Source of the DNA: Burkholderiales bacterium
Lineage (GTDB): Bacteria > Pseudomonadota > Gammaproteobacteria > Burkholderiales > Burkholderiaceae_C
NCBI GenBank assembly: GCA_947453625.1
Contig: CANGHK010000032.1
Span: 1 to 61,956 of the forward strand
Direction: 5' to 3'
DNA length: 61,956 nt
In this document: one piece after another, positions 1-61,956 of the stretch
Position numbering within the stretch: position 1 is the first letter of the stretch
How the letters are laid out: every line of letters starts with the position of its first letter
Notes under the pieces: generated by a model
What the model was told of the DNA's origin: nothing
Databases searched by the model: none
The model's input: the letters and a program-made list of their open reading frames with translations, nothing else
Position numbers and translations under genes: made by a program

Positions 1-470
1 ATCGATTTGCAAAGTTTGATTGCGGAAATGATTTCCGCTATCTCTGATGACTCAGCCCTGGCGCCGCGCCCGCGATAGGCGCTGTCCGGCGTCTCGACCG
101 CGTCCAGGCACGCCGCCGGCGCCTCGTCCTTGCCTGGGCACCACATCGTTTTCATCGCTTGCGGCTTTCTTGTCGGTCTGCTGCTTTTTCAGGAGACTTC
201 AAGCAAGAGACGCCGGTTGCCGAAGAAGGTCAGGGCATGACGGTGCAGGCTGAAGAAATTTCGCGCAGCCGCAAGCTGGCCCGCCGCCGACGCATCAGTA
301 GGCGGGCCGGCAAGCGGACACCACAGACGCTTGCGGCCAGGCACAGGCTGGTCTTGAGCGAACGCTCGACCGCGCGGCCACAGCCACCCCTCCGGCCGGG
401 CGCCGTTCATCTCGATGGGGAACTGGAGGTAGACCGGCGACCTGGCCGGGGGGCGACCTGCCGGCTACGG
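1..470. other. Left-edge region without a confident gene
   Basis: No convincing coding sequence was found on either strand. Plus-strand frame 1 stays open from base 1 to a TAG at 76-78 and could be the last 25 codons of a gene that begins outside the window, but the stretch is too short to judge. The longer open frames across 79-470 read as low-complexity Arg/Pro/Gln/His sequence, the usual look of antisense frames in GC-rich DNA. A perfect palindrome at 22-38 is listed separately. Confidence 0.5.
16..44 (+). promoter_or_regulatory. Possible promoter with a palindromic operator in its spacer
   Basis: GCGGAAAT-G-ATTTCCGC (22-38) is a perfect 8+1+8 inverted repeat. It exactly fills a 17-bp gap between TTGATT (16-21, 4 of 6 to the -35 consensus) and TATCTC (39-44, weak -10). 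A dyad in the spacer is typical of a repressor or MerR-like activator site. No convincing gene follows on the plus strand, and the same bases could be the end of an upstream coding sequence, so this is a candidate only. Confidence 0.25.
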
Positions 471-1055
471 TCAGCGCTTGGCCGCGGGCGGGGCCAGCAC
501 CAGCACGATCTGGCCCTGGTTCACGCCAGGCTCGATGCGCTGGCTGGCCAGGTAGTCCAGCACGGCCGGGCTGGCGGCCACCCGCAGGCGGATTCGGCCA
601 GCCCCCAGTGGTTCGACCTGGGGTGCTGCGCCCGCGGCGCGCAGACCGGCCAGCAACTCGGCCAGCCGGGTTTCGGGATCGGCCACCAGCAGCAGGGTTC
701 CAGGCCCGCCACCGCGCATGGTGTCGGCACCCGCGCCGGGGTCGCCGCTCAGGTAGCCGCCGGCCTGCAGCACCCAGGCCAGGCCGATCAGCAGCGTGGC
801 CGCCAGGCCCCAGACCGGCCAAAGCGGCCTGCGGGAGGGCGGCACCATCAAGCCCTCGCGGCGCAGGCGGAACTGGAGTTGCTCGAACAAGGCGGCGTCG
901 GCCTCGGGCACGGCCAGCGCCGCGCTGCGCGCCTGCAAGGCCTGACGCAAGGCCAGCGCCTGCCGGTTGCCGACGGCGTCGGCCAGCGGATCGGGCGCGC
1001 CGGCCAGCGCGTCCAGCCACTGCGCGGCCAGCAGATCGTCGGGTGTGGGGGTCAT
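471..1055 (-). CDS. Probable membrane-anchored anti-sigma factor
   Basis: A 194-residue protein with a hydrophilic N-terminal half of about 80 residues, one predicted membrane helix at about 83-101 and a small C-terminal domain of about 90 residues. This is the common layout of anti-sigma factors: cytoplasmic sigma-binding part, single span, periplasmic sensor. It starts 21 bp behind the stop of an ECF sigma factor gene, so the two are almost certainly cotranscribed. No named domain was recognised, and no zinc-binding HxxxCxxC motif is visible in the N-terminal part. The function is inferred from layout and position. The alternative is an unrelated small membrane protein. Confidence 0.6.
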   Translation of the reverse strand: MTPTPDDLLAAQWLDALAGAPDPLADAVGNRQALALRQALQARSAALAVPEADAALFEQLQFRLRREGLMVPPSRRPLWPVWGLAATLLIGLAWVLQAGGYLSGDPGAGADTMRGGGPGTLLLVADPETRLAELLAGLRAAGAAPQVEPLGAGRIRLRVAASPAVLDYLASQRIEPGVNQGQIVLVLAPPAAKR

Positions 1056-1076
1056 GAGTTCAAGGGGCGGGGGCCA

Positions 1077-1655
1077 TCAGGTGCTCAACAACTCGGCGCA
1101 GTGGGCGATGAAGGGCTGGATCTTCTTGCGGCACTGCGACAGGTATTCCTTGGTGGCCGCGACGCTGCGCCCGATCTGCAGCCCGATCGCGTCGATGCGC
1201 AGGCCATCCATCTGCAGCGTCAGCGCATAGGCACGGTCGGGCATCTGGCTGCCGAAGTCGGCCAGACCGGCCGCCACGCAGTCGTCCACCGTCCCGCCGA
1301 AGTGGCAGGCCGCCGGGGCCGCGGTGGACTCGCCCAGCGCCACCCAGCGCGCGTCATCGACCGCCACTTCGCGCTGGGCCAGACGCGCGCGCCGGCCCAG
1401 GAAATCCAGCAGGCAGTTGCGCGCGATCTGCCAGATCCAGGCCTTGGCCGGGCCGCCGCCCTGGAAGGTGGCGGCATTGCGGACGATCTTGACCAGGCTG
1501 TCCTGCAGGATGTCCTTGGCCTCGTCGCTGCTCGCGCCCTGGTGGACGAAGAAGCGCAGCATGGCCTGGGCCTGGCCCTGGTACAGCGCCTTGACCGCCG
1601 CGTCGCGCGGCTTGCCGCCGACCACGATGGCCTGGATGATGTCTTCTTCCTGCAT
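1077..1655 (-). CDS. ECF-type RNA polymerase sigma factor
   Basis: A 192-residue sigma-70 family protein with region 2 at about 18-85 (DILQDSLVKI, then WIWQIARNCLLDFL, the -10 recognition and core-binding helices) and region 4 at about 130-175 (a helix-turn-helix with IGRSVAATKEYLSQC). It should direct transcription of a small regulon under control of the membrane protein encoded next. The linker between regions 2 and 4 and the tail carry four cysteines (ACHFGG, DDCV, SQCRK, AHCAE), more than most ECF factors have. The start is the ATG at 1653-1655. It lies 82 bp behind a LuxR-type response regulator and may be read with it. Target genes cannot be told from the window. Confidence 0.85.
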   Translation of the reverse strand: MQEEDIIQAIVVGGKPRDAAVKALYQGQAQAMLRFFVHQGASSDEAKDILQDSLVKIVRNAATFQGGGPAKAWIWQIARNCLLDFLGRRARLAQREVAVDDARWVALGESTAAPAACHFGGTVDDCVAAGLADFGSQMPDRAYALTLQMDGLRIDAIGLQIGRSVAATKEYLSQCRKKIQPFIAHCAELLST

Positions 1656-1737
1656 CGCCTCGGGTCGGGTACGGTCGGGTCGGGTTGCCTGGGGATGCCA
1701 CGGTGGCGTCGCCGCGCATTATCGATCGCGCCACCCC

Positions 1738-2760
1738 TCATCCCCGCACCGGCCCCAGCAAGCGCCCGACCCGGTTGAGCACCAGCCCGGCCGCCGCGGT
1801 GCGGGTCTCGACGCCCAGCTTGGGCAGGATGTGCTCCATGTGCTTGGTCACCGTGCGCGGGCTCAGGCCCAGGATGTCGCCGATGTCGCGGTTGGTCTTG
1901 CCACGCGCCACCCAGTGCAACACCTCGGCCTCGCGCGCGGTCAGGCGGAAGGCTGCCATCATGGCCTCGATCACCGCGGCGTCATTGGCCTCGCTGGCGA
2001 CGATCAGCCACTCTTCGTCCTGGCCGGGCTCGTTGGCCAGCCCGCCAGGCGCGCCGGCTTCGTCGCCGGACTCCATCGGGTGAAGCTCCAGCGTCAGCCT
2101 GCGCCCGCCCCGCGCGGTGACCCAGGGCTGCGCGATGCCGCCGGCCCGGCGCGCGGCGGCCTCGCGCCGCACCCAGTCGATCAGCGGCACCGGCGCGGCG
2201 CTGCCTTCGCTGCCGAAATAGTCGCGCAACAGGGAGCGCGCCAGCGCGGTCTGCCACAGCAGGCGGCCGTCGGCGGGCCGCACCACCAGCGTGGCATGGC
2301 CGAAGGCGTCGAGCGCGTTGCGCGCCTGGCGCTGCACTCTTGCGGTCTGGGTGTGGGCGGCGATGCGCGCCAGCACCTCGCGCGGCTGTATCGGCTTGGT
2401 GACATAGTCGACGCCGCCGGCGGCAAACGCCGCCACCACATGCTCGGTCTCGGTCAGCGCGGTCATGAAGACGATGGGGATGGACGCGGTGTCGGTGCCG
2501 GCTTTCAGGCAGCGCGCCACCTCGAAGCCGTCCATGCCCGGCATCATCGCGTCGAGCAGCACGATGGCAGGCCGGGCCTGGCGGGCACGCGCGATCGCGC
2601 TCGGCCCGTCGGTGGCCACCAGCACGGTGTAGCCGGCCTCGTCCAGCGCGTCGTGCAGCAGCGACAGGTTGTCGGGCATGTCGTCGACGATCAGCACCAC
2701 ATCGCCGCCGGCCTGGGACAGCGGCGCGGGCGTGGCGTGGATCAAGCGGTCAGAGGACAT
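1738..2760 (-). CDS. Response regulator: receiver, linker domain and LuxR-type HTH
   Basis: A 340-residue regulator. The receiver domain (about 20-135) has the acidic pair VDD at 25-27, phospho-acceptor Asp70 in LLDAMMPGMDG and the conserved Lys in TKPI. A middle part (about 145-255) looks like a degenerate PAS-type domain. The C-terminal LuxR helix-turn-helix (about 270-335) has the family pattern LTAREAEVL...GKTNRDIG...SPRTVTKHMEHI. Its start codon lies inside the end of the upstream hybrid histidine kinase gene (11-bp overlap), so the two are translationally coupled and the kinase is the obvious partner. It should bind DNA on phosphorylation. Targets are unknown; the downstream ECF sigma gene and the urease genes are candidates by position only. 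Confidence 0.9.
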   Translation of the reverse strand: MSSDRLIHATPAPLSQAGGDVVLIVDDMPDNLSLLHDALDEAGYTVLVATDGPSAIARARQARPAIVLLDAMMPGMDGFEVARCLKAGTDTASIPIVFMTALTETEHVVAAFAAGGVDYVTKPIQPREVLARIAAHTQTARVQRQARNALDAFGHATLVVRPADGRLLWQTALARSLLRDYFGSEGSAAPVPLIDWVRREAAARRAGGIAQPWVTARGGRRLTLELHPMESGDEAGAPGGLANEPGQDEEWLIVASEANDAAVIEAMMAAFRLTAREAEVLHWVARGKTNRDIGDILGLSPRTVTKHMEHILPKLGVETRTAAAGLVLNRVGRLLGPVRG

Positions 2761-5700
2761 CGGGCGGTTCGGTCGGACGGTCGACTGCAGGCGTCAAGTC
2801 GCTTGCGGGCAGGGCGGCCGCGTCGGCCAGCGCCGATTGGACCAGATGGGCCAGAGTGTCGAGTTGGAAGCCTCGCGCCAGACCGCGCAGCCGGCCGACG
2901 AAATCGGCGCTCGCCGGGTGCTCGGCCTCGATCGTATCGAGCTTGCGCTGGATGCCACGCAGATAGCCCAGTCGCACCAGTTCGTCGAGCGCGCGCAAGG
3001 CCTCGACCGGCGGGGCCGGCATCGCGCTGACCGGCTCGACACGGCTGGCCAGCGCGTCCGGCCCGGCGTCCAGCCACTGCAGGTCCAGCCGCCGCTGCAG
3101 CCAGCCCAGCAACTCGGCCATGCGCACCGGCTTGACCAGGAAATCCTGCGGCGCGATGCCCAGACCGTTGTCCAGCCCCTTGTCGAAGGCGTTGGCCGAG
3201 ACGATGGCCACCGGCAGCCCGCCCAGGCCCTGGCCGCGCAGCCTGGCCAGCGTGGTCCAGCCGTCGATGCCGGGCATCGCCAGGTCGAGGAACAGCGCGT
3301 CGACCGGCTGGTCGCGCAGCAGCGGCAGCGCCTCCTCGCCCGAGGCCGCCTGCAGCAGTTCGAAGCCCAGCGGCGCCAGCCGGTCGACCAGCAGCCGGCG
3401 GTCGGCCTCCTCGTTGTCGACGACCAGCAGACGGCGGCGCGGGCCGGCATAACCGATGGGGCGCAGCGCCGGGCGGCGCTCGCGCGGGCTGGCGCGCGCC
3501 TGCAACTCGGGCAGGTAGAGCTTGACCGCAAAGCAACTGCCCACGCCGGGGCGGCTGCTCACCGTCAGTTCGCCGCCCATCAGGCCGGTGAGCATGCGGG
3601 CGATGGTCAGCCCCAGTCCGGTGCCGCTGCTGGCGTTGCCGCCGGCGGCCGTGCCGCGAACAAAGGGCTCGAAGACCCGGGCCAGTTCGGTCTCGGCCAT
3701 GCCAGGGCCGGTGTCCTCGACCTCGAAATAAGCCATCTCGCGCGCATAGTCGACCGAGAAGCTCACCTGACCGGCGCGGGTGAACTTCACCGCATTGCCC
3801 AGCAGGTTGATCAGGATCTGGCGCAGCCGCTTCTCGTCGGCGCGCACCAGGTCGGGCAGCGTGCCGGTGCGGCGGTGGACGAAGCGCAAGCCCCTGGCCT
3901 CGGCCTGCGCCTCGAACAGCCGCACCAGCTCGTCCATCGCGTCGGCGAAATGCAGGGGCGCCGATTCGAGCGTCAGGCGGCCGCTCTCGATCTTGGCGAT
4001 GTCCAGCGTGCCCTCGATCAGGCTGAGCAGGTGGTCGCCGCCGCGCCGTATCACCTGCACCGCGCCGCGCCGGTGCGCCGGGATCGCCGGGTCGTCCTCC
4101 AGCAGCTGGGCATAACCCAGGATGCTGTTGAGCGGCGTTCGCAGCTCGTGGCTGATGGCGGTGATGTAGCGGCTCTTGGCCTGGTTGGCGGCGTCGGCGC
4201 TGGCCATCGCCAGCTGCAACTGGACATCGGTGCGCTGGTGCGATTCGATCTCGCGTCCCAGCGCGACGGCCTGGCTCTGCAAGACCCCGGCCTGCTCATG
4301 CAGGGCCTGGGTCTGGCGGCGCGATTCCTCCTGCGCGCGCTGGCGGCTGCGCTGGGCCAGCACTGCCCACCAGGCCACCATGCCGGCGATAAGCAGCAGC
4401 ACCGCGAAGGCCTGGCCGAAGCCGGCGCGCAGCAGCGGCGCCACCGCGGCGGCGCTGATCGCGTCGAGCTGGCCCAGCGAGCGCAGCCCCAGGCGGTACA
4501 AGGCCCAGAACAGCAGCGCCAGCCCAGACACCACCGCGCCCATCAGCAGCAAATAGGCCGACAGGCCGTTCTCCAGTTGCGGCGCCATCCGCCGCGGCAG
4601 CAGGCGCTGCAGCAGGCCCAGCCACTGCACGGCCAGCCTGGCCTGGGGCTTGCACAAGTCGTCGCAGCGCACATCCAGCGTGCAGCACAGCGAGCAGATC
4701 AGCCCGCCATAGGCCGGGCAGGCGGCCATGTCCTCGGCCTCGTAGTCGCGCTCGCAGACCGTGCAGCGGTGCAGGGCCTGGCTGCCCAGGTAAGCGCCCT
4801 GCCCGGCGGCGTCCCGGGCTGACTCGGCCGCCGCGACCGCCTGTGCCGCCGGCGTGCGACTGGCCAGGTAGTAGCGGCCACGCGTGGCCCAGGCAATCAG
4901 CGGCGAGACCACCAGCGCGGCCACCAGCGCGATCATGGCCGAGAAGGCCTGGGCCAGCGCGCCAAACGCGCCCAGGTGCGCGGCCACGCTGAGCACCGAG
5001 GCCATGCCCATCGCGCCCACGCCCACCGGGTTGACGTCGTAGAGGTGGGCGCGACGGAACTCTATGCCCTTGGGGCTCAGCCCCAGCAGCTTGTTGATCA
5101 CCAGGTCGGCCACCACCGCCATGATCCAGGCGATCGCGATGTTGCTGTACAGGCCCAGCACATGGCTGAGCGCCTGGAACACGTTCAACTCCATCAGCAC
5201 CAGCGCGATGCCGGTGTTGAACACCACCCAGACCACCCGGCCAGGGTGGCTGTGCGTCAGGCGCGAGAAGAAGTTGCTCCAGGCCAGCGAGCCGGCGTAG
5301 GCGTTGGTGACGTTGATCTTGAGTTGCGACACCAGCACGAACAGCGCGGTGGCGGCCACCGCCCAACCGTAATGCGGGAAGACATATTCCCAAGCCGCCA
5401 GGTACATCTGGTTGGGGTCGACCGCGCGCTCGGGCGGCACGCTGTGGGCCAGCGCCAGGTAGGCCAGCAGCACGCCGGCCATCATCTTGGCCACGCCGAC
5501 GAGCACCCAGCCCGGGCCGCCCATCAGGGTGCCCAGCCACCAGCGCGCGGCATGGCCGGGCCGCTGTTCGGGCATGAAGCGCAGGTAATCGGCCTGCTCG
5601 CCCATCTGGGTGACCAGCGCGATGCCCACCGTCAGCGCGGCACCGAAACCCAGCAGGTCGAAGCCCGGGCTGTTGCCCGTGACGCCGGCAAAACCGGTCA

Positions 5701-6334
5701 AGCCGGCCAGCTCGTCCGGACTCTTGACCAGCACGGTGACCAGCGGCAACACCAGCAGACCCAGCCACAGCGGCTGGGTCCAGACCTGCAGCCGGCTGAT
5801 CGCCGTCACGCCGTGGCTGACCAGCGGGATCACCACCAGCGCGCACAAGCCGTAACCCCAGGCCGGCGGGATGTCGAAGGCGAGTTCCAGCGCGTAGGCC
5901 ATCACCGCGGCCTCGAGCGCGAAGAACAGGAAGGTGAAGCTGGCGTAGATCAACGAGGTGATGGTCGAGCCGAGGTAGCCGAAGCCGGCGCCGCGCGTCA
6001 GCAAGTCCATGTCGAGGCCGTGGCGCGCGGCGTAGACGCTGATCGGCAGCCCGGCCAGGAAGATGATCAGCCCAGTGGCCAGGATCGCCAGCGTGGCGTT
6101 GACGAAGCCATGCTGCACCAGCAGGGTGGCACCCACCGCCTCCAGGATCAGGAAGGCGGCGGCGCCGAAGGCGGTGTTGGCCACCCGCCATTCGCTCCAC
6201 TTGCGGAAGTTGCGCGGCGCAAAGCGCAGCGCGTAGTCCTCCATCGTCTCGCTGGCCACCCAGCGGTTGTAGTCACGGCGGAAGGTGAGCACCTGCTGAG
6301 GCGGCGTGCGCGGTGGGGCCGGTGGGCTGGACAT
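2750..6334 (-). CDS. Hybrid histidine kinase fused to an NCS1-type nucleobase/hydantoin permease
   Basis: A 1194-residue membrane protein that joins a whole transporter to a kinase. Residues about 20-490 form a twelve-helix permease of the NCS1 type (cytosine, purine, allantoin, hydantoin). About 524-561 is a cytoplasmic patch with eight cysteines. Two further membrane helices lie at about 592-612 and 640-662, then a short coiled coil. The HisKA helix carries His729 (ISHELRTPLNSILGY), the ATPase domain has LLGNAVKFT, DTGPGM and GTGLGLTIARM, and a receiver has Asp1017 (LFLDLAMPGIDG). A helical tail of about 100 residues ends the protein. All catalytic motifs look intact. By analogy with CbrA, a sodium/solute-transporter-type sensor kinase, it probably senses or imports its ligand and phosphorylates the overlapping response regulator. 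The ATG at 6332-6334 is preferred over a TTG two codons upstream. The ligand is unknown. Confidence 0.88.
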   Translation of the reverse strand: MSSPPAPPRTPPQQVLTFRRDYNRWVASETMEDYALRFAPRNFRKWSEWRVANTAFGAAAFLILEAVGATLLVQHGFVNATLAILATGLIIFLAGLPISVYAARHGLDMDLLTRGAGFGYLGSTITSLIYASFTFLFFALEAAVMAYALELAFDIPPAWGYGLCALVVIPLVSHGVTAISRLQVWTQPLWLGLLVLPLVTVLVKSPDELAGLTGFAGVTGNSPGFDLLGFGAALTVGIALVTQMGEQADYLRFMPEQRPGHAARWWLGTLMGGPGWVLVGVAKMMAGVLLAYLALAHSVPPERAVDPNQMYLAAWEYVFPHYGWAVAATALFVLVSQLKINVTNAYAGSLAWSNFFSRLTHSHPGRVVWVVFNTGIALVLMELNVFQALSHVLGLYSNIAIAWIMAVVADLVINKLLGLSPKGIEFRRAHLYDVNPVGVGAMGMASVLSVAAHLGAFGALAQAFSAMIALVAALVVSPLIAWATRGRYYLASRTPAAQAVAAAESARDAAGQGAYLGSQALHRCTVCERDYEAEDMAACPAYGGLICSLCCTLDVRCDDLCKPQARLAVQWLGLLQRLLPRRMAPQLENGLSAYLLLMGAVVSGLALLFWALYRLGLRSLGQLDAISAAAVAPLLRAGFGQAFAVLLLIAGMVAWWAVLAQRSRQRAQEESRRQTQALHEQAGVLQSQAVALGREIESHQRTDVQLQLAMASADAANQAKSRYITAISHELRTPLNSILGYAQLLEDDPAIPAHRRGAVQVIRRGGDHLLSLIEGTLDIAKIESGRLTLESAPLHFADAMDELVRLFEAQAEARGLRFVHRRTGTLPDLVRADEKRLRQILINLLGNAVKFTRAGQVSFSVDYAREMAYFEVEDTGPGMAETELARVFEPFVRGTAAGGNASSGTGLGLTIARMLTGLMGGELTVSSRPGVGSCFAVKLYLPELQARASPRERRPALRPIGYAGPRRRLLVVDNEEADRRLLVDRLAPLGFELLQAASGEEALPLLRDQPVDALFLDLAMPGIDGWTTLARLRGQGLGGLPVAIVSANAFDKGLDNGLGIAPQDFLVKPVRMAELLGWLQRRLDLQWLDAGPDALASRVEPVSAMPAPPVEALRALDELVRLGYLRGIQRKLDTIEAEHPASADFVGRLRGLARGFQLDTLAHLVQSALADAAALPASDLTPAVDRPTEPPDVL

Positions 6335-6464
6335 GCCCAAGCATGCATCAAGAACCGCACCAGCGCCGAGCGGCGGACGGCCGGCAGGTCAGGCACCACA
6401 ACGGCGCATGCAGAACCGGCGGCAGCCGCCAACCCGCCCTACCAACAGCACTCACGCCCCAAGA

Positions 6465-8603
6465 TCATGCCTGCGGCAGCACCGCCCGCACTGCGTCGCG
6501 GCCGCCGTGCTTGGCCTCGTACAGTGCTTGGTCGGCACGCGCCAGCACCGCGTCGAGGTTGACATCGGCCGGCGCGATGACGCTGATGCCCACGCTGACC
6601 GTCACGGCGATCTGCTCGCTGCCTTGCTGTGTCGGGTTCTGCGCCACGAGTTCACGCAGGCGCTCACCCAGCACCTGGGCCTCTTCGGCGCCGGTGTCGG
6701 GCAGCAGCAGGGCGAACTCTTCACCGCCGCTGCGCGCCACCAGGTCGTTGTGGCGGGTGGTCTGCTGCATCAGCCGGGCCACATGGCGCAGCACCGCATC
6801 GCCCGCCGCATGGCCCCAGGTGTCGTTGACCTGCTTGAAGTGGTCCAGGTCGACCGACATCACGCTGCAGCGAACGTCAGGGTGGCGCAGCACGCGGTCG
6901 AGCTCGATCTGCATCCGGTCCATCAGGCCGCGCCGGTTGGCCACGCCGGTCAGAAAGTCGGTTCTGGCCTGGTGGTGTAGTTCACGGCTCATCAGCACAC
7001 GCTCGGTGATGTCCTCGAAGAGCGCGTACACCTGCTGCAACTCGCCGTTGCGGAACAACGGCGTGGCATTGACCAGCAACCAGGCACGGCCACGGCCGGG
7101 AACGATCACGCTCATCAGCACATCCTTGACCGGCACGCCGGTGCGCAGCGCCACCATCGCCGGCTGCTGGTCGCCGGGGAAGTCGCTGCCGTCCTCACGC
7201 AGCGCCTGCCAGCGCGCGTCTATCGACGCCAGGCCTTGCAACTGCTCGATCGTCAGCCCCAGGATGCGCTGCGCCGCCGGGTTGGCCGAGGTGATGCGGC
7301 CCTGCGCGTCCTGGTAGACCACGCCCTGCGGCACGGTCTCGAACAAGGTGCGGTACTTGTCCTCGCTGGCCTTGAGGACAGCCTCCATCTGCTTGCGCTG
7401 CGACACATCGGCCAGCATCCCGGTCCAGACCGTGTCGCCGCCCTCACCGTGCTTGGGTTTGGCCAGCACATGCACCCACTTGACCCGGCCGCTGCGGGTC
7501 TGGATTCGGTATTCATGCTCCCACGGCAGATGCTGGGCGACGGCGCGCTGCAACGAGGCGTCGTGCGCTGGCTTGTCGGCTGGCAGGATGCACTGGCCCA
7601 GCGCGTGGATGTCGTCGCAGGCCTGCTCGGGCGTCAGCTCGAACAAGGCCTCTATGCCGGGGCTGAAGTAGGTGAATTGCCAGAAGGCCTGTGCGGAGTG
7701 CCGCAGGCGGAACATCGCGCCGGGAATGGACGCGGCCATGTCCTGCAACTCGGCCTCGCTGCGGCGCAAGGTCTCCTGGGCCAGTATCAGCGGCGAGACG
7801 TTGTCGTGCGCCACCACGACGCGCACCGGATCACTGCCCGGAATGCGCGCGACCCGCGCCACGAACCAGCGCTGCTCGTCGGCCGAATGGCAGGGGTATT
7901 CCATCTGGAAATGTTGCCGCTGGCCGGCCAACACCTCGGCCAGCAACACACCGAAGGCGGTGAGGGCCTCGACCGCGGGCCCATGGGCATCGGCAGGTGA
8001 CTGGCACACGGCGGTGTAGCTGGCGCCCTCGTGCACCTGGCTGGCGACCGCGCCGTTGGCGGTGGCAAAGTCGCGCCAGGCCTGGTTGACGGCCAGGATC
8101 GTGCCCTGTTCGTCCAGCACGCAGACATGGGCCGTCAGCGCGTCGAGCACCGAGTTGAGGAAGCGGCCCGAGGCTTGCAGCGCCAGTTCAACCCGCCGTC
8201 GATCGGTGATGTCGAGCACGTAGACCAGTCGCAACGGCCGGCCTTGAGCGCCGGGAAGCCGGGTGGATTCGGCCAGTATCGTCAGCAGCCGGCCGTCGCG
8301 CCGCAGCACGTCGAACTCACCCTTCAACGCGGTGCCCTCCTGCAAGAAGGCCTGGTGGCCGGCCAGCACCCGGGCGTGTTGCTCCGGCGGAAATACCATC
8401 GTGAAGGGCTGGCCCAGCATCTCTTGTCGGGCATAGCCGTACAACGTGGCGTAGGCCGGATTGACGTCGACGTAGAGGCCCTCGCTGTCGATCACGGCGA
8501 TGCCGATAGGCGAATGGGCGATGACTTGGTCGAGCAGCGCCGAACTGCCGGCGACCGCCGGGACGATCGCCACTTGATCCACGGACCCCATGTCTTCGAC
8601 CAT
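6465..8603 (-). CDS. Diguanylate cyclase with four PAS domains
   Basis: A 712-residue cytoplasmic protein with four tandem PAS/PAC modules at about 15-140, 150-285, 290-410 and 415-540, then a GGDEF domain (about 550-710) that makes cyclic di-GMP from two GTP. The active-site motif is SGGEEF. An RxxD sequence (RHND) lies exactly five residues before it, the position of the inhibitory I-site, so product inhibition is expected. There is no EAL or HD-GYP domain and no membrane helix. The ATG at 8601-8603 (MVEDMGS) is preferred because the 24 in-frame residues upstream of it are Arg-rich and unlike protein. It lies 130 bp upstream of the permease-kinase gene on the same strand. The PAS ligands are unknown. 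Confidence 0.88.
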   Translation of the reverse strand: MVEDMGSVDQVAIVPAVAGSSALLDQVIAHSPIGIAVIDSEGLYVDVNPAYATLYGYARQEMLGQPFTMVFPPEQHARVLAGHQAFLQEGTALKGEFDVLRRDGRLLTILAESTRLPGAQGRPLRLVYVLDITDRRRVELALQASGRFLNSVLDALTAHVCVLDEQGTILAVNQAWRDFATANGAVASQVHEGASYTAVCQSPADAHGPAVEALTAFGVLLAEVLAGQRQHFQMEYPCHSADEQRWFVARVARIPGSDPVRVVVAHDNVSPLILAQETLRRSEAELQDMAASIPGAMFRLRHSAQAFWQFTYFSPGIEALFELTPEQACDDIHALGQCILPADKPAHDASLQRAVAQHLPWEHEYRIQTRSGRVKWVHVLAKPKHGEGGDTVWTGMLADVSQRKQMEAVLKASEDKYRTLFETVPQGVVYQDAQGRITSANPAAQRILGLTIEQLQGLASIDARWQALREDGSDFPGDQQPAMVALRTGVPVKDVLMSVIVPGRGRAWLLVNATPLFRNGELQQVYALFEDITERVLMSRELHHQARTDFLTGVANRRGLMDRMQIELDRVLRHPDVRCSVMSVDLDHFKQVNDTWGHAAGDAVLRHVARLMQQTTRHNDLVARSGGEEFALLLPDTGAEEAQVLGERLRELVAQNPTQQGSEQIAVTVSVGISVIAPADVNLDAVLARADQALYEAKHGGRDAVRAVLPQA

Positions 8604-8861
8604 GCGCGTGGCATCGCCTTGTCGGCAACGCGCCCTCCGGCGGTGGCTGCATTGACCCGATGGGCCGCTCGGCACAACCGCTGAGCGCCCGATTCTGCGG
8701 GCGGGGACTTGCTTTTTCTTGCGTCAGAACAAGAATTTTGCCGATCTCGTCACCGGCGGACGACAGCCGATGGGCTGTTGCGGCGCGTCGCGCCGCAACA
8801 GCCCGACGAGTGTCGCCCCGGCCCGCTGACGGTCGGCATCGGCCGGCCGCCCGGACCCAGA
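8604..8861. other. Intergenic region with a strong hairpin
   Basis: A gap of 258 bp between the start of the diguanylate cyclase gene and the end of the serine hydrolase gene. Apart from the hairpin at 8772-8804, nothing recognisable was seen. It should hold the promoter of the minus-strand signalling genes, but no clear -35/-10 pair stands out. Confidence 0.5.
8772..8804 (-). terminator. Perfect 14-bp hairpin behind the serine hydrolase gene
   Basis: The arms 8772-8785 and 8791-8804 are exactly complementary over 14 bp around a five-base loop (CGTCG). It lies about 58 bp past the stop of the minus-strand serine hydrolase gene. No T-run follows on either strand, so it is either a Rho-dependent end that the hairpin protects from exonucleases or a non-canonical terminator. 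Confidence 0.45.
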
Positions 8862-10187
8862 TCAGTCGGCGATGGCCTGCGACACCAGGTCCTTCATCGC
8901 CCGGCGGTAGAAGGCGCGCAGCGGGCTGGGCGCCTGGGTCATGTAGACCGCGCAGATCTGCTCCTTGGGTTCGGCCCAGAAGAAGGTGCCGGCATAGCCC
9001 GCCCACATGAACTCGCCGGCCGTGCCATGCACACCGGCGATGCCGTCGCCTTGGCGCACCATGAAGCCCAGGCCGAAGGTATAGCCCGGAACGCCCATCA
9101 GCAGCGCGCCGGGGTTGACAGGCGCGGCCGCCAGCACCGGGCCGAGGTGGTCGGCGGTCATCAGTTGCACCGTGCTGCGCGACAGGATGCGCGCCCCGTC
9201 GAGTTGCCCGCCGTTGAGCATGGCCTGGCAGTAACGCAGGTAATCGCCCGCGGTGCTGACGCCGCCGGCGCCGCCCGAGTCGTTGCCGGGGGTCTGGCTC
9301 ATGTCGAGCAGTTTGTTGTCGACCCCGGTGGCCGGGTCTTTCGGGAAGGCCTCGGCCAGCCGCGCGGCCTTGGCTGAGGGCACCGAGAAGCCGCTATCGA
9401 CCATCTTGAGCGGGTTGAACAGGCGCTGCTGCAGGAAATCGCCCAGGCGCTGGCCAGACACCGCCTCGACCACCCGGCCCTGCACGTCGACCGACAGGCT
9501 GTACTCCCAGGCCGTGCCGGGCTGTTGCGCCAGCGGCGCCTTGCCCAGGCCGTCGGCCATCTCGGCGCCCGACAGCGTGCGGGCGTCGTAGTCGAGGGTG
9601 GGCTTGAACACGCCGGCTTTGATGTAGGCCTCGCGCACCAGCGTGTTCTTGGTCAGTTCGCCATAGGCCAGGCCCGAGGTGTGGCGCAGCAAGTCCTGGA
9701 TCGTCGGCTCGCGGTTGGCCGGCACCAGCTTGAAGGCGACGCCGCCGAAAACCGGGTCGAAGGTCGGCGCACTGACCATCGGGTTCTTGAACGAAGGCAG
9801 GAACTTGCTGATCGGGTCGGTCAGCTGAACTTTGCCGTCCTCGACCAGCATCATCAGCCCGGTCGAGGCCAGCGGCTTGGTCATCGAGTAGATGCGGAAG
9901 ATCGAGTCGGCCGCCATCGCGCCGCCGCTGGCGTTGTTCAGGCTGCCGAAGGCCTTCGAATAGACCAGCTTGCCCTTGCGCGCCACCATCAGCACCGCGC
10001 CCGGCAGCTTCTTGTCGGTGATTTCCTTCTCGAACACCGTGGTCAGCTTGGCGAGCCGCTCGGACGACATGCCCACGCTTTCGGGCTGGGCCGTGGGCAG
10101 GGGTTGGGCCAGCGTGGCGCTGGCGGCCAGCGCCGCGACGGCGGCCAGCAGGGTGGGCAGGAGCTTGAATCGGTGCGGGGTGGTCAT
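8862..10187 (-). CDS. Secreted serine hydrolase of the class C beta-lactamase / family VIII esterase fold
   Basis: A 441-residue protein with a clear signal peptide (about 1-27: Arg/Lys, a hydrophobic core rich in Leu and Ala, then ATLAQ), so it should be periplasmic or secreted. The nucleophile motif SxxK is present as SMTK in FRIYSMTKPLA. HTSGLAYGE follows, a Tyr-Ser-Leu takes the place of the YxN box, and a WAGYAGTFFW segment replaces the KTG box, as in family VIII esterases such as EstB. It probably hydrolyses esters or D-amino-acid peptides rather than acting as a drug-resistance enzyme. An ATG four codons upstream (10199) is an alternative start. It is divergent from the urease operon. 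Confidence 0.85.
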   Translation of the reverse strand: MTTPHRFKLLPTLLAAVAALAASATLAQPLPTAQPESVGMSSERLAKLTTVFEKEITDKKLPGAVLMVARKGKLVYSKAFGSLNNASGGAMAADSIFRIYSMTKPLASTGLMMLVEDGKVQLTDPISKFLPSFKNPMVSAPTFDPVFGGVAFKLVPANREPTIQDLLRHTSGLAYGELTKNTLVREAYIKAGVFKPTLDYDARTLSGAEMADGLGKAPLAQQPGTAWEYSLSVDVQGRVVEAVSGQRLGDFLQQRLFNPLKMVDSGFSVPSAKAARLAEAFPKDPATGVDNKLLDMSQTPGNDSGGAGGVSTAGDYLRYCQAMLNGGQLDGARILSRSTVQLMTADHLGPVLAAAPVNPGALLMGVPGYTFGLGFMVRQGDGIAGVHGTAGEFMWAGYAGTFFWAEPKEQICAVYMTQAPSPLRAFYRRAMKDLVSQAIAD

Positions 10188-10387
10188 GGCGGGTGTCATC
10201 TCCGGGTATCTTGTGGTGGCTGAAGTGAGCGGCAGTGCCGCAGCAGTCATGCTGCCCGAAATCCAGCCGCTGGCCAGCAGGGCTTTCACCGCCGGGTACG
10301 CGTCAAGGCCGCCACCCAGGGAACCCCGACCCGACAACACGGGGCGGCCTGGTTACGATGGCACCGATCCTGCAACCAGCGACGCCC
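10188..10387. promoter_or_regulatory. Divergent control region, serine hydrolase / urease operon
   Basis: 200 bp between two divergent start codons, so it must hold the promoters of both, including that of the urease operon. No convincing -35/-10 pair, NtrC/sigma-54 (GG-N10-GC) promoter or operator palindrome was picked out by eye. Confidence 0.5.
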
Positions 10388-10690
10388 ATGGAACTGACAC
10401 CACGCGAAAAAGACAAGCTGCTGATCTTCACCGCCTCGCTGCTGGCCGAGCGCCGCAAAGCCCGCGGCCTGAAGCTCAACTACCCCGAGGCGGTGGCGCT
10501 GATCAGCGCAGCGATCATGGAGGGCGCGCGCGACGGCAAGTCGGTGGCGGCCTTGATGAGCGACGGCAAGACCGTGCTGACGCGCGACGACGTGATGGAC
10601 GGCATCGCCGAGCTGATCCCGGAAATCCAGGTCGAGGCCACCTTTCCGGATGGCACCAAACTGGTGACCGTGCACCAACCCATCGCCTGA
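10388..10690 (+). CDS. ureA: Urease gamma subunit
   Basis: A 100-residue protein, exactly the usual UreA length. It begins [10 protein letters not shown] and contains the family segments [11 protein letters not shown] and [19 protein letters not shown] at the C-terminus. With UreB and UreC it forms the (alpha-beta-gamma)3 enzyme that hydrolyses urea to ammonia and carbamate in the cytoplasm. It is the first gene of the operon. The ATG at 10388 was chosen because it gives the standard N-terminus; the open frame upstream is noncoding. Confidence 0.98.
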
Positions 10691-10698
10691 AACGCACC

Positions 10699-10869
10699 AT
10701 GAAGAAACATTTGACGATCTCGGCCTTGATGGTCGGCGCCGGACTGGTCCAGGCTCACGAAGGCCATGGCCTGCCCGGCAGCCTGCACTGGCATAGCGAC
10801 GACGCGCTGGTGCTGATCGCGCTGGCCGCGGTGGCCGCCACCGGCCTGTGGCTGGCGCGCCGCAAGTGA
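10699..10869 (+). CDS. Small His-rich membrane peptide inside the urease operon
   Basis: A 56-residue protein read between ureA and ureB, 8 bp from each. An N-terminal hydrophobic signal (about 1-19, [20 protein letters not shown]) is followed by a short His-rich stretch (HEGHG, then SLHWHSDD) and a second hydrophobic helix (about 37-52) that ends in LARRK. The layout suggests a periplasmic metal-binding loop anchored in the inner membrane, or exposed after signal cleavage. Position and histidines suggest a part in nickel handling for urease, but no known family was recognised and the role is inferred. It has the GC content and codon choice of its neighbours. Confidence 0.75.
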
Positions 10870-10877
10870 GCAAAACC

Positions 10878-11183
10878 ATGAATCCTGGCGAACTGTTGAT
10901 TGACGCGGGCGAGCATGCCCTGAACCCCGGCCGGCGTGGAGTCACGCTGGTGGTGCAGAACACCGGCGACCGGCCGATCCAGGTCGGCTCGCATTACCAC
11001 TTCGCCGAGACCAACGCCGCGCTGCAGTTCGACCGCGACGCGGCGCGCGGCATGCGGCTGAACATCGCCTCGGGCACGGCGGTGCGTTTCGAGCCCGGCC
11101 AGCAGCGCACGGTCGACCTGGTGGACTACGCCGGCGCGCGCGAAGTCTGGGGTTTCAGGGCCCAGATTCAAGGAAAACTGTAA
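10878..11183 (+). CDS. ureB: Urease beta subunit
   Basis: A 101-residue protein with the typical start MNPGELL and the conserved segments [29 protein letters not shown] and [17 protein letters not shown]. Structural subunit that packs around UreC near the active-site flap. Its TAA stop overlaps the ureC ATG (TAATG), which points to coupled translation. Confidence 0.98.
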
Positions 11184-12910
11184 TGGCAACGATTGGACGG
11201 CGTGCCTACGCCGAGATGTACGGCCCGACGGTGGGCGACCGGGTGCGGCTGGCCGACACCGCCTTGGTCATCGAGGTCGAGGATGACTTCACGCTGCGCG
11301 CTGGCGGCTACGGCGAGGAAGTCAAGTTCGGCGGCGGCAAGACCATACGCGACGGCATGGGCCAGAGCCAGGTGCCCAACGGCCCGGGCGCCCACGAGGC
11401 TGCCGACCTGGTGATCACCAACGCGCTGATCATCGACCACTGGGGCATCGTCAAGGCCGACATCGGCATCAAGCGTCACCGCATCGTCGCAATCGGCAAG
11501 GCCGGCAACCCCGACGTGCAGCCTGGCGTGGACATCGTGATCGGCCCCGGCACCGAGATCCTGTCGGCCGAGGGCATGATCGTCACCGCCGGCGGCATAG
11601 ACACCCACATCCACTTCATCTGCCCGCAGCAGATCGAAGAGTCGCTGATGTCGGGCATCACGACGATGATGGGTGGTGGCACCGGGCCGGCCACCGGCAC
11701 CTTCGCCACCACCTGCACGCCCGGGCCAGAAAGCCTGCGCTTCATGCTGCAGGCGGCCGAGGCCTTTCCGATGAACCTGGGCTTTCTGGGCAAGGGCAAC
11801 GCCAGCCGGCCCGAGGCGCTGCGCCAGCAGGTGGAGGCGGGCGCGGTCGGCCTCAAGCTGCACGAGGACTGGGGCACGACGCCGGCGGCGATCGACAACT
11901 GCCTGAGCGTGGCCGAAGAGCATGACGTGCAGGTCTCGATCCACAGCGACACGCTGAACGAATCGGGCTTCGTCGAGAACACGGTGGCCGCCACCCAGGG
12001 CCGCACGCTGTGCGCCTTCCACACCGAGGGCGCCGGCGGCGGCCATGCGCCCGACATCATGCGGGTGGTGGGCGAGCCCAACTTCCTGCCCTCGTCGACC
12101 AATCCGACGATGCCCTACACCGTCAACACAGTGGACGAGCACCTGGACATGCTGATGGTCTGCCACCACCTGGACGCCAGCGTGGCCGAGGACCTGGCCT
12201 TCGCCGAAAGCCGGATCCGGCGCGAGACCATCGCCGCCGAGGACGTGCTGCACGACCTGGGCGCGATCAGCATGTTCTCCAGCGACAGCCAGGCCATGGG
12301 CCGGGTCGGCGAGGTGATCATCCGCTGCTGGCAGACGGCGCACAAGATGAAGGGCCAGCGCGGTGGCCTGCCCGGCGACACCGCGCGCCACGACAACGCC
12401 CGCGTCAAGCGCTACATCGCCAAGCTGACGATCAACCCGGCGCTCAGCCACGGCATAGCGCATGAGGTGGGGTCGATAGAGCCGGGCAAATGGGCCGACC
12501 TGGTGTTGTGGAAGCCGGCCTTCTTCGGCGTCAAGCCCAGCGTGGTGCTCAAGGGCGGCTTCATCGCGGCGGCGGCGATGGGCGACCCGAACGCCAGCAT
12601 CCCGACGCCGCAACCGGTGCATTACCGGCCGATGTTCGCCAGCTACGGCAAAGCGCTGGGCAGCACCTCGATCAGCTTCGTCAGCGGCGCCAGCCTGGCC
12701 AACGGCGCGGTCCAATCGTACGGCCTGGCCAAGCGCCTGGTGGCGGTCAAGGGCAACCGCAGCGTCAAGAAGGCCGACATGGTGCACAACCATTACCTGC
12801 CGCGGATGGAGATCGACGCCCAGACCTACGAGGTGCGCGCCGACGGCCTGCTGCTGACCTGCGAGCCCGCCAGCGAACTGCCGATGGCACAGAGGTACTT
12901 TTTGTTTTAG
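11183..12910 (+). CDS. ureC: Urease alpha (catalytic) subunit
   Basis: A 575-residue amidohydrolase, the usual UreC length. All nickel ligands can be placed: His142 and His144 (THIHFICP), carbamylated Lys225 ([11 protein letters not shown]), His254 (SIHSDTLNE), His280 ([14 protein letters not shown]) and Asp368 (SSDSQAMGR). The flap cysteine and catalytic histidine are Cys327 and His328 (VCHHLD). It should be an active enzyme once loaded with two Ni2+ and CO2 by the accessory proteins. Start at the ATG that overlaps the ureB stop. Confidence 0.99.
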
Positions 12911-12984
12911 CCGGCGGTCGGGCTTGGGGCGGCGGCGGCCTGTCAGCGCGCTTCCAACCCCACCACTCAGGCCACAATCGACCC

Positions 12985-13623
12985 ATGCTGACCATCAACA
13001 AGCTCATCCCCGGCGGCCGCGGCCTGGCCCCGGTGCTCATCAAGCGTGCGGCCCAGGTCGAACTCGACTGGGACGTGCGGCAAAAAAGCCGCTTCGACGC
13101 CACCGACTCACTGGGACGCCTGCTGGGCGTGTTCCTGCCGCGCGGCACCACAGCGCGTGGCGGCGACATGCTGGTGGCCGAGGACGGCTCGCTGATCCGC
13201 GTGCTGGCCGCCCCGCAGGCGGTGCTGGTGGTGCGCGCCTGCGCCACGCATGGCACGCCCTTCGACCTGCTGCGCGCCGCCTACCACCTGGGTAACCGCC
13301 ATGTCGCGTTGGAACTTCAGCCCGACCACCTCAAGCTCGAACCCGACCATGTGCTGGCCGACATGCTGCGCCAGCAGCACCTGATCGTGACCGAATCCCA
13401 CGAGGCCTTCGAACCCGAAGGCGGGGCTTATGCCAGCGCCGGGGCCGGCCACGGCCACGGCCACGGCCATGACCATGGGCACGAACAGGCGCACGAGCAC
13501 GCGCCGGCTGCGGCGCGACCGATAGCCATTGCGGTGGTGGCGGCAGCACCGGCGCATGGACATGCTCATGGGCATGTCCACGGGCCGGATTGCGGCCACG
13601 ACCACGGCCACCACGGCCACTGA
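12985..13623 (+). CDS. ureE: Urease nickel metallochaperone with a long His tail
   Basis: A 212-residue protein. About 1-150 is the standard UreE fold (peptide-binding domain, then the metal-binding domain with LGNRHVALEL and DHVLADMLR). The last 60 residues form a tail with 18 histidines in two blocks (GHGHGHGHDHGHEQAHEH, and the final stretch ending DHGHHGH) joined by an Ala/Val/Pro linker. Such tails bind and store several Ni2+ ions per dimer. UreE hands nickel to UreG for urease activation. The ATG at 12985 gives the usual MLTINK-type start. Confidence 0.97.
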   Translation: MLTINKLIPGGRGLAPVLIKRAAQVELDWDVRQKSRFDATDSLGRLLGVFLPRGTTARGGDMLVAEDGSLIRVLAAPQAVLVVRACATHGTPFDLLRAAYHLGNRHVALELQPDHLKLEPDHVLADMLRQQHLIVTESHEAFEPEGGAYASAGAGHGHGHGHDHGHEQAHEHAPAAARPIAIAVVAAAPAHGHAHGHVHGPDCGHDHGHHGH

Positions 13624-13629
13624 GCGGCG

Positions 13630-14352
13630 ATGCCCCGCGTGCGGCAAGCGGCGCAGCCGTTGCCTGCTCCGGCCCTGCTGCAACTGATGTGGCTGGCCTC
13701 GCCGGCGCTGCCGGTGGGCGGTTTCAGCTACTCCGAGGGCCTGGAGGCGGCGATAGACGGCGGCCAGGTCGGCGACGAGGCCAGCGCCGGCCGCTGGCTG
13801 GTCGACCAACTGGGCTTGAGCCTGCAGCGCGCCGAGTTGCCGCTGCTGGCCAGCGCCTTCAAGGCCTGGCAGCGCCACGACGCGCCGCGCATCGCCGAGC
13901 TCAACGCCTGGGCGCTGCAGACCCGAGAGACCCGCGAGATGCGTCAGCAGACCGAGCAGATGGGCCGCTCGCTGACCGACTGGCTGCGCCAGCGCCAGCC
14001 CGACGACGTGCGCATCCACGTCCTGGCCGCGCTGCGGCCCGCGCCGACCTGGCCGATCGCGTTCGCGCTGGCTGCAGCCACCATCACCGGTGCACCGCTG
14101 CGCGAAGCGCTGCTGGCCTTTGGCTTCGGCTGGGCCGAGAACATGGTGCAGGCGCTGCTGAAATCGGCCCACCTGGGCCAGAGCGCGGGCCAGCGCCTGC
14201 TGGGCCGGTTGGCCGACGCGCTGCCCGCCGCAGTGGACGCAGCCCTGGCCACCGCGCTGGCCGGCGACGGCGCGCGCCAGAACCTGGCGCCCATGCTGGC
14301 CATCCTGTCGGCCCGGCATGAAGCGCAGTACTCCCGCTTGTTCAGAAGCTGA
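13630..14352 (+). CDS. ureF: Urease accessory protein F
   Basis: A 240-residue all-helical protein with the family signature [21 protein letters not shown] at about 20-40 and [11 protein letters not shown] further on. UreF is part of the activation complex, normally UreD-UreF-UreG bound to apo-urease, and gates GTP hydrolysis by UreG. It lies 6 bp behind ureE. Confidence 0.96.
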
Positions 14353-14422
14353 ACCCGAACGGGGCCACGCGCTGCGGCATGATCGCTGCTTGTAGCCCTC
14401 CTCCGCCCCAAGAAAGCCCGCC

Positions 14423-15079
14423 ATGACCGCGCTGCACGCCATCCCCCGCCGCACCAAGAAACTCCCCCCATTGCGCGTCGGCGTGGGCGGACCGGTGGGG
14501 TCGGGCAAGACCACGCTGGTCGAAATGCTGTGCAAGACCATGCGCGACCGCTGGGACCTGGTGGTGGTGACCAACGACATCTACACCAAGGAAGACCAGC
14601 GCCTGCTCACCGTGGCCGGCGCGCTGGCGCCCGAGCGCATCATGGGCGTGGAGACCGGCGGCTGCCCGCACACCGCGATCCGCGAGGACGCGTCGATCAA
14701 CCTCGAGGCGGTGGACCGGATGCTGGAAAAATTCCCGGACGCCGACATCGTCTTCATCGAGTCGGGCGGCGACAACCTGGCCGCCACCTTCAGCCCCGAA
14801 CTCAGCGACCTGACGATCTACGTCATCGACGTCGCCGCCGGCGAGAAGATCCCGCGCAAGGGTGGCCCCGGCATCACCAAGAGCGACCTGTTCGTGATCA
14901 ACAAGATAGACCTCGCGCCCTATGTCGGCGCCAGCCTGGAGGTGATGGAAACCGACACCCGCCGGATGCGGCCAGACCATGCCGGCAAGCGGCCTTATGT
15001 GATGACCAACCTGCGCACCCGCCAGGGTCTGGCCGAGGTGGTGGCCTACATCGAGCGCAAGGGCTTGCTGGTGGACTGA
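14423..15079 (+). CDS. ureG: Urease accessory GTPase
   Basis: A 218-residue SIMIBI-class GTPase with P-loop [11 protein letters not shown] (about 27-37), [10 protein letters not shown], the nickel-binding CPH in [15 protein letters not shown], the Walker B-like IESGGDNL, and NKIDLAP for guanine recognition. GTP hydrolysis drives nickel insertion into UreC. It follows ureF after 70 bp. Confidence 0.98.
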
Positions 15080-15116
15080 GGCCACCACGCCAACGACCTG
15101 ACTCCATGAGGCGAAC

Positions 15117-16085
15117 ATGCTGATCAACTGCGTGGCCTACCGCGACGGCGCCAAGCTGGCCGACATCCCGCCCGCCGAGATCAGCGACTACATGGTCCAG
15201 CCTGGCTGCTTCGTCTGGGTCGCGCTGCGCGACGCCAGCGACTGGGAGTTGGCCGACATGCAGCAGGAGTTCGGCCTGCACGACCTGGCGGTCGAAGATG
15301 CGCGCCACGGCCACCAGCGGCCCAAGATCGAGGAGTACGGCGATTCGGTGTTCGCGGTGCTGCACCTGCTCGAGCTCGATCCGACCGACGCGCTGCGGCT
15401 GGGCGAGGTCAACATCTTCGCCGGACCGAACTACGTGCTGTCGGTGCGCAACCACAGCACGCAAGGCTTTCTGGGCGTGCGCGAGCGCTGCGAGCGCGAG
15501 CCCGCGCAGCTGCGCCAGGGCGCGGGCTTCGTGCTCTACGCGCTGGTGGACGCGGTGGTCGACCGCTACTTCCCGCTCGTCGACGCGCTCGAATCCGAAC
15601 TGGAAACCATCGAGGACCAGATCTTCGACCGCGGCGCGGGGCGCGCCAACATCGAGCGCCTGTACCAGCTCAAGCACAAGGTGACGGTGCTGCGCCACGC
15701 CGTCTCGCCGCTGCTGGACGCCGTGGGCAAGCTCTACGGCGGCCGCGCGCCGGCGGTATGCCTGGCCAGCGCCGACTACTTCCGCGACATCGCCGACCAC
15801 CTGGCGCGGCTGCAGACCTCGATAGACACCATCCGCGACACGATAGGCACGGCGATACAGGTCAACCTGTCTATGGTGACGATAGAGGAGAACGAGGTCA
15901 CCAAGCGGCTGGCCGCCTGGGCCGGCATCTTCGCGGTGGCCACCTTCTTCGTCGGCGTCTGGGGCATGAACTTCCAGCACATGCCCGAGTTGCAGCAGCG
16001 CTGGGGCTATCCCGCCGCGCTGGGCCTGATCGCCGCCACCTGCGGCGGCATGTACTGGCGCTTCAAGCGGGTGGGCTGGTTGTAG
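15117..16085 (+). CDS. corA: CorA-family divalent metal ion channel
   Basis: A 322-residue inner-membrane protein with a long cytoplasmic alpha/beta domain (1 to about 260) and two C-terminal helices. The first helix ends in the signature GMN (VGVWGMNFQHMPE). CorA pentamers import Mg2+ and can pass Co2+ and Ni2+. It starts only 37 bp behind ureG on the same strand without a visible terminator, so it is probably part of the urease transcript and could supply nickel, though Mg2+ uptake is the default function of the family. A GTG or shorter start is not supported; ATG at 15117. Confidence 0.92.
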   Translation: MLINCVAYRDGAKLADIPPAEISDYMVQPGCFVWVALRDASDWELADMQQEFGLHDLAVEDARHGHQRPKIEEYGDSVFAVLHLLELDPTDALRLGEVNIFAGPNYVLSVRNHSTQGFLGVRERCEREPAQLRQGAGFVLYALVDAVVDRYFPLVDALESELETIEDQIFDRGAGRANIERLYQLKHKVTVLRHAVSPLLDAVGKLYGGRAPAVCLASADYFRDIADHLARLQTSIDTIRDTIGTAIQVNLSMVTIEENEVTKRLAAWAGIFAVATFFVGVWGMNFQHMPELQQRWGYPAALGLIAATCGGMYWRFKRVGWL

Positions 16086-16130
16086 CGGCCAGGCCCTGCC
16101 CTGACGCCCCGGCTCGATTCGGGCAAGTTT

Positions 16131-16157
16131 TTGAGAATGATTCTTGTTACTATTCAA
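16131..16157 (+). promoter_or_regulatory. Probable Fur box / promoter of the iron-binding-protein gene
   Basis: AGAATGATTCT (16134-16144) is a perfect 5+1+5 inverted repeat inside TTGAGAATGATTCTTGTTACT. The 19 bases from 16133 match the Fur consensus GATAATGATAATCATTATC at 12 positions. It lies about 40 bp before an iron ABC binding-protein gene, so iron-dependent repression by Fur is likely. Confidence 0.65.
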
Positions 16158-16184
16158 TCACTCTCCACCCACCGGATTGCCACC

Positions 16185-17234
16185 ATGTCCCTCCGCTATT
16201 TCGTCTTGCGACGCCGACCGGCGCTGACCGCGCTGGCCGCGCTGGGCCTGCTGGCGGGCTCACCCGCCCCGGCCGCGGCGCAGGCTGGCGTGCTCAACAT
16301 CTACTCGGCCCGCCACTACCAGACCGACGAGGCGCTGTACGCCAACTTCAGCAAGGCCACCGGCATCAAGATCAACCGGCTCGACGGCAAGGAGGAGGAA
16401 CTGGTCGAGCGCATCCGCAACGAGGCCAGCGCCAGCCCGGCCGACCTGCTGATCACGGTGGACGCGGCGCGGCTGGAGGTGGCCGACAGCCTGGGGCTGT
16501 TCCAGCCAGTCAAGAGCCGGCTGCTCGACGAGCGCATCCCGGCCGCGCTGCGCACGCCCAACTGGTCGGCGTTCTCCACCCGGGCCCGGGTGATCGTCTT
16601 CAACAAGGCGGCGCTCAAGCGCGAGCAGGTGCAGAGCTATGCCGACCTCGCGACACCCGCGCTGAAGGGCCAGGTCTGCATGCGCTCTGGCGCGCATCCC
16701 TACAACCTGTCGCTGGGCGCGGCGGTGATCGCCCATGAGGGCGAGGCGAAGGCCGAGGCCTGGGCGCGCGGCATGGTGGCCAACTTCGCGCGCAGCCCCA
16801 AGGGCGGCGACACGGATCAGATCAAGTCGGTGGCGGCCGGCGAATGCGGCGTCACGGTCTCCAACACCTACTACCTGGTGCGGATGATGCGCAGCAACAA
16901 GCCCGAGGACCAGCAGGCGATGGCCGCGGTGGGCGTGGTCTGGCCCAACCAGTCGAGCTGGGGCACCCACATCAATATCTCGGGCGCCGGTGTGTTGAAG
17001 CATGCACCGAACCGCGACGCGGCGGTGCGCTTCATGGAGTACCTGGCCGGCGACGAGGCGCAAGCCTATTTCGCGAATGGCAACAACGAGTGGCCGGTGG
17101 TCAAGGGCAGCGTGGCGGCGAACCCGGCGCTGGCCGCGCTGGGCAGCTTCAAGTCCGACACGCTGCCGATAGGCGAACTGGCCAAGACCACCGTGCTGGC
17201 GCAGAAGGTGTTCGACCGGGCGGGCTGGAAATAG
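16185..17234 (+). CDS. Ferric iron ABC transporter, periplasmic binding protein (FutA/FbpA type)
   Basis: A 349-residue secreted protein with signal peptide (about 1-33, cleaved near AAAQAG). The mature part opens VLNIYSARHYQTDE, as in FutA/FbpA proteins, and has the Tyr pair NTYYLVRMM that coordinates Fe3+. Further family segments are WSAFSTRARVIVFNK and KGGDTDQIKSV. It should capture ferric iron in the periplasm and deliver it to the permease encoded next. A Fur-like site precedes it. The ATG at 16185 is preferred over an upstream one at 16131, which lies inside the Fur-like site. The permease gene is convergent, 33 bp away. Confidence 0.93.
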   Translation: MSLRYFVLRRRPALTALAALGLLAGSPAPAAAQAGVLNIYSARHYQTDEALYANFSKATGIKINRLDGKEEELVERIRNEASASPADLLITVDAARLEVADSLGLFQPVKSRLLDERIPAALRTPNWSAFSTRARVIVFNKAALKREQVQSYADLATPALKGQVCMRSGAHPYNLSLGAAVIAHEGEAKAEAWARGMVANFARSPKGGDTDQIKSVAAGECGVTVSNTYYLVRMMRSNKPEDQQAMAAVGVVWPNQSSWGTHINISGAGVLKHAPNRDAAVRFMEYLAGDEAQAYFANGNNEWPVVKGSVAANPALAALGSFKSDTLPIGELAKTTVLAQKVFDRAGWK

Positions 17235-17267
17235 CGCGGCTTGAAGCCAACCCGCAGCGCGGCCGGC

Positions 17268-19031
17268 TCAGCTGGCGCGGACCGCCCCGCCGCGGGCGAT
17301 CTGCCGGCAGATGTAGACCATGGGCAGCAGGCCCACCGCCACGATGGCCAGGGCCGCGGTCGAGGCCTCGGCCAGGCGCTCGTCGGCGGCCAGGGTGTAG
17401 GCCTGGGTGGCCAGGGTGTCGAAGTTGAAGGGCCGCATCACCAGCGTGGCGGGCAATTCCTTCATCACGTCGATGAACACCAGCAGGCCGGCCGTCAGCA
17501 AGGGGCCGCGCAACAGCGGCAAATGCACCCGGCGCAGCGTCTGGGCGGGAGTGTGACCGAGGCTGCGCGCGGCCTGGTCCATCGCCGGCGTGATCCTGGC
17601 CAGGCCAGCATCCACCGCCTGCATCGCCGCGGTGAGGTAGCGCACCAGGCAGGCATAGACCAGCGCGGCGATGCTGCCGGTCAGCACCAGGCCGACCTGC
17701 CAGCCGAACACCTGCTGCAGCGCGGCGGCCAGCGCGTGGTCCAGCCGGGTGACCGGGATCAGCACACCCACCGCAATCACCGAGCCCGGCAGCGCGTAGC
17801 CCAGCCCGGCCAGCCGGTGCGCCCAGCGCAGGGTCGCCCCCCGTTCGGTGCGTGCGGCGTAGCCGATCAGCAGCGCCAGCGACAGCGCCAGCAGCGCAGT
17901 GACGCCGGCCAGCAGCACGCTGTTGCCGGCCAGACGGATGAAGCGCTCGCCAAACTGGGCATCGCCTTCGCGCAGCGCCATGCGCAGCAGCAGGCCGGCC
18001 GGCAGCAGAAAGCCCCCGACCAGAGGCAGGGCACAGGCGGCCAGCGCCAGCGCGGCGCGGCCACCGCCCAGCACGACCCGGCCATTGGCGCCACGGCGCA
18101 GGCTGGTGTCGGCAAAGCGGCGGCCGCCCCGGCTGCCGCGCTCCAGCGCCAGCACCCCGACCACGAACAGCAGCAGCACGGCCGCCAGTTGCGCAGCCGC
18201 CACCCGGTCGCCGAGCGAGAACCAGGCGCGGTAGATTCCGGTCGTGAAGGTCTGCACCGCGAAGTAGCTGACGGTGCCGAAATCAGCCAGCGTCTCCATC
18301 AAGGCCAGCGCCACGCCGCCAGCGATCGCCGGCCTGGCCAGCGGCAGCGATACCCGCAGAAACGCCTGCCAGGGCGACAGGCCGAGCGAGCGCGCCACCT
18401 CGATCATCGCGCCGCCGCGCTCGATGAAGGCGGTGCGCGCCATCAGGTAGACATAGGGGTAGAGCACCAGCGAGAACATCAGCACCGCGCCCGCCGTGGA
18501 GCGCACCTCGGGAAAGCTGTAGTCGGCCCGGCGCCAGCCGAAGGCCTCGCGCAGCGCGGTCTGCACCGGGCCGACATACTGCAGCAGGTCGGTGTAGGTG
18601 TAGGCCATCACATAGGCCGGCACCGCCAGCGGCAGCACCAAGGCCCATTCGAACAGGGCGCGGCCGGCAAACTCGTGGCGCGTCACCAGCCAGGCCGCGC
18701 CCACGCCCAGCAGCGTGACGCCGAGGCCGACCCCCGCGCACAGCCAGAGCGTGGTGACGATGTAGTCGGTCAGCACGGTGGCCACCAGATGGGCCCAGGT
18801 GGCGCCGGTGCCGCCTGCAAACACGAAGGAGCCCACCGCCAGGATGGGCAGCGCCACCAGCGCCGCCGTCAGCAAGGCGATCAGCCGCAGGCCCGACGGC
18901 CAGCGGCGCCGGGTGTCGGTCAGGCCAGGCAAGCGCAAGGCCTTGGAGACAGGCGGGATCGCGGGCGGCAGCAACAAAGTGGCGGCAGTGTATCGGCCGC
19001 TCTGCCCCCGGGCGGCGCCCGCCCCTATCAT
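17268..19031 (-). CDS. Ferric iron ABC transporter, fused permease
   Basis: About 587 residues with two copies of the ABC permease domain (about 12 membrane helices). Each half carries the EAA-type loop that docks the ATPase: EVARSLGLSPWQAFLRVSLPLARPA in the first and QAARSLGHTPAQTLRRVHLPLLRGP in the second. This double-permease layout is typical of FbpB/FutB iron transporters. The first ATG in a plausible position (19029-19031) lies 9 bp from the start of the ATPase gene on the other strand. A TTG at 18938, closer to the first helix, is an alternative. It faces the binding-protein gene end to end. Confidence 0.9.
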   Translation of the reverse strand: MIGAGAARGQSGRYTAATLLLPPAIPPVSKALRLPGLTDTRRRWPSGLRLIALLTAALVALPILAVGSFVFAGGTGATWAHLVATVLTDYIVTTLWLCAGVGLGVTLLGVGAAWLVTRHEFAGRALFEWALVLPLAVPAYVMAYTYTDLLQYVGPVQTALREAFGWRRADYSFPEVRSTAGAVLMFSLVLYPYVYLMARTAFIERGGAMIEVARSLGLSPWQAFLRVSLPLARPAIAGGVALALMETLADFGTVSYFAVQTFTTGIYRAWFSLGDRVAAAQLAAVLLLFVVGVLALERGSRGGRRFADTSLRRGANGRVVLGGGRAALALAACALPLVGGFLLPAGLLLRMALREGDAQFGERFIRLAGNSVLLAGVTALLALSLALLIGYAARTERGATLRWAHRLAGLGYALPGSVIAVGVLIPVTRLDHALAAALQQVFGWQVGLVLTGSIAALVYACLVRYLTAAMQAVDAGLARITPAMDQAARSLGHTPAQTLRRVHLPLLRGPLLTAGLLVFIDVMKELPATLVMRPFNFDTLATQAYTLAADERLAEASTAALAIVAVGLLPMVYICRQIARGGAVRAS

Positions 19032-19040
19032 CCGGCCACG

Positions 19041-20138
19041 ATGATGGCGCCTGATCCCCCCTGGCTGGCACTGGCCGGCATCGCTGTGCGCTACGGCCGG
19101 CGGCCGGTGGTCGAGCATTTCTCGCTGAGCTTGCCACGCGGCACGGTGGGCTGCCTGCTCGGCCCCTCGGGCTGCGGCAAGACCTCGGTGCTGCGCGCGA
19201 TCGCCGGTTTCGAGCCTCTCAGTGCCGGCGAGGTGCGGCTGGACGGCCAGTTGGTCAGCAGCCCGCGCCAACAACTGCCCCCCGAGCAACGGCGCATCGG
19301 CATGGTGTTCCAGGACCATGCGCTGTTCCCGCACCTGACGGTGGCCGCCAACGTGGGTTTCGGCCTGCGCGGCGCGCCGGGTGCCGCGCAGCGGGTGCAG
19401 CAGATGCTGGACACCATGGGCCTGGGCGGAACCGGCGCACGCTACCCGCACGAACTGTCGGGCGGCCAGCAGCAGCGCGTGGCGCTGGCCCGCGCGCTGG
19501 CGCCCTCACCCCGGCTGCTGCTGCTGGACGAGCCGTTTTCCAAGCTCGACATCGAACTGCGCGAGCGCCTGGGCGGCGAGTTGCGGACCTTGCTCAAGGC
19601 CGCCGGCACCACCGCGCTGCTGGTCACCCACGACCAGCACGAGGCCTTTGCGATCGCCGACGAGATCGGCATCATGAGCCAGGGCCGGATCCAGCAATGG
19701 GACACGGCCTACCGGCTGTACCACCAACCGGCGAACCGCTTTGTCGCCGACTTCGTCGGCCAGGGCGCCTTCCTGCCGGGCACGGTGCAGCACGGTCGGC
19801 ATATCCAGATGGAACTGGGCCTGCTCGACAGCACCGAACCCATACGTTGTACCGAGCATGGCGACCTGTGCCACACCGGCTGCGCGGTGGATGTGCTGCT
19901 GCGCCCGGACGACGTGGTGCACGACGACGCCAGCCCGGTGACCGCCGAGGTGCTGGCCAAGGCCTTCCGCGGCGCGGAGTTCCTCTACACGCTGAGACTC
20001 GCCAGCGGGGCCACGCTGCTGTCGCTGGTGCCGTCGCACCACAACCACGCGATCGGCGAGCACATCGGCATCCGGCTCGAGGCCGACCATGTGGTGGCCT
20101 ACAAGCGCGAGACCGCGCCGGCGCTGGCCAGCGGCTGA
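19041..20138 (+). CDS. Ferric iron ABC transporter, ATP-binding protein
   Basis: A 365-residue ABC ATPase with Walker A GPSGCGKTS, signature LSGGQQQRVALARAL, Walker B LLLLDEPFSKLD and the switch His in VTHDQHEAFA. Residues about 240-365 form a TOBE-type regulatory domain, as in FbpC. It powers the double permease encoded divergently 9 bp away, and all three parts of the transporter are present. Two ATGs in a row (19041, 19044) are possible starts. Confidence 0.93.
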   Translation: MMAPDPPWLALAGIAVRYGRRPVVEHFSLSLPRGTVGCLLGPSGCGKTSVLRAIAGFEPLSAGEVRLDGQLVSSPRQQLPPEQRRIGMVFQDHALFPHLTVAANVGFGLRGAPGAAQRVQQMLDTMGLGGTGARYPHELSGGQQQRVALARALAPSPRLLLLDEPFSKLDIELRERLGGELRTLLKAAGTTALLVTHDQHEAFAIADEIGIMSQGRIQQWDTAYRLYHQPANRFVADFVGQGAFLPGTVQHGRHIQMELGLLDSTEPIRCTEHGDLCHTGCAVDVLLRPDDVVHDDASPVTAEVLAKAFRGAEFLYTLRLASGATLLSLVPSHHNHAIGEHIGIRLEADHVVAYKRETAPALASG

Positions 20139-20168
20139 AGCGCTGCGGCCTGACCAGGCAGCCCGAAG

Positions 20169-21173
20169 CTAGCGCAAGCGCACCATGCTGCTGACTGCGC
20201 GCGCCGCACCGTCGCCAATCGACGCCCCGAAACGCTTGGCCAGCTTCTCGGCCACGTTCTCGCGCGGGGTGTAATCGATCACCTCCTCGGCTTTGACCAC
20301 CTCGCGCGCCACATAGTCGAGGCTGCCGAACTTGTCGGCCAGGCCGTTCTTGACGGCTTCTTCACCGTTCCAGAACAGGCCCGAGAAGGTTTCCGGCGTC
20401 TCCTTCAGGCGCTGGCCGCGGCCTTCGCGCACGACGCCGATGAACTGCCGGTGGATCTGGTCGATCATGGCCTGGGCATAGGCACGCTGCTTGGGGTTCT
20501 GTGCCGTGAACGGGTCGAGCATGCCCTTGTTCTCGCCGGCGGTCAGCAGCCGGCGCTCGACGCCCAGCTTGTCCATCAGGCCGTTGAAGCCGAAGCCGTC
20601 CATCAGCACGCCGATCGAGCCGACGATGCTGGCCTTGTCGACATAGATCTCGTCGGCAGCCACCGCAACGTAGTAGGCGCCCGATGCACAGACCTCCTCG
20701 ACCACGGCGTAGACCTTCTTCTGGTGCAACTGCTTCAGGCGCCGGATCTCGTCGTTGATGATGCCCGACTGCACCGGGCTGCCGCCCGGGCTGTTGATGC
20801 GCAACACCACCGCTTTGGCGCCCTTGTCCTCGAACGCGTTGCGCAGGCCGGCGATCAACTGCTCAGCGCTGGCCTCACTGTCGGCAGAGATTTCGCCGCG
20901 CAACTCCACCAGCGCGGTATGCGGTGTGCTGGGCGCGGTGTGGTGAACCCGGTCGGCCATCGTCAGCCAGAGCAGGCCGCCGAACAGCCCCAGCCAGCAG
21001 AGCCGGAAGAAGACGCGCCAGCGCCGGTCGGTGCGGCGCTCGCGCATCAACTCCTGCGCCAGCGCCTGCACGGCCTTGGCCAGTACCGGCGCCGACCCGG
21101 CGTCGATCCCGGCCGGGTCGGCAGAGATGCCCGCAGGATTGGCGGGGGTCGGGGAGTCGTCCTGCGGATTCAT
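20169..21173 (-). CDS. sppA: S49-family signal peptide peptidase
   Basis: A 334-residue single-spanning membrane protease. A hydrophobic helix at about 56-72 precedes a ClpP-like domain with VVLRINSPGGSPVQSG, the probable nucleophile Ser in VCASGAYYVA and the general-base region around AGENKGMLDPF. It degrades cleaved signal peptides and membrane fragments at the periplasmic face. Shorter than E. coli SppA (618 residues), it matches the single-domain form. Its ATG overlaps the stop of the Rieske gene (ATGA). Confidence 0.92.
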   Translation of the reverse strand: MNPQDDSPTPANPAGISADPAGIDAGSAPVLAKAVQALAQELMRERRTDRRWRVFFRLCWLGLFGGLLWLTMADRVHHTAPSTPHTALVELRGEISADSEASAEQLIAGLRNAFEDKGAKAVVLRINSPGGSPVQSGIINDEIRRLKQLHQKKVYAVVEEVCASGAYYVAVAADEIYVDKASIVGSIGVLMDGFGFNGLMDKLGVERRLLTAGENKGMLDPFTAQNPKQRAYAQAMIDQIHRQFIGVVREGRGQRLKETPETFSGLFWNGEEAVKNGLADKFGSLDYVAREVVKAEEVIDYTPRENVAEKLAKRFGASIGDGAARAVSSMVRLR

Positions 21174-21598
21174 GGGAGGCTTTCAGGGGCGGAAATGACG
21201 CCGGTCACGACCGGGCGAACATCGGTGGAAGGATACCAACAGGCCTGACCGGCCTGCTCGGCAACCGTCACCCGGATCAGTTTGCTGCGCAGGCAAGGCC
21301 CGCCGACACAGTGGCCGTCGGCCGGCTCGTAGCTCGCGCCGTGGATGGAACAGACGATCCAGCGCTTGTCCTGGTCGAGAAATTCGCCCGGCTGCCAGTC
21401 CATCTCCACCGGAACATGGGCGCAGCGGTTGATGTAGGCCACCAGCCGGCCATCGAAGCGCAGCGCGAAAGCCCGCGCCGGCTGGCCCCACAACAGCACG
21501 TCGAAGAGCACGGCCTTGCCGCGCTCGACCAGGTCGGCGGCGGCGCACAAGGGCTGGGCAGCGGCACCCATGCCCGGCGCGGGCCCGGCCTCAGGCAT
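21170..21598 (-). CDS. Rieske-type [2Fe-2S] protein
   Basis: A 142-residue soluble protein with one Rieske domain. The cluster ligands are visible as CAH (N-terminal CxH) and CSIH (CxxH), 17 residues apart, followed by the usual GxxY region. It has no membrane helix and no oxygenase catalytic domain, so it is a small ferredoxin-like electron carrier or redox sensor of unknown partner. The start chosen (ATG 21596-21598) overlaps the end of gph by 8 bp; the longer frame upstream is noncoding. The rluC-gph-Rieske-sppA order is, as I recall, common in Burkholderiales. Confidence 0.88.
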   Translation of the reverse strand: MPEAGPAPGMGAAAQPLCAAADLVERGKAVLFDVLLWGQPARAFALRFDGRLVAYINRCAHVPVEMDWQPGEFLDQDKRWIVCSIHGASYEPADGHCVGGPCLRSKLIRVTVAEQAGQACWYPSTDVRPVVTGVISAPESLP

Positions 21599-22268
21599 TC
21601 GACAGCAGCCAGTCCTGCAGGTCGGCGGTGGAATGCGCCACATGCAGAGGCGACAGCACCGCGAAGGCCTCCGGCTCATGCGCGCCGTAGCTGACGCCCA
21701 CGCTGGCGGTGCCGGCGTTGGCGGCCAGTTGCAAGTCGTGGGTGGTGTCGCCGATCATCAGCGTGCGGCCGGGTTCGGCGCCGAACTCACGCATCAGTTG
21801 CTCCAGCATCATCGGATGGGGCTTGCCGGCGGTCTCGTCGGCGGTGCGGGTGCCGTCGAACAAGCCCTTGAGCTGCACGGCCTGCAGCGACTCGTTCAGC
21901 CCCAGCCGGCTTTTCCCGGTGGCCACCGCCAGCCAGTGGTTGCGCGATTTCAAAGCATGCAGCATCTCCAGCGTGCCCGGAAACAGCACCAGCTCATGCT
22001 GTCGCGCGATGTAGTGGTGGCGGTAGCGCCGGCCGAGTTCGGGGTAGCGCGCCTCGGGCAGGCCGGGCACGGCATGCTGCAGTGCATCGTGCAGGCCCAG
22101 CCCGATGACGTAAGCCGCGCGCTCGGCGCTGGGCACGGGCACGCCGATGTCGGCACAGGCGGACTGCATGCAGCGCACGATCAGCGCGGTGGAATCGAAC
22201 AGCGTGCCGTCCCAATCGAAGACGATCAGGTCGAAGCGGCGGAGGCGGTCGGGCGTGGGCAGGGTCAT
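21591..22268 (-). CDS. gph: HAD-superfamily phosphatase, phosphoglycolate phosphatase type
   Basis: A 225-residue HAD hydrolase. Motif I is FDWDGTLFDS (nucleophile and acid/base Asp), motif II lies near VATGKSR, motif III is Lys in GKPHPMM and motif IV is GDTTHDLQLA. A helical cap (about 20-90) places it in subclass I, as Gph. Substrate is probably a small phosphate ester; phosphoglycolate is the family default and not proven. Confidence 0.9.
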   Translation of the reverse strand: MTLPTPDRLRRFDLIVFDWDGTLFDSTALIVRCMQSACADIGVPVPSAERAAYVIGLGLHDALQHAVPGLPEARYPELGRRYRHHYIARQHELVLFPGTLEMLHALKSRNHWLAVATGKSRLGLNESLQAVQLKGLFDGTRTADETAGKPHPMMLEQLMREFGAEPGRTLMIGDTTHDLQLAANAGTASVGVSYGAHEPEAFAVLSPLHVAHSTADLQDWLLSNA

Positions 22269-22286
22269 GGGCGGCGGGACGGAAGA

Positions 22287-23309
22287 TCAATGCGGCTGGG
22301 ACAGCCGGGTCAGCAGTGTGGCGCATTCGGCCGGCAGCGGCGCGGTCAAGGTGATGCGCTCGGCGCTGGCCGGGTGGTCGAAAGCCAGTTGCCGTGCATG
22401 CAGGAACATGCGCTCGAAACGCAAGCCGGCCAGACCCTCGCCGCGCGCCCACTGCTTGTTCAGCGCAAAATCGCCGTACTTGGGGTCGCCGACGATCACA
22501 TGGCCGGCCTGCGCCAGGTGGACCCGGATCTGGTGGGTGCGGCCGGTCTTGATCGTCACGTCGAGCAGCGTGAAATCTGCCAACGCGGAGGCGATCTTCA
22601 CCAGGCTGATCGCGCGCCGGCCGTCGGGATGGTCGGCGGCGACCGGCAGCACATGGCGCTCGCCGCGTGCATCCAGCGTCTTGTGCAGCGCCACGTCGAT
22701 CACCTTGAGCTTGGCCGGCCAAACCCCGGACACCAGCGCAGCATAGGTTTTACCCGTATCCCGGCTGCGGAACTGGTCTTGCAGCGCCACCAGCGCCGTG
22801 CGCTTCTTGGCCAGCAGCAGGATGCCCGAGGTCTCGCGGTCGAGCCGGTGCACCAGTTCGAGGAACTTGGCCTGCGGCCTGGCCTGGCGCAACTGCTCGA
22901 TGACGCCGAAGCTGACGCCGCTGCCGCCGTGCACCGCCACGCCGGCAGGCTTGTTGATCGCCAGCAGGTGATCGTCCTCGAACAGGATGGGGAATTCGCG
23001 CGCCGGTGCGGCCGGGGCACCTGCCGGCTTTTCCGCCACGCGCACCGGCGGCACGCGCACCTCGTCGCCCAACGCGAGACGGGTGTCTGCAGCGGCCCGG
23101 CCCTTGTTGACGCGCACCTCGCCCGACCGGATCACCCGGTAGACATGGGTCTTGGGAACCCCCTTGAGCAAACGCATCAGGAAGTTGTCGAGGCGCTGGC
23201 CTTCACCCGCCTCGTCGACGACCAGCCGGCGCACTTCGGGCGGTGCAGCGGGCGGGCTGTGGGCATGACCGGAACCCGGCAGATTGCTGCTTATAATGGA
23301 ATGAGCCAC
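22287..23309 (-). CDS. rluC: 23S rRNA pseudouridine synthase
   Basis: About 340 residues with an S4 RNA-binding domain (about 30-85, RLDNFLMRLLKGVPKTHVYR and GEVRVNKGR) and an RluA-family catalytic domain with the active Asp in HRLDRETSGILLL and KTGRTHQIRVH near the end. RluC modifies three uridines of 23S rRNA (955, 2504 and 2580 in E. coli). The most plausible start is a GTG at 23307-23309; no ATG lies close to the S4 domain, and a GTG at 23234 would remove the N-terminal arm. It is divergent from rne and heads the rluC-gph-Rieske-sppA operon. Confidence 0.93.
   Translation of the reverse strand: MAHSIISSNLPGSGHAHSPPAAPPEVRRLVVDEAGEGQRLDNFLMRLLKGVPKTHVYRVIRSGEVRVNKGRAAADTRLALGDEVRVPPVRVAEKPAGAPAAPAREFPILFEDDHLLAINKPAGVAVHGGSGVSFGVIEQLRQARPQAKFLELVHRLDRETSGILLLAKKRTALVALQDQFRSRDTGKTYAALVSGVWPAKLKVIDVALHKTLDARGERHVLPVAADHPDGRRAISLVKIASALADFTLLDVTIKTGRTHQIRVHLAQAGHVIVGDPKYGDFALNKQWARGEGLAGLRFERMFLHARQLAFDHPASAERITLTAPLPAECATLLTRLSQPH
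23292..23297 (+). promoter_or_regulatory. Consensus -10 box, probable rne promoter
   Basis: A perfect TATAAT reads toward rne, in a region where such AT-rich sequence is rare. No good -35 lies at the right distance. Transcription from here would begin near 23304 and give rne a leader of about 645 nt. The box overlaps the first codons of rluC on the other strand. Confidence 0.5.
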
Positions 23310-23948
23310 GACTGGGCCGTAAGTGCTTGATTTTCCAGAGTTTACCCGGGCATACCCGGTGCTATCGTGGCGCGGCGTCTGCAAGGGCGTCAAAAAACGT
23401 TGATGCAACACCTGCGCCATGCGCGGCAGGCCGCAAATCCCCAAGTGATGCGGCGGCCACGCGGGTCAGGTGGAAGAGATACGTCGTCACAGCCAGCCCG
23501 TCACAGGGAAGAACAAAAGGTCATGAACGGCAGATCGCGGTAGGCCAGCGGTCTGCGGTTCGCGTCAGAGCCCACTGGGTCCGCATGCCATCCCTCAACC
23601 CCCCTCGACACCCGCCCGCGTCAAAAAGCGCACGGTGGGGCATGCCTCGCGGCATGTGGGCACAGCCCCGGCCCCTGGCCGGTGCGGCAATGCCGTCTGC
23701 CGAGGAGCAACCCGCGCGCGCAGCGCCGGGTCGGGCCAGAGCGGCGCCGCCAAACCCGGATGCCCTGCCGCACGCGGCCCCGCTGCATCCTTGATCGCGT
23801 TGCGATCACTGCAGTCCAGGGCGATTCCTTCTCCGGCTGTTTCACGCTTCTCGTGCATCTGAACAGATCGCCGGCCCAGACCTGAGGGTCGTGCCGGCGA
23901 TCGGACAGCGCGTGCTCCGGCAACGGGGCGCGCGGTATGGGAGTGCAC
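23310..23948 (+). other. Long untranslated region ahead of rne
   Basis: 639 bp with no convincing gene on either strand. It most likely is the 5' leader of the rne messenger. In E. coli the 361-nt rne leader folds into hairpins that RNase E itself binds to control its own level; a similar role is the simplest reading here. Several GC-rich inverted repeats are visible (for example around the CGGCATG...CATGCCG-type motifs near 23580-23710) but no conserved structure can be named by eye. Confidence 0.6.
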
Positions 23949-26900
23949 ATGAAACGCATGCTGATCAATGCCACGCAGCCGGAAGAGCGCCGCCTGGCCA
24001 TCGTCGACGGGCAAAAACTGCTCGACTTCGAAACCGAGATCGAAGGGCGCGAACAGCGCAAGGGCAACATCTACATGGCGGTGGTGACACGGGTCGAGCC
24101 ATCGCTCGAAGCCTGTTTCATCGACTACGGCGAGGACAGACACGGTTTCCTGCCGTTCAAGGAGATCTCGCGCCAGTATTTCCGTGAGGGCGTCGACCTC
24201 AAGAACGTCAGCATCAAGGAAGCGATTCGCGAAGGCCAGGAGATGCTGGTCCAGGTCGAGAAGGAAGAGCGCGGCAACAAGGGCGCGGCACTGACCACCT
24301 TCGTCAGCCTGGCCGGGCGCTACCTGGTGCTGATGCCCAACAACCCGCGCGGTGGTGGCGTCAGCCGCCGCATCGAGGGCGAGGACCGCGAGGAGCTCAA
24401 GGAGAACCTCGAACAGCTCGACTACCCCAAGGGCATGAGCCTGATCGCCCGCACCGCCGGCATCGGCCGCTCGGCGCCCGAACTGCAGTGGGACCTGAAC
24501 TACATGCTCAAGCTGTGGTCGGCGATCGACGGCGCGAGCAAGGCGGGCAAGGGTGCGTTCCTGATCTACCAGGAAAGCTCGCTGGTGATCCGCGCGATCC
24601 GCGACTACTTCACCGCCGACATCGGCGAGATCCTGATCGATACCGACGACATCTTCGATCAGGCCCAGCAGTTCATGAACCACGTGATGCCCGAGACGGC
24701 CAATCGCGTGAAGCGCTACCGCGACGACGCGGCGCTGTTCTCGCGCTTCCAGATCGAGCACCAGATCGAGACCGCGTTCAGCCGCACCGTCAACCTGCCG
24801 GCCGGCGGGGCGATCGTGATCGACCACACCGAGGCGCTGGTCTCGGTCGACGTCAACTCGGCGCGCGCCACCCGCGGCGGCGACATCGAGGAAACCGCCA
24901 CCCGCACCAACCTGGAAGCCGCCGACGAGATCGCGCGCCAGATGCGGCTGCGCGACCTGGGCGGCCTGATCGTGGTCGACTTCATCGACATGGAGGAGAG
25001 CAAGAACCGCCGCGAGGTGGAACAGCGTCTGCGTGACGCGATGCGGCAAGACCGCGCAAGGGTCCAGTTCAGCTCGATTTCCAAGTTCGGCCTGCTCGAA
25101 CTCAGCCGTCAGCGCCTGCGCCCGGCGCTGAGCGAAGGCAACCACATCACCTGCCCGCGCTGCAACGGCACCGGCCATATCCGCGACACCGAGTCGAGCG
25201 CGCTGCAGATCCTGCGCATCATCCAGGAGGAGACGCTCAAGGACAACACCGCCGCGGTGCATGTCCAGGTGCCGGTGGAGGTGGTCAGCTTCCTGCTGAA
25301 CGAGAAGCGCACCGAGATCACCAAGATCGAACTGAAGCAGCGCTGCACCGTGCTGCTGGTGCCGAACAAGCACCTCGAGACGCCGAACTACAAGCTGGAG
25401 CGCCTGCGCCACGACGACCCGCGGCTGGAGAACCTTCAAGCCAGCTACACGATGATCGAGGAGCCCGAGGACGAGGTGGCGATCAGCCGCCGCGAAAAAT
25501 CGGTCAAGCCCAAGCAGGAGCCGGTGATCAAGGGCGTGCTGCCCGATCAGCCCGCACCGGCGGCCGTGCCCAAGGCAGTGGAAGTCGCCGTCAAGCCCGC
25601 CGCTGCGGCGGCTGCCTTGCCGGTGGCTCAAGCCAAGGCCGCCAGCAGCGCGCCAGTGGCGCCGAGCTGGGTGTCCGAGGCGCCAGCGCCTGCGGCAGGC
25701 AGCGGTTTCTTCGGCTGGGTCAAGAAGTTGTTCGGTGGCGCCGCGCCGGCACCGGTGGCCGCACCGGCCGCCGCGGTGGCGGCCACGCCGGCGGTGCCGG
25801 CCGGGCCGGCAGGCGACAAGCGCGAGACCAAGGTCGGCGAGGCCCGTCGCAACGAACGCGGCGGTCGAGGCGAGCGCAGTGAGCGCGGCGGCCGTGGCGG
25901 CCGCGATGGCAAGCCGGGCGAAGCCCGCGGTGAGCGCGGTGAGCGTGGGGAGCGCGGTGACCGCGGCCCGCGCAGCGAAGTGCGTGCCGAGACCCGTGCC
26001 GAAGTCCGGCCGGAAGCTCAACGCGAAGGCCGTCGGGATGGCCGCCGCGCCGAGCGCGGTGCGGAAGCCGAGACGGTGGCCCGTCCGCTGAGCGAGGCTG
26101 GTGCCGTCGAGACGCCGCGCCGCGCCCCGCGTCCCGAGCGCGAGCCTCGGCCGCAGGAACTGGTGGACAACGCTGCGGCATTGGCCGAGACCAACCCGGG
26201 CGCCGAAGCCGTCGCCGGCGCGGAGGGCACCGACGCCGTGGGTGAAGAGCAGCGCCGCCGGCGCCGGCGCCGCGGTGGCCGTGGCAACCGCGACGAGGCC
26301 GGCAGCGATGCCAGCACCGACGGTGGCAATGAGGCCGTCGCCAGCCAGGCCGAAGGGTCAGAGACGGCGGCGACCGAGGCGCTGCCGGGCGAAGCCAACA
26401 CGGGTGCCGAAGGCGCCGAGCGTGAAGGAGGCCGACGCCGTGGCCGTGGTCGAGACCGTGCGCGCCGTGACGAACAATCTGCTGGCGCCAGCGGTGCCGA
26501 AGATGGCCTGGCCGGCGCGACGGCCGACGCCGTGACGGCCAGCCCGGCGCAGGGCGAGGCGGCTGTTGCCGAGCTAGCGCCGGTCGCGGTGGCGAGCGCT
26601 GTGATGATCGCAGCGGCAGCCGAAGAGGTCGCTGTCGTCGAAATCGCCGCTGCCACGCCAGTTGCCACCTCCGCGCCGGCACCGACCCCGGCACCGATGG
26701 TGGCCGCGCCCGCCCCGGTTGCGCCCGCCGCTCTGGCCGTGGTCAAACCCTTCGAGCTGCCTATGGACGCGCTGCAGCAGATCGCCGAGGGCTCGGGCCT
26801 GCAGTGGGTCAACTCCGACAGCGAGAAGATCCGTGCCGCACAAGCCGCGATGGCGGCTGAGCCCGTGCCGGTTCGCGTGCCGCGTGAGCGCCCGCCGGTG

Positions 26901-27011
26901 GTCGCCATCGACCAGGGCCCGTTGGTGCTGGTCGAGACCCGCAAGGACTTGTCGCAGCTCAAGCTGCCTTTCGAGACCGCCGCCACGCCTCCGGTGACGC
27001 CGCAAGCCTGA
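23949..27011 (+). CDS. rne: Ribonuclease E
   Basis: A 1020-residue endoribonuclease. The catalytic half (1 to about 510) opens [15 protein letters not shown], includes the S1 domain, the Mg2+ ligands Asp301 ([13 protein letters not shown]) and Asp344 (VVDFIDMEE), and the zinc-link cysteines 402 and 405 (CPRCNGTGH). The C-terminal half is low-complexity: Ala/Pro/Val tracts, then Arg/Gly/Glu repeats (about 620-720), a run of Arg ([10 protein letters not shown]), and acidic-basic patches. It is disordered and probably binds RNA and degradosome partners. A conserved-looking motif ends it ([20 protein letters not shown] and [12 protein letters not shown]). The first Met frame starts four codons earlier (23937), but ATG 23949 gives the standard N-terminus. 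Confidence 0.97.
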
Positions 27012-27050
27012 CAGACCACAACCCCGCCAGCGCCGCCTGATCCGCGGCCG

Positions 27051-27087
27051 ACGCCGCCCCGGCCATTCTGGTCGGGGCGGCGTTTTT
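27051..27087 (+). terminator. Rho-independent terminator of rne
   Basis: A ten-base stem, ACGCCGCCCC (27051-27060) and GGGGCGGCGT (27074-27083), is followed at once by TTTT. The 13-base loop can pair further (GGCC...GGTC). It lies 40 bp behind the rne stop. Confidence 0.9.
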
Positions 27088-27166
27088 CATGGCGGACCCA
27101 CAAGCGGCACGGCCCCTCCGACAATCGGCCATCGATCAGCCATCACCCCCGCCCTCATCCCACACC

Positions 27167-28543
27167 ATGACTGTCCAGCTCAAGAAACCCGGCGCCACTT
27201 GCGTCGCTGTCCACCTGACCGACCGAGACAGCTTTGCCCGGCACAGCGCCGCCCTGCCCGCCGCCACCCGCCAATGGCTGGCAACGGTCGGCTTCGACGG
27301 CGCGCCCTACAGCCACGCGCTGCTGCCCGGGTCCGACGGCCGCTTGCAGGCGGTGTGGGCAGGGGTGCGCAGCACCGACCACCCCTGGGCGCTGGCCGCG
27401 CTGCCGCGCCAGTTGCCGACTGGCCGCTACCGGCTGGGTAGCGACGGCCTGGCCGCCGACGACGAAGCCGCCGCGCTGTCGTGGCAACTGGGCAGCCATG
27501 TGTTCAGCCGCTACAAAGCGCCCAGCCGCGCCTCTGCCGAGTTGCTGATCGCACCCAGCGCGGGCGCGCGCCACGGCCTGCTGCTGGCGCAGGTGATCGC
27601 GGCCACGCGCGACCTGATCAACACGCCAGCCGAGCACCTGGGTCCGGCCGAGCTGGCCGCCGCGGTGCAGCAAGCGGCACAAGCCCACGGCGCCAAACTC
27701 AAGCAGACGGTGGGCGATGCGCTGCTGAAGGCCGGTTTCCCGGCGATCCATGCGGTGGGCCGGGCGGCAGTCCAGGCGCCGCGGCTGATCGAGCTGAGCT
27801 GGGGCGACCCCCAATCACCCCGGCTGACGCTGGTCGGCAAGGGCGTTTGCTTCGACTCGGGTGGCCTGGACATCAAGAGCCCCGAGGGCATGCGCCAGAT
27901 GAAGAAGGACATGGGCGGCGCCGCCACCGCGCTGGGCCTGGCCACGCTGGTGATGGCGCTCAAGCTGAAGGTGAGGCTGACACTGCTGATCCCTGCGGTG
28001 GAAAACGCCATCGCCGGCAATGCCTACCGGCCGGGCGACGTGATCAAGACCCGCAGCGGGCTGCACATCGAGATCGGCAACACCGACGCCGAGGGCCGGG
28101 TGATCCTGTGCGATGCGCTGAGCTACGCCGCGGAATCCCAACCCGACCTGCTGATCGACCTGGCCACGCTGACCGGCGCGGCGCGGGTGGCCTTGGGCGG
28201 CCAGTTGCCGGCGCTGTTCTGCCGCCAGATGGGACAGGCCCGTGACCTGGTCGACCTGGGGCTGGCGCTGCAAGACCCGCTCTGGCACCTGCCGCTGTGG
28301 CGCGACTACCACCCGGGCATAGAGAGCGAGATCGCCGACATCGTCAACACCGGCCGGGGCCCGCAGGCCGGGGCGATCAACGCGGCGATCTTCCTCGAAG
28401 ACTTCGTGCCCGCAGCCCAGGACTGGCTGCACATCGACCTCTATGCCTGGAACGACAGCGCCCGCCCCGGCCGGCCGGTGGGCGGCGAGGCGCAGACGCT
28501 GCGCACCCTGCTGGCCTGGCTGCAGCTGCGCTACGGCCGCTGA
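27167..28543 (+). CDS. Leucyl aminopeptidase family (M17) peptidase
   Basis: A 458-residue cytosolic metalloprotease of the PepA/PepB family. The C-terminal domain carries the two-metal site: Lys and Asp in LVGKGVCFDSGGLDIKS, then the signature NTDAEGRVILCDAL. LIDLATLTGAARVALG and TGRGPQAGAINAAIFLEDF complete the active site. The N-terminal domain (1 to about 150) is divergent. It removes N-terminal residues from peptides using Mn2+ or Zn2+. Start at ATG 27167 rather than an ATG at 27089 that lies just behind the rne terminator. It meets nagZ end to end with a single base between the stops. Confidence 0.92.
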   Translation: MTVQLKKPGATCVAVHLTDRDSFARHSAALPAATRQWLATVGFDGAPYSHALLPGSDGRLQAVWAGVRSTDHPWALAALPRQLPTGRYRLGSDGLAADDEAAALSWQLGSHVFSRYKAPSRASAELLIAPSAGARHGLLLAQVIAATRDLINTPAEHLGPAELAAAVQQAAQAHGAKLKQTVGDALLKAGFPAIHAVGRAAVQAPRLIELSWGDPQSPRLTLVGKGVCFDSGGLDIKSPEGMRQMKKDMGGAATALGLATLVMALKLKVRLTLLIPAVENAIAGNAYRPGDVIKTRSGLHIEIGNTDAEGRVILCDALSYAAESQPDLLIDLATLTGAARVALGGQLPALFCRQMGQARDLVDLGLALQDPLWHLPLWRDYHPGIESEIADIVNTGRGPQAGAINAAIFLEDFVPAAQDWLHIDLYAWNDSARPGRPVGGEAQTLRTLLAWLQLRYGR

Positions 28544-28544
28544 A

Positions 28545-29639
28545 TCAAGGCAGCAATTCCAGGGCGTGCTGGTAGGCAGGCTCGTGCATCAGCTCGTCCC
28601 AGGGCAGCGGCGGGGTCAGCGGCAACAGGTCGAGCCGGCGCGCCTCGCTGTCGCCGTCGGGCATCCAGCGGCCCGCTTCGCCCGCTGCCACCAAGCCGGC
28701 CAGCAGACCATCCAGCGCCGCGCCGCCGTCGACCAGCGACTGGTTGCACAGCAGCACCAGGTCGCAGCCGGCACCCAGCGCCGCCAGTGCACCGTCCAGC
28801 GTGCTGCCGGCCACCCGGGCACCGGCCATGCTGAGGTCGTCGCTGAAGATCGCGCCGGTGAAACCCAGGTCGCCGCGCAGGATGTGGCGCAGCCAGCGCT
28901 CGGAGAAACCGGCCGGTGCCGCGTCCACCTTGGGGTAGACCACATGCGCCGGCATCACGCTGTCCAGGCTGGTCGACAGCCATTCGTAGGGCTTGGCGTC
29001 GTCGGCCAGGATGGCCTTGAGCGATCGCTTGTCGACCGGCAAGGCCAGGTGGCTGTCGGCCGCGACATGGCCATGGCCGGGAAAATGCTTGCCGCAATTG
29101 GCCATGCCGGCCTGCAACAGGCCGTGCATCAGGCTCTTGGCCAGCAGGCTGGCCACGCGCGGGTCGCGGTGAAAGGCGCGGTCGCCGATCACGCTGCTGC
29201 GGCCATGGTCGAGGTCGAGCACCGGCGTGAAGCTCAGGTCGACGCCGCAGGCGCGCAACTCGGCGCCCAGCACATAGCCGGCCGCCGTGGCGGCGTTGGT
29301 GGCGGCCATGGCATCGCGCATCCAGGCCTCGCCCAGCACCGCCATCGCCGGCAGGTGGGTGAAGCCGTCGCTGCGAAAGCGCTGCACCCGGCCGCCCTCG
29401 TGGTCGACACAGACCAGCAGGTCGGGCCGGATCGCCTTGACCTCGGTCGTCAGCGCCGTCAGTTGCGCCCGGTCGACCCAGTTGCGGCTGAAAAGGATCA
29501 GGCCACCGGTCAGCGGATGTTCCAGCCGGCGCCGGTCAGCAGCGTCCAGCCGGGTGCCGGCGATGTCGAGCACCAGCGGCGAATGGCCAAACGAATGGCC
29601 GGAAGATGGGCCCTGGGACGGATCGGTGCGCATGCGCAT
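28545..29639 (-). CDS. nagZ: Beta-N-acetylhexosaminidase
   Basis: A 364-residue glycoside hydrolase family 3 enzyme with DHEGGRVQRF, the catalytic His loop KHFPGHGHVAADSH and the nucleophile Asp in FSDDLSMAGA. It has the short single-domain form typical of NagZ. It removes GlcNAc from anhydro-muropeptides in cell-wall recycling in the cytoplasm. Start overlaps the acpS stop by one base; an ATG two codons later is also possible. Confidence 0.96.
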   Translation of the reverse strand: MRMRTDPSQGPSSGHSFGHSPLVLDIAGTRLDAADRRRLEHPLTGGLILFSRNWVDRAQLTALTTEVKAIRPDLLVCVDHEGGRVQRFRSDGFTHLPAMAVLGEAWMRDAMAATNAATAAGYVLGAELRACGVDLSFTPVLDLDHGRSSVIGDRAFHRDPRVASLLAKSLMHGLLQAGMANCGKHFPGHGHVAADSHLALPVDKRSLKAILADDAKPYEWLSTSLDSVMPAHVVYPKVDAAPAGFSERWLRHILRGDLGFTGAIFSDDLSMAGARVAGSTLDGALAALGAGCDLVLLCNQSLVDGGAALDGLLAGLVAAGEAGRWMPDGDSEARRLDLLPLTPPLPWDELMHEPAYQHALELLP

Positions 29640-30031
29640 CAGCCTTTCTCGACCACCACGAACGAGGCGGCGTAGTCGGTTTCATCGGTCAGCGTGACAT
29701 GGGCGCGCAGGCCCTGGCCCGCGAACCAGTCGGCCAGCGCGCCATTCAAGCGAACAATGGGCGCGCCACTGGGCAGATTGAGTATCTCGCAGGCGCGCCA
29801 GGTCATCGGCATGCGCATGCCGGTGCCTATCGCCTTCGAAAAAGCCTCCTTGGCCGAAAAGCGGGTGGCCAGATAGGCCACGCCGCGCACCTCGGCGCGC
29901 GCGCGACGGGCGTGGAAGACGGCCAGTTCGGCCGGTCCCAGCACCTTCTCGGCGAAGCGGTCGCCGCGCCGCGCCAGCGTGGCGCGCAGGCGGCGGATGT
30001 CGCAGATGTCGGTGCCGATGCCGTGGATCAT
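29639..30031 (-). CDS. acpS: Holo-[acyl-carrier-protein] synthase
   Basis: A 130-residue phosphopantetheinyl transferase with [11 protein letters not shown] (Mg2+ Asp) at the N-terminus and [15 protein letters not shown], the catalytic Glu-Lys helix. It transfers 4'-phosphopantetheine from CoA to AcpP, which is encoded 13 kb away in this window. It overlaps pdxJ by four bases. Confidence 0.97.
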
Positions 30032-30837
30032 CGGTGCGCCGGGGAATAGGCGTTCTGGATGCAGCGCTGGTAGTCGCGCACGGTCTCGGTGATGCCGAGT
30101 TCCAGCGCATCGGCGATCAGCGCATGGCCGATCGAGACCTCGACCACCCCGGTCACGGCGCGCAGAAAAGGCGTCAGGTTGTCGCGGTTCAGGTCATGGC
30201 CGGCGTTGATCTCCAGCCCCACCGCCAGCGCGGCGTCGGCCGCCGCGCTGTAGCGCTCCAGCACCTCGGCCTGCCGCGGCGTGCCGAAGGCGCTGGCATA
30301 GGCCTCGGTGTAGAGCTCGACCCGGTCGGCGCCGGCGCTGCGCGCGGCGGCCATCATGCCGGGCTCCGGGTCCATGAACAGGCTGACCCGCACGCCCAGC
30401 GCATGGCACTCGTCGATCAGCGGCTGCAGGCGCGCCAGGTCATCGGGGAAGCGCCAGCCGTGGTCGCTGGTGAACTGGTCCTCGCTGTCGGGCACGAAGG
30501 TCACCTGGTGCGTCGGACGGCCTTGCGAACAGAGCTCGCGCACGCAGCCCATCAGGTTGTGGAAGGGGTTGCCCTCGATGTTGTATTCGGCCTGCGGCCA
30601 CTGCGCCAGCAACTCGGCCAGGTCGAACACGTCCTGCGCCCGGATATGGCGCGCGTCGGGCCGGGGATGGACGGTGATGCCTTGCGCGCCGGCTTCCAGC
30701 GCCAGCCGCGACAGTTTGACCACGTCGGGAATGCCCAGGTGCCTGGTGTTGCGCAGCAGCGCGATCTTGTTGACGTTGACCGACAGCGCGGTGCGGTGGC
30801 CGCGGGCATGGGCTTCGGGAGCGATCAACGGGTTCAT
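30028..30837 (-). CDS. pdxJ: Pyridoxine 5'-phosphate synthase
   Basis: A 269-residue TIM barrel that condenses 1-deoxyxylulose 5-phosphate with 3-amino-2-oxopropyl phosphate, the ring-forming step of vitamin B6 synthesis. Family segments are [50 protein letters not shown] and [12 protein letters not shown]. Start overlaps the recO stop (ATGA). Confidence 0.97.
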
Positions 30838-31625
30838 GGCGGGCCTGCGGGCTGGGGAAGTGGCGTTACGGGGTCGATCAAGCGGCGCAGCTCGAGCATC
30901 ATCTGCCGGGTGCGCAAGGGCGACGAGCCGAGATGATAGTGAAGCAGCGCACGCAACTGGCCCTTGAGCGCCGGCAGATCATCCTGCATCGCCGCGCGCA
31001 AGGCCGGCAGGTCATGCTGGGCTAGCGCGGCCTGCAGCGCCAGGCAGGCCGCGCCGCCGATCGAGGGCTCGCCGGCCGTGGCGCCCACCAGGCCGGCCTC
31101 GGCGCGCAACTGGTAGGCCAGGGCGGGCTGCACCTGCTCCTGGGTCGTGGTGCTGCGGTCGAGCTGCGGCAGCACGCCGGTCTCGCGCAGCAGCATCAGC
31201 TCGAAGGCGCGCAGCGCGCTCTCGTCCTCGGACGCCGCCAGCGCCTGCAAGGTGTCGGCATAGGCGTCGAACAGGCGCGCATGCGGGTCACCGCGCGCCA
31301 GCAGCTTGAGCAGCAACTCGTTGAGGTAGAAGCCCGAGAACAGCCGCCCCGGCGGCAGGGCAGCGCCGGCGCCGGCATACTCGGCCGTGCGCAGCGTCAG
31401 GATGTCGGCGCCCTCGTCGGACTTGGGCCGGCTGGTCAGCACCAGCAGGCGCTGGAAGGGCATCAGCACCGGCCGCAATTGCGAGTAAGGCCGCTTGGCG
31501 CCCTTGGCCACCACGGCGATGCGGCCCTGCTCGCGGGTGAACAGGTCGAGCACCAGGCTGGTCTCGCTCCAGGCCCATTGGTGCAGCACGAAGGCCTGCT
31601 GCGGCAGCGCGCGCCCGGCGGCCAA
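30834..31625 (-). CDS. recO: DNA repair protein RecO
   Basis: A 263-residue protein with the N-terminal OB fold (FVLHQWAWSETSLVLDLFTREQGRIAVVAKGAKRPYSQLRP) and a helical C-terminal part. RecO loads RecA on SSB-coated DNA in the RecFOR path. The start appears to be a TTG at 31623-31625, one base past the era stop; no ATG exists near the OB fold. The era-recO-pdxJ-acpS-nagZ genes form one tightly overlapped operon. Confidence 0.94.
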   Translation of the reverse strand: MAAGRALPQQAFVLHQWAWSETSLVLDLFTREQGRIAVVAKGAKRPYSQLRPVLMPFQRLLVLTSRPKSDEGADILTLRTAEYAGAGAALPPGRLFSGFYLNELLLKLLARGDPHARLFDAYADTLQALAASEDESALRAFELMLLRETGVLPQLDRSTTTQEQVQPALAYQLRAEAGLVGATAGEPSIGGAACLALQAALAQHDLPALRAAMQDDLPALKGQLRALLHYHLGSSPLRTRQMMLELRRLIDPVTPLPQPAGPP

Positions 31626-31626
31626 C

Positions 31627-32598
31627 TTACTCGTAACCGTAGGACCGGAGATGCTCCTCGCTGTCGGCCCAACCCGACCGCACCTTGACCCACAGTTCCA
31701 GGAACACCTTGTTGCCGGTCAGCTTCTCGAGCTCGACCCGGGTCTCGCTGCCGATGCGTTTGAGCAGCTCGCCGCCCTCGCCTATCACCATGCCCTTGTG
31801 GTTGTCGCGCTCGACCACGATGGTGGCGGCGATGCGGCGCAGGTTGCCCTCTTCCTCGTAGCGATCGATCACGACGGTGGCGCTGTAGGGCAGCTCGTCG
31901 CCGGTCAGGCGGAACAGCTTCTCGCGGATCAACTCGGCCGCCATGAACTTGTCGCTGCGGTCGGTGAGCTCGTCCTCGCCGTAGATCCAGGGCTGCTCGG
32001 GCAGGTAGGGCTCGACGATCTTGAACAGCCGCTCGACATCGGTGGGCTTGGTCGACGACATAGGCACATACTCGGCGAACGGGTGGCGCTTCTGCATCTC
32101 CTGCAGCCAGGGCATCACGTCAGTGCGGCGCGTCACGGTGTCGAGCTTGTTGGCCACCAGGAAGGCCGGCTTGCTGGACGGCAGCAGCGCCAGCACCTTG
32201 GCGTCGTCAGGCCCGAAGCGGCCGGCCTCGACCATGAACCACACCACGTCCACATCGCTCAACGTGGCCGTCACGGTGCGGTTGAGGTTGCGGTTGAGCG
32301 CCGTGCGGCCACGCACGTCCTTGGTCTGGAAGCCGGGGGTGTCGACAAACACATATTGGGTCGCGCCCAGCGTGCGTATGCCGGTGATGCGGTGGCGCGT
32401 GGTCTGCGCCTTGCGCGAAGTGATGCTGATCTTCTGCCCCACCAGCGCGTTGAGCAGCGTGGACTTGCCGACGTTGGGCCGGCCGACGATGGCGATCGTG
32501 CCGCAGCGCTGGCCCAGCGGGTTGTCTTGGACTCGGGCGCCGGGAGCGTCGTGCGGGAGGTCGGCCGGGGGGGCGGACGGAAAGTCGGTGGGGTTCAT
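31627..32598 (-). CDS. era: GTPase Era
   Basis: A 323-residue GTPase. The G domain has [12 protein letters not shown] (P-loop), the switch-II DTPGF, NKLD for guanine and [11 protein letters not shown]. The C-terminal KH domain contains [15 protein letters not shown]. It binds the 3' end of 16S rRNA in 30S subunit maturation. About 25 extra residues precede the G domain compared with E. coli Era, rich in Pro, Ala and Asp. Confidence 0.97.
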
Positions 32599-32670
32599 GG
32601 TGAGGCTCGGGTTGGCGACCGGGTGGATTGGAGGGGCCGGTCAGGTGGCGTCACCTGCGGTCGTGCAGTG

Positions 32671-33399
32671 TCAGAGGCGCAGCGGCCCGCCGGGCCGGTC
32701 GCTGGCCTTGAGCTTGCCCAGCATCCGGCGCGCAGCTTCCTGCTCGGCGGTGCGGCGCGATCGGCCCTCGCCCAGTTCGGTCAGGCCGAGCATGGGCACG
32801 GCGCATTCGACGTCGAAGGTCTGGGCATGGGCCTGGCCGCGGGTGGCGACGATGCGGTAGGCGGGCACCGGCAGCTTGCGCGCCTGCAACCATTCCTGCA
32901 GCTCGGTCTTGGCGTCCTTGGCCCAGCTGTCAGCCTCGCTGCCGAAGATCAGGTCACCGAAGAACTGGCGCACCAGCTGGGTCGCCGGCTCGAAGCCGCC
33001 GTCCAGGTAGGTGGCGCCTATCACGGCCTCGACGGCATCGGCCAGGATGGACGGCCGCAGCGCACCGCCGCCACGGGCCTCGCCGTCGGACAGGCGCAGC
33101 ACCTCGGACAAGCCCAGGCCCAGCGCAGCGCGGTGCAGGCTGTCCTCGCGCACCAGATGGGCCCGCACCCGCGTCAAATCGCCCTCGTCGGAGCCGGAAA
33201 AGCGCTCGTAGAGCAGACTGGAGACGGCCAGGTTGAGCACGGCGTCGCCCAGGAACTCGAGCCGCTCGTTGTGGTCGGCACCAAAGCTGCGGTGCGTCAG
33301 CGCGCGCTGCAGCAGCCGCGGATCGGTGAAACGGTAGCCCAGGCGCGATTGAAGCGCCTCGGTGCGCGCATCCAGACGCGGTTCAGGTCGGTTGTCCAT
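32671..33399 (-). CDS. rnc: Ribonuclease III
   Basis: A 242-residue double-strand-specific RNase. The catalytic signature ERLEFLGDAVLN is intact, DAVEAVIGATYLDGG supplies the second metal ligands, and a dsRNA-binding domain (DAKTELQEWLQ, then AHAQTFDVECAV) occupies about 160-230. It processes rRNA precursors. It precedes era, as in most proteobacteria. Confidence 0.97.
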   Translation of the reverse strand: MDNRPEPRLDARTEALQSRLGYRFTDPRLLQRALTHRSFGADHNERLEFLGDAVLNLAVSSLLYERFSGSDEGDLTRVRAHLVREDSLHRAALGLGLSEVLRLSDGEARGGGALRPSILADAVEAVIGATYLDGGFEPATQLVRQFFGDLIFGSEADSWAKDAKTELQEWLQARKLPVPAYRIVATRGQAHAQTFDVECAVPMLGLTELGEGRSRRTAEQEAARRMLGKLKASDRPGGPLRL

Positions 33400-33453
33400 G
33401 GTGGCAGCTCGACAGTCAGCGGCCCGGCGTCAAGGCCGACACGGCGCCGGGCA

Positions 33454-33822
33454 TCACTTGGATCGCCCAGCGTACTTGATCAACAGAAATGCCGGACCGA
33501 ACAAGGGAATTTCCTTCTCGTAGGCAAAGCCGATCATCACCCGCCCATTTTCCTTGGTGATGTCGAGGTCGTCGCCCTTGACCGAGCTGATGGTGGCATC
33601 GATCTGGATTTGGCGGTCGAAAGCGCGGCGGATCTCGGGCACCGTGCTGGCCGGCGTGGCGGCCAGACGCTCGACCACGCTCTTGATGGCGTAGAACTCG
33701 CTCACCGTCGGCAGCACCCGGATCAGCACATAGCCGGCGAATCCGACGACGATGGACCAGCTCAGCAGACCGATCAGCGTGATGCCACGCTGGGTAGCCA
33801 GAGGCCGACGCTTGGTGTTCAT
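33454..33822 (-). CDS. DUF4845 family membrane protein
   Basis: A 122-residue protein with a short basic N-terminus, one membrane helix at about 13-33 (GITLIGLLSWSIVVGFAGYVL) and a small outer domain. The N-terminus resembles a type IV pilin (RGITLIGLL) but lacks the Glu5 of mature pilins. The lepB-DUF4845-rnc order is, as I recall, a widespread arrangement in beta- and gammaproteobacteria, and the function is not known. Confidence 0.85.
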   Translation of the reverse strand: MNTKRRPLATQRGITLIGLLSWSIVVGFAGYVLIRVLPTVSEFYAIKSVVERLAATPASTVPEIRRAFDRQIQIDATISSVKGDDLDITKENGRVMIGFAYEKEIPLFGPAFLLIKYAGRSK

Positions 33823-33844
33823 GGCGCCCGGGTTGACCGCCTCA

Positions 33845-34816
33845 TCAATCGAAAGTGCCGATGCGGCGCAGGTTGCTGAAGTTCATCCACACCAGGAAGG
33901 CCCGGCCGACGATGTTCTGGTCGGGCACGAAACCCCAGTAGCGGGAGTCCTGCGAATTGTCGCGGTTGTCGCCCATCATGAAGTAATGACCGGCCGGCAC
34001 TTTGCACGTCACACCCTCGGCACTGTAGCGACAGTTGTCACGGAAGTTGACGAAGCTGTCCATCGGCCGGTAGATCGACGCCCGCTTCGGTTCGACCAGC
34101 AGGTTGTGCGGCACGGCGCCCAGCTTTTCCGAGAACTTCGGCGCGTAGTGCAGGCTGTCGTCGTCGTAGTAGTCGCCCAGCGGCTGCACCGGCACTGGCA
34201 CACCGTTGATGCTCAGGGCCTGGTTGGTGTAGCTCACCTCGTCGCCGGGCACGCCAACCACCCGCTTGATGTAGTCGATGCGCGGGTCGACCGGGTAATG
34301 GAACACCACCACGTCGCCACGCTGCGGGTCCTTGTTGGCGATCAGCTTGGTGCCGGTCACCGGCACCCGGATACCGTACTGAAACTTGTTGACCAGGATC
34401 AAGTCACCGACCAGCAGCGTCGGGATCATCGACCCCGACGGGATCTTGAAGGGCTCGAACAGGAAGGAGCGCAGCAGAAACACCGCGACGATCACCGGGA
34501 ACAACCCCGCCGTCCAGTCCAGCCACCAGGGCTGCATCAGCAGTGACTCGCGCGCCGCGGCCATGTCACCGTCGACCCGGCTGATACCCATCTTGTTGAG
34601 TTCGGCGCGGCGCTGTGCGTCCTGCGTGGCCAGCGCGTCGGCCGCGGCCGCCCGGGCTGGTGCGAAGCGGTAGCGCTCGGCCAGCCAGTAGGCCAACGTC
34701 ACCATCGTCAACACGAACAGCAGCAGCGAGAAATTGCCTATCCAGTAGCCCAGCCACCAGCCGGCGCCGTAGAACAGCAAAGCGCCATAGAGCGCGGCGG
34801 TCAGAACACTCATCAT
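33845..34816 (-). CDS. lepB: Signal peptidase I
   Basis: A 323-residue inner-membrane protease with two N-terminal helices and a helix before the catalytic domain. The Ser is in PSGSMIPTLLVGD, the Lys in DYIKRVVGVPGDEV, and the C-terminal box is GDNRDNSQDSRYWGF. It cleaves signal peptides of exported proteins. ATG at 34816 is used; a TTG three codons upstream (34825) has GAGG at a good distance and may be the real start. Confidence 0.95.
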   Translation of the reverse strand: MMSVLTAALYGALLFYGAGWWLGYWIGNFSLLLFVLTMVTLAYWLAERYRFAPARAAAADALATQDAQRRAELNKMGISRVDGDMAAARESLLMQPWWLDWTAGLFPVIVAVFLLRSFLFEPFKIPSGSMIPTLLVGDLILVNKFQYGIRVPVTGTKLIANKDPQRGDVVVFHYPVDPRIDYIKRVVGVPGDEVSYTNQALSINGVPVPVQPLGDYYDDDSLHYAPKFSEKLGAVPHNLLVEPKRASIYRPMDSFVNFRDNCRYSAEGVTCKVPAGHYFMMGDNRDNSQDSRYWGFVPDQNIVGRAFLVWMNFSNLRRIGTFD

Positions 34817-34832
34817 GATTTTCAAGGGGGCC

Positions 34833-36641
34833 TCAGTCTTCGACTCGGAGGATGGCCAGGAAGGCCTCCTGCGGCACTTCCACCGTGCCGATCTGCTTCA
34901 TTCTCTTCTTGCCGGCCTTTTGCTTCTCAAGCAGCTTCTTCTTGCGGCTGATGTCGCCGCCATAGCATTTTGCCAGCACGTTCTTGCGCATCGCCTTGAT
35001 GCTCTCGCGCGAGATGATGTTGGCGCCTATCGCCGCCTGTATCGCCACGTCGTACATCTGGCGCGGAATCTGCTCGCGCATCTTGGCCGCCACCGCCCGG
35101 CCGCGGTACACGCTCTGCGCCCGGTGCACGATGATGGACAGCGCGTCGATGCGGTCGCCATTGATCAGCAGGTCGACCTTGACGACATCGGAGGCGCGGT
35201 ACTCCTTGAACTCGTAGTCCATGCTGGCGTAGCCACGCGACACACTCTTGAGTTTGTCGAAGAAGTCCAGCACGATCTCGGCCAGCGGCATCTCGTAGGT
35301 CAGCATCACCTGGCGACCGTGGTAGGCCATGTTGAGCTGCAGGCCACGCTTCTGGTTGGCCAGCGTCATCACCGGGCCGACATAGTCCTGCGGCATGTAG
35401 AGGTGGACCGTGACGATGGGTTCGCGGATCTCGCGGATGCGGCCCAGGTCGGGCATCTTGGACGGGTTCTCGACCTTGATCACCGTCGCGTCGTTCAACT
35501 CGACCTCGTAGACCACGCTGGGCGCGGTGGTGATCAAGTCCTGGTCGAACTCGCGCTCGAGCCGCTCCTGCACGATCTCCATGTGCAGCAGGCCCAGGAA
35601 GCCGCAGCGGAAACCGAAGCCCAGCGCTTGGCTGACCTCAGGCTCGTAGCGCAGCGAGCTGTCGTTGAGCTTGAGCTTCTCCAGCGCGTCGCGCAGCGAG
35701 TCGTACTCGCTGGCCTCGGTCGGGTAGAGCCCGGCAAACACCTGGGGCTGGATCTCCTTGAAACCGGGCAGCGCCTCGGTCGCCGGGCCGGCGTTGTTCG
35801 GCAGCTTCTTCTCGAGCGTGACGGTGTCGCCCACCTTGGCGGCCTGCAACTCCTTGATGCCGGCGATCAGGAAACCGACCTCGCCGGCCTTCAACTCGCC
35901 GCGCGACTCGGACTTGGGCGTGAACACGCCGAGCTGCTCGAGCGGGTAGACGGCATTGCTGGCCATCATGCGGATGCGATCGCCACGGCGAAGTACGCCG
36001 TCGACCACGCGCACCAGCATCACCACGCCGACATAGCTGTCGAACCAGCTGTCGACGATCATCGCCCGCGGCGCACCGGCCGGGTCGCCCTTGGGCGGCG
36101 GCATGCGCGCAATCACCGCCTCCAGGATCTCGTCTATGCCCATGCCGGTCTTGGCCGAGCAGGGGATGGCGTCGTCGGCATCGATGCCGATCACGTCCTC
36201 GATCTCCGCCTTGGCATTCTCGGGATCGGCGTTGGGCAGATCCATCTTGTTGAGCACCGGCACCACCGTCACGCCGAGGTCGAGCGCGGTGTAGCAGTTG
36301 GCCACCGTCTGCGCCTCGACGCCCTGGCTGGCGTCGACCACCAGCAGCGCGCCTTCGCAGGCCGACAAGGATCGGCTGACTTCGTAGCTGAAGTCGACAT
36401 GGCCCGGGGTGTCGATCAGGTTGAGCTGGTAGACCTGGCCGTCCTGGGCGGTGTAGTGCAGCGACGCGGTCTGCGCCTTGATGGTGATGCCGCGCTCGCG
36501 CTCGATGTCCATCGAGTCGAGCACCTGCGATTCCATCTCGCGGTCGGACAGTCCGCCGCAGCGGTGGATCAACCGATCGGCCAGCGTCGACTTGCCGTGG
36601 TCGATGTGGGCGATGATCGAGAAGTTTCTGATGTGGTCCAT
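34833..36641 (-). CDS. lepA: Elongation factor 4 (back-translocating GTPase LepA)
   Basis: 602 residues, the usual length. G motifs are [18 protein letters not shown] and NKMDLP; the C-terminal LepA-specific domain ends with [19 protein letters not shown]. It remodels stalled ribosomes. The ATG at 36639-36641 gives the standard [16 protein letters not shown] start; 56 further in-frame codons upstream are not protein-like. It shares an operon with lepB, 8 bp or so behind it. Confidence 0.98.
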
Positions 36642-37126
36642 GGATTCGTTCGTGCGCCGGGTCTGCGTGAGGCCTTCGAGCCCTCTGCGGCCCTGGGCAT
36701 TCTTGGCTTGTTGGCCTTCAGGCTGGCGGCTCGGTCGGGGCAAGCCTGCGGCACCCCGCAAGCCGGCTACCCAACCGCCAAGGCGCCGGCCGGGCGGTGG
36801 CCGGGCCATAAAAAAAAGGCACGTCCAAAAGGAGACGCGCCTTCCAACAAATGTTTGGCAACTGCTTGTTGGGCCTTCATTGTAGCCAAATCAGGCGGAC
36901 TGGAAACACCCGGGCCGTACCGGGCCGGGGCTTGCCGCGGCCCAGGAGCCGAGCGTCATGCACAACTTATCCACAAGCTTGTCACCCGTTGCACCGCTGG
37001 CGCTGTCGGTCGCCGGAGGCCTGACCTGAAACATGAGGACTGTCACACGGCGACGATGCCAGCCCCAGCCAGCCCGGGTGCTCATCGCGGCTGACCGATC
37101 AGGCGCACCGCGATGTCCGGGCCGGC
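36642..37126. other. Intergenic region between degQ and lepA
   Basis: 485 bp. It holds a terminator for the degQ transcript (36810-36843) and, between that hairpin and the lepA start, about 170 bp that should carry the lepA-lepB promoter. No clear promoter hexamers were picked out, and no gene was seen. Confidence 0.6.
36810..36843 (-). terminator. Rho-independent terminator of the rpoE-degQ transcript
   Basis: On the minus strand, AAGGC-CGTC pairs with GACG-GCCTT (plus-strand 834-843 and 816-825 of the 36-kb block, one mismatch) around a TTTT-centred loop, followed by a run of seven T. It separates degQ from lepA. Confidence 0.85.
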
Positions 37127-38623
37127 TCAGCGGGCCGGCTTGATCACCAGGTAGTTGACCCATTCGCCGCGCCGCACCAACACGCTGACCGCGCGCGACT
37201 TCTCCGCCTTGGCGGCCACCGCGATGAACTGCTTGACGTCGGTGATCTCGGTGTTGTCCAACGTCAGCACCACATCGCCCTCGCGCAGACCGGCACGCGC
37301 CGCGGCGCCGTCGGCAGCGTCCACCTTGACGCCACCGCGCAGCTTGAGTTCGCGCCGGGCCGCTTCGCTCAGGTCGCTGACGGTCAGGCCGAGGGCGCTC
37401 TTGCTGCCGGCCGACGCGGCAGGTTCGGCCTGGGCGGCCCGGCTGGGCGCGTCGGGTTCGAACTCGGCCACCGCCACGGTGACATCGCGGTAATTGCCCC
37501 TGCGGAACACCTGCAGCACCGTCTTACCGCCCGGCTTGGTGGCGCCGATCAGGCGAGGCAGGTCGCCCGATTTCTCGATCAAGCGGCCGTCGACCTTGGT
37601 GATGATGTCGCCGGCTTCGATGCCCGCCTTGTCGGCCGGTCCACCGCTCTCGGCGCCGCGCACCAGCGCGCCGGTGGGCTTGCCCAGGCCGATGGACTCG
37701 GCCACTTCCTTGGTCACCGGCGCGATGGTCACGCCGATGCGGCCGCGTATCACCCGGCCGGTGGCTCGCAACTGGTCGGCGACGCGGCCCGCCTCGTCGA
37801 TGGGGATCGCGAACGAGATGCCCATGAAGCCGCCCGAGCGGCTGTAGATCTGCGAGTTGATGCCCACCACCTCGCCGCGCATGTTGATCAGCGGACCGCC
37901 CGAATTGCCCGGATTGATCGCCACGTCGGTCTGGATGAAAGGCAGGTAGTCGCCGGTGTCGCGCCCCTTGGCGCTGACGATGCCGGCCGTCACGCTGTTC
38001 TCCAGCCCGAAAGGCGAACCTATCGCCATCACCCACTCACCCACCTTGAGCCTGGCCACGTCACCGAGCTTGACCGCCGGCAGGCCGGTGGCCTCGATCT
38101 TGACCACCGCCACGTCGGTGCGCTTGTCCAGGCCGATCACCTTGGCCTTGAACTCGCGCTTGTCGGTCAGCGTGACGAGCAACTCGTCGGCGCCGTCCAC
38201 CACATGGGCGTTGGTCATCACATAGCCGTCGGCGCTGAGGATGAAACCCGAGCCCACGCCGCGCTGCTGCGGCTCTTCGTCGCCACCGCCGCCGCCATGC
38301 GGTGCGCGGCGGCCACCGGGCCCGCCAGGGCCACCCGGCAGCGGGATGCCGAAGCGCTTGAAGAACTCCTCCATGCCGGGATCGATGCCGCCGCTGCCAG
38401 GGCCGGCGCCGTTGCGGGCGCTGCGCTCCAGCGTACGGATGTTGACCACCGAGGGGCCGACTTTCTCGACCAACTCGGTGAAATCAGGCAACTCGCCCTT
38501 GCCCTGGGCCGCGCCGGCCTGCGGCGCGAGGCTCGCGACAAAAGCCAGCGCCATCGCGGCGCGCAATGCCAACCGCCGCCCCGCATGCAGGGACGAGCGT
38601 AACGTGAAACTCATTTCGGACAT
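37127..38623 (-). CDS. degQ: Do-family periplasmic serine protease (DegQ/MucD)
   Basis: 498 residues. A signal peptide (about 1-39) precedes a trypsin-like domain with catalytic His140 (TNAHVV), Asp170 (TDVAVVKI) and Ser241 (NPGNSGGPL), then two PDZ domains (about 280-370 and 395-490). A Gly/Pro-rich insert at about 95-118 replaces the LA loop. It degrades misfolded envelope proteins. It lies 81 bp behind rseB and belongs to the sigma-E stress operon, as mucD does in Pseudomonas. A second ATG three codons downstream is possible. Confidence 0.95.
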   Translation of the reverse strand: MSEMSFTLRSSLHAGRRLALRAAMALAFVASLAPQAGAAQGKGELPDFTELVEKVGPSVVNIRTLERSARNGAGPGSGGIDPGMEEFFKRFGIPLPGGPGGPGGRRAPHGGGGGDEEPQQRGVGSGFILSADGYVMTNAHVVDGADELLVTLTDKREFKAKVIGLDKRTDVAVVKIEATGLPAVKLGDVARLKVGEWVMAIGSPFGLENSVTAGIVSAKGRDTGDYLPFIQTDVAINPGNSGGPLINMRGEVVGINSQIYSRSGGFMGISFAIPIDEAGRVADQLRATGRVIRGRIGVTIAPVTKEVAESIGLGKPTGALVRGAESGGPADKAGIEAGDIITKVDGRLIEKSGDLPRLIGATKPGGKTVLQVFRRGNYRDVTVAVAEFEPDAPSRAAQAEPAASAGSKSALGLTVSDLSEAARRELKLRGGVKVDAADGAAARAGLREGDVVLTLDNTEITDVKQFIAVAAKAEKSRAVSVLVRRGEWVNYLVIKPAR

Positions 38624-38704
38624 CGATTCACCTCATCTTGGATCTCAACAGCGCAGCCGGGCCAGTTGCCGCGGCTGGCGCCACCATAAAACACGGCTGT
38701 GATT

Positions 38705-39736
38705 TCAGCGCTTGCGCTCGAACAAAGCCTCGAACTGCTGCACCGTGGCCATAGGCACCTCGCCCACCACGGTGAACCACCAGTCGCCATGGCGGTTCAT
38801 CAGGCTGTGCGTGGCGCCCAGGCTGGTGCCCATGGGCTGCTTGTGGCGCTGCGCGTCATAGGGTTCGATGAACACTGAGACATGGGTCAGGCCGTCGGAG
38901 AAGACCGACTGCAGCACCGGCACCGGCGCACCAGCTTCGGTGCCCGCATCCAGCGGCCGCTTGGTGCAACTGGTCAGCGTGAAACCGGGCACCTGGCGCA
39001 ACAGCGTCCAGCCCTCGGCCTCGATCTGGGCCCGCTCGGCTTGCGGCCGTTGCACACGGTAGCCTTCGAGCCGCCGCATCGGACCGAGCACGGCCTCGGG
39101 CGATGACTTGCCGCCAATCTGCAGGTCGGTGAAGGCCGAAGTCTCCAGCACCTCGCCGCCGGGGCCGATGACATCGTTGCGCAGCAGCAGGCCGGTGCTG
39201 CGGTCGGCCCACAGGCGCTGGGCGAAGCGGTGCTTGTCATGCGGCTTGAACATCAGCACATCGGCCTCATGGCCGGCGATGCGGTCCCTGGCCAGCAGGC
39301 TCAGTTCGTAGCTCTCGAGGGCATGCGGAACGGCGGATGCCGGCAAGGCCGGAAACTCGGCCACCGGGTCGCGCTGCTCGATGCGCGCCAGCTTGCTGGC
39401 CGGCCACAGCGTCAGCATCTGCTCGTTGTGCCGGTACTGCAGGCGGGCGCGGCCGTCCAGCACCTCGATGCGCTCGTAACGCTGATGGCCATCGCAGATA
39501 TGGGTCACGCGCGAGCTCGACATCACGCCGCCAGCGCTGAACATCAAGGTGCCGTGGTAGCTGCTGTTGGCCGCCGCGTGCTGGATGCGACCCAGCCACG
39601 GCAGCGCGTCGGCCAGCGACAAAGGCGCCGGCTGGGCCAGCGCGCCGGCCACCCCGCCCAGCAGCGCCAGGCCGATGGCGGCACCCAGCCCGATCCGACC
39701 CAGCCCGCGCCTGGCTTGCCCGAACAGCACGCTCAC
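38705..39736 (-). CDS. rseB: Sigma-E regulatory protein RseB/MucB
   Basis: About 343 residues. A signal peptide (about 1-33, ALAQP) precedes the MucB/RseB fold, with HAAANSSYHGTLMFSAGG and the C-terminal GDWWFTVVGEVPMATVQQF. It binds the periplasmic part of RseA and shields it from protease until mislocalised lipid or protein is sensed. The start is a GTG whose second and third bases overlap the rseA stop (GTGA); no ATG lies near the signal peptide. Confidence 0.93.
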   Translation of the reverse strand: MSVLFGQARRGLGRIGLGAAIGLALLGGVAGALAQPAPLSLADALPWLGRIQHAAANSSYHGTLMFSAGGVMSSSRVTHICDGHQRYERIEVLDGRARLQYRHNEQMLTLWPASKLARIEQRDPVAEFPALPASAVPHALESYELSLLARDRIAGHEADVLMFKPHDKHRFAQRLWADRSTGLLLRNDVIGPGGEVLETSAFTDLQIGGKSSPEAVLGPMRRLEGYRVQRPQAERAQIEAEGWTLLRQVPGFTLTSCTKRPLDAGTEAGAPVPVLQSVFSDGLTHVSVFIEPYDAQRHKQPMGTSLGATHSLMNRHGDWWFTVVGEVPMATVQQFEALFERKR

Positions 39737-40335
39737 TGGGCCTCGAACACGATCTGAACGCGGTGCTCGGCGCCGCCGGCCGCCACCACGCCGTTGGCCA
39801 AGCTGCGATGGGCCTCCAGGTAACGGTCCAACCCGGCATTGCGCAGCGCCTCGCCAGCGGCAGCTTGCGACAGGCGGGCCGACCCGGCGGTCCGGGCTTG
39901 CGCCAACTGGGCGCGATCGGCAGGATCGGGCGACAGCACGCGTGTGACCACCAGCAGACCCGCCACCGCGACGAAGCCGGCGGCCACCGCTGCAGGCGCC
40001 ACCCACCACCCGGCGGCGCGCCGCCCAGCCCGCACTGAAGGCGTGCTGGCAGAGTCCGCCTGCAGCGGCGCCAGCGGCACGGGCTCAAGCGCCAACCGGC
40101 CACGCAGGGACACCAGAAAAGCCGCGTCGCGCTCCGGCGTGCTGGCCAGGTCGTCCGACCGCAGCACGTCACCGATCAAGTGGTAGACATGCCAGACCGA
40201 CCGCGACTCGGCGTCCTGACGCCAGGCGGCAAAAGCCATCTCGGTGTCGCCGGCCTGGCGGTCACCATCCATCAGACTCGACAGCGCAAGCCGTGCGGCA
40301 GTCGACAGTCCAAGCTCATTCACGCTGTTGTTCAT
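39733..40335 (-). CDS. rseA: Anti-sigma-E factor RseA/MucA
   Basis: A 200-residue protein. The N-terminal cytoplasmic domain (1 to about 100) matches RseA (LSSLMDGD, WHVYHLIGDVLRSDDL), a single membrane helix lies at about 108-130, and a periplasmic part of about 70 residues follows. It holds RpoE inactive until cut. ATG at 40333-40335 (MNNSVNE) is preferred to one five codons upstream. Confidence 0.93.
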   Translation of the reverse strand: MNNSVNELGLSTAARLALSSLMDGDRQAGDTEMAFAAWRQDAESRSVWHVYHLIGDVLRSDDLASTPERDAAFLVSLRGRLALEPVPLAPLQADSASTPSVRAGRRAAGWWVAPAAVAAGFVAVAGLLVVTRVLSPDPADRAQLAQARTAGSARLSQAAAGEALRNAGLDRYLEAHRSLANGVVAAGGAEHRVQIVFEAQ

Positions 40336-40440
40336 ACGGCTCCATCCCACCCGTCATCCACCGCCAGACCGACCTGCCAGACTGCGGCCGTCGACACCCG
40401 AAGCCCAGGCGCAAACCTGCGCGCCCCGCTTCACACCCGC

Positions 40441-41052
40441 CTACCATCGCGCACCCGCGCGCATGTCGAGCAGGGGACGCAAGCGCAGCGCGATCGCCTC
40501 GCGGGCGCGGAAGATGCGCGACCGCACGGTACCGATGGGGCAACTCATCATCTCGGCAATCTCTTCGTAACTCAGGCCTTCGATCTCGCGCAACGTGATC
40601 GCCTGCCGCAGATCTTCGGACAAGGCTTCGATCGCGGCGTTGACGGCCTGGGCGATTTCCTTGCTGGCCAGGATGGACTCGGGCGTTGCACCGTCGGTTA
40701 GTTCACGCGTCGGCCGGGAAGTTTCATCGTCGTCGACATTTGACCCCGCCAGGGTCGACTCCGACACCAGCGGATCGCGCTTGAGGTCGACCAGCGCCTT
40801 CTTCGCGGTGTTGACCGCGATCCGGTAGAGCCAGGTGTAGAAAGCGCTGTCGCCGCGAAACTGTGGCAGGGCGCGGTAGGCGCGGATGAAGCTTTCCTGC
40901 GCGATGTCCTGCACCAGATCGACATCGCGCACCATGCGCGCGATCAGTCGCTCGATGCGGCGTTGGTACTTGACCACCAGCATCTCGAAGGCCCGCGTGT
41001 CGCCGCGCTGGGCTTGCTCGACCAGCAGCGCGTCGCTGTCGGTTGCGTTCAC
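40441..41052 (-). CDS. rpoE: ECF sigma factor RpoE (AlgU)
   Basis: 203 residues. Region 2 (DIAQESFIRAYRALPQFRGDSAFYTWLYRIAVNTAK) and region 4 (SYEEIAEMMSCPIGTVRSRIFRAREAI) are complete. It drives the envelope-stress regulon, normally including its own operon. The start is a GTG at 41050-41052 that overlaps the stop of the gene before it. The insert between the regions is slightly long and acidic (SNVDDDETSRPTREL). Confidence 0.97.
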   Translation of the reverse strand: MNATDSDALLVEQAQRGDTRAFEMLVVKYQRRIERLIARMVRDVDLVQDIAQESFIRAYRALPQFRGDSAFYTWLYRIAVNTAKKALVDLKRDPLVSESTLAGSNVDDDETSRPTRELTDGATPESILASKEIAQAVNAAIEALSEDLRQAITLREIEGLSYEEIAEMMSCPIGTVRSRIFRAREAIALRLRPLLDMRAGARW

Positions 41053-41543
41053 GGCGGGCCGCTCACGGCCGTGGCAGCAGGGACCGCCTGTGCGACCAGC
41101 GCGACACGCAGGCCGTGCCAATCGGCACCGACCCGCGAAGCGCGCGCCACCTGCCAGCGCTGCCCGCCCGCCACCGGGTACAGCCGCAGCAACACCCAGT
41201 GGCCCAGGTCGAGCGCAACGACCAGCCGCGCCAGCGCGAGCGGGGTCGGCTGCGCGGCCAGCCCAGCCGGCGAGCGCAGCCCCAGGGTCCAGGCCTGGCC
41301 GTCCCATTGCAGGTAGGCGGCATCCCCCGGCAAGGCCGACCGCGCCAGGCGCCGGCCCAGCGCCCAGGCGGCCACCAGCCACAGCCCGCCGACGGCCACG
41401 ACGGCAGGCTGCGGCCATAGTTCAAAATGGCCACCAACCCAGGCCGCCAGGGCCGCCGCGCTCAGCACATGCAGCAAGGCTATGCCCACCTGCTCAGGCC
41501 GGGCGCCGTCCAACGACGCCCGAACAGACGGGGCGGCGCGCAT
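41049..41543 (-). CDS. Small membrane protein, possibly YgfX/CptA-like
   Basis: 164 residues with two hydrophobic helices near the N-terminus (about 22-40 and 44-66) and a soluble beta-rich remainder (QWDGQAWTLGL, then WVLLRLYPVAGGQRWQVARAS). This layout resembles YgfX (CptA), an inner-membrane protein found in many proteobacteria, where it is linked to cell division and SdhE. The match is by layout and the W-D-G-x-W pattern only. It lies between fabF (18 bp) and rpoE (4-bp overlap), so it is coupled to sigma-E synthesis. Confidence 0.6.
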   Translation of the reverse strand: MRAAPSVRASLDGARPEQVGIALLHVLSAAALAAWVGGHFELWPQPAVVAVGGLWLVAAWALGRRLARSALPGDAAYLQWDGQAWTLGLRSPAGLAAQPTPLALARLVVALDLGHWVLLRLYPVAGGQRWQVARASRVGADWHGLRVALVAQAVPAATAVSGPP

Positions 41544-41561
41544 GTGCTTGCGCCGCCAGGC

Positions 41562-42806
41562 TCACACCCGGCGCAGGACCAGCGTGCCGTTGGTGCCGCC
41601 GAAACCGAAGTTGTTCTTCACGGCCACGTCTATCTTCATCTCGCGGGCCGTATTGGCGCAGTAGTCCAGGTCGCAGGCCGGATCCTGGTTGAAGATATTG
41701 ATGGTCGGGGGCGAGACCTGGTGGTAGAGCGCCAGCGTCGTGAAGACCGACTCTATGCCGCCCGCGCCACCCAGCAGGTGGCCGGTCATCGACTTTGTCG
41801 AGTTGACCACCATCTTGCCCGCATGGTCGCCGAAGGCGAGCTTGATGGCATTGGTCTCGTTCAGGTCGCCCAGCGGCGTGGACGTGCCGTGCGCGTTGAG
41901 GTACTGCACCGCATCGGCGTTGATGCCGGCGTTGTGCAGCGCTGCCTTCATCGCGCGCTTGGGTCCGTCGACGTTGGGCGCGGTCATGTGGTAGGCGTCG
42001 GCACCCATGCCGAAACCGGCCAGTTCGGCATAGATACGGGCGCCGCGCTTCTTGGCGTACTCGTACTCCTCGAGCACCAGCACGCCCGAGCCCTCGCCCA
42101 GCACAAAGCCGTCGCGATCCCGGTCCCAAGGCCGCGAGGCGGTGGTCGGGTCGTCGTTGCGGGTCGACAGCGCGCGGGCCGCGGCAAAGCCGCCTATGCC
42201 CAGCGGCGAGACGGTGCTCTCGGCTCCACCGGCCACCATCACGTCGACGTCACCGTACTCGATCAACCTGCCGGCCATGCCGATCGCATGCAGACCGGTG
42301 GTGCAGGCCGTCACGATCGCCAGGTTGGGCCCGGTGAAGCCGTACTTGATCGACAGGTGGCCCGAGATCATGTTGATGATCGATGCAGGCACGAAGAACG
42401 GCGAGATGCGTCGGGCGCCGCGCGCGGCGTACTCGATCTGGGTGGCCTCGATCAGCGGCAAGCCGCCTATGCCCGAGCCGACCAGGCAGCCGATGCGCTC
42501 GGCCTGCGCCTCGGTGAGGGCGTCACCGGTGGGCAGACCGGCATCCTGCACCGCCTGGATGGACGCGGCCAGACCGTAATGGATGAAGCTGTCCATGTGG
42601 CGAGCTTCCTTGCCGGGCATGTAGTCCTCGACATTGAAACCCTTGACCTCGCCCGCGAAGCGGCAGGACAGGCCCGATGCATCGAAACGGGTGACGTTGG
42701 CGATGCCCGAACGGCCCGCCAGCACATTGGCCCAGCCCTCGGCCACGGAATTGCCCACCGGGCTGATCAGCCCGAGGCCTGTGATGACGACGCGTCGACG
42801 GGTCAT
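41562..42806 (-). CDS. fabF: 3-oxoacyl-[acyl-carrier-protein] synthase II
   Basis: 414 residues, usual KASII length. The Cys-His-His triad is Cys168 (VTACTTGLHAIG), the His of NAHGTSTPLGD and the His of KSMTGHLLGGAGG. It elongates acyl-ACP and the temperature-dependent unsaturated step. It lies 12 bp behind acpP. Confidence 0.98.
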   Translation of the reverse strand: MTRRRVVITGLGLISPVGNSVAEGWANVLAGRSGIANVTRFDASGLSCRFAGEVKGFNVEDYMPGKEARHMDSFIHYGLAASIQAVQDAGLPTGDALTEAQAERIGCLVGSGIGGLPLIEATQIEYAARGARRISPFFVPASIINMISGHLSIKYGFTGPNLAIVTACTTGLHAIGMAGRLIEYGDVDVMVAGGAESTVSPLGIGGFAAARALSTRNDDPTTASRPWDRDRDGFVLGEGSGVLVLEEYEYAKKRGARIYAELAGFGMGADAYHMTAPNVDGPKRAMKAALHNAGINADAVQYLNAHGTSTPLGDLNETNAIKLAFGDHAGKMVVNSTKSMTGHLLGGAGGIESVFTTLALYHQVSPPTINIFNQDPACDLDYCANTAREMKIDVAVKNNFGFGGTNGTLVLRRV

Positions 42807-42818
42807 GTCAGAAAAGGA

Positions 42819-43058
42819 TCAAGCCTTCTGGTGGTTCTGTGCGTAGTCGATCGCCAACTGGACGGTGGTGATCTTCTCGGCTTCTTCATCGGGGATCTCG
42901 ATCCCGAACTCGTCTTCGAGCGCCATCACCAGTTCGACGGTGTCCAACGAGTCGGCACCGAGGTCGGCAACAAAGGCCTTCTCGTTGGTGACGTCGGCTT
43001 CAGGCACGCCAAGTTGCTCGGCAATGATTTTCTTGACGCGTGATTCGATATCGCTCAT
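42819..43058 (-). CDS. acpP: Acyl carrier protein
   Basis: A 79-residue acidic helical protein. Phosphopantetheine attaches to Ser37 in [15 protein letters not shown]. It carries growing acyl chains for FabD, FabG, FabF and FabH. A strong Shine-Dalgarno (GGAG, 5 nt from the ATG within GGAGGAG) fits its high expression. Confidence 0.99.
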
Positions 43059-43059
43059 G

Positions 43060-43102
43060 ACTCCTCCAGGAGTAAAAATTGTGCAAACAGCCCAGGATTC
43101 TA
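43060..43102 (-). promoter_or_regulatory. Probable acpP promoter and ribosome-binding site
   Basis: Reading toward acpP, TAGAAT (43097-43102) matches the -10 consensus at 5 of 6 positions, with a weak TTTCAG 18 bp upstream. GGAGGAG (43061-43067) sits just before the ATG. The Shine-Dalgarno is half of a perfect inverted repeat, ACTCCT-CC-AGGAGT (43060-43073). A dedicated promoter would give extra acpP transcript above the read-through from fabG. Confidence 0.5.
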
Positions 43103-43171
43103 CCGGTCGACGAGCGTGCCCTGAAAACGCGCTGCCGCCGCGCCGGTCGGGCTCTTGACCGGCGGATTGAA

Positions 43172-43199
43172 GCGGGCCGTCGCCATCGCGGCGGCCCGC
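43172..43199 (-). other. Strong hairpin between fabG and acpP
   Basis: A 12-bp stem with one G-U pair (outer arms GCGGGCCG 43172-43179 and CGGCCCGC 43192-43199) and a four-base loop, starting 7 bp after the fabG stop. Only a weak T-stretch (TTC) follows, so it is more likely an mRNA-stability or processing hairpin or a partial terminator than a full stop. Confidence 0.6.
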
Positions 43200-43205
43200 G
43201 GTGAT

Positions 43206-43952
43206 TCAGTTCATCAACATGCCGCCGTTGACATGCAGTTCGGTGCCGGTGATGTAACCCGCCAGCGGCGACGCCAGGAACGCCACCGCGTGCGCGATCT
43301 CCTCGGGCGTGCCCAGGCGGCCGAGCGGTATCTGCCCCAGCAGCGCGGCCTTCTGCGCCTCGGGCAGGTCAGCCGTCATGTCGGTGGAGATGAAGCCGGG
43401 CGCGATGCAGTTGACCGTGATGTTGCGGCTGCCCAGTTCACGCGCCAGCGAACGCGTCATGCCGGCCACGCCGGCCTTGGCCGCGGCGTAGTTGGCCTGG
43501 CCGGCATTGCCGGACGCGCCCACCACCGAGGTGATGCTGATGATGCGACCGTGACGCTGCTTCATCATCGTGCGCATCACCGCGCGGCTGCAACGGAACA
43601 CCGCTTTCAGGTTGGTGTCGAGCACCGCATCCCAGTCCTCGTCCTTCATCCGCATCGCCAGCGTGTCGCGCGCGATGCCCGCGTTGTTGACCAGCACATG
43701 CAGGCCGCCCTCGGTCTTGACGATGGCCGCGACCGCGGCATCGACCCCGGCAGCGTCGTTGACGTTCAGGCACATGCCGCGCCCGCCCAGCGGCGCCAGC
43801 GCCGCGCTGATCGCGGCGGCGCCCGCCTCGGTGGTGGCCGTGCCAATGACGACAAAGCCCTGCGCCGCCAGGGTCTGGGCGATCGCTCGGCCTATGCCCC
43901 GGCTCGCGCCGGTGACGAGCGCGACCTGCCGAGGTTCGCTGAGTGAGTTCAT
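43206..43952 (-). CDS. fabG: 3-oxoacyl-[acyl-carrier-protein] reductase
   Basis: A 248-residue short-chain dehydrogenase with TGASRGIG for NADPH, NNAGI, the catalytic Ser-Tyr-Lys (ITSVVGASGN, then ANYAAAKAG) and the C-terminal TELHVNGG. It reduces 3-oxoacyl-ACP. The ATG at 43950-43952 overlaps the fabD stop (ATGA). Confidence 0.98.
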   Translation of the reverse strand: MNSLSEPRQVALVTGASRGIGRAIAQTLAAQGFVVIGTATTEAGAAAISAALAPLGGRGMCLNVNDAAGVDAAVAAIVKTEGGLHVLVNNAGIARDTLAMRMKDEDWDAVLDTNLKAVFRCSRAVMRTMMKQRHGRIISITSVVGASGNAGQANYAAAKAGVAGMTRSLARELGSRNITVNCIAPGFISTDMTADLPEAQKAALLGQIPLGRLGTPEEIAHAVAFLASPLAGYITGTELHVNGGMLMN

Positions 43953-44887
43953 GCCAGCATCCCCAAGACGTCCTGCAAGGACGCCGGATCGAACAGCGCC
44001 GCGCCCACCGCGTCGGCGTCGATTCGCTTGACCATGCCGGCCAGCACCTTGCCCGGCCCGCATTCGACGACATGCGTCACGCCACGTGCGCGCAGCGCCC
44101 GCACCACCTCGACCCAGCGTACCGGCCCGAAGGCCTGGCGGTAGAGCGCATCGCGGATCGCGTCGGCCTGCTCGGGCGCCGCCACGTCGATGTTGTTGAT
44201 CACCGGGATCGCCGGCGCGGCCAGCGCGACGCCGGCCAGGCGCTCACGCAATTCCTCGGCCGCCGGCTGCATCAGCGCGCAGTGGAAGGGTGCCGACACC
44301 GCCAGCGCCAGAGTGCGCTTGGCACCCATCGCCTTGAGCAGTTCGCAGGCCTTGTCGACACCGGCCTTGCTGCCGGAGATCACGGTCTGCTTGGGGTCGT
44401 TGAAGTTGGCGGCCGAAACCACCTCGCCGGTGGCGGCCGCGGCCTGGGCGCAACCCTCGACGACCTGCGCCGCCTCCAGGCCGAGGATCGCGGCCATCGC
44501 CCCCTTCCCCACCGGCACCGCCCGCTGCATCGCCTGGGCGCGAAAGCGCACCAGCGGCAAGGCATCGGTCAGCGTCAGGCTGCCGGCGGCCACCAGTGCG
44601 CCGTACTCGCCCAGCGAATGGCCTGCCAGCGCCACCGGCGCGGCCCCGCCTTCGGCCAGCCAGGCACGCCAGCAGGCGACTGCCGCGGTCAACATCACCG
44701 GCTGGGTGTTGGACGTCATGTCCAGCGCCTCCTTGGGCCCGGCCTGGATCAGCGCGGCAATGTCCTCGCCCAGCGCCTGCGAGGCTTCTTCGAGTGTGCG
44801 GCGCACGGCCGGGTGGTCGCCCCAGGCGTCGAGCATGCCGACCGACTGGGAACCCTGACCTGGAAAGACGAAGGCAAACGAAGTCAT
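43949..44887 (-). CDS. fabD: Malonyl-CoA:ACP transacylase
   Basis: 312 residues, usual length. The nucleophile Ser is in AGHSLGEYGALVAAG, the N-terminal motif is FPGQGSQSVGM and the catalytic His in SAPFHCALM. It loads malonate on AcpP. The longer open frame upstream of the ATG at 44887 is noncoding. Confidence 0.98.
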   Translation of the reverse strand: MTSFAFVFPGQGSQSVGMLDAWGDHPAVRRTLEEASQALGEDIAALIQAGPKEALDMTSNTQPVMLTAAVACWRAWLAEGGAAPVALAGHSLGEYGALVAAGSLTLTDALPLVRFRAQAMQRAVPVGKGAMAAILGLEAAQVVEGCAQAAAATGEVVSAANFNDPKQTVISGSKAGVDKACELLKAMGAKRTLALAVSAPFHCALMQPAAEELRERLAGVALAAPAIPVINNIDVAAPEQADAIRDALYRQAFGPVRWVEVVRALRARGVTHVVECGPGKVLAGMVKRIDADAVGAALFDPASLQDVLGMLA

Positions 44888-44963
44888 CGTGGTGATCACT
44901 GCTGAAGCTGCAGAAGCGGCTGAAAAAAGGGAATGGTGACGCTGGGTTGGCCCGCGCGGCCGC

Positions 44964-45974
44964 TCAATAGTCGAGCAGCACCGCACCCCAGGTGAAACCG
45001 CCGCCGACGCCCTCGAGCAAAAGCGTGTCGCCGCGATTGACGCGGCCCGACCGCACCGCCACATCCAGTGCCAGCGGAATCGACGCGGCCGAGGTGTTGC
45101 CATGGTCGGCGACCGTGACGATCACCTTGTCCATGCCCAGCTTGAGCTTGCGCGCGGTGCTCTGCATGATGCGGATGTTGGCCTGGTGCGGGATCAGCCA
45201 GTCGATGTCGGCTTCGGTGCGCCCGGCCTTGGCCAAGACGGCCCGCGCGGCCTGCTCGAGAACGCCGACCGCCAGCTTGAACACGCCCTGGCCATCCATC
45301 CTGACGAAGGGATCGCCCAGCACCTGACCGCCCGCCACCGAGCCCGGCACGCACAGAAGGCCGACATGGCGGCCGTCGGCATGCAGGTCGGTGGCCAGCA
45401 GGCCGGGCGTGTCGCTGGCTGCCAGCACCACCGCGCCCGCGCCGTCACCGAACAGCACGCAGGTGCCGCGGTCGTTGAAGTCGAGGATGCGCGAGAACAC
45501 CTCGGCACCGATCACCAGCGCGCGGCTGGCGCTGCCGCTGCGGATCATCGCGTCGGCCACCGTCAGCGCGTAGACGAAGCCCGAGCACACGGCCTGCAGA
45601 TCGAAGGCCGGACATCCGACGATGCCCAGCTTTTGCTGGACGATGCAGGCGGTGGACGGAAACACCATGTCCGGCGTGGATGTGGCCACGATGATCAGGT
45701 CGATGTCTTGCGCCTGGCAACCCGCGGCCTCGATCGCGCTGCGGGCCGCGCCGACCGCCAGGTCGCTGGCCACCGTGCCTGGCGCCACGAAATGACGGGT
45801 GCGGATGCCGGTGCGCTCGACGATCCAGTCGTCGGAGGTTTCCACGCCGCGCCCGGCCAGTTCGATCGCCAGTTCGGCATTGCTGACCTGGCGTTCGGGC
45901 AGCAGGCTGCCGGTACCGGCGATGCGGGTGTATTTCGGCAGGGCGGTCGACAGAGGCGTTGGGCTGGGTGTCAT
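44964..45974 (-). CDS. fabH: 3-oxoacyl-[acyl-carrier-protein] synthase III
   Basis: 336 residues. The active Cys lies in [12 protein letters not shown], the His in [12 protein letters not shown] and the Asn in [11 protein letters not shown]. It starts fatty acid chains from acetyl-CoA and malonyl-ACP. It overlaps plsX by four bases. Confidence 0.98.
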
Positions 45975-47155
45975 GCGGCTTGGTGTGGCGGCGCGGCGAG
46001 GGGATCGGCGATGGAATCAGCGGCGAGGTGGGTGACAGCCCCCGGGAGGTGGCGGTCCACCGCCGTGGGCCCGAAGGGCACCACCGCCAGCGTGTTGCGT
46101 ATTCGGTCGTGCACCCGGTCCAACAAGCGGTTTCGCGCGGCATCATAAGCCCGGGCCAGGGCGCGTTCGAAGGCGTAGGCGTCGGACGCGCCGTGGGCCT
46201 TGAACACCAGACCGCGCAGGCCGAGCAGCGCGCCGCCGCTGTAGCGCCGGTGGTCGACCCGCGACTTGAAGCGGTTGAGCACCGGCATCGCCACCAGTGC
46301 GGCCAGCTTGCTCAGCGGCGTGCGGGTGAACTCCTGCTTGATGAACTGGCTCATCATGCCGGCCAGGCCCTCGGAGGTCTTGAGCAGCACGTTGCCGACG
46401 AAACCGTCGCAGACCACCAGATCGGTCGTGCCCTTGTAGATGTCGTTGCCTTCGACATTGCCGTGGAAGTTGATCTGGCCGGCCGCTGCCGCGGTGCGCA
46501 GCAGGTCGCCGGCGCGCTTGATGATCTCGCTGCCCTTGATGGCTTCCTCGCCGATGTTCAGCAGGCCGACGCTGGGTTGCTCGTTGCCGTCGAGCGCGCT
46601 GCAAAGCGCGCTGCCCATCACCGCGAACTGCAGCAGGTGCTCGGCGCTGCAATCGACGTTGGCACCGAGGTCGAGCACCTTGGTGAAGCCGCCGCGCATA
46701 TTGGGCAGCAGCGCGGCGATCGCCGGCCGGTCTATGCCGTCGAAGGTCTTGAGCACATAGCGCGCCACGGCCATCAGCGCGCCGGTGTTGCCGGCCGAGA
46801 CGCAGACGTCGGCCGCCGCAGCGCCGACACCTGCCGGGTGCTGGCCAGGCTTGAGCTGCGAAATGGCCACCCGCATCGAAGAGTCGCGCTTGCGCCGCAA
46901 GGCCACCTCTATGCCGTCGTCCATCGCCACCACCTCGGTGGCAACGACCAGGGTGCAGCGCGCCCAGCCCTGCGCTGGCTGCAAGGCCTGCGCGCTGCCC
47001 ACCAGCACCAGATCGGCCTGCGGATGGGCGTCGAGAAAACTGCGGCAGGCCGGCAGCGTGACCGACGGCCCATGGTCGCCGCCCATGCAATCGACGGCCA
47101 CCCGCACCCGCGTCAGCGGCTGCAGGGCAGGGAAAGTGGGCGACTGAGGGAGCAC
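45971..47155 (-). CDS. plsX: Phosphate acyltransferase PlsX
   Basis: Up to 394 residues with the family motifs [47 protein letters not shown] and [15 protein letters not shown]. It makes acyl-phosphate from acyl-ACP for phospholipid synthesis. The start is uncertain: GTG 47155 gives a 16-residue arm, GTG 47107 gives the compact start seen in many PlsX. Neither has a good Shine-Dalgarno. The C-terminus is about 30 residues longer than in E. coli. Confidence 0.94.
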
Positions 47156-47343
47156 TTGAGGAGGGCGCGGGGGCGCGCGTCAGGCCAGCAGATGGGGCGG
47201 TGCCGACTTCCAGCCGAAAAGCCGAAAACCGGCCGCGCAGAGAGCGGGGCCGGAGCTGTGGGCATCACGAGCGCCCGCACCGACGATGGACTGCATGGAC
47301 CCGATGCCAGCAGCGGCAAGCGGGCTGCGCCGGATCGCCAGGA

Positions 47344-47526
47344 TCAGGCGTCGGCCTTGCTCTTGAGCACCTTGCGCCCACGGTAGAAACCGGTGGGGCT
47401 GATGTGGTGACGCAGATGCACCTCGCCGGTGGTCGGCTCGATCGCGATGCCCGGGGTCACCAGGGCGTTGTGCGAGCGGTGCATACCGCGCTTGGAAGGC
47501 GACTTCTTGTTCTGTTGAACAGCCAT
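47344..47526 (-). CDS. rpmF: 50S ribosomal protein L32
   Basis: A 60-residue basic protein that begins [19 protein letters not shown], as in betaproteobacterial L32. The zinc cysteines of some L32 forms are absent, as is normal in this group. yceD-rpmF-plsX is the standard order. Confidence 0.98.
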
Positions 47527-47678
47527 GGGGTTCTCCTGATCGGGCTTGGCGCCAGATCACACGGGCGCCCTGCAAAAATGGATTGCTGCAACGGTTGACG
47601 AGCAAAGAGCTAGCCGACCACCACAAGGGAAAGCCGATGAGTATAGCATTGCGCCGCTGAGAATCGACCCGCGGCGAC

Positions 47679-48278
47679 TCAGTCGGACCCGCTGCCCGTG
47701 CCACCCGAGCCCGACCCGGACCCGGTCTTGAGCGCCCGCAAAGCGGCGAAGGGATTGGGCTTGTCGAAGCCCTGATCGGGCGCGTCGGCATCGTCGGATT
47801 CCAGGCCGATGGCCACAGGCAGCGGCAGCGGACAGGTCTCGTGGCGCGGCACCAGCGGCAGCGCCAGCAGCAACTCGTCTTCGGCCAGCTCGCGCAAGTC
47901 CATCCAGCGGGACAGCGCCAGCACATCGTCCTCCGACTCGGCGTCCAGCGCCTCGGCCTGGGACTCACCCTGGACGAAGCGCAGCCGCTGGTCCAGCGCC
48001 AGCGGCACGGTCATGGGCTGCAGGCAGCGCTGGCAAGTCAGCCAGACGCGGGCCTGCACCTGCAGCGTCAGCCAGATTTCGGGCTCGCCGGCGGCTTGGG
48101 CAAGGCGCTCACCTTGCGCCTGCCACGCCACATCGGCCAGCGCCAGGTCCTGCGGCGGCGTTTGCGATTCAGCCAGTCGCGTCAGCGTGCTGCCCGGCCA
48201 CAGGCCGGATTGCGAGGCCGCATCGGCCGCGAAGGCAGCCATGTCCAGCCGCAACGGATCGTGACGCGAAGTTTTCAT
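47679..48278 (-). CDS. YceD / DUF177 family protein
   Basis: 199 residues. The DUF177 core has one CxxC (TCQRCLQPM) and the acidic segment after it (DLRELAEDELLLALPLVPRHE). Members are needed for normal 23S rRNA accumulation in plants and many bacteria. The C-terminus ends in a Gly/Ser run (GSGSGSGGTGSGSD), which looks disordered. It lies upstream of rpmF, 152 bp away. The ATG at 48278 is chosen because it gives the usual N-terminus. Confidence 0.9.
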   Translation of the reverse strand: MKTSRHDPLRLDMAAFAADAASQSGLWPGSTLTRLAESQTPPQDLALADVAWQAQGERLAQAAGEPEIWLTLQVQARVWLTCQRCLQPMTVPLALDQRLRFVQGESQAEALDAESEDDVLALSRWMDLRELAEDELLLALPLVPRHETCPLPLPVAIGLESDDADAPDQGFDKPNPFAALRALKTGSGSGSGGTGSGSD

Positions 48279-48317
48279 CCGTCCAGTGTAGCGGCGGCCG
48301 ATGGGACAATCCGGGCC

Positions 48318-48932
48318 ATGTCCACGCCCACCCTGCCCGCCCGACCGCGCCTGATCCTCGGCTCCACCTCGCCCTACCGGCGCGAACTGCTGCAACGCCT
48401 GCGGCTGGATTTCGAGATCGATGCGCCGCGCGTCGACGAGTCGCCACGGCCGGGCGAGCCGCCCGCCGATCTGGCCTGCCGGCTGGCGCTGGAAAAGGCG
48501 ATGGAGGTGGCCTCGCGTCACCCCGGCTCGGTGGTCATAGGCGCCGACCAGGTGGCCGATCTGGATGGCCTGGCCGTCGGCAAGCCGGGCACGCACGCGG
48601 CCGCGGTCGCGCAGTTACAGGCCTTGCGCGGGCGCAGCGTGGTGTTCCACACCGCAGTGGCCGTGGTGCGGGCCGATGCCGACCTGGCGCGGGTGCTGTC
48701 GACAGCGGTGGCGGTGCGCTTCCGCCCGCTGAGCGACGCCGAGATCACACGCTACCTGCGGCTGGAACAGCCTTACGACTGCGCCGGCAGCGCCAAGTGC
48801 GAGACCCTGGGCATCGCACTGCTGGAATCGATCGCCTCCGACGACCCCACCGCGCTGGTCGGCCTGCCGTTGATCCGCACCTGCGCGCTGCTGCGCGCGG
48901 CCGGCATAGACCCACTGGCAGAGGCCGCATGA
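48318..48932 (+). CDS. Maf-family nucleotide pyrophosphatase
   Basis: A 204-residue house-cleaning NTPase with LILGSTSPYRRELLQRL at the start, VDESPRPGEPP, GADQVADLDG and YDCAGSAKCE near the end. It hydrolyses modified or non-canonical nucleoside triphosphates such as m7GTP. It overlaps the next gene by four bases and is divergent from yceD by 39 bp. Confidence 0.93.
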   Translation: MSTPTLPARPRLILGSTSPYRRELLQRLRLDFEIDAPRVDESPRPGEPPADLACRLALEKAMEVASRHPGSVVIGADQVADLDGLAVGKPGTHAAAVAQLQALRGRSVVFHTAVAVVRADADLARVLSTAVAVRFRPLSDAEITRYLRLEQPYDCAGSAKCETLGIALLESIASDDPTALVGLPLIRTCALLRAAGIDPLAEAA

Positions 48933-49702
48933 CGCCCGGCAAGCTGGTGCTGGTGCCCAACACGCTGGACCTGGGCACCGACTGCGAGGTCGATCTGCGC
49001 GAAGTGCTTCCACAGGCGGTGATAGACCGCGCCGCCCGCCTGGGCCACTGGGTGTGCGAGAACGCCAAGACGACCCGGGCGCTGCTGAAGCGGGTCGACC
49101 GGCTGACTCCGTTGGCCCTGCCCTTGCAGCAGATCCAGATCACCGAGTTGCCACGCCCGCCCAAGGGCGGCGCCGCGGTGCGCGGCGCCGCCGGCACACC
49201 CGACCTCAAACCCTTGTTGGCGCCCGCGCTGGCAGGCCATGACATCGGGCTGTTGTCGGAGGCCGGCCTGCCGGCGGTGGCAGACCCCGGCGCCGCGCTG
49301 GTGCAGGCCGCGCACGCGATGGGCCTGACGGTGGAGCCGCTGGCCGGCCCCAGTTCACTGCTGTTGGCGCTGGCCGCCAGCGGCCTGAACGGCCAGAGCT
49401 TTGCATTCGTCGGCTATCTGCCGGTGGAGGCCAGCACCCGGGCGGCGCGCATCCGCGAGCTAGACACCCTGTCGCGCCGCCTCGGCCAGAGCCAGATCGC
49501 GATAGAAACGCCTTACCGCAACGACGCGCTGCTGGGCGCGCTGATCGAGCATCTGCAGCCGAGCACCCGGCTGAGCATCGCCAGCGGGCTGACGCTGCCG
49601 AATTGCCGCTGCGAGACCCGCAGCGTGCAGCAGTGGCGCGCCCAGCCGGGTGCTGCGCTGGGCGGTCGGCTGCCGGCGGTGTTCAGCTGGCTGGCGGGCT
49701 AG
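48929..49702 (+). CDS. SAM-dependent methyltransferase of the tetrapyrrole methylase fold (RsmI-like paralogue)
   Basis: 257 residues. The family segments ENAKTTRALLK, LLSEAGLPAVADPGAALVQAAH and LAGPSSLLLALAASGLNGQSFAF are present. It resembles RsmI, the 16S rRNA 2'-O-ribose methylase, but begins differently (LVLVPNTLDLGT rather than the LYVVATPIGN type), so it may be the second family member seen in betaproteobacteria with unknown substrate. It meets rhlE tail to tail, 12 bp apart. Confidence 0.8.
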   Translation: MTPGKLVLVPNTLDLGTDCEVDLREVLPQAVIDRAARLGHWVCENAKTTRALLKRVDRLTPLALPLQQIQITELPRPPKGGAAVRGAAGTPDLKPLLAPALAGHDIGLLSEAGLPAVADPGAALVQAAHAMGLTVEPLAGPSSLLLALAASGLNGQSFAFVGYLPVEASTRAARIRELDTLSRRLGQSQIAIETPYRNDALLGALIEHLQPSTRLSIASGLTLPNCRCETRSVQQWRAQPGAALGGRLPAVFSWLAG

Positions 49703-49714
49703 GCCAGTGCCGGT

Positions 49715-51331
49715 TCAGAGCTTGCCGCCACCCAGCAGCGAGCCCACCTTGCGCTTGCTGCGGATGTTGGGCGACAGGCCGCGCACCTGGGCCGCTGCTG
49801 AAACCTTCTGCTCCCAGACGGGCTTTTCGGCCGCCGCAACCGTCGGTTCGTAAGGCTTGGAGAAGAACGGGTCGACGGCGGCTTGCGGCGGCGCGAAACT
49901 GCGCCGTGGCCGCTCGGCCTCACGGCTGTAGCGCTCGGGCTCGCGGACGAAACGCTCGACATCACGCGGCGCGCGGTCGAAATCACGCGGAGCACGTTCA
50001 AGATCACGCGGGGCGCGTTCAGCGCCCACGGCCACCGCTTCAACCGGCTGCCGATCGGGCGCCGGGCGATCGTCGGCGGCCGCCTCACGCGCGCGGTGGG
50101 GCGCACGCCGCGGCCGGTCATCGACCAACTCGAAGGGCTCGATGTCGATCTTCTTCTTGATCAGGCGCTCGATGTCGCCGACCAGCCGCACATCGTCGCG
50201 GTCGACCAGCGTCACCGCCAAGCCCGACGCGCCGGCGCGGCCGGTGCGGCCGATGCGGTGCACATAGTCCTCGGCGTTGTAGGGCACGTCGAAGTTGAAC
50301 ACCGCGGGCAAGTCGGCGATGTCCAGGCCGCGCGCAGCCACGTCGGTGGCCACCAGCAATTCGACCTCGCCGCGCTTGAAGGCCTCCAGCGACTTCAGCC
50401 GCTCGTCCTGCGACTTGTCACCGTGCAGCGCCGCGGTCTTCATGCCCTCGCGCTCGAAAGAGCGCGCCAAACGCGCCGCGCCGAGCTTGGAGTTGACAAA
50501 GACGATGGCCTGGGTCAGGCCGCGGGTCTTGATCAGCTGGCGCACCACGGCGCGCTTGTCGTCTTCGTCTGCGGCGTAGAAGCGCTGCTCGACATTGGTG
50601 GCGGTGGCGTTGGCACGCGCCACCTCGACCGTGATCGGGTCTTGCAGATAGCTCTGCGCCAGCTTGCGAATCTCGGGCGAGAAGGTGGCCGAGAACAGCA
50701 GCGTTTGCCGATTGCCCTTGGGCAGGAAACTCAGGATGCGCTGCAGGTCCGGCAGGAAACCAATGTCGAGCATGCGGTCGGCCTCGTCGAGAACGACGTA
50801 TTCAACCTGGTTGAGCACGCAGTTCTTGGCCTCGATGTGGTCGAGCAAGCGCCCCGGCGTGGCGATCAGCACCTCGACGCCTTTTTTCAGCTCGGCGGTC
50901 TGCGGCTTCATGTCGATGCCGCCGAACACCACCATCGAGCGCAACTGCGTGTGCTTGGCGTAAGTCTTGACGTTGTTGGCCACCTGGTCGGCCAGTTCGC
51001 GCGTGGGGGTGAGCACCAGCGCACGCACAGGATGGCGCGCCGGCGACATCGACGCCGTCTCGTGCTTCATCATCTTCTGCAGCAGCGGGATCGAGAACGC
51101 CGCGGTCTTGCCGGTGCCGGTCTGCGCCGCACCCATCACGTCGCGCCCGGCCAGCACCAGCGGAATCGCCTTGGCCTGGATGGGCGTCATCGCGGTATAG
51201 CCCGAATCGGCCACCGCGCGCAGCAGTTTGGCGTCGAGCGGCAGGGTGTCGAAGCGTTGCGGGGTGGCGTCTGCAACCTGCTGTTCGGCAGCGTCGAAAA
51301 CCGGATCGGCGGTGGGTGTGGTGTGGGTCAT
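49715..51331 (-). CDS. rhlE: DEAD-box RNA helicase RhlE
   Basis: 538 residues. The helicase motifs are all present: Q motif near FDTLPLD, AQTGTGKTA, PTRELADQV, DEAD in VVLDEADRMLDIGF, SAT in LLFSATFS, ATDVAARGLDI and HRIGRTGRAG. The C-terminal 140 residues are charged and repetitive, with four Arg/Pro/Asp/Glu units (ERAPRDLE, ERAPRDFD, DRAPRDVE and so on), then a basic end. It unwinds RNA in ribosome assembly and mRNA decay. Start ATG 51329-51331. Confidence 0.95.
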   Translation of the reverse strand: MTHTTPTADPVFDAAEQQVADATPQRFDTLPLDAKLLRAVADSGYTAMTPIQAKAIPLVLAGRDVMGAAQTGTGKTAAFSIPLLQKMMKHETASMSPARHPVRALVLTPTRELADQVANNVKTYAKHTQLRSMVVFGGIDMKPQTAELKKGVEVLIATPGRLLDHIEAKNCVLNQVEYVVLDEADRMLDIGFLPDLQRILSFLPKGNRQTLLFSATFSPEIRKLAQSYLQDPITVEVARANATATNVEQRFYAADEDDKRAVVRQLIKTRGLTQAIVFVNSKLGAARLARSFEREGMKTAALHGDKSQDERLKSLEAFKRGEVELLVATDVAARGLDIADLPAVFNFDVPYNAEDYVHRIGRTGRAGASGLAVTLVDRDDVRLVGDIERLIKKKIDIEPFELVDDRPRRAPHRAREAAADDRPAPDRQPVEAVAVGAERAPRDLERAPRDFDRAPRDVERFVREPERYSREAERPRRSFAPPQAAVDPFFSKPYEPTVAAAEKPVWEQKVSAAAQVRGLSPNIRSKRKVGSLLGGGKL

Positions 51332-51496
51332 CAACCGCGTATTATCCCTGCGTTGGAGAATTCCGGGGATTTTCCCGCATGTCGCGCCGAATTGCACCCT
51401 GACCCGTCCTTAAAATGCCTGCGCTTGTGTGCCCGCCGGGTACGCGGGATAGGGCGGTGCGGTGTTGGGCCGCCCAGCCGGGAGCCGGATCTGCGC

Positions 51497-52411
51497 ATGA
51501 AGATGGTGTTGCTGGGGCCGAACGGCCAGGTGGGCTGGGAGTTGCGCCGGGCATTGGCCCCGCTGGGCGAGGTGATCGCTCTGCCCCGCGCGCTGACCGA
51601 TTCCAATGGCCTGGCGCTGTGCGGCGACCTGGCGCAGCCAGGTCGGCTGGCCGCCACGGTGCGCGCGCTGCAACCCGCGGTGGTCGTCAATGCCGGGGCC
51701 TACACCGCCGTCGACCAGGCCGAGAGCGAGCCCGATCTGGCGCGTCGCATCAACGCCGAAGCGCCCGGCGCGCTGGCCCAGGTGATGGCCGAGCTGGGCG
51801 GCTGGCTGGTTCACTACAGCAGCGACTACGTCTTTGACGGCAGCGGCAACCTGCCGCGCGACGAGGCCGCGCCGACCGGACCGCTGAGCGTCTACGGCCG
51901 CACCAAACTCGAGGGCGAAGACCTGATACGCGCCAGCGGCTGCCGCCACCTGATACTGCGCACGAGTTGGGTGCATGCCGCGCGAGGCGGCAACTTTGCC
52001 CGCACTATGCTGCGCCTGGCCGCCGAGCGCGATCGCCTGAACGTGATAGACGACCAGATCGGCGCACCCACCGGCGCCGACCTGCTGGCCGACATCACCG
52101 CCCACGCGCTGCGCCGCGCCGCATCAGACACAAGGGTCAGCGGCAGCTACCACGCCGCGGCGGCGGGCGAGGTCAGCTGGTGCGGCTACGCACGGCATGT
52201 CATCGGCTGGGCGCAACAGCATGGCGTGGTCCTCAAGGCCGGGCCAGAAGCCGTACACGCCATCCCGACAAGCGCCTACCCCACACCGGCGCGGCGGCCG
52301 CTGAACTCGCGGCTGGCCACCGCCAAGCTGCGTGACACCTTCGGCCTGCGCTTGCCCGCCTGGCAAGCCGGCGTGGACCGCATGCTGCGTGAAGCCCTGA
52401 ACCTGCCCTGA
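51497..52411 (+). CDS. rfbD: dTDP-4-dehydrorhamnose reductase
   Basis: A 304-residue short-chain dehydrogenase with [10 protein letters not shown] for NAD(P)[17 protein letters not shown], the Tyr-Lys pair in [10 protein letters not shown], and [13 protein letters not shown]. It makes dTDP-L-rhamnose, the last step. It is followed by rfbC after 32 bp. The long open frame upstream is the antisense of rhlE. Confidence 0.96.
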
Positions 52412-52443
52412 ATCTGCCTGCCGCCGCAAGCGACCGAGAAAAC

Positions 52444-53004
52444 ATGAAATTCATTCCCACTCTGCTGCCCGGCGTCGTGACCCTGGCGCCCGCGGTGTTC
52501 GGCGACGACCGGGGCTGGTTCATGGAGAGCTTCAACCAGCAGCGCTTTGCCGACGGTCTGACCGCGCTGGGACTGCCCAGCCCCAAGCCCTTCGTGCAGG
52601 ACAACGAGTCGAGCTCCGAGGTCGGCGTGCTGCGCGGGCTGCACTACCAGTTGCCGCCGCATCCGCAGGGCAAGCTGGTGCGGGTGGTGCAAGGCGCGGC
52701 GCTGGACGTGGCGGTCGACATCCGGCGCGGCTCACCCACCTTCGGTCAATGGGTGGCCGAAACGCTGAGCGCCGACAACCGGCGCCAGATGTGGATCCCC
52801 GAAGGCTTTGCCCATGGCTTTCTGGCGCTGCAGGACGGCACCCGCTTCCTCTACAAGACCACCGACTACTACGCCCGGGATTGCGAGCGCGCGATCCGCT
52901 GGGACGACGCCGCCATAGCCATCGCCTGGCCGGCCGGCCTGCGGCCCAGGCTGGCGCCCAAGGATGCCAGCGCGCCGCTGCTGGCCGACGCGGAGGTGTT
53001 TTGA
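52444..53004 (+). CDS. rfbC: dTDP-4-dehydrorhamnose 3,5-epimerase
   Basis: A 186-residue cupin with [32 protein letters not shown] (catalytic His) and [13 protein letters not shown]. It supplies the RfbD substrate. rfbA and rfbB, the first two steps, are not in the window. Confidence 0.97.
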
Positions 53005-53030
53005 CCACCGCCCTGCCGAGCCGACACGCC

Positions 53031-54095
53031 ATGCCTGAATCCCCTGATGCTGCCGCGCCGGGGCAAACCGCCTATGGCGTCGTGCAAGACCAACTGCGAG
53101 CGCAAGCACAGACCTGGCTGGTCACCGGCGTGGCCGGGTTCATAGGCAGCCATCTGCTGGAAACCCTGCTGGGCCTGGGCCAGCGCGTGGTCGGGCTGGA
53201 CAACTTCGCCACCGGACACCGGCACAACCTGGACGCGGTGCACGGTCTGGTCGGCGACCAAGCCTGGGCCCGCTTCGACTTCATCGAAGGCGACATCCGC
53301 CAGTTGGCCGACTGCCAACGCGCCTGCGCCGGCGTGGACCGGGTGTTGCACCAGGCTGCGCTGGGATCGGTTCCACGCTCGATCGCCGACCCGATCACGA
53401 CCAACGCGGCCAACGTCACCGGCTTCCTCAACATGCTGGTGGCCGCGCGCGACGCCGGGGTGCGCCGCTTCGTCTATGCTGCCAGCAGTTCGACCTACGG
53501 CGACCACCCCGGCCTGCCCAAGGTGGAGGACGTGATAGGCCGGCCGCTGTCGCCCTATGCCGTGACCAAGTACGTCAACGAGTTGTATGCCGAGGTGTTT
53601 GCCCGCAGCTACGGCCTGGACTCCATAGGGCTGCGCTACTTCAACGTCTTCGGCCCGCGGCAGGACCCCAACGGCGCCTACGCCGCGGTGATCCCGAAAT
53701 GGGCTGCGGCGATGCTCAAGGGCGAGGCCGTCACCATCAACGGCGACGGGAAGACCAGCCGGGATTTCTGCTTCGTCGCCAACACGGTGCAGGCCAACCT
53801 GCTGGCGGCGATGGTGGCCGACGCGGCGGCGGTGAACCAGATCTACAACGTCGCGGTGGGAGACCAGACCGATCTGAACGGGCTGCACTCGATGCTGGCC
53901 GCTGCGCTGACTGCCGTCAAACCGGGGCTGCAGGTGGCGGCGCCCGGCTACCGGGATTTCCGCGCCGGCGATGTGCGGCACTCGCGCGCCGACGTGACCA
54001 AGGCGCGGGATTTGTTGGGCTACCGGCCAAGCCATGAGATCCGATCTGGGTTGGCGGCGGCGGCGGGGTGGTTCATGTCCAACAAAGCTGGCTGA
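53031..54095 (+). CDS. wbpP: UDP-N-acetylglucosamine 4-epimerase (WbpP type)
   Basis: 354 residues of the extended SDR family with the NAD motif [15 protein letters not shown], the Ser/Tyr/Lys set ([13 protein letters not shown], then [17 protein letters not shown]), and [24 protein letters not shown]. The sequence closely follows Pseudomonas WbpP, which makes UDP-GalNAc (or its uronate). The start is ATG 53031; a TTG at 53001 overlapping the rfbC stop has GGAGG four bases upstream and could be used instead. Confidence 0.9.
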
Positions 54096-54250
54096 CGCGC
54101 CCACCCGGCGTGGCAACATCAGTTGGATGATTGAGCGCCGTCAGGCCGGCATTCGACACGGCGATTTGGCGGATGCGAATGTGCAGCGGGCATTGGCCGC
54201 GACGCAACATCCTCACTTCGCGGCCTTGACGCCAGGCCAGCAGCCGCCGC

Positions 54251-55405
54251 TCAGCGCATGATGATCATCCAGCGTGGCGACTTGAAGCGCACGATGCGCC
54301 AGTAGAGCGCCGTGTAGCTGACGCCGAACACCAGGATGGAGGCCACCAGCAGTGGCGTGCTGTCCCAGAACAGCATCGCCGGGACGATCGCCAGCATGCA
54401 CAGCATCCACAGGTAGGGTGAGGTCATCGAGTTGCGCCGGGTCTGCGAGCGCCGGCCATGCCTGCCCACCGCCCAGCGCATGACGCGGCGGTAGATCAGC
54501 GAGTGCAGGTGGATGCCGTCGGGCATGCCGGCGGGCTGATCGCGCAGCATCACCCGGCGGTAGATCGAGAACACCGTCTCGAACACCGGGTAGATGCAGA
54601 CCAACAAGGGGAACATCGGTGAGACCGACGGGTTGCGGTGCAGCAGCAATACCGCCAATTCAGCCACGTAAAAACCCAGGAAGTAGGCCCCGCCGTCGCC
54701 CAGAAAGATCAACCCCGATGGAAAATTCCAGACAAAGAAGCCCAGCGCCGCGCCCGCGCCAGCCACGGCGGCCCAGACGATGAAATCGTCACCCACCCGG
54801 AAACCGACATAGCACAGACTGATCAGGATCAGCACCGTACACATCGAAGCCAACCCGTTGAAGCCATCGATGATGTTGATCGAATTGGCCACGCCGGTCA
54901 CCGCGAATACGGTGACCACGACCGCGGCCCATGGATGCGACACCACCCAGTCCAGCCCGGGAATCGCAGTGCGCTCGATCACACCATCGATCACGAAAAC
55001 CGCAATGGCCGCCGACATCGCCGTGAAAAACAGCCGCCGCCGCGGGCTTTGGCTCTTGGTGAGATCCTCGGTCAGCCCGGAGCCGAAAGCGGGCACGGCG
55101 CACAACACCAGCATCAGTGCCGGCGCGGCAAGCTCGGGCTTGCGCCACCACAGCGCCGAAACGCCGGCGAGCACACCGACAAAGATGCCAATGCCACCCA
55201 CCCGGGGCACCGGCGCAGAGTGGAATTTCTGCGGGCCCGACAGGTCGAGGTCGTTGAAGTGGTGTCCCTGGGACTTGGAGCGGCGCACCACCAGCAGCGT
55301 GATGGCCAACGAAACCGCGAAGGCGATCAACAGTACAGGCATGGAGAAGGATTCTACCGACCCCATCATGGCTGGCAGAAAAATCATACCGATAATGATC
55401 GTCAT
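54251..55405 (-). CDS. Polyprenyl-phosphate sugar-1-phosphate transferase (WecA/WbpL type)
   Basis: A 384-residue membrane protein with about ten helices. It has the MraY/WecA motifs: PRVGGIGIFVG in place of the first Asp-rich site, ANSINIIDGFNGLAS, LGDGGAYFLGFYVAELA and the His motif DGIHLHSLIYRR. It transfers a sugar phosphate (GlcNAc, GalNAc or FucNAc type) to undecaprenyl phosphate and starts the polysaccharide repeat. It is divergent from the export gene. Several Met starts exist between 55366 and 55405; the longest short one is used. Confidence 0.88.
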   Translation of the reverse strand: MTIIIGMIFLPAMMGSVESFSMPVLLIAFAVSLAITLLVVRRSKSQGHHFNDLDLSGPQKFHSAPVPRVGGIGIFVGVLAGVSALWWRKPELAAPALMLVLCAVPAFGSGLTEDLTKSQSPRRRLFFTAMSAAIAVFVIDGVIERTAIPGLDWVVSHPWAAVVVTVFAVTGVANSINIIDGFNGLASMCTVLILISLCYVGFRVGDDFIVWAAVAGAGAALGFFVWNFPSGLIFLGDGGAYFLGFYVAELAVLLLHRNPSVSPMFPLLVCIYPVFETVFSIYRRVMLRDQPAGMPDGIHLHSLIYRRVMRWAVGRHGRRSQTRRNSMTSPYLWMLCMLAIVPAMLFWDSTPLLVASILVFGVSYTALYWRIVRFKSPRWMIIMR

Positions 55406-55497
55406 CCATTGATGTTTATGGTGCAACGATCGCAGGGCTCGCTCTGACGTCTGGATCGCGCAGCCCCGAAACATTGGCCCACAACAGTCCAACAGGC

Positions 55498-57411
55498 ATG
55501 AATCCCATCTCCAGCGTCGTACGCCCTTCAAGCTTCAAGCAACTTGGCCTGATGGTCGTCATGGGATGCGTGCTCATTGGCGGGCCGCCTGCCCACAGCC
55601 AAAGCCTGATGCAGACCGCCGTTGCGGCACAAGGTGATCCTGCAGCTGCGCCAGGTGGGCCGGTTCGCTTGCGCCAGACGGCACCTGCCAACCCTTTGCC
55701 GGCGCAGGACACGCCGCCGCTCTACACCGGCCAGACTCAAGGGACGCCGGCGTACAAACCCGGCGAGTTCGAGGCCTATGTCCAGGGACTGGTCGGCGCT
55801 CCGGGTCCGAACCAGTCTGAAATCAGACGCTTCGGCTCGGACTTGATGACCGGCCCCGCCGCAGCGATGTCCGCCCCCGACTACAGCCCGATCGTGCCAC
55901 CGGATTACCTGCTGCAAGCCGGCGACGAACTGGTGCTGACGCTGTGGGGGTCGGTGGACGCCGACCTGCGGCTGCAAGTGGACCGATCGGGCCGAATCAA
56001 CGTGCCGCGCGTCGGGCCGATCATGGTCTCGGGCGTGCGTTATGCCGAGTTGCCCGAGGTGATCAGCCGCCGCGTGGCGATGGTGTTCAAGAACTTCCAG
56101 CTCAGCGTCTCACTGGGGCAGTTGCGCGGCCTGCGGGTGTATGTCACCGGTTTCGTGCAGCGCCCCGGCGTGCAGGTGGTCAGCAGCCTGTCGACCCTGG
56201 CGCAGACGCTGATGCGCGCGGGTGGGCCGTCATCTGCGGGCAGCTTTCGGAACGTGCAATTGCGCCGCGGCCGCGAACTGGTGGCCAGCTTCGACCTCTA
56301 CGACCTGCTGCTCAAAGGCGACCGAGAAGCCGACCGACTGGTGCAGGCCGAAGACGTGATCCTGGTCGGCCCCATCGGCCCTCAGGTCGCCTTGATCGGC
56401 AGCGTCAACCGGCCCGCGGTCTTCGAGCTCAAGCCGGGTGAAACCGTGGACGACCTGTTGCGCATGGCGGGCGGCTTTGCGCCGGTGGCAGACACCACGA
56501 GACTGGCCGTCGAACGGCTGGACGAGCGTTCCACGCTGCGTGTGACCCAACTCGAACTGCCAGCAGCAGTCAAGGCCGAGTTGCACACGGGCGACGTGAT
56601 CCGCGCGCTCAACGCGATCAGCGTGCTGCTGCCGATACAGCGGCAGAACAAGCGCGTGCGGATCGAGGGCGAAGTGGTCAGGCCAGGCGAGTATGTGATG
56701 CCGCCTGAGAGCAGCCTGGTCGACGCATTGCGCCAGGCCGGCGGGTTGACCCCGGCGGCCTATTTGTTTGGCACCGACTTCTCACGCGAGAGTGTGAGAA
56801 ACACCCAACAGCAGAACTTCGACCGGGCGCTGCGCGACATGGAGACTGACATGACGCGGGCGGCCTTCACGACGCGCACCACCACCGCCGAGGACCTGGC
56901 AGGGCAAGCAGCCAGCGCGCAGGCGACCAGCCGACTGATCGATCGCCTGCGCACCGTCAAGCCGACCGGCCGGATCGTGCTGCAACTGCCGCCGCAGGGC
57001 GGCGAATTGCCTGAACTGGCGCTGGAGGACGGCGACCGCCTCTATGTGCCGCCGCGCCCCACCACGGTGGGCGTGTTCGGCAGCGTCTTCAACACCGGCG
57101 CCTACCTGTTCGCACCCGGGCGCGGGGTCAACGACTTCCTGCGGCTGGCCGGCGGGCCCACGCGCGGCGCCGACGAGGGCAGCATATTCGTGGTGCGGGC
57201 CAATGGCAGCGTGGTCAGCAACCTGCAGGGCAGCGGTTGGTTCAACAGGAAAGACGGCTTGAGCAGCCTGCAGACAGAGCCGGGCGACACGATCTTCGTG
57301 CCGGAAGAAATGAACAAGACCACCTTCATCCAAAGCGCCCGCGACTGGACCCAGATATTCTTCCAGCTGGCTGTAGGCTTGGCGGGGCTGAAGACCGCCA
57401 CCGGGTTTTGA
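55498..57411 (+). CDS. Polysaccharide export protein with multiple SLBB domains (Wza-like)
   Basis: 637 residues. An N-terminal export signal (MVVMGCVLIGG) may be a lipobox around Cys or a normal signal peptide cut after HSQS. The poly-export domain follows at about 135-220 (YLLQAGDELVLTLWGSVDADL), then at least three SLBB units (about 220-310, 310-400 and 515-600). A charged helical stretch with a Met/Arg-rich segment lies at about 430-500. It should form the outer-membrane or periplasmic channel for EPS or O-antigen. It precedes wzz by 10 bp. Confidence 0.9.
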   Translation: MNPISSVVRPSSFKQLGLMVVMGCVLIGGPPAHSQSLMQTAVAAQGDPAAAPGGPVRLRQTAPANPLPAQDTPPLYTGQTQGTPAYKPGEFEAYVQGLVGAPGPNQSEIRRFGSDLMTGPAAAMSAPDYSPIVPPDYLLQAGDELVLTLWGSVDADLRLQVDRSGRINVPRVGPIMVSGVRYAELPEVISRRVAMVFKNFQLSVSLGQLRGLRVYVTGFVQRPGVQVVSSLSTLAQTLMRAGGPSSAGSFRNVQLRRGRELVASFDLYDLLLKGDREADRLVQAEDVILVGPIGPQVALIGSVNRPAVFELKPGETVDDLLRMAGGFAPVADTTRLAVERLDERSTLRVTQLELPAAVKAELHTGDVIRALNAISVLLPIQRQNKRVRIEGEVVRPGEYVMPPESSLVDALRQAGGLTPAAYLFGTDFSRESVRNTQQQNFDRALRDMETDMTRAAFTTRTTTAEDLAGQAASAQATSRLIDRLRTVKPTGRIVLQLPPQGGELPELALEDGDRLYVPPRPTTVGVFGSVFNTGAYLFAPGRGVNDFLRLAGGPTRGADEGSIFVVRANGSVVSNLQGSGWFNRKDGLSSLQTEPGDTIFVPEEMNKTTFIQSARDWTQIFFQLAVGLAGLKTATGF

Positions 57412-57421
57412 GCCAGCATTC

Positions 57422-58570
57422 ATGACCAGAATCCAAGATACCCGCCACAACGACCTGGCTGAGGACGACGACACCGGCATGAGCTTGGGCGAGATTTGGG
57501 TCGCGCTTCGCGCACACCTCAAGTTGTTGACGATCGGCCCCTTGGCTGCGGGATTGCTGGCCTTGGGCGTCACCTACCTCATCGCTCCCACCTTCACGGC
57601 CGTCACCACCTTCATGCCGCCGCAGCAGGCGCAGAGCAGCGCGGCGACTGCACTGGCCTCGTTGGGATCATTGGCCGGCCTGGCTGGCGGCGGCGCAGGC
57701 CTCGGCAGCCCCGGAGAGCGCTATGTGGCGCTGATGCAAAGCGTGACGGTGTCTGACCGTCTCATCGAGCAGTTCAAGTTGATGGAGGCCTACGAGGAGA
57801 AATTTCGAGTCGACGCCCGCAAGAGTTTGGCAAGCAACGTGCGCATTGCGCTAGGCAAGAAGGACGGCCTGATCACCGTTGAAGTGGACGACCAAAGCCC
57901 GCAACGCGCTGCCGATATCGCCAACCGCTATGTCGACGAACTGCGCAGCATGACCGGCACGCTGGCGGTGACCGAGGCGCAACAGCGCCGGGCATTCTTC
58001 GAACGCCAATTGCAACAAAGCCGGGACAAGTTGGTGCTGGCCCAACAGGCCTTGCAAAGCAGTGGCTTCAATGCTGGCGCATTGAAAGCCGAACCCAAGG
58101 CAGCGGCTGAAGCCTATGCCCGGGTCAAGGCCGAGACCACTGCTGCCGAAATGCGTTTGCAAGTCTTGCGTGGCACCCTCGCCGACGGGACACCTGAAAT
58201 CAGGCAGCAGCAAACCACATTGGCCGCCTTGCGCGAACAAATGGCAAGAGCGGAAATGGCCTCAGACACGTCTGGAGGCCCCGACTATGTCGGCCGATAC
58301 CGCGAGTTCAAATATCAGGAAACACTGTTCGAACTGTACGCGCGTCAGTTCGAACTGGCGCGCGCTGACGAAAGCCGCGAGGGCGCGTTGATCCAGGTGG
58401 TGGATACGGCCACGCCGCCCGAGAAAAAGAGCAAGCCCAAGCGCGCGCTAATTGCCCTGACCACCACGTTGGCCGTGGCGTTGGCCCTGATAGCGTTTGT
58501 GCTGGTGCGCTACGCCATGCGCAGGACGATTGCGGCACCAACTGACCCCAACCGATCCGCAACCGCTTGA
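57422..58570 (+). CDS. Wzz-type polysaccharide chain-length determinant
   Basis: 382 residues with two membrane helices (about 36-56 and 338-360) around a periplasmic domain rich in coiled coil (about 165-320, RRAFFERQLQQSRDKLVLAQQAL). The PxxK-like C-terminal helix (PPEKKSKPKRALIAL) is typical. No kinase domain is fused. It fixes the chain length of the polymer. Confidence 0.9.
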   Translation: MTRIQDTRHNDLAEDDDTGMSLGEIWVALRAHLKLLTIGPLAAGLLALGVTYLIAPTFTAVTTFMPPQQAQSSAATALASLGSLAGLAGGGAGLGSPGERYVALMQSVTVSDRLIEQFKLMEAYEEKFRVDARKSLASNVRIALGKKDGLITVEVDDQSPQRAADIANRYVDELRSMTGTLAVTEAQQRRAFFERQLQQSRDKLVLAQQALQSSGFNAGALKAEPKAAAEAYARVKAETTAAEMRLQVLRGTLADGTPEIRQQQTTLAALREQMARAEMASDTSGGPDYVGRYREFKYQETLFELYARQFELARADESREGALIQVVDTATPPEKKSKPKRALIALTTTLAVALALIAFVLVRYAMRRTIAAPTDPNRSATA

Positions 58571-58716
58571 CCGGTTCGCGATGAGGCCGATGGTCATCGC
58601 TGGTGCGGCGAAGTGCCCTGATACCGATGCAGGTCGGGCACCCCAAAAAATACAGCCTCATTGACCTGGATACACCCCAAAGTACCTGGGGCTTGCATTC
58701 GGTCACACTCTGCCCG

Positions 58717-58745
58717 TTGATGACGCGAGTGACCCTCTGTAAACT
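58717..58745 (+). promoter_or_regulatory. Probable promoter of the EPS-associated regulator gene
   Basis: TTGATG (58717-58722) and TAAACT (58740-58745) stand 17 bp apart. Transcription would begin near 58752, only a few bases before the ATG at 58755, so the messenger may be nearly leaderless. A GTAC-centred imperfect palindrome flanked by CCCC and GGGG (58675-58691) lies just upstream and could be an operator. Confidence 0.5.
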
Positions 58746-58754
58746 TTGCGTTCA

Positions 58755-59147
58755 ATGGTTGAACAGGCATCGCAGACACCGGCCATCTTGCCCGAGCAGT
58801 CAAGCCAGGATGTATCGCAGTTGGCTTTGCTGCGCCTGCTGAACGAACAACCCGAGTTATCGCAGCGAGAGCTCTCGCAAGCACTGGGCCTGAGTTTGGG
58901 CAAGACCCATTACGTGCTGCATGCGCTGCTGGACCGAGGCTTGGTGAAGGTGCGCAACTTCAGGCGCAACGGCAACAAGCTGGCCTATGCCTACCTGCTG
59001 ACACCCGCCGGGCTGGGCGAAAAATTGCGTTTGACACGTCAATTTCTAGCCCGCAAGGAAGCCGAGTTCGAACAGTTGCAGAGTGCTATCGCGGCCTTGA
59101 GAGCTGAGGTGGATGGCACAACCAAGTCCGCAGAGACACGGCCATGA
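58755..59147 (+). CDS. MarR-type EPS-associated transcriptional regulator
   Basis: 130 residues with a winged helix-turn-helix (about 25-85, LLRLLNEQPELSQRELSQALGLSLGKTHYVLHALLDRGLVKV) and a coiled-coil tail. This small family is found beside exopolysaccharide genes in betaproteobacteria. It follows wzz and precedes the AT-rich part of the locus. A TTG three codons upstream is an alternative start. Ligand and operator are unknown. Confidence 0.85.
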   Translation: MVEQASQTPAILPEQSSQDVSQLALLRLLNEQPELSQRELSQALGLSLGKTHYVLHALLDRGLVKVRNFRRNGNKLAYAYLLTPAGLGEKLRLTRQFLARKEAEFEQLQSAIAALRAEVDGTTKSAETRP

Positions 59148-59850
59148 TCGCGCCGCTGATCCCGCTCCCGAGCACCGTCGAAGCGGTGGCACAGGATACG
59201 ACCTTAAATTGCATAGCCGCGACTATCCATGGCTGTGCACGAGACTGAATCATGGCTTCGACCAGCCTTGACTCAGCAGTACAGCCCTCGCCCGGGGCAA
59301 CATCTGCGGCAGCGTTGCCATGCCGGTTCCACGCGGAAATGCGAGGAGTTCATGAAAATGTCCGCTGTGGCGCTGATTTTGGCTTCGTCCATGGCATGAA
59401 TCGATATGCCAGCTTTCAGCCCGCCCAAACGACAATAAAAAATATGCGCCATTCAGTGCAATATTGAACGGTGTCAGTGCCAAATCAAAATAATATATAT
59501 AAATAATTTCATCGAAAAGCCAACACACAAATAAACTACATCGGCGGGATGTTTTGGCTTCGACATAATTAAAAATTATCGGGAATTGAAGGGTGCTATT
59601 TAAATATTCAAAAAATTGGAATTATCGGCGTACATCAATTATCAAGACAAAGAACGCTGACGAGCGGAAATATTTTATAAAACTGGCGACACCCCCGATC
59701 AACCCTTGATTTATTGGAGTGCGGGAGCACATCAGCAATCAAAAATTTAGAGGGCCAGGATTCCAATCCTCTAATACCAGACTGATACCTGCATTCGTGA
59801 AAAACGCGTCCAATAGGCGTAAGCCACTGTCAACACAGCAAATAATCACC
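59148..59850. other. AT-rich intergenic region of the polysaccharide locus
   Basis: 703 bp without a convincing gene. From 59461 to 59700 only 83 of 240 bases are G or C by hand count (about 35%), against roughly 65-70% in most of the window. A 34-codon frame (59144-59248) overlaps the regulator stop by ATGA but shows no recognised domain. It probably holds the promoter of the downstream glycosyltransferase and flippase genes, but no clear promoter or JUMPstart/ops motif was seen. Confidence 0.6.
59747..59774 (+). other. Nested inverted repeat ahead of the glycosyltransferase gene
   Basis: GGATT-CC-AATCC lies inside TTAGA...TCTAA, with six unpaired bases on one side. It sits about 75 bp before the chosen start and could fold in the leader of the message. 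No known riboswitch or tRNA pattern fits. Confidence 0.3.
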
Positions 59851-61230
59851 ATGCCAACCGACGCAGAGAAACTGGTGCATGCCAAAAATCAGGTTGAATA
59901 CCTGCGCCAGCAACTTTCGGAAACCGAACGCGGGCTGCTCGGCGCCGCGCTCAGGGTCAAGCGTTACTGCAGAAATCTCTACCAACGCACATGGGCAGCT
60001 AAAGAAAGGCTTCGAGTTACCAATTCTCAACTAGGCCGGGATGTTGCACTTCGCAAGGCGCTGGGGCGGCCGGCGGGACCTTCGGATGAGACACAAAAAA
60101 CCGTTTCGGACGGGTATCACAGCAGCCCAGTGATTCGACAGGCAAGCGCATTCGACTTCCCGATGTGTCGGCGCATGCACATCACATGGGTGGTCGGTGG
60201 ATTCCTACCCAAGGGTGGTGGTCATCGCAATATTTTTCGTATGTGCTACCACCTCGAAACTTTTGGACACAAGGTCAGTATCTATGTGACCGACGCGATA
60301 ATCGGGGACCAGGACTTGCGCACAGCTGTGCACGACAATTTCTATCCGATCGCAGGTCCGATAGAACGCTACAGGGGAGAAATTGGTGAAACCGGTATTC
60401 TGGTGGCAACGCATTGGACGACCGTAGAGACATGCTTGAAACACAAGTCCAAAGCCCAGGCGTTGGCTTATTTTGTCCAAGACTATGAACCGATGTTCTA
60501 CCCCATGGGTTCGGAGTACCTGCTTGCCGCCCAAACCTACAACAACGATTTTTATCACATCTGCTCCGGCGAATGGATCGCTGCGCTGATCAAGGAGCGC
60601 CACTGCGGCAGGGTCGGACATTTCAAATTTCCGGTGGATACCAGCATATACAATATTACCAACCATCGAAGGCATCCGAAACAGATTGTTTTCTTCGCCA
60701 AACCGGAAATGCCTCGACGCTGCTTTAGCATCGGAGTGCAGGCATTGACCATTGCTGCCAAAAATATCCCTGAGCTGGAGGTTATCCTCTACGGCTCCCC
60801 GGAGATTGAAAAATATTCGCTCGACTTCAAAAACAAAAAACTGAAATTCGTCAAGACGCTGGCCGCGCTTGCAGAGATCTACAACACGGCTTCACTCGGC
60901 GTGTGCTTCTCGACGACAAACCCGAGCCTTGTTCCATACGAAATGATGGCTTGCGGATTGCCTGTCGTCGACCTTGCCACCGAGAAAGCCGAGTTGAATT
61001 ATGGCGGAAACCATGCCACGGCAATCCTGGCCGGCCCCGATCCGGTTGACATCGCCAAGGCCATTGTCAGGGCACTCAGTGATTCGGAAGAATTGAATCG
61101 GCGCCGAAAATCGGGCCTGGCTCTAGTTGCGGGATTCCCAGATGAAACCCAGGCAGCACGCCTCGTCGAGTCGCACCTGCAGCGTGCCTTGAATTCGACG
61201 CCGTTACCCAAGCCCGGGTGCGCCGCCTGA
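59851..61230 (+). CDS. Probable rhamnosyltransferase (WsaF-like glycosyltransferase)
   Basis: 459 residues. A coiled coil at about 1-65 precedes a GT-B fold with two halves. Key family patterns are WVVGGFLPKGGGHRNIFRMCYHL, YFVQDYEPMFYPMGSEYLLAAQTY, FFAKPEMPRRCF and TNPSLVPYEMMACGLPVVDL. These resemble WsaF, which transfers rhamnose from dTDP-L-rhamnose, in line with rfbC and rfbD nearby. Substrate and linkage are inferred. GC is about 50%, lower than in the core genes. The start at ATG 59851 is preferred; a GTG at 59719 would add 44 residues of uncertain sequence. Confidence 0.78.
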   Translation: MPTDAEKLVHAKNQVEYLRQQLSETERGLLGAALRVKRYCRNLYQRTWAAKERLRVTNSQLGRDVALRKALGRPAGPSDETQKTVSDGYHSSPVIRQASAFDFPMCRRMHITWVVGGFLPKGGGHRNIFRMCYHLETFGHKVSIYVTDAIIGDQDLRTAVHDNFYPIAGPIERYRGEIGETGILVATHWTTVETCLKHKSKAQALAYFVQDYEPMFYPMGSEYLLAAQTYNNDFYHICSGEWIAALIKERHCGRVGHFKFPVDTSIYNITNHRRHPKQIVFFAKPEMPRRCFSIGVQALTIAAKNIPELEVILYGSPEIEKYSLDFKNKKLKFVKTLAALAEIYNTASLGVCFSTTNPSLVPYEMMACGLPVVDLATEKAELNYGGNHATAILAGPDPVDIAKAIVRALSDSEELNRRRKSGLALVAGFPDETQAARLVESHLQRALNSTPLPKPGCAA

Positions 61231-61956
61231 TGGAATCGAAGTTGGCGTCTTATCGACGCATGGTTGGGTTGTTGACAATCTGTCAAGGGATAAACTTTCT
61301 GTTTCCTCTGCTGACGCTGCCCTTGCTCGTGCGTACGCTGGGCACGGCAGTATTCGGGTCTTATTCAGTTCTGTTTGGGCTTATCGCATTGACGCAGGTA
61401 TTGACGGAATTCGGCTACGCCATCCATGGCGTGCGTGTAGTTGCAGCAAGCCAGAACGAAGAAGACGCGCGCGAGCAATTCAATATCATAATTTTTGCAA
61501 AATTATTTCTTTGCATGGTCGCCTTTCCAATTTATCTGCTCGCGATCAACCTCTACAGCGACAGCACCATCACAAGTTCCGCCGCGGCGGCAGCATATGC
61601 CTTCATCTTGGGCTCAAGCATTAATCCGACATGGTATTTTATCGCGCGGAAGAAATTCGTCGCGTACACCTTGGCGAGCGCCACATGGAAACTGATTTCT
61701 TTCGCCGGCCTGTACCTTTGCGTTTCCAACCCTGAGGACCTGACCGCCGCTGTCGCTATCAACTCGATTGGCAATCTGGCGCTGGGCGCGACGGCCATGG
61801 GCATTGCCCGACTGTCGTTCAGTCGCTTACCCACGGCAAGTTCCACCATCAATTCCGATGCCATGCACATGGCGCGCAAAATTCTACTGTCCTTAAGAGA
61901 GACCAGACACCTTTTCGTAGCAAACGTCGGCATCTCACTTTACACGTCGATCAATG
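61230..61956 (+). CDS. Wzx-type polysaccharide flippase, partial (runs off the window)
   Basis: The first 242 codons of an oligosaccharide-repeat flippase. Starts with ATG overlapping the TGA of the previous gene. About six hydrophobic helices can be counted. Family features are FLFPLLTLPLLVRTLG at about 24-39, then EFGY, the pattern INPTWYF, and NVGISLYTSIN at the end of the visible part. It should move undecaprenyl-linked repeat units across the inner membrane. GC is low, as for the gene before. The 3' end lies outside the window. Confidence 0.88.
   Translation, partial: MESKLASYRRMVGLLTICQGINFLFPLLTLPLLVRTLGTAVFGSYSVLFGLIALTQVLTEFGYAIHGVRVVAASQNEEDAREQFNIIIFAKLFLCMVAFPIYLLAINLYSDSTITSSAAAAAYAFILGSSINPTWYFIARKKFVAYTLASATWKLISFAGLYLCVSNPEDLTAAVAINSIGNLALGATAMGIARLSFSRLPTASSTINSDAMHMARKILLSLRETRHLFVANVGISLYTSIN

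Follow-up and report, generated by a model that had tools for sequence, protein, structure and literature searches.

An NCS1-like hybrid histidine kinase of Burkholderiales as a candidate receptor for urea and short-chain amides

The stretch of Burkholderiales DNA analyzed here (61,956 nucleotides, hereafter the window) encodes a hybrid sensor kinase whose sensor domain has NCS1 fold and homology. The best overall explanation, and a fairly probable one, is that this membrane protein acts as an NCS1-type receptor that responds to urea and short-chain amides and drives the hybrid kinase and, through it, urea/amide uptake. The evidence is computational, and consists of domain architecture, fold, gene linkage, stand-alone relatives without a kinase part (“twins”) and a DNA motif with its controls.

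The kinase comprises, in order, an NCS1-like domain, a cysteine module, two membrane helices, a long helix, a HisKA-HATPase core and a receiver (Table 1). Translation starts at the ATG at 6334, and an in-frame TTG is also present at 6340. HisKA, HATPase_c and Response_reg all exceed their Pfam cut-offs, and no H, N, G1, G2 or receiver motif is lacking. A transporter fold and a kinase with intact motifs share a single chain, an architecture of the transceptor type. In the AlphaFold model the extra long helices span residues 581-620 and from 625 onward. The neighboring gene shares an 11-bp overlap with the kinase gene and encodes a regulator of NarL/FixJ type (receiver plus LuxR-type HTH). The first-pass annotation had described an NCS1 permease fused to a hybrid histidine kinase, in a frame of 1194 codons overlapping a LuxR-type regulator gene, with a cysteine patch, two more helices and an intact HisKA-ATPase-receiver module. 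The frame is indeed open and the overlap present, and the remaining elements are borne out by fold, profile and Pfam evidence, by the AlphaFold model and by the conservation of the cysteines.

Table 1. Coordinates of the kinase, regulator and urease features within the window.
Feature	Position	Strand	Details
Response regulator gene (cognate)	1738..2760	-	Receiver and LuxR/NarL-type GerE HTH (Pfam)
Hybrid sensor kinase gene	2750..6334	-	1194 aa; open frame and domains
C-terminal receiver domain	3107..3427	-	Predicted phospho-acceptor Asp1017 (motif)
HATPase_c domain	3512..3838	-	Pfam
HisKA domain	3980..4180	-	Box SHELRTPLN at residue 728; predicted phospho-acceptor His729 (motif)
Two extra long helices	4355..4594	-	Residues 581-660; taken as membrane helices; AlphaFold secondary structure
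Eight-cysteine module	4652..4765	-	Residues 524-561, between permease-like part and two extra helices
NCS1-like (LeuT-fold) sensor domain	4841..6286	-	Residues 17-498; Foldseek, NCS1 profile match, 43-sequence alignment
Helix-1 signature FLILE	6140..6154	-	Residues 61-65; separates sensors from stand-alone twins
PAS-GGDEF gene	6465-8675	-	Between kinase and ureA
Beta-lactamase-fold hydrolase gene	8862-10340	-	Between kinase and ureA
Sigma-54-like -24/-12 element	10360..10373	+	GGCACCGATCCTGC; upstream of ureA
Urease genes ureA (10388), ureB, ureC (11183-12910), ureE, ureF, ureG	10388..15079	+	tblastn; Urease_gamma

The AlphaFold model, which covers residues 1-720 (pLDDT 82.2, pTM 0.79), has as its top five PDB matches entries of Mhp1 and CodB (Foldseek), which share the fold of the window domain and have no kinase part; SLC5 structures rank below NCS1 structures. 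Profile alignment (hhalign) to four canonical NCS1 proteins gives a probability of 98.1%, and a stand-alone relative (43% identical) exceeds the PF02133 cut-off. Unlike the NCS1 family, however, the window domain escapes detection by PF02133: searches of the window protein (Pfam, E up to 10), of 43 members of the kinase family (E up to 1) and of the window's own genome all gave no match. Sequence searches of the PDB, with the sensor profile or the stand-alone relatives as query, likewise found no NCS1 entry. The earlier description of a “full NCS1-type permease” is therefore upheld by fold, profile and twin but not by Pfam, and the Pfam search proposed alongside it recovered HisKA, HATPase_c and Response_reg but not the permease family. 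Two other assignments were rejected: an ordinary Pfam NCS1 permease, since the window protein and the 43 members have no PF02133 match, and an SLC5/STAC kinase, since a Pfam search of the window protein with E up to 10 shows neither SSF nor STAC and NCS1 structures rank higher.

The kinase family is widespread in Proteobacteria (its tree is a quick build with a long-branch warning), and its genes keep company with genes for urea and short-chain amides. The counted neighbors were urtA, ureA/C, fmdA and amiE. At least one was found around the kinase in 76/86 loci of the order and phylum samples, from which weak or fragmentary matches (among them the stand-alone relatives L150-L153) were left out. 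The corresponding figures are 8/15 for the class sample, 66/80 for named genomes (the best 80 of at least 597 loci, skewed to Burkholderiales) and 7/7 for hand-picked plasmids. Loci with none of these genes number 10/86, 7/15 and 14/80, some of them because contigs end. By comparison, the next-best kinases of the same genomes had a counted gene at 0/20 loci, and 4/20 of these controls showed generic ABC-transporter matches to UrtB-E (26-43% identity). Across loci the urea/amide neighbors comprise urtABCDE, urease, formamidase and amidase genes, and a matching response regulator accompanies the kinase in 76/86. The link to urea nitrogen drawn at first pass is supported; the survey of fusion neighbors suggested there came out in favor of urea/amide nitrogen genes, which were the only genes that it counted.

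Of the 101 urtA genes in kinase loci (one duplicate gene removed), 84 have the palindrome TACG-N8-CGTA in their upstream region. It occurs in 36/119 non-redundant kinase upstream regions vs. 0.2 in shuffles, and 111 of its 124 sites in 3.6 Mb fall within 300 bp upstream of counted genes. Because kinase upstream regions were the source of the motif, the urtA counts in which urtA diverges from the kinase are not independent; kinase-free genomes and remote urtA genes provide more independent tests. In kinase-free genomes, 0/18 urtA genes carry the palindrome. Of 20 further urtA genes from genomes with the kinase, 13 are without it and seven have it, all seven in the window's own family and two of them (G545, G435) within 10 kb of the kinase, in loci already counted. 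The window has no copy, its own kinase promoter included, and in the same genome the palindrome is found at a urtA on another contig (C6). The palindrome enriched at urtA has the spacing of an inverted 7-2-7 site, the type bound by NarL-type regulators, and the regulator encoded beside the kinase is its putative binder. A purine/allantoin-to-urea route had been proposed earlier, but the palindrome at urtA makes the urt operon the predicted direct target instead.

From these observations a signaling path can be proposed, in which the likely signal is urea or short-chain amides. The NCS1-type permease-like domain would bind urea, formamide or acetamide, and its occupancy would be relayed to the kinase through the cysteine module and the long helix. 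Phosphate would then be handed to the kinase's own receiver and on, perhaps with the help of an unlinked HPt, to the LuxR/NarL-type regulator. Binding of this regulator to TACG-N8-CGTA upstream of urtA, and often also of the kinase or twin permease, would switch on urea/amide uptake. Within the clade that includes the window, the kinase gene is a neighbor of urease, and the predicted binding site belongs to a urt operon at another place in the genome (contig C6).

Urease genes do lie a few kb from the kinase, as noted at first pass (Table 1). The starts of the kinase gene and ureA are 4.06 kb apart in the window, and less than 1.2 kb apart in 65/73 loci with both genes on opposite strands. The palindrome is found at 0/86 ureA upstream regions and is rare upstream of fmdA (8/57) and amiE (1/29), so that urease may be controlled by sigma-54 rather than through this site. 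Sigma-54-like elements occur in 54/86 ureA upstream regions vs. a mean of 1.15 in shuffles, with a pattern written post hoc, after viewing examples; the first pattern showed no enrichment (7 vs. 12.0 in shuffles). A dyad search for a ureA-specific palindrome gave no clear motif, and its words were read as largely overlapping kinase coding sequence. The sigma-54-dependent appearance of these promoters would also suit a kinase that reads nitrogen status or another internal signal, its permease-like domain merely transporting or anchoring. CbrA offers a precedent, as it transports its substrate without effect on kinase activity, the kinase activities being unaltered by histidine according to the available portion of the report (PMC7096432). 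This explanation is nevertheless unlikely, given that conservation is somewhat higher in the sensor part than in the kinase core (for example, 68% vs. 58% in G111 and 53% vs. 47% in G407) and that the permease-Cys module is also joined to a different output, PAS-GGDEF-EAL, which suggests that the module is the input part.

The cysteine module has the spacing C-x2-C-x11-C-x7-C-x2-CC-x5-C-x3-C, and all eight cysteines are invariant in 173/173 aligned sensors, whereas 10 of 12 twins have fewer. This pattern, together with the nickel requirement of urease, could mean that the module is itself the true input, a metal or redox sensor with bound Zn, Ni or an Fe-S cluster. Such a role is quite improbable: nickel is not a common thread, because ureA is absent from the stretch at 54/86 loci that do contain urt, formamidase or amidase genes, and the two twins that retain the full set stand beside kinases.

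To return to the urea/amide receptor, sensors and twins differ in helix 1. The sensors have F61, L64 and E65, with Glu65 in 172/173, and lack the aspartate of the twins, which have Y61, D64 and F or Q65 (Asp64 in 12/12, Glu65 in none). A total of 59 invariant positions are common to 43 sensors and the 12 twins. A broader reading, advanced tentatively, is that of a portable urea/amide receptor from an unrecognized NCS1 permease clade. Replacement of Asp64 by Leu and of Phe/Gln65 by Glu might have made a permease lose transport and become a receptor; together with the eight-Cys module that couples it, this receptor could have been joined to HK-receiver, HK-receiver-HPt, PAS-kinase and PAS-GGDEF-EAL outputs; the kinases might then govern urea/amide uptake across Proteobacteria via one conserved palindrome. 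The receptor/permease pair, differing at few helix-1 positions, provides a test case for transporter-to-receptor change by residue swaps.

The twins are ~42-51% identical to the sensor parts, with polar residues in common, and occur in K. pneumoniae, Acinetobacter, Moraxella, Arthrobacter and others. In 8/12 loci they have genes for urease, formamidase or amidase close by; the other four stretches have no counted urea/amide gene. The twin comes after ureDABCEFG in K. pneumoniae and after ure genes in G840, precedes ureEFGJDABC in A. ursingii, has fmdA nearby in Moraxella and Tsukamurella, has amiE and acs nearby in Arthrobacter U41, and is found together with the kinase, fmdA and amiE in G826 and Methylovirgula. 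As likely urea/amide permeases they constitute a new group. They are annotated at present as allantoin permease, cytosine permease or hypothetical protein, and some bear one of the two permease names, also in K. pneumoniae and Acinetobacter.

Nucleobase-type rings (purines, allantoin, hydantoin, uracil) are the substrates of the NCS1 family, and the first-pass annotation had taken such a ring as the ligand. In the profile alignment, the canonical helix-3 Trp and Gln align to Phe137 and Glu141 of the window kinase, and Lys339/Ile340 occupy the place of the canonical Ser-Thr pair, which we take to be the Na site of NCS1. Ring sensing is unlikely in view of the urea/amide neighbors of kinases and twins and the palindrome at urtA, and the version in which urease handles urea released from sensed rings is highly improbable, despite the fold match to Mhp1 and CodB and the permease names given to some twins, since those neighbors and the Phe/Glu substitution argue against it.

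UreR and NtrC regulate urease genes and are not known to have a transporter-type membrane sensor; to our knowledge, no membrane sensor of external urea or amides has been described that acts upstream of urt genes. The present findings supply a candidate urea/amide sensor, its regulator and a DNA site. No characterized member of the kinase family was found in the open-access library searched. The nearest parallel is CbrA of Pseudomonas, an SLC5-STAC-PAS histidine kinase which, like the window kinase, fuses a LeuT-fold transporter to a histidine kinase. Both are without Ser/Thr at the aligned transporter place, the PutP Na-site Ser/Thr not being conserved in CbrA according to the portion available (PMC7096432). 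Unlike CbrA, which has SLC5, STAC and PAS domains and acts with CbrB, the window system has an NCS1-like domain, a cysteine module, a hybrid receiver, a LuxR-type regulator and a urea/amide neighborhood. The acetate system CrbS/R also has a transporter-like hybrid kinase (PMC5715377, available portion), but differs in its SLC5 and STAC domains, ligand and target gene. The accessible part of the report on RdsA (PMC9022086) shows no link to the window system. In the accessible parts of two further reports, a histidine kinase and regulator of unspecified family are listed, uninterpreted, beside urt genes in one genome each (PMC2907700; PMC13296017).

The first ~500 residues of the kinase escape domain searches: Pfam gives no match there in the window protein (E up to 10) or in any of 43 aligned relatives (E up to 1), and PF02133 matches nothing in the organism's own genome. 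HisKA, HATPase_c and Response_reg are matched in the kinase protein, and Response_reg and GerE in the regulator. A model of residues 1-720 was computed with AlphaFold from 79 sequences (the window protein and 78 relatives) and reached a mean pLDDT of 82.2 and a pTM of 0.79, with residues 9-36 below 50. Mhp1 and CodB entries take the top five places among its PDB matches, above sialic-acid symporter, Nramp and LAT-type structures, and aligning a 43-sensor profile with four canonical NCS1 proteins gives 98.1% probability; the region is therefore a diverged NCS1-like domain. The kinase boxes and the receiver Asp are retained. Open frame, 11-bp overlap, kinase domains and fold thus bear out the permease-kinase fusion described in the first-pass annotation. 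The protein is a transporter-type sensor kinase, a new variant, with a widely shared regulatory signature.

References taken from annotated plasmid loci were used, under fixed identity limits, to search regions of at most 20 kb around each kinase. In the order and phylum samples, window included, urtA, ureA/ureC, fmdA or amiE occurs near the kinase in 76 of 86 loci, and a matching regulator turns up in 76 of 86. The same genes accompany 8/15 loci of the class sample, 66/80 named loci (the best 80 of at least 597) and all seven plasmid loci, which were selected by hand. As a control, 20 loci centred on the next-best kinases from these genomes contained none of them, although four of these loci have generic ABC-transporter matches (26-43% identity). 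Among the ten loci lacking counted genes, five are less than 5 kb from a contig end (L067, L078, L080, L124, L149), one (L071) has urease accessory genes, and the remaining four have a kinase set apart from such genes (L066, L098, L100 and L095, the last being the third paralogue of the own genome). Neighbour types cluster on a quickly built tree of 92 sensors (16 changes vs 32.1 in shuffles), and the window's group of eight rows, with modest support (86), has urease genes nearby throughout.

Further evidence comes from stand-alone, permease-like relatives without a kinase, here called twins. A Klebsiella pneumoniae protein annotated as cytosine permease and adjoining ureDABCEFG shares 43% identity with the sensor domain and exceeds the PF02133 cut-off (38.1 bits vs 23.5). 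Of the 12 aligned twins, eight have genes for urease, formamidase or amidase close by. No counted genes were found within the stretches of the remaining four (L060, L298, L300, L302); in L298 (A. baumannii) the twin and a family kinase with its regulator are arranged divergently. From these neighbourhoods it follows that a twin can occupy the place held elsewhere by the urt transporter, and this gives the best clue to the ligand. A ring compound (purine, allantoin, hydantoin or uracil), the ligand class first proposed, is unlikely in view of the urea/amide neighbours and the twins, and urea and short-chain amides are far likelier. The permeases of L061, L299, L301 and L304 are annotated as cytosine or allantoin permease, or as hypothetical, with urease, formamidase or amidase genes nearby.

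Features of the window and of related loci (L-numbers, fetched stretches)
Feature	Position	Strand	Context
Hybrid sensor kinase gene, 1194 aa	window 2750-6334	-	open frame
Response-regulator gene	window 1738-2760	-	11-bp overlap with kinase gene
ECF-type sigma factor-like gene	window 1077-1655	-	downstream of regulator gene
PAS-GGDEF protein gene	window 6465-8675	-	between kinase and urease genes
Palindrome, predicted regulator target	L325:181-200		upstream of remote urtA, own-genome contig C6
Likely urea/amide permease	L061:9941-11548
Twin, likely urea/amide permease	L299:7959-9566		Acinetobacter ursingii; before ureEFGJDABC
Twin, likely urea/amide permease	L301:7914-9557		Moraxella osloensis; near fmdA
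Twin, likely urea/amide permease	L304:7941-9617		Arthrobacter U41; before amiE, near acs
Twin	L256		a gammaproteobacterium; after urease genes
Twin	L303		Tsukamurella; near fmdA
Twin	L257 (genome G826)		divergent from family kinase; then fmdA, fmdB, amiE
Twin	L064		Methylovirgula; downstream of kinase and regulator; formamidase and amidase genes both sides
Input module, then HK-receiver-HPt	L098
Input module, then HK with two receivers and HPt	L100
Input module, then PAS-PAS-HK-receiver	L271
Input module, then kinase without receiver	L260
Input module, then PAS-GGDEF-EAL	L258:6849-10520

Sensors and twins appear, from the alignment, to have a binding region in common, because 59 positions (including E141, Q243, Q247, K339, N341 and N344) are invariant across 43 sensors and 12 twins. 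The clearest difference sits in helix 1, where sensors carry F61 (170/173), L64 (166/173) and E65 (172/173) and all 12 twins Y61, D64 and F or Q65. Eight cysteines are kept in all 173 sensors, and as a full set in 2/12 twins. The helix-3 Trp and Gln and the helix-8 Ser-Thr pair of canonical NCS1 proteins, presumably the residues for ring stacking and the Na site in Mhp1, align with F137 and E141 and with K339-I340 of the sensor.

The DNA signature is a palindrome, TACG-N8-CGTA, present in 36 of 119 non-redundant kinase upstream regions (0.2 in shuffles, by dyad counting). Its frequent full form is ATACGTCA-N2-TGACGTA(T/C/G), a 7-2-7 layout that is presumably the one known for NarL-type regulators. 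A search of 188 family loci (3.60 Mb) yields 124 sites, 111 of them in the 118 kb before kinase, urtA, ureA, fmdA and amiE starts, a ~250-fold enrichment. Sites precede urtA in 84/101 cases, the kinase in 51/192, fmdA in 8/57, amiE in 1/29 and ureA in 0/86; 20 control loci (397 kb) contain none. For other urtA genes, as much as 720 bases of preceding sequence was scanned as well. The palindrome was found at none of 18 urtA genes from genomes without a kinase match (two of 20 stretches were too short) and at 7/20 in kinase genomes. Each of the seven positives is in a different genome, and all seven genomes belong to the window's own family and have a urease-linked kinase. Five of these urtA genes are on a different contig from that kinase or no less than 38 kb away, and two are within 10 kb of it, in loci already counted. 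The 13 siteless genes belong to genomes of other families, where the kinase has an amide-type urtA of its own next to it; one of the 13, in G226, is a second copy of this amide type. The window itself lacks the palindrome, and none was found at the second paralogue (L089); the third carries one upstream of its kinase. The own genome, among the seven, has CATACGACAGATGGCGTATG before its remote urtA, a predicted target of the regulator.

A sigma-54-like element, its pattern chosen after inspection of examples, precedes ureA in 54/86 cases, window included (mean 1.15 in shuffles). Given these elements, the kinase may regulate uptake and leave urease to general nitrogen control. Two other genes separate kinase and ureA in the window; where kinase and ureA are divergent in relatives, there is mostly no room for a PAS-GGDEF gene such as lies there.

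The family is widespread. The own genome has three members, and matches, weak ones included, occur in 38/200 genomes of an evenly drawn order sample and 61/398 of a phylum sample; strong matches in both have sensor parts mostly 47-72% identical to the window's. A named-genome scan gave at least 597 matching stretches. Of 538 matching plasmid records, 504 cover at least 80% of the query and 342 come from Klebsiella. With the kinase core alone as query, a family member was the top match in 40/40 genomes. The input module also joins other outputs, all five listed cases being in loci without counted genes; the PAS-GGDEF-EAL fusion differs in output and perhaps in role. By inspection, this fusion adjoins genes resembling CbbR and RuBisCO-cluster genes.

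No description of the family was found in searches of an open-access library. In the parts of the sources consulted, the transporter domain of the transporter-kinase fusion CbrA imports histidine, which leaves its kinase activities unchanged, and the Na-site Ser/Thr typical of its family are missing from CbrA, transport seeming proton driven (PMC7096432), a likeness to K339-I340 at the canonical Ser-Thr position here. The SLC5-STAC structure of CbrA is known (PMC13022988). For Klebsiella CG307, urt and formamidase genes are discussed as a urea transport system, in available text without the words sensor, histidine kinase or two-component (PMC13060141). Where urtABCDE adjoins formamidase genes, formamide uptake by the urt transporter has been proposed as possible (PMC13209695, in the portion available). 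In the window, Sigma70_r2 is the sole match of the sigma factor-like gene.
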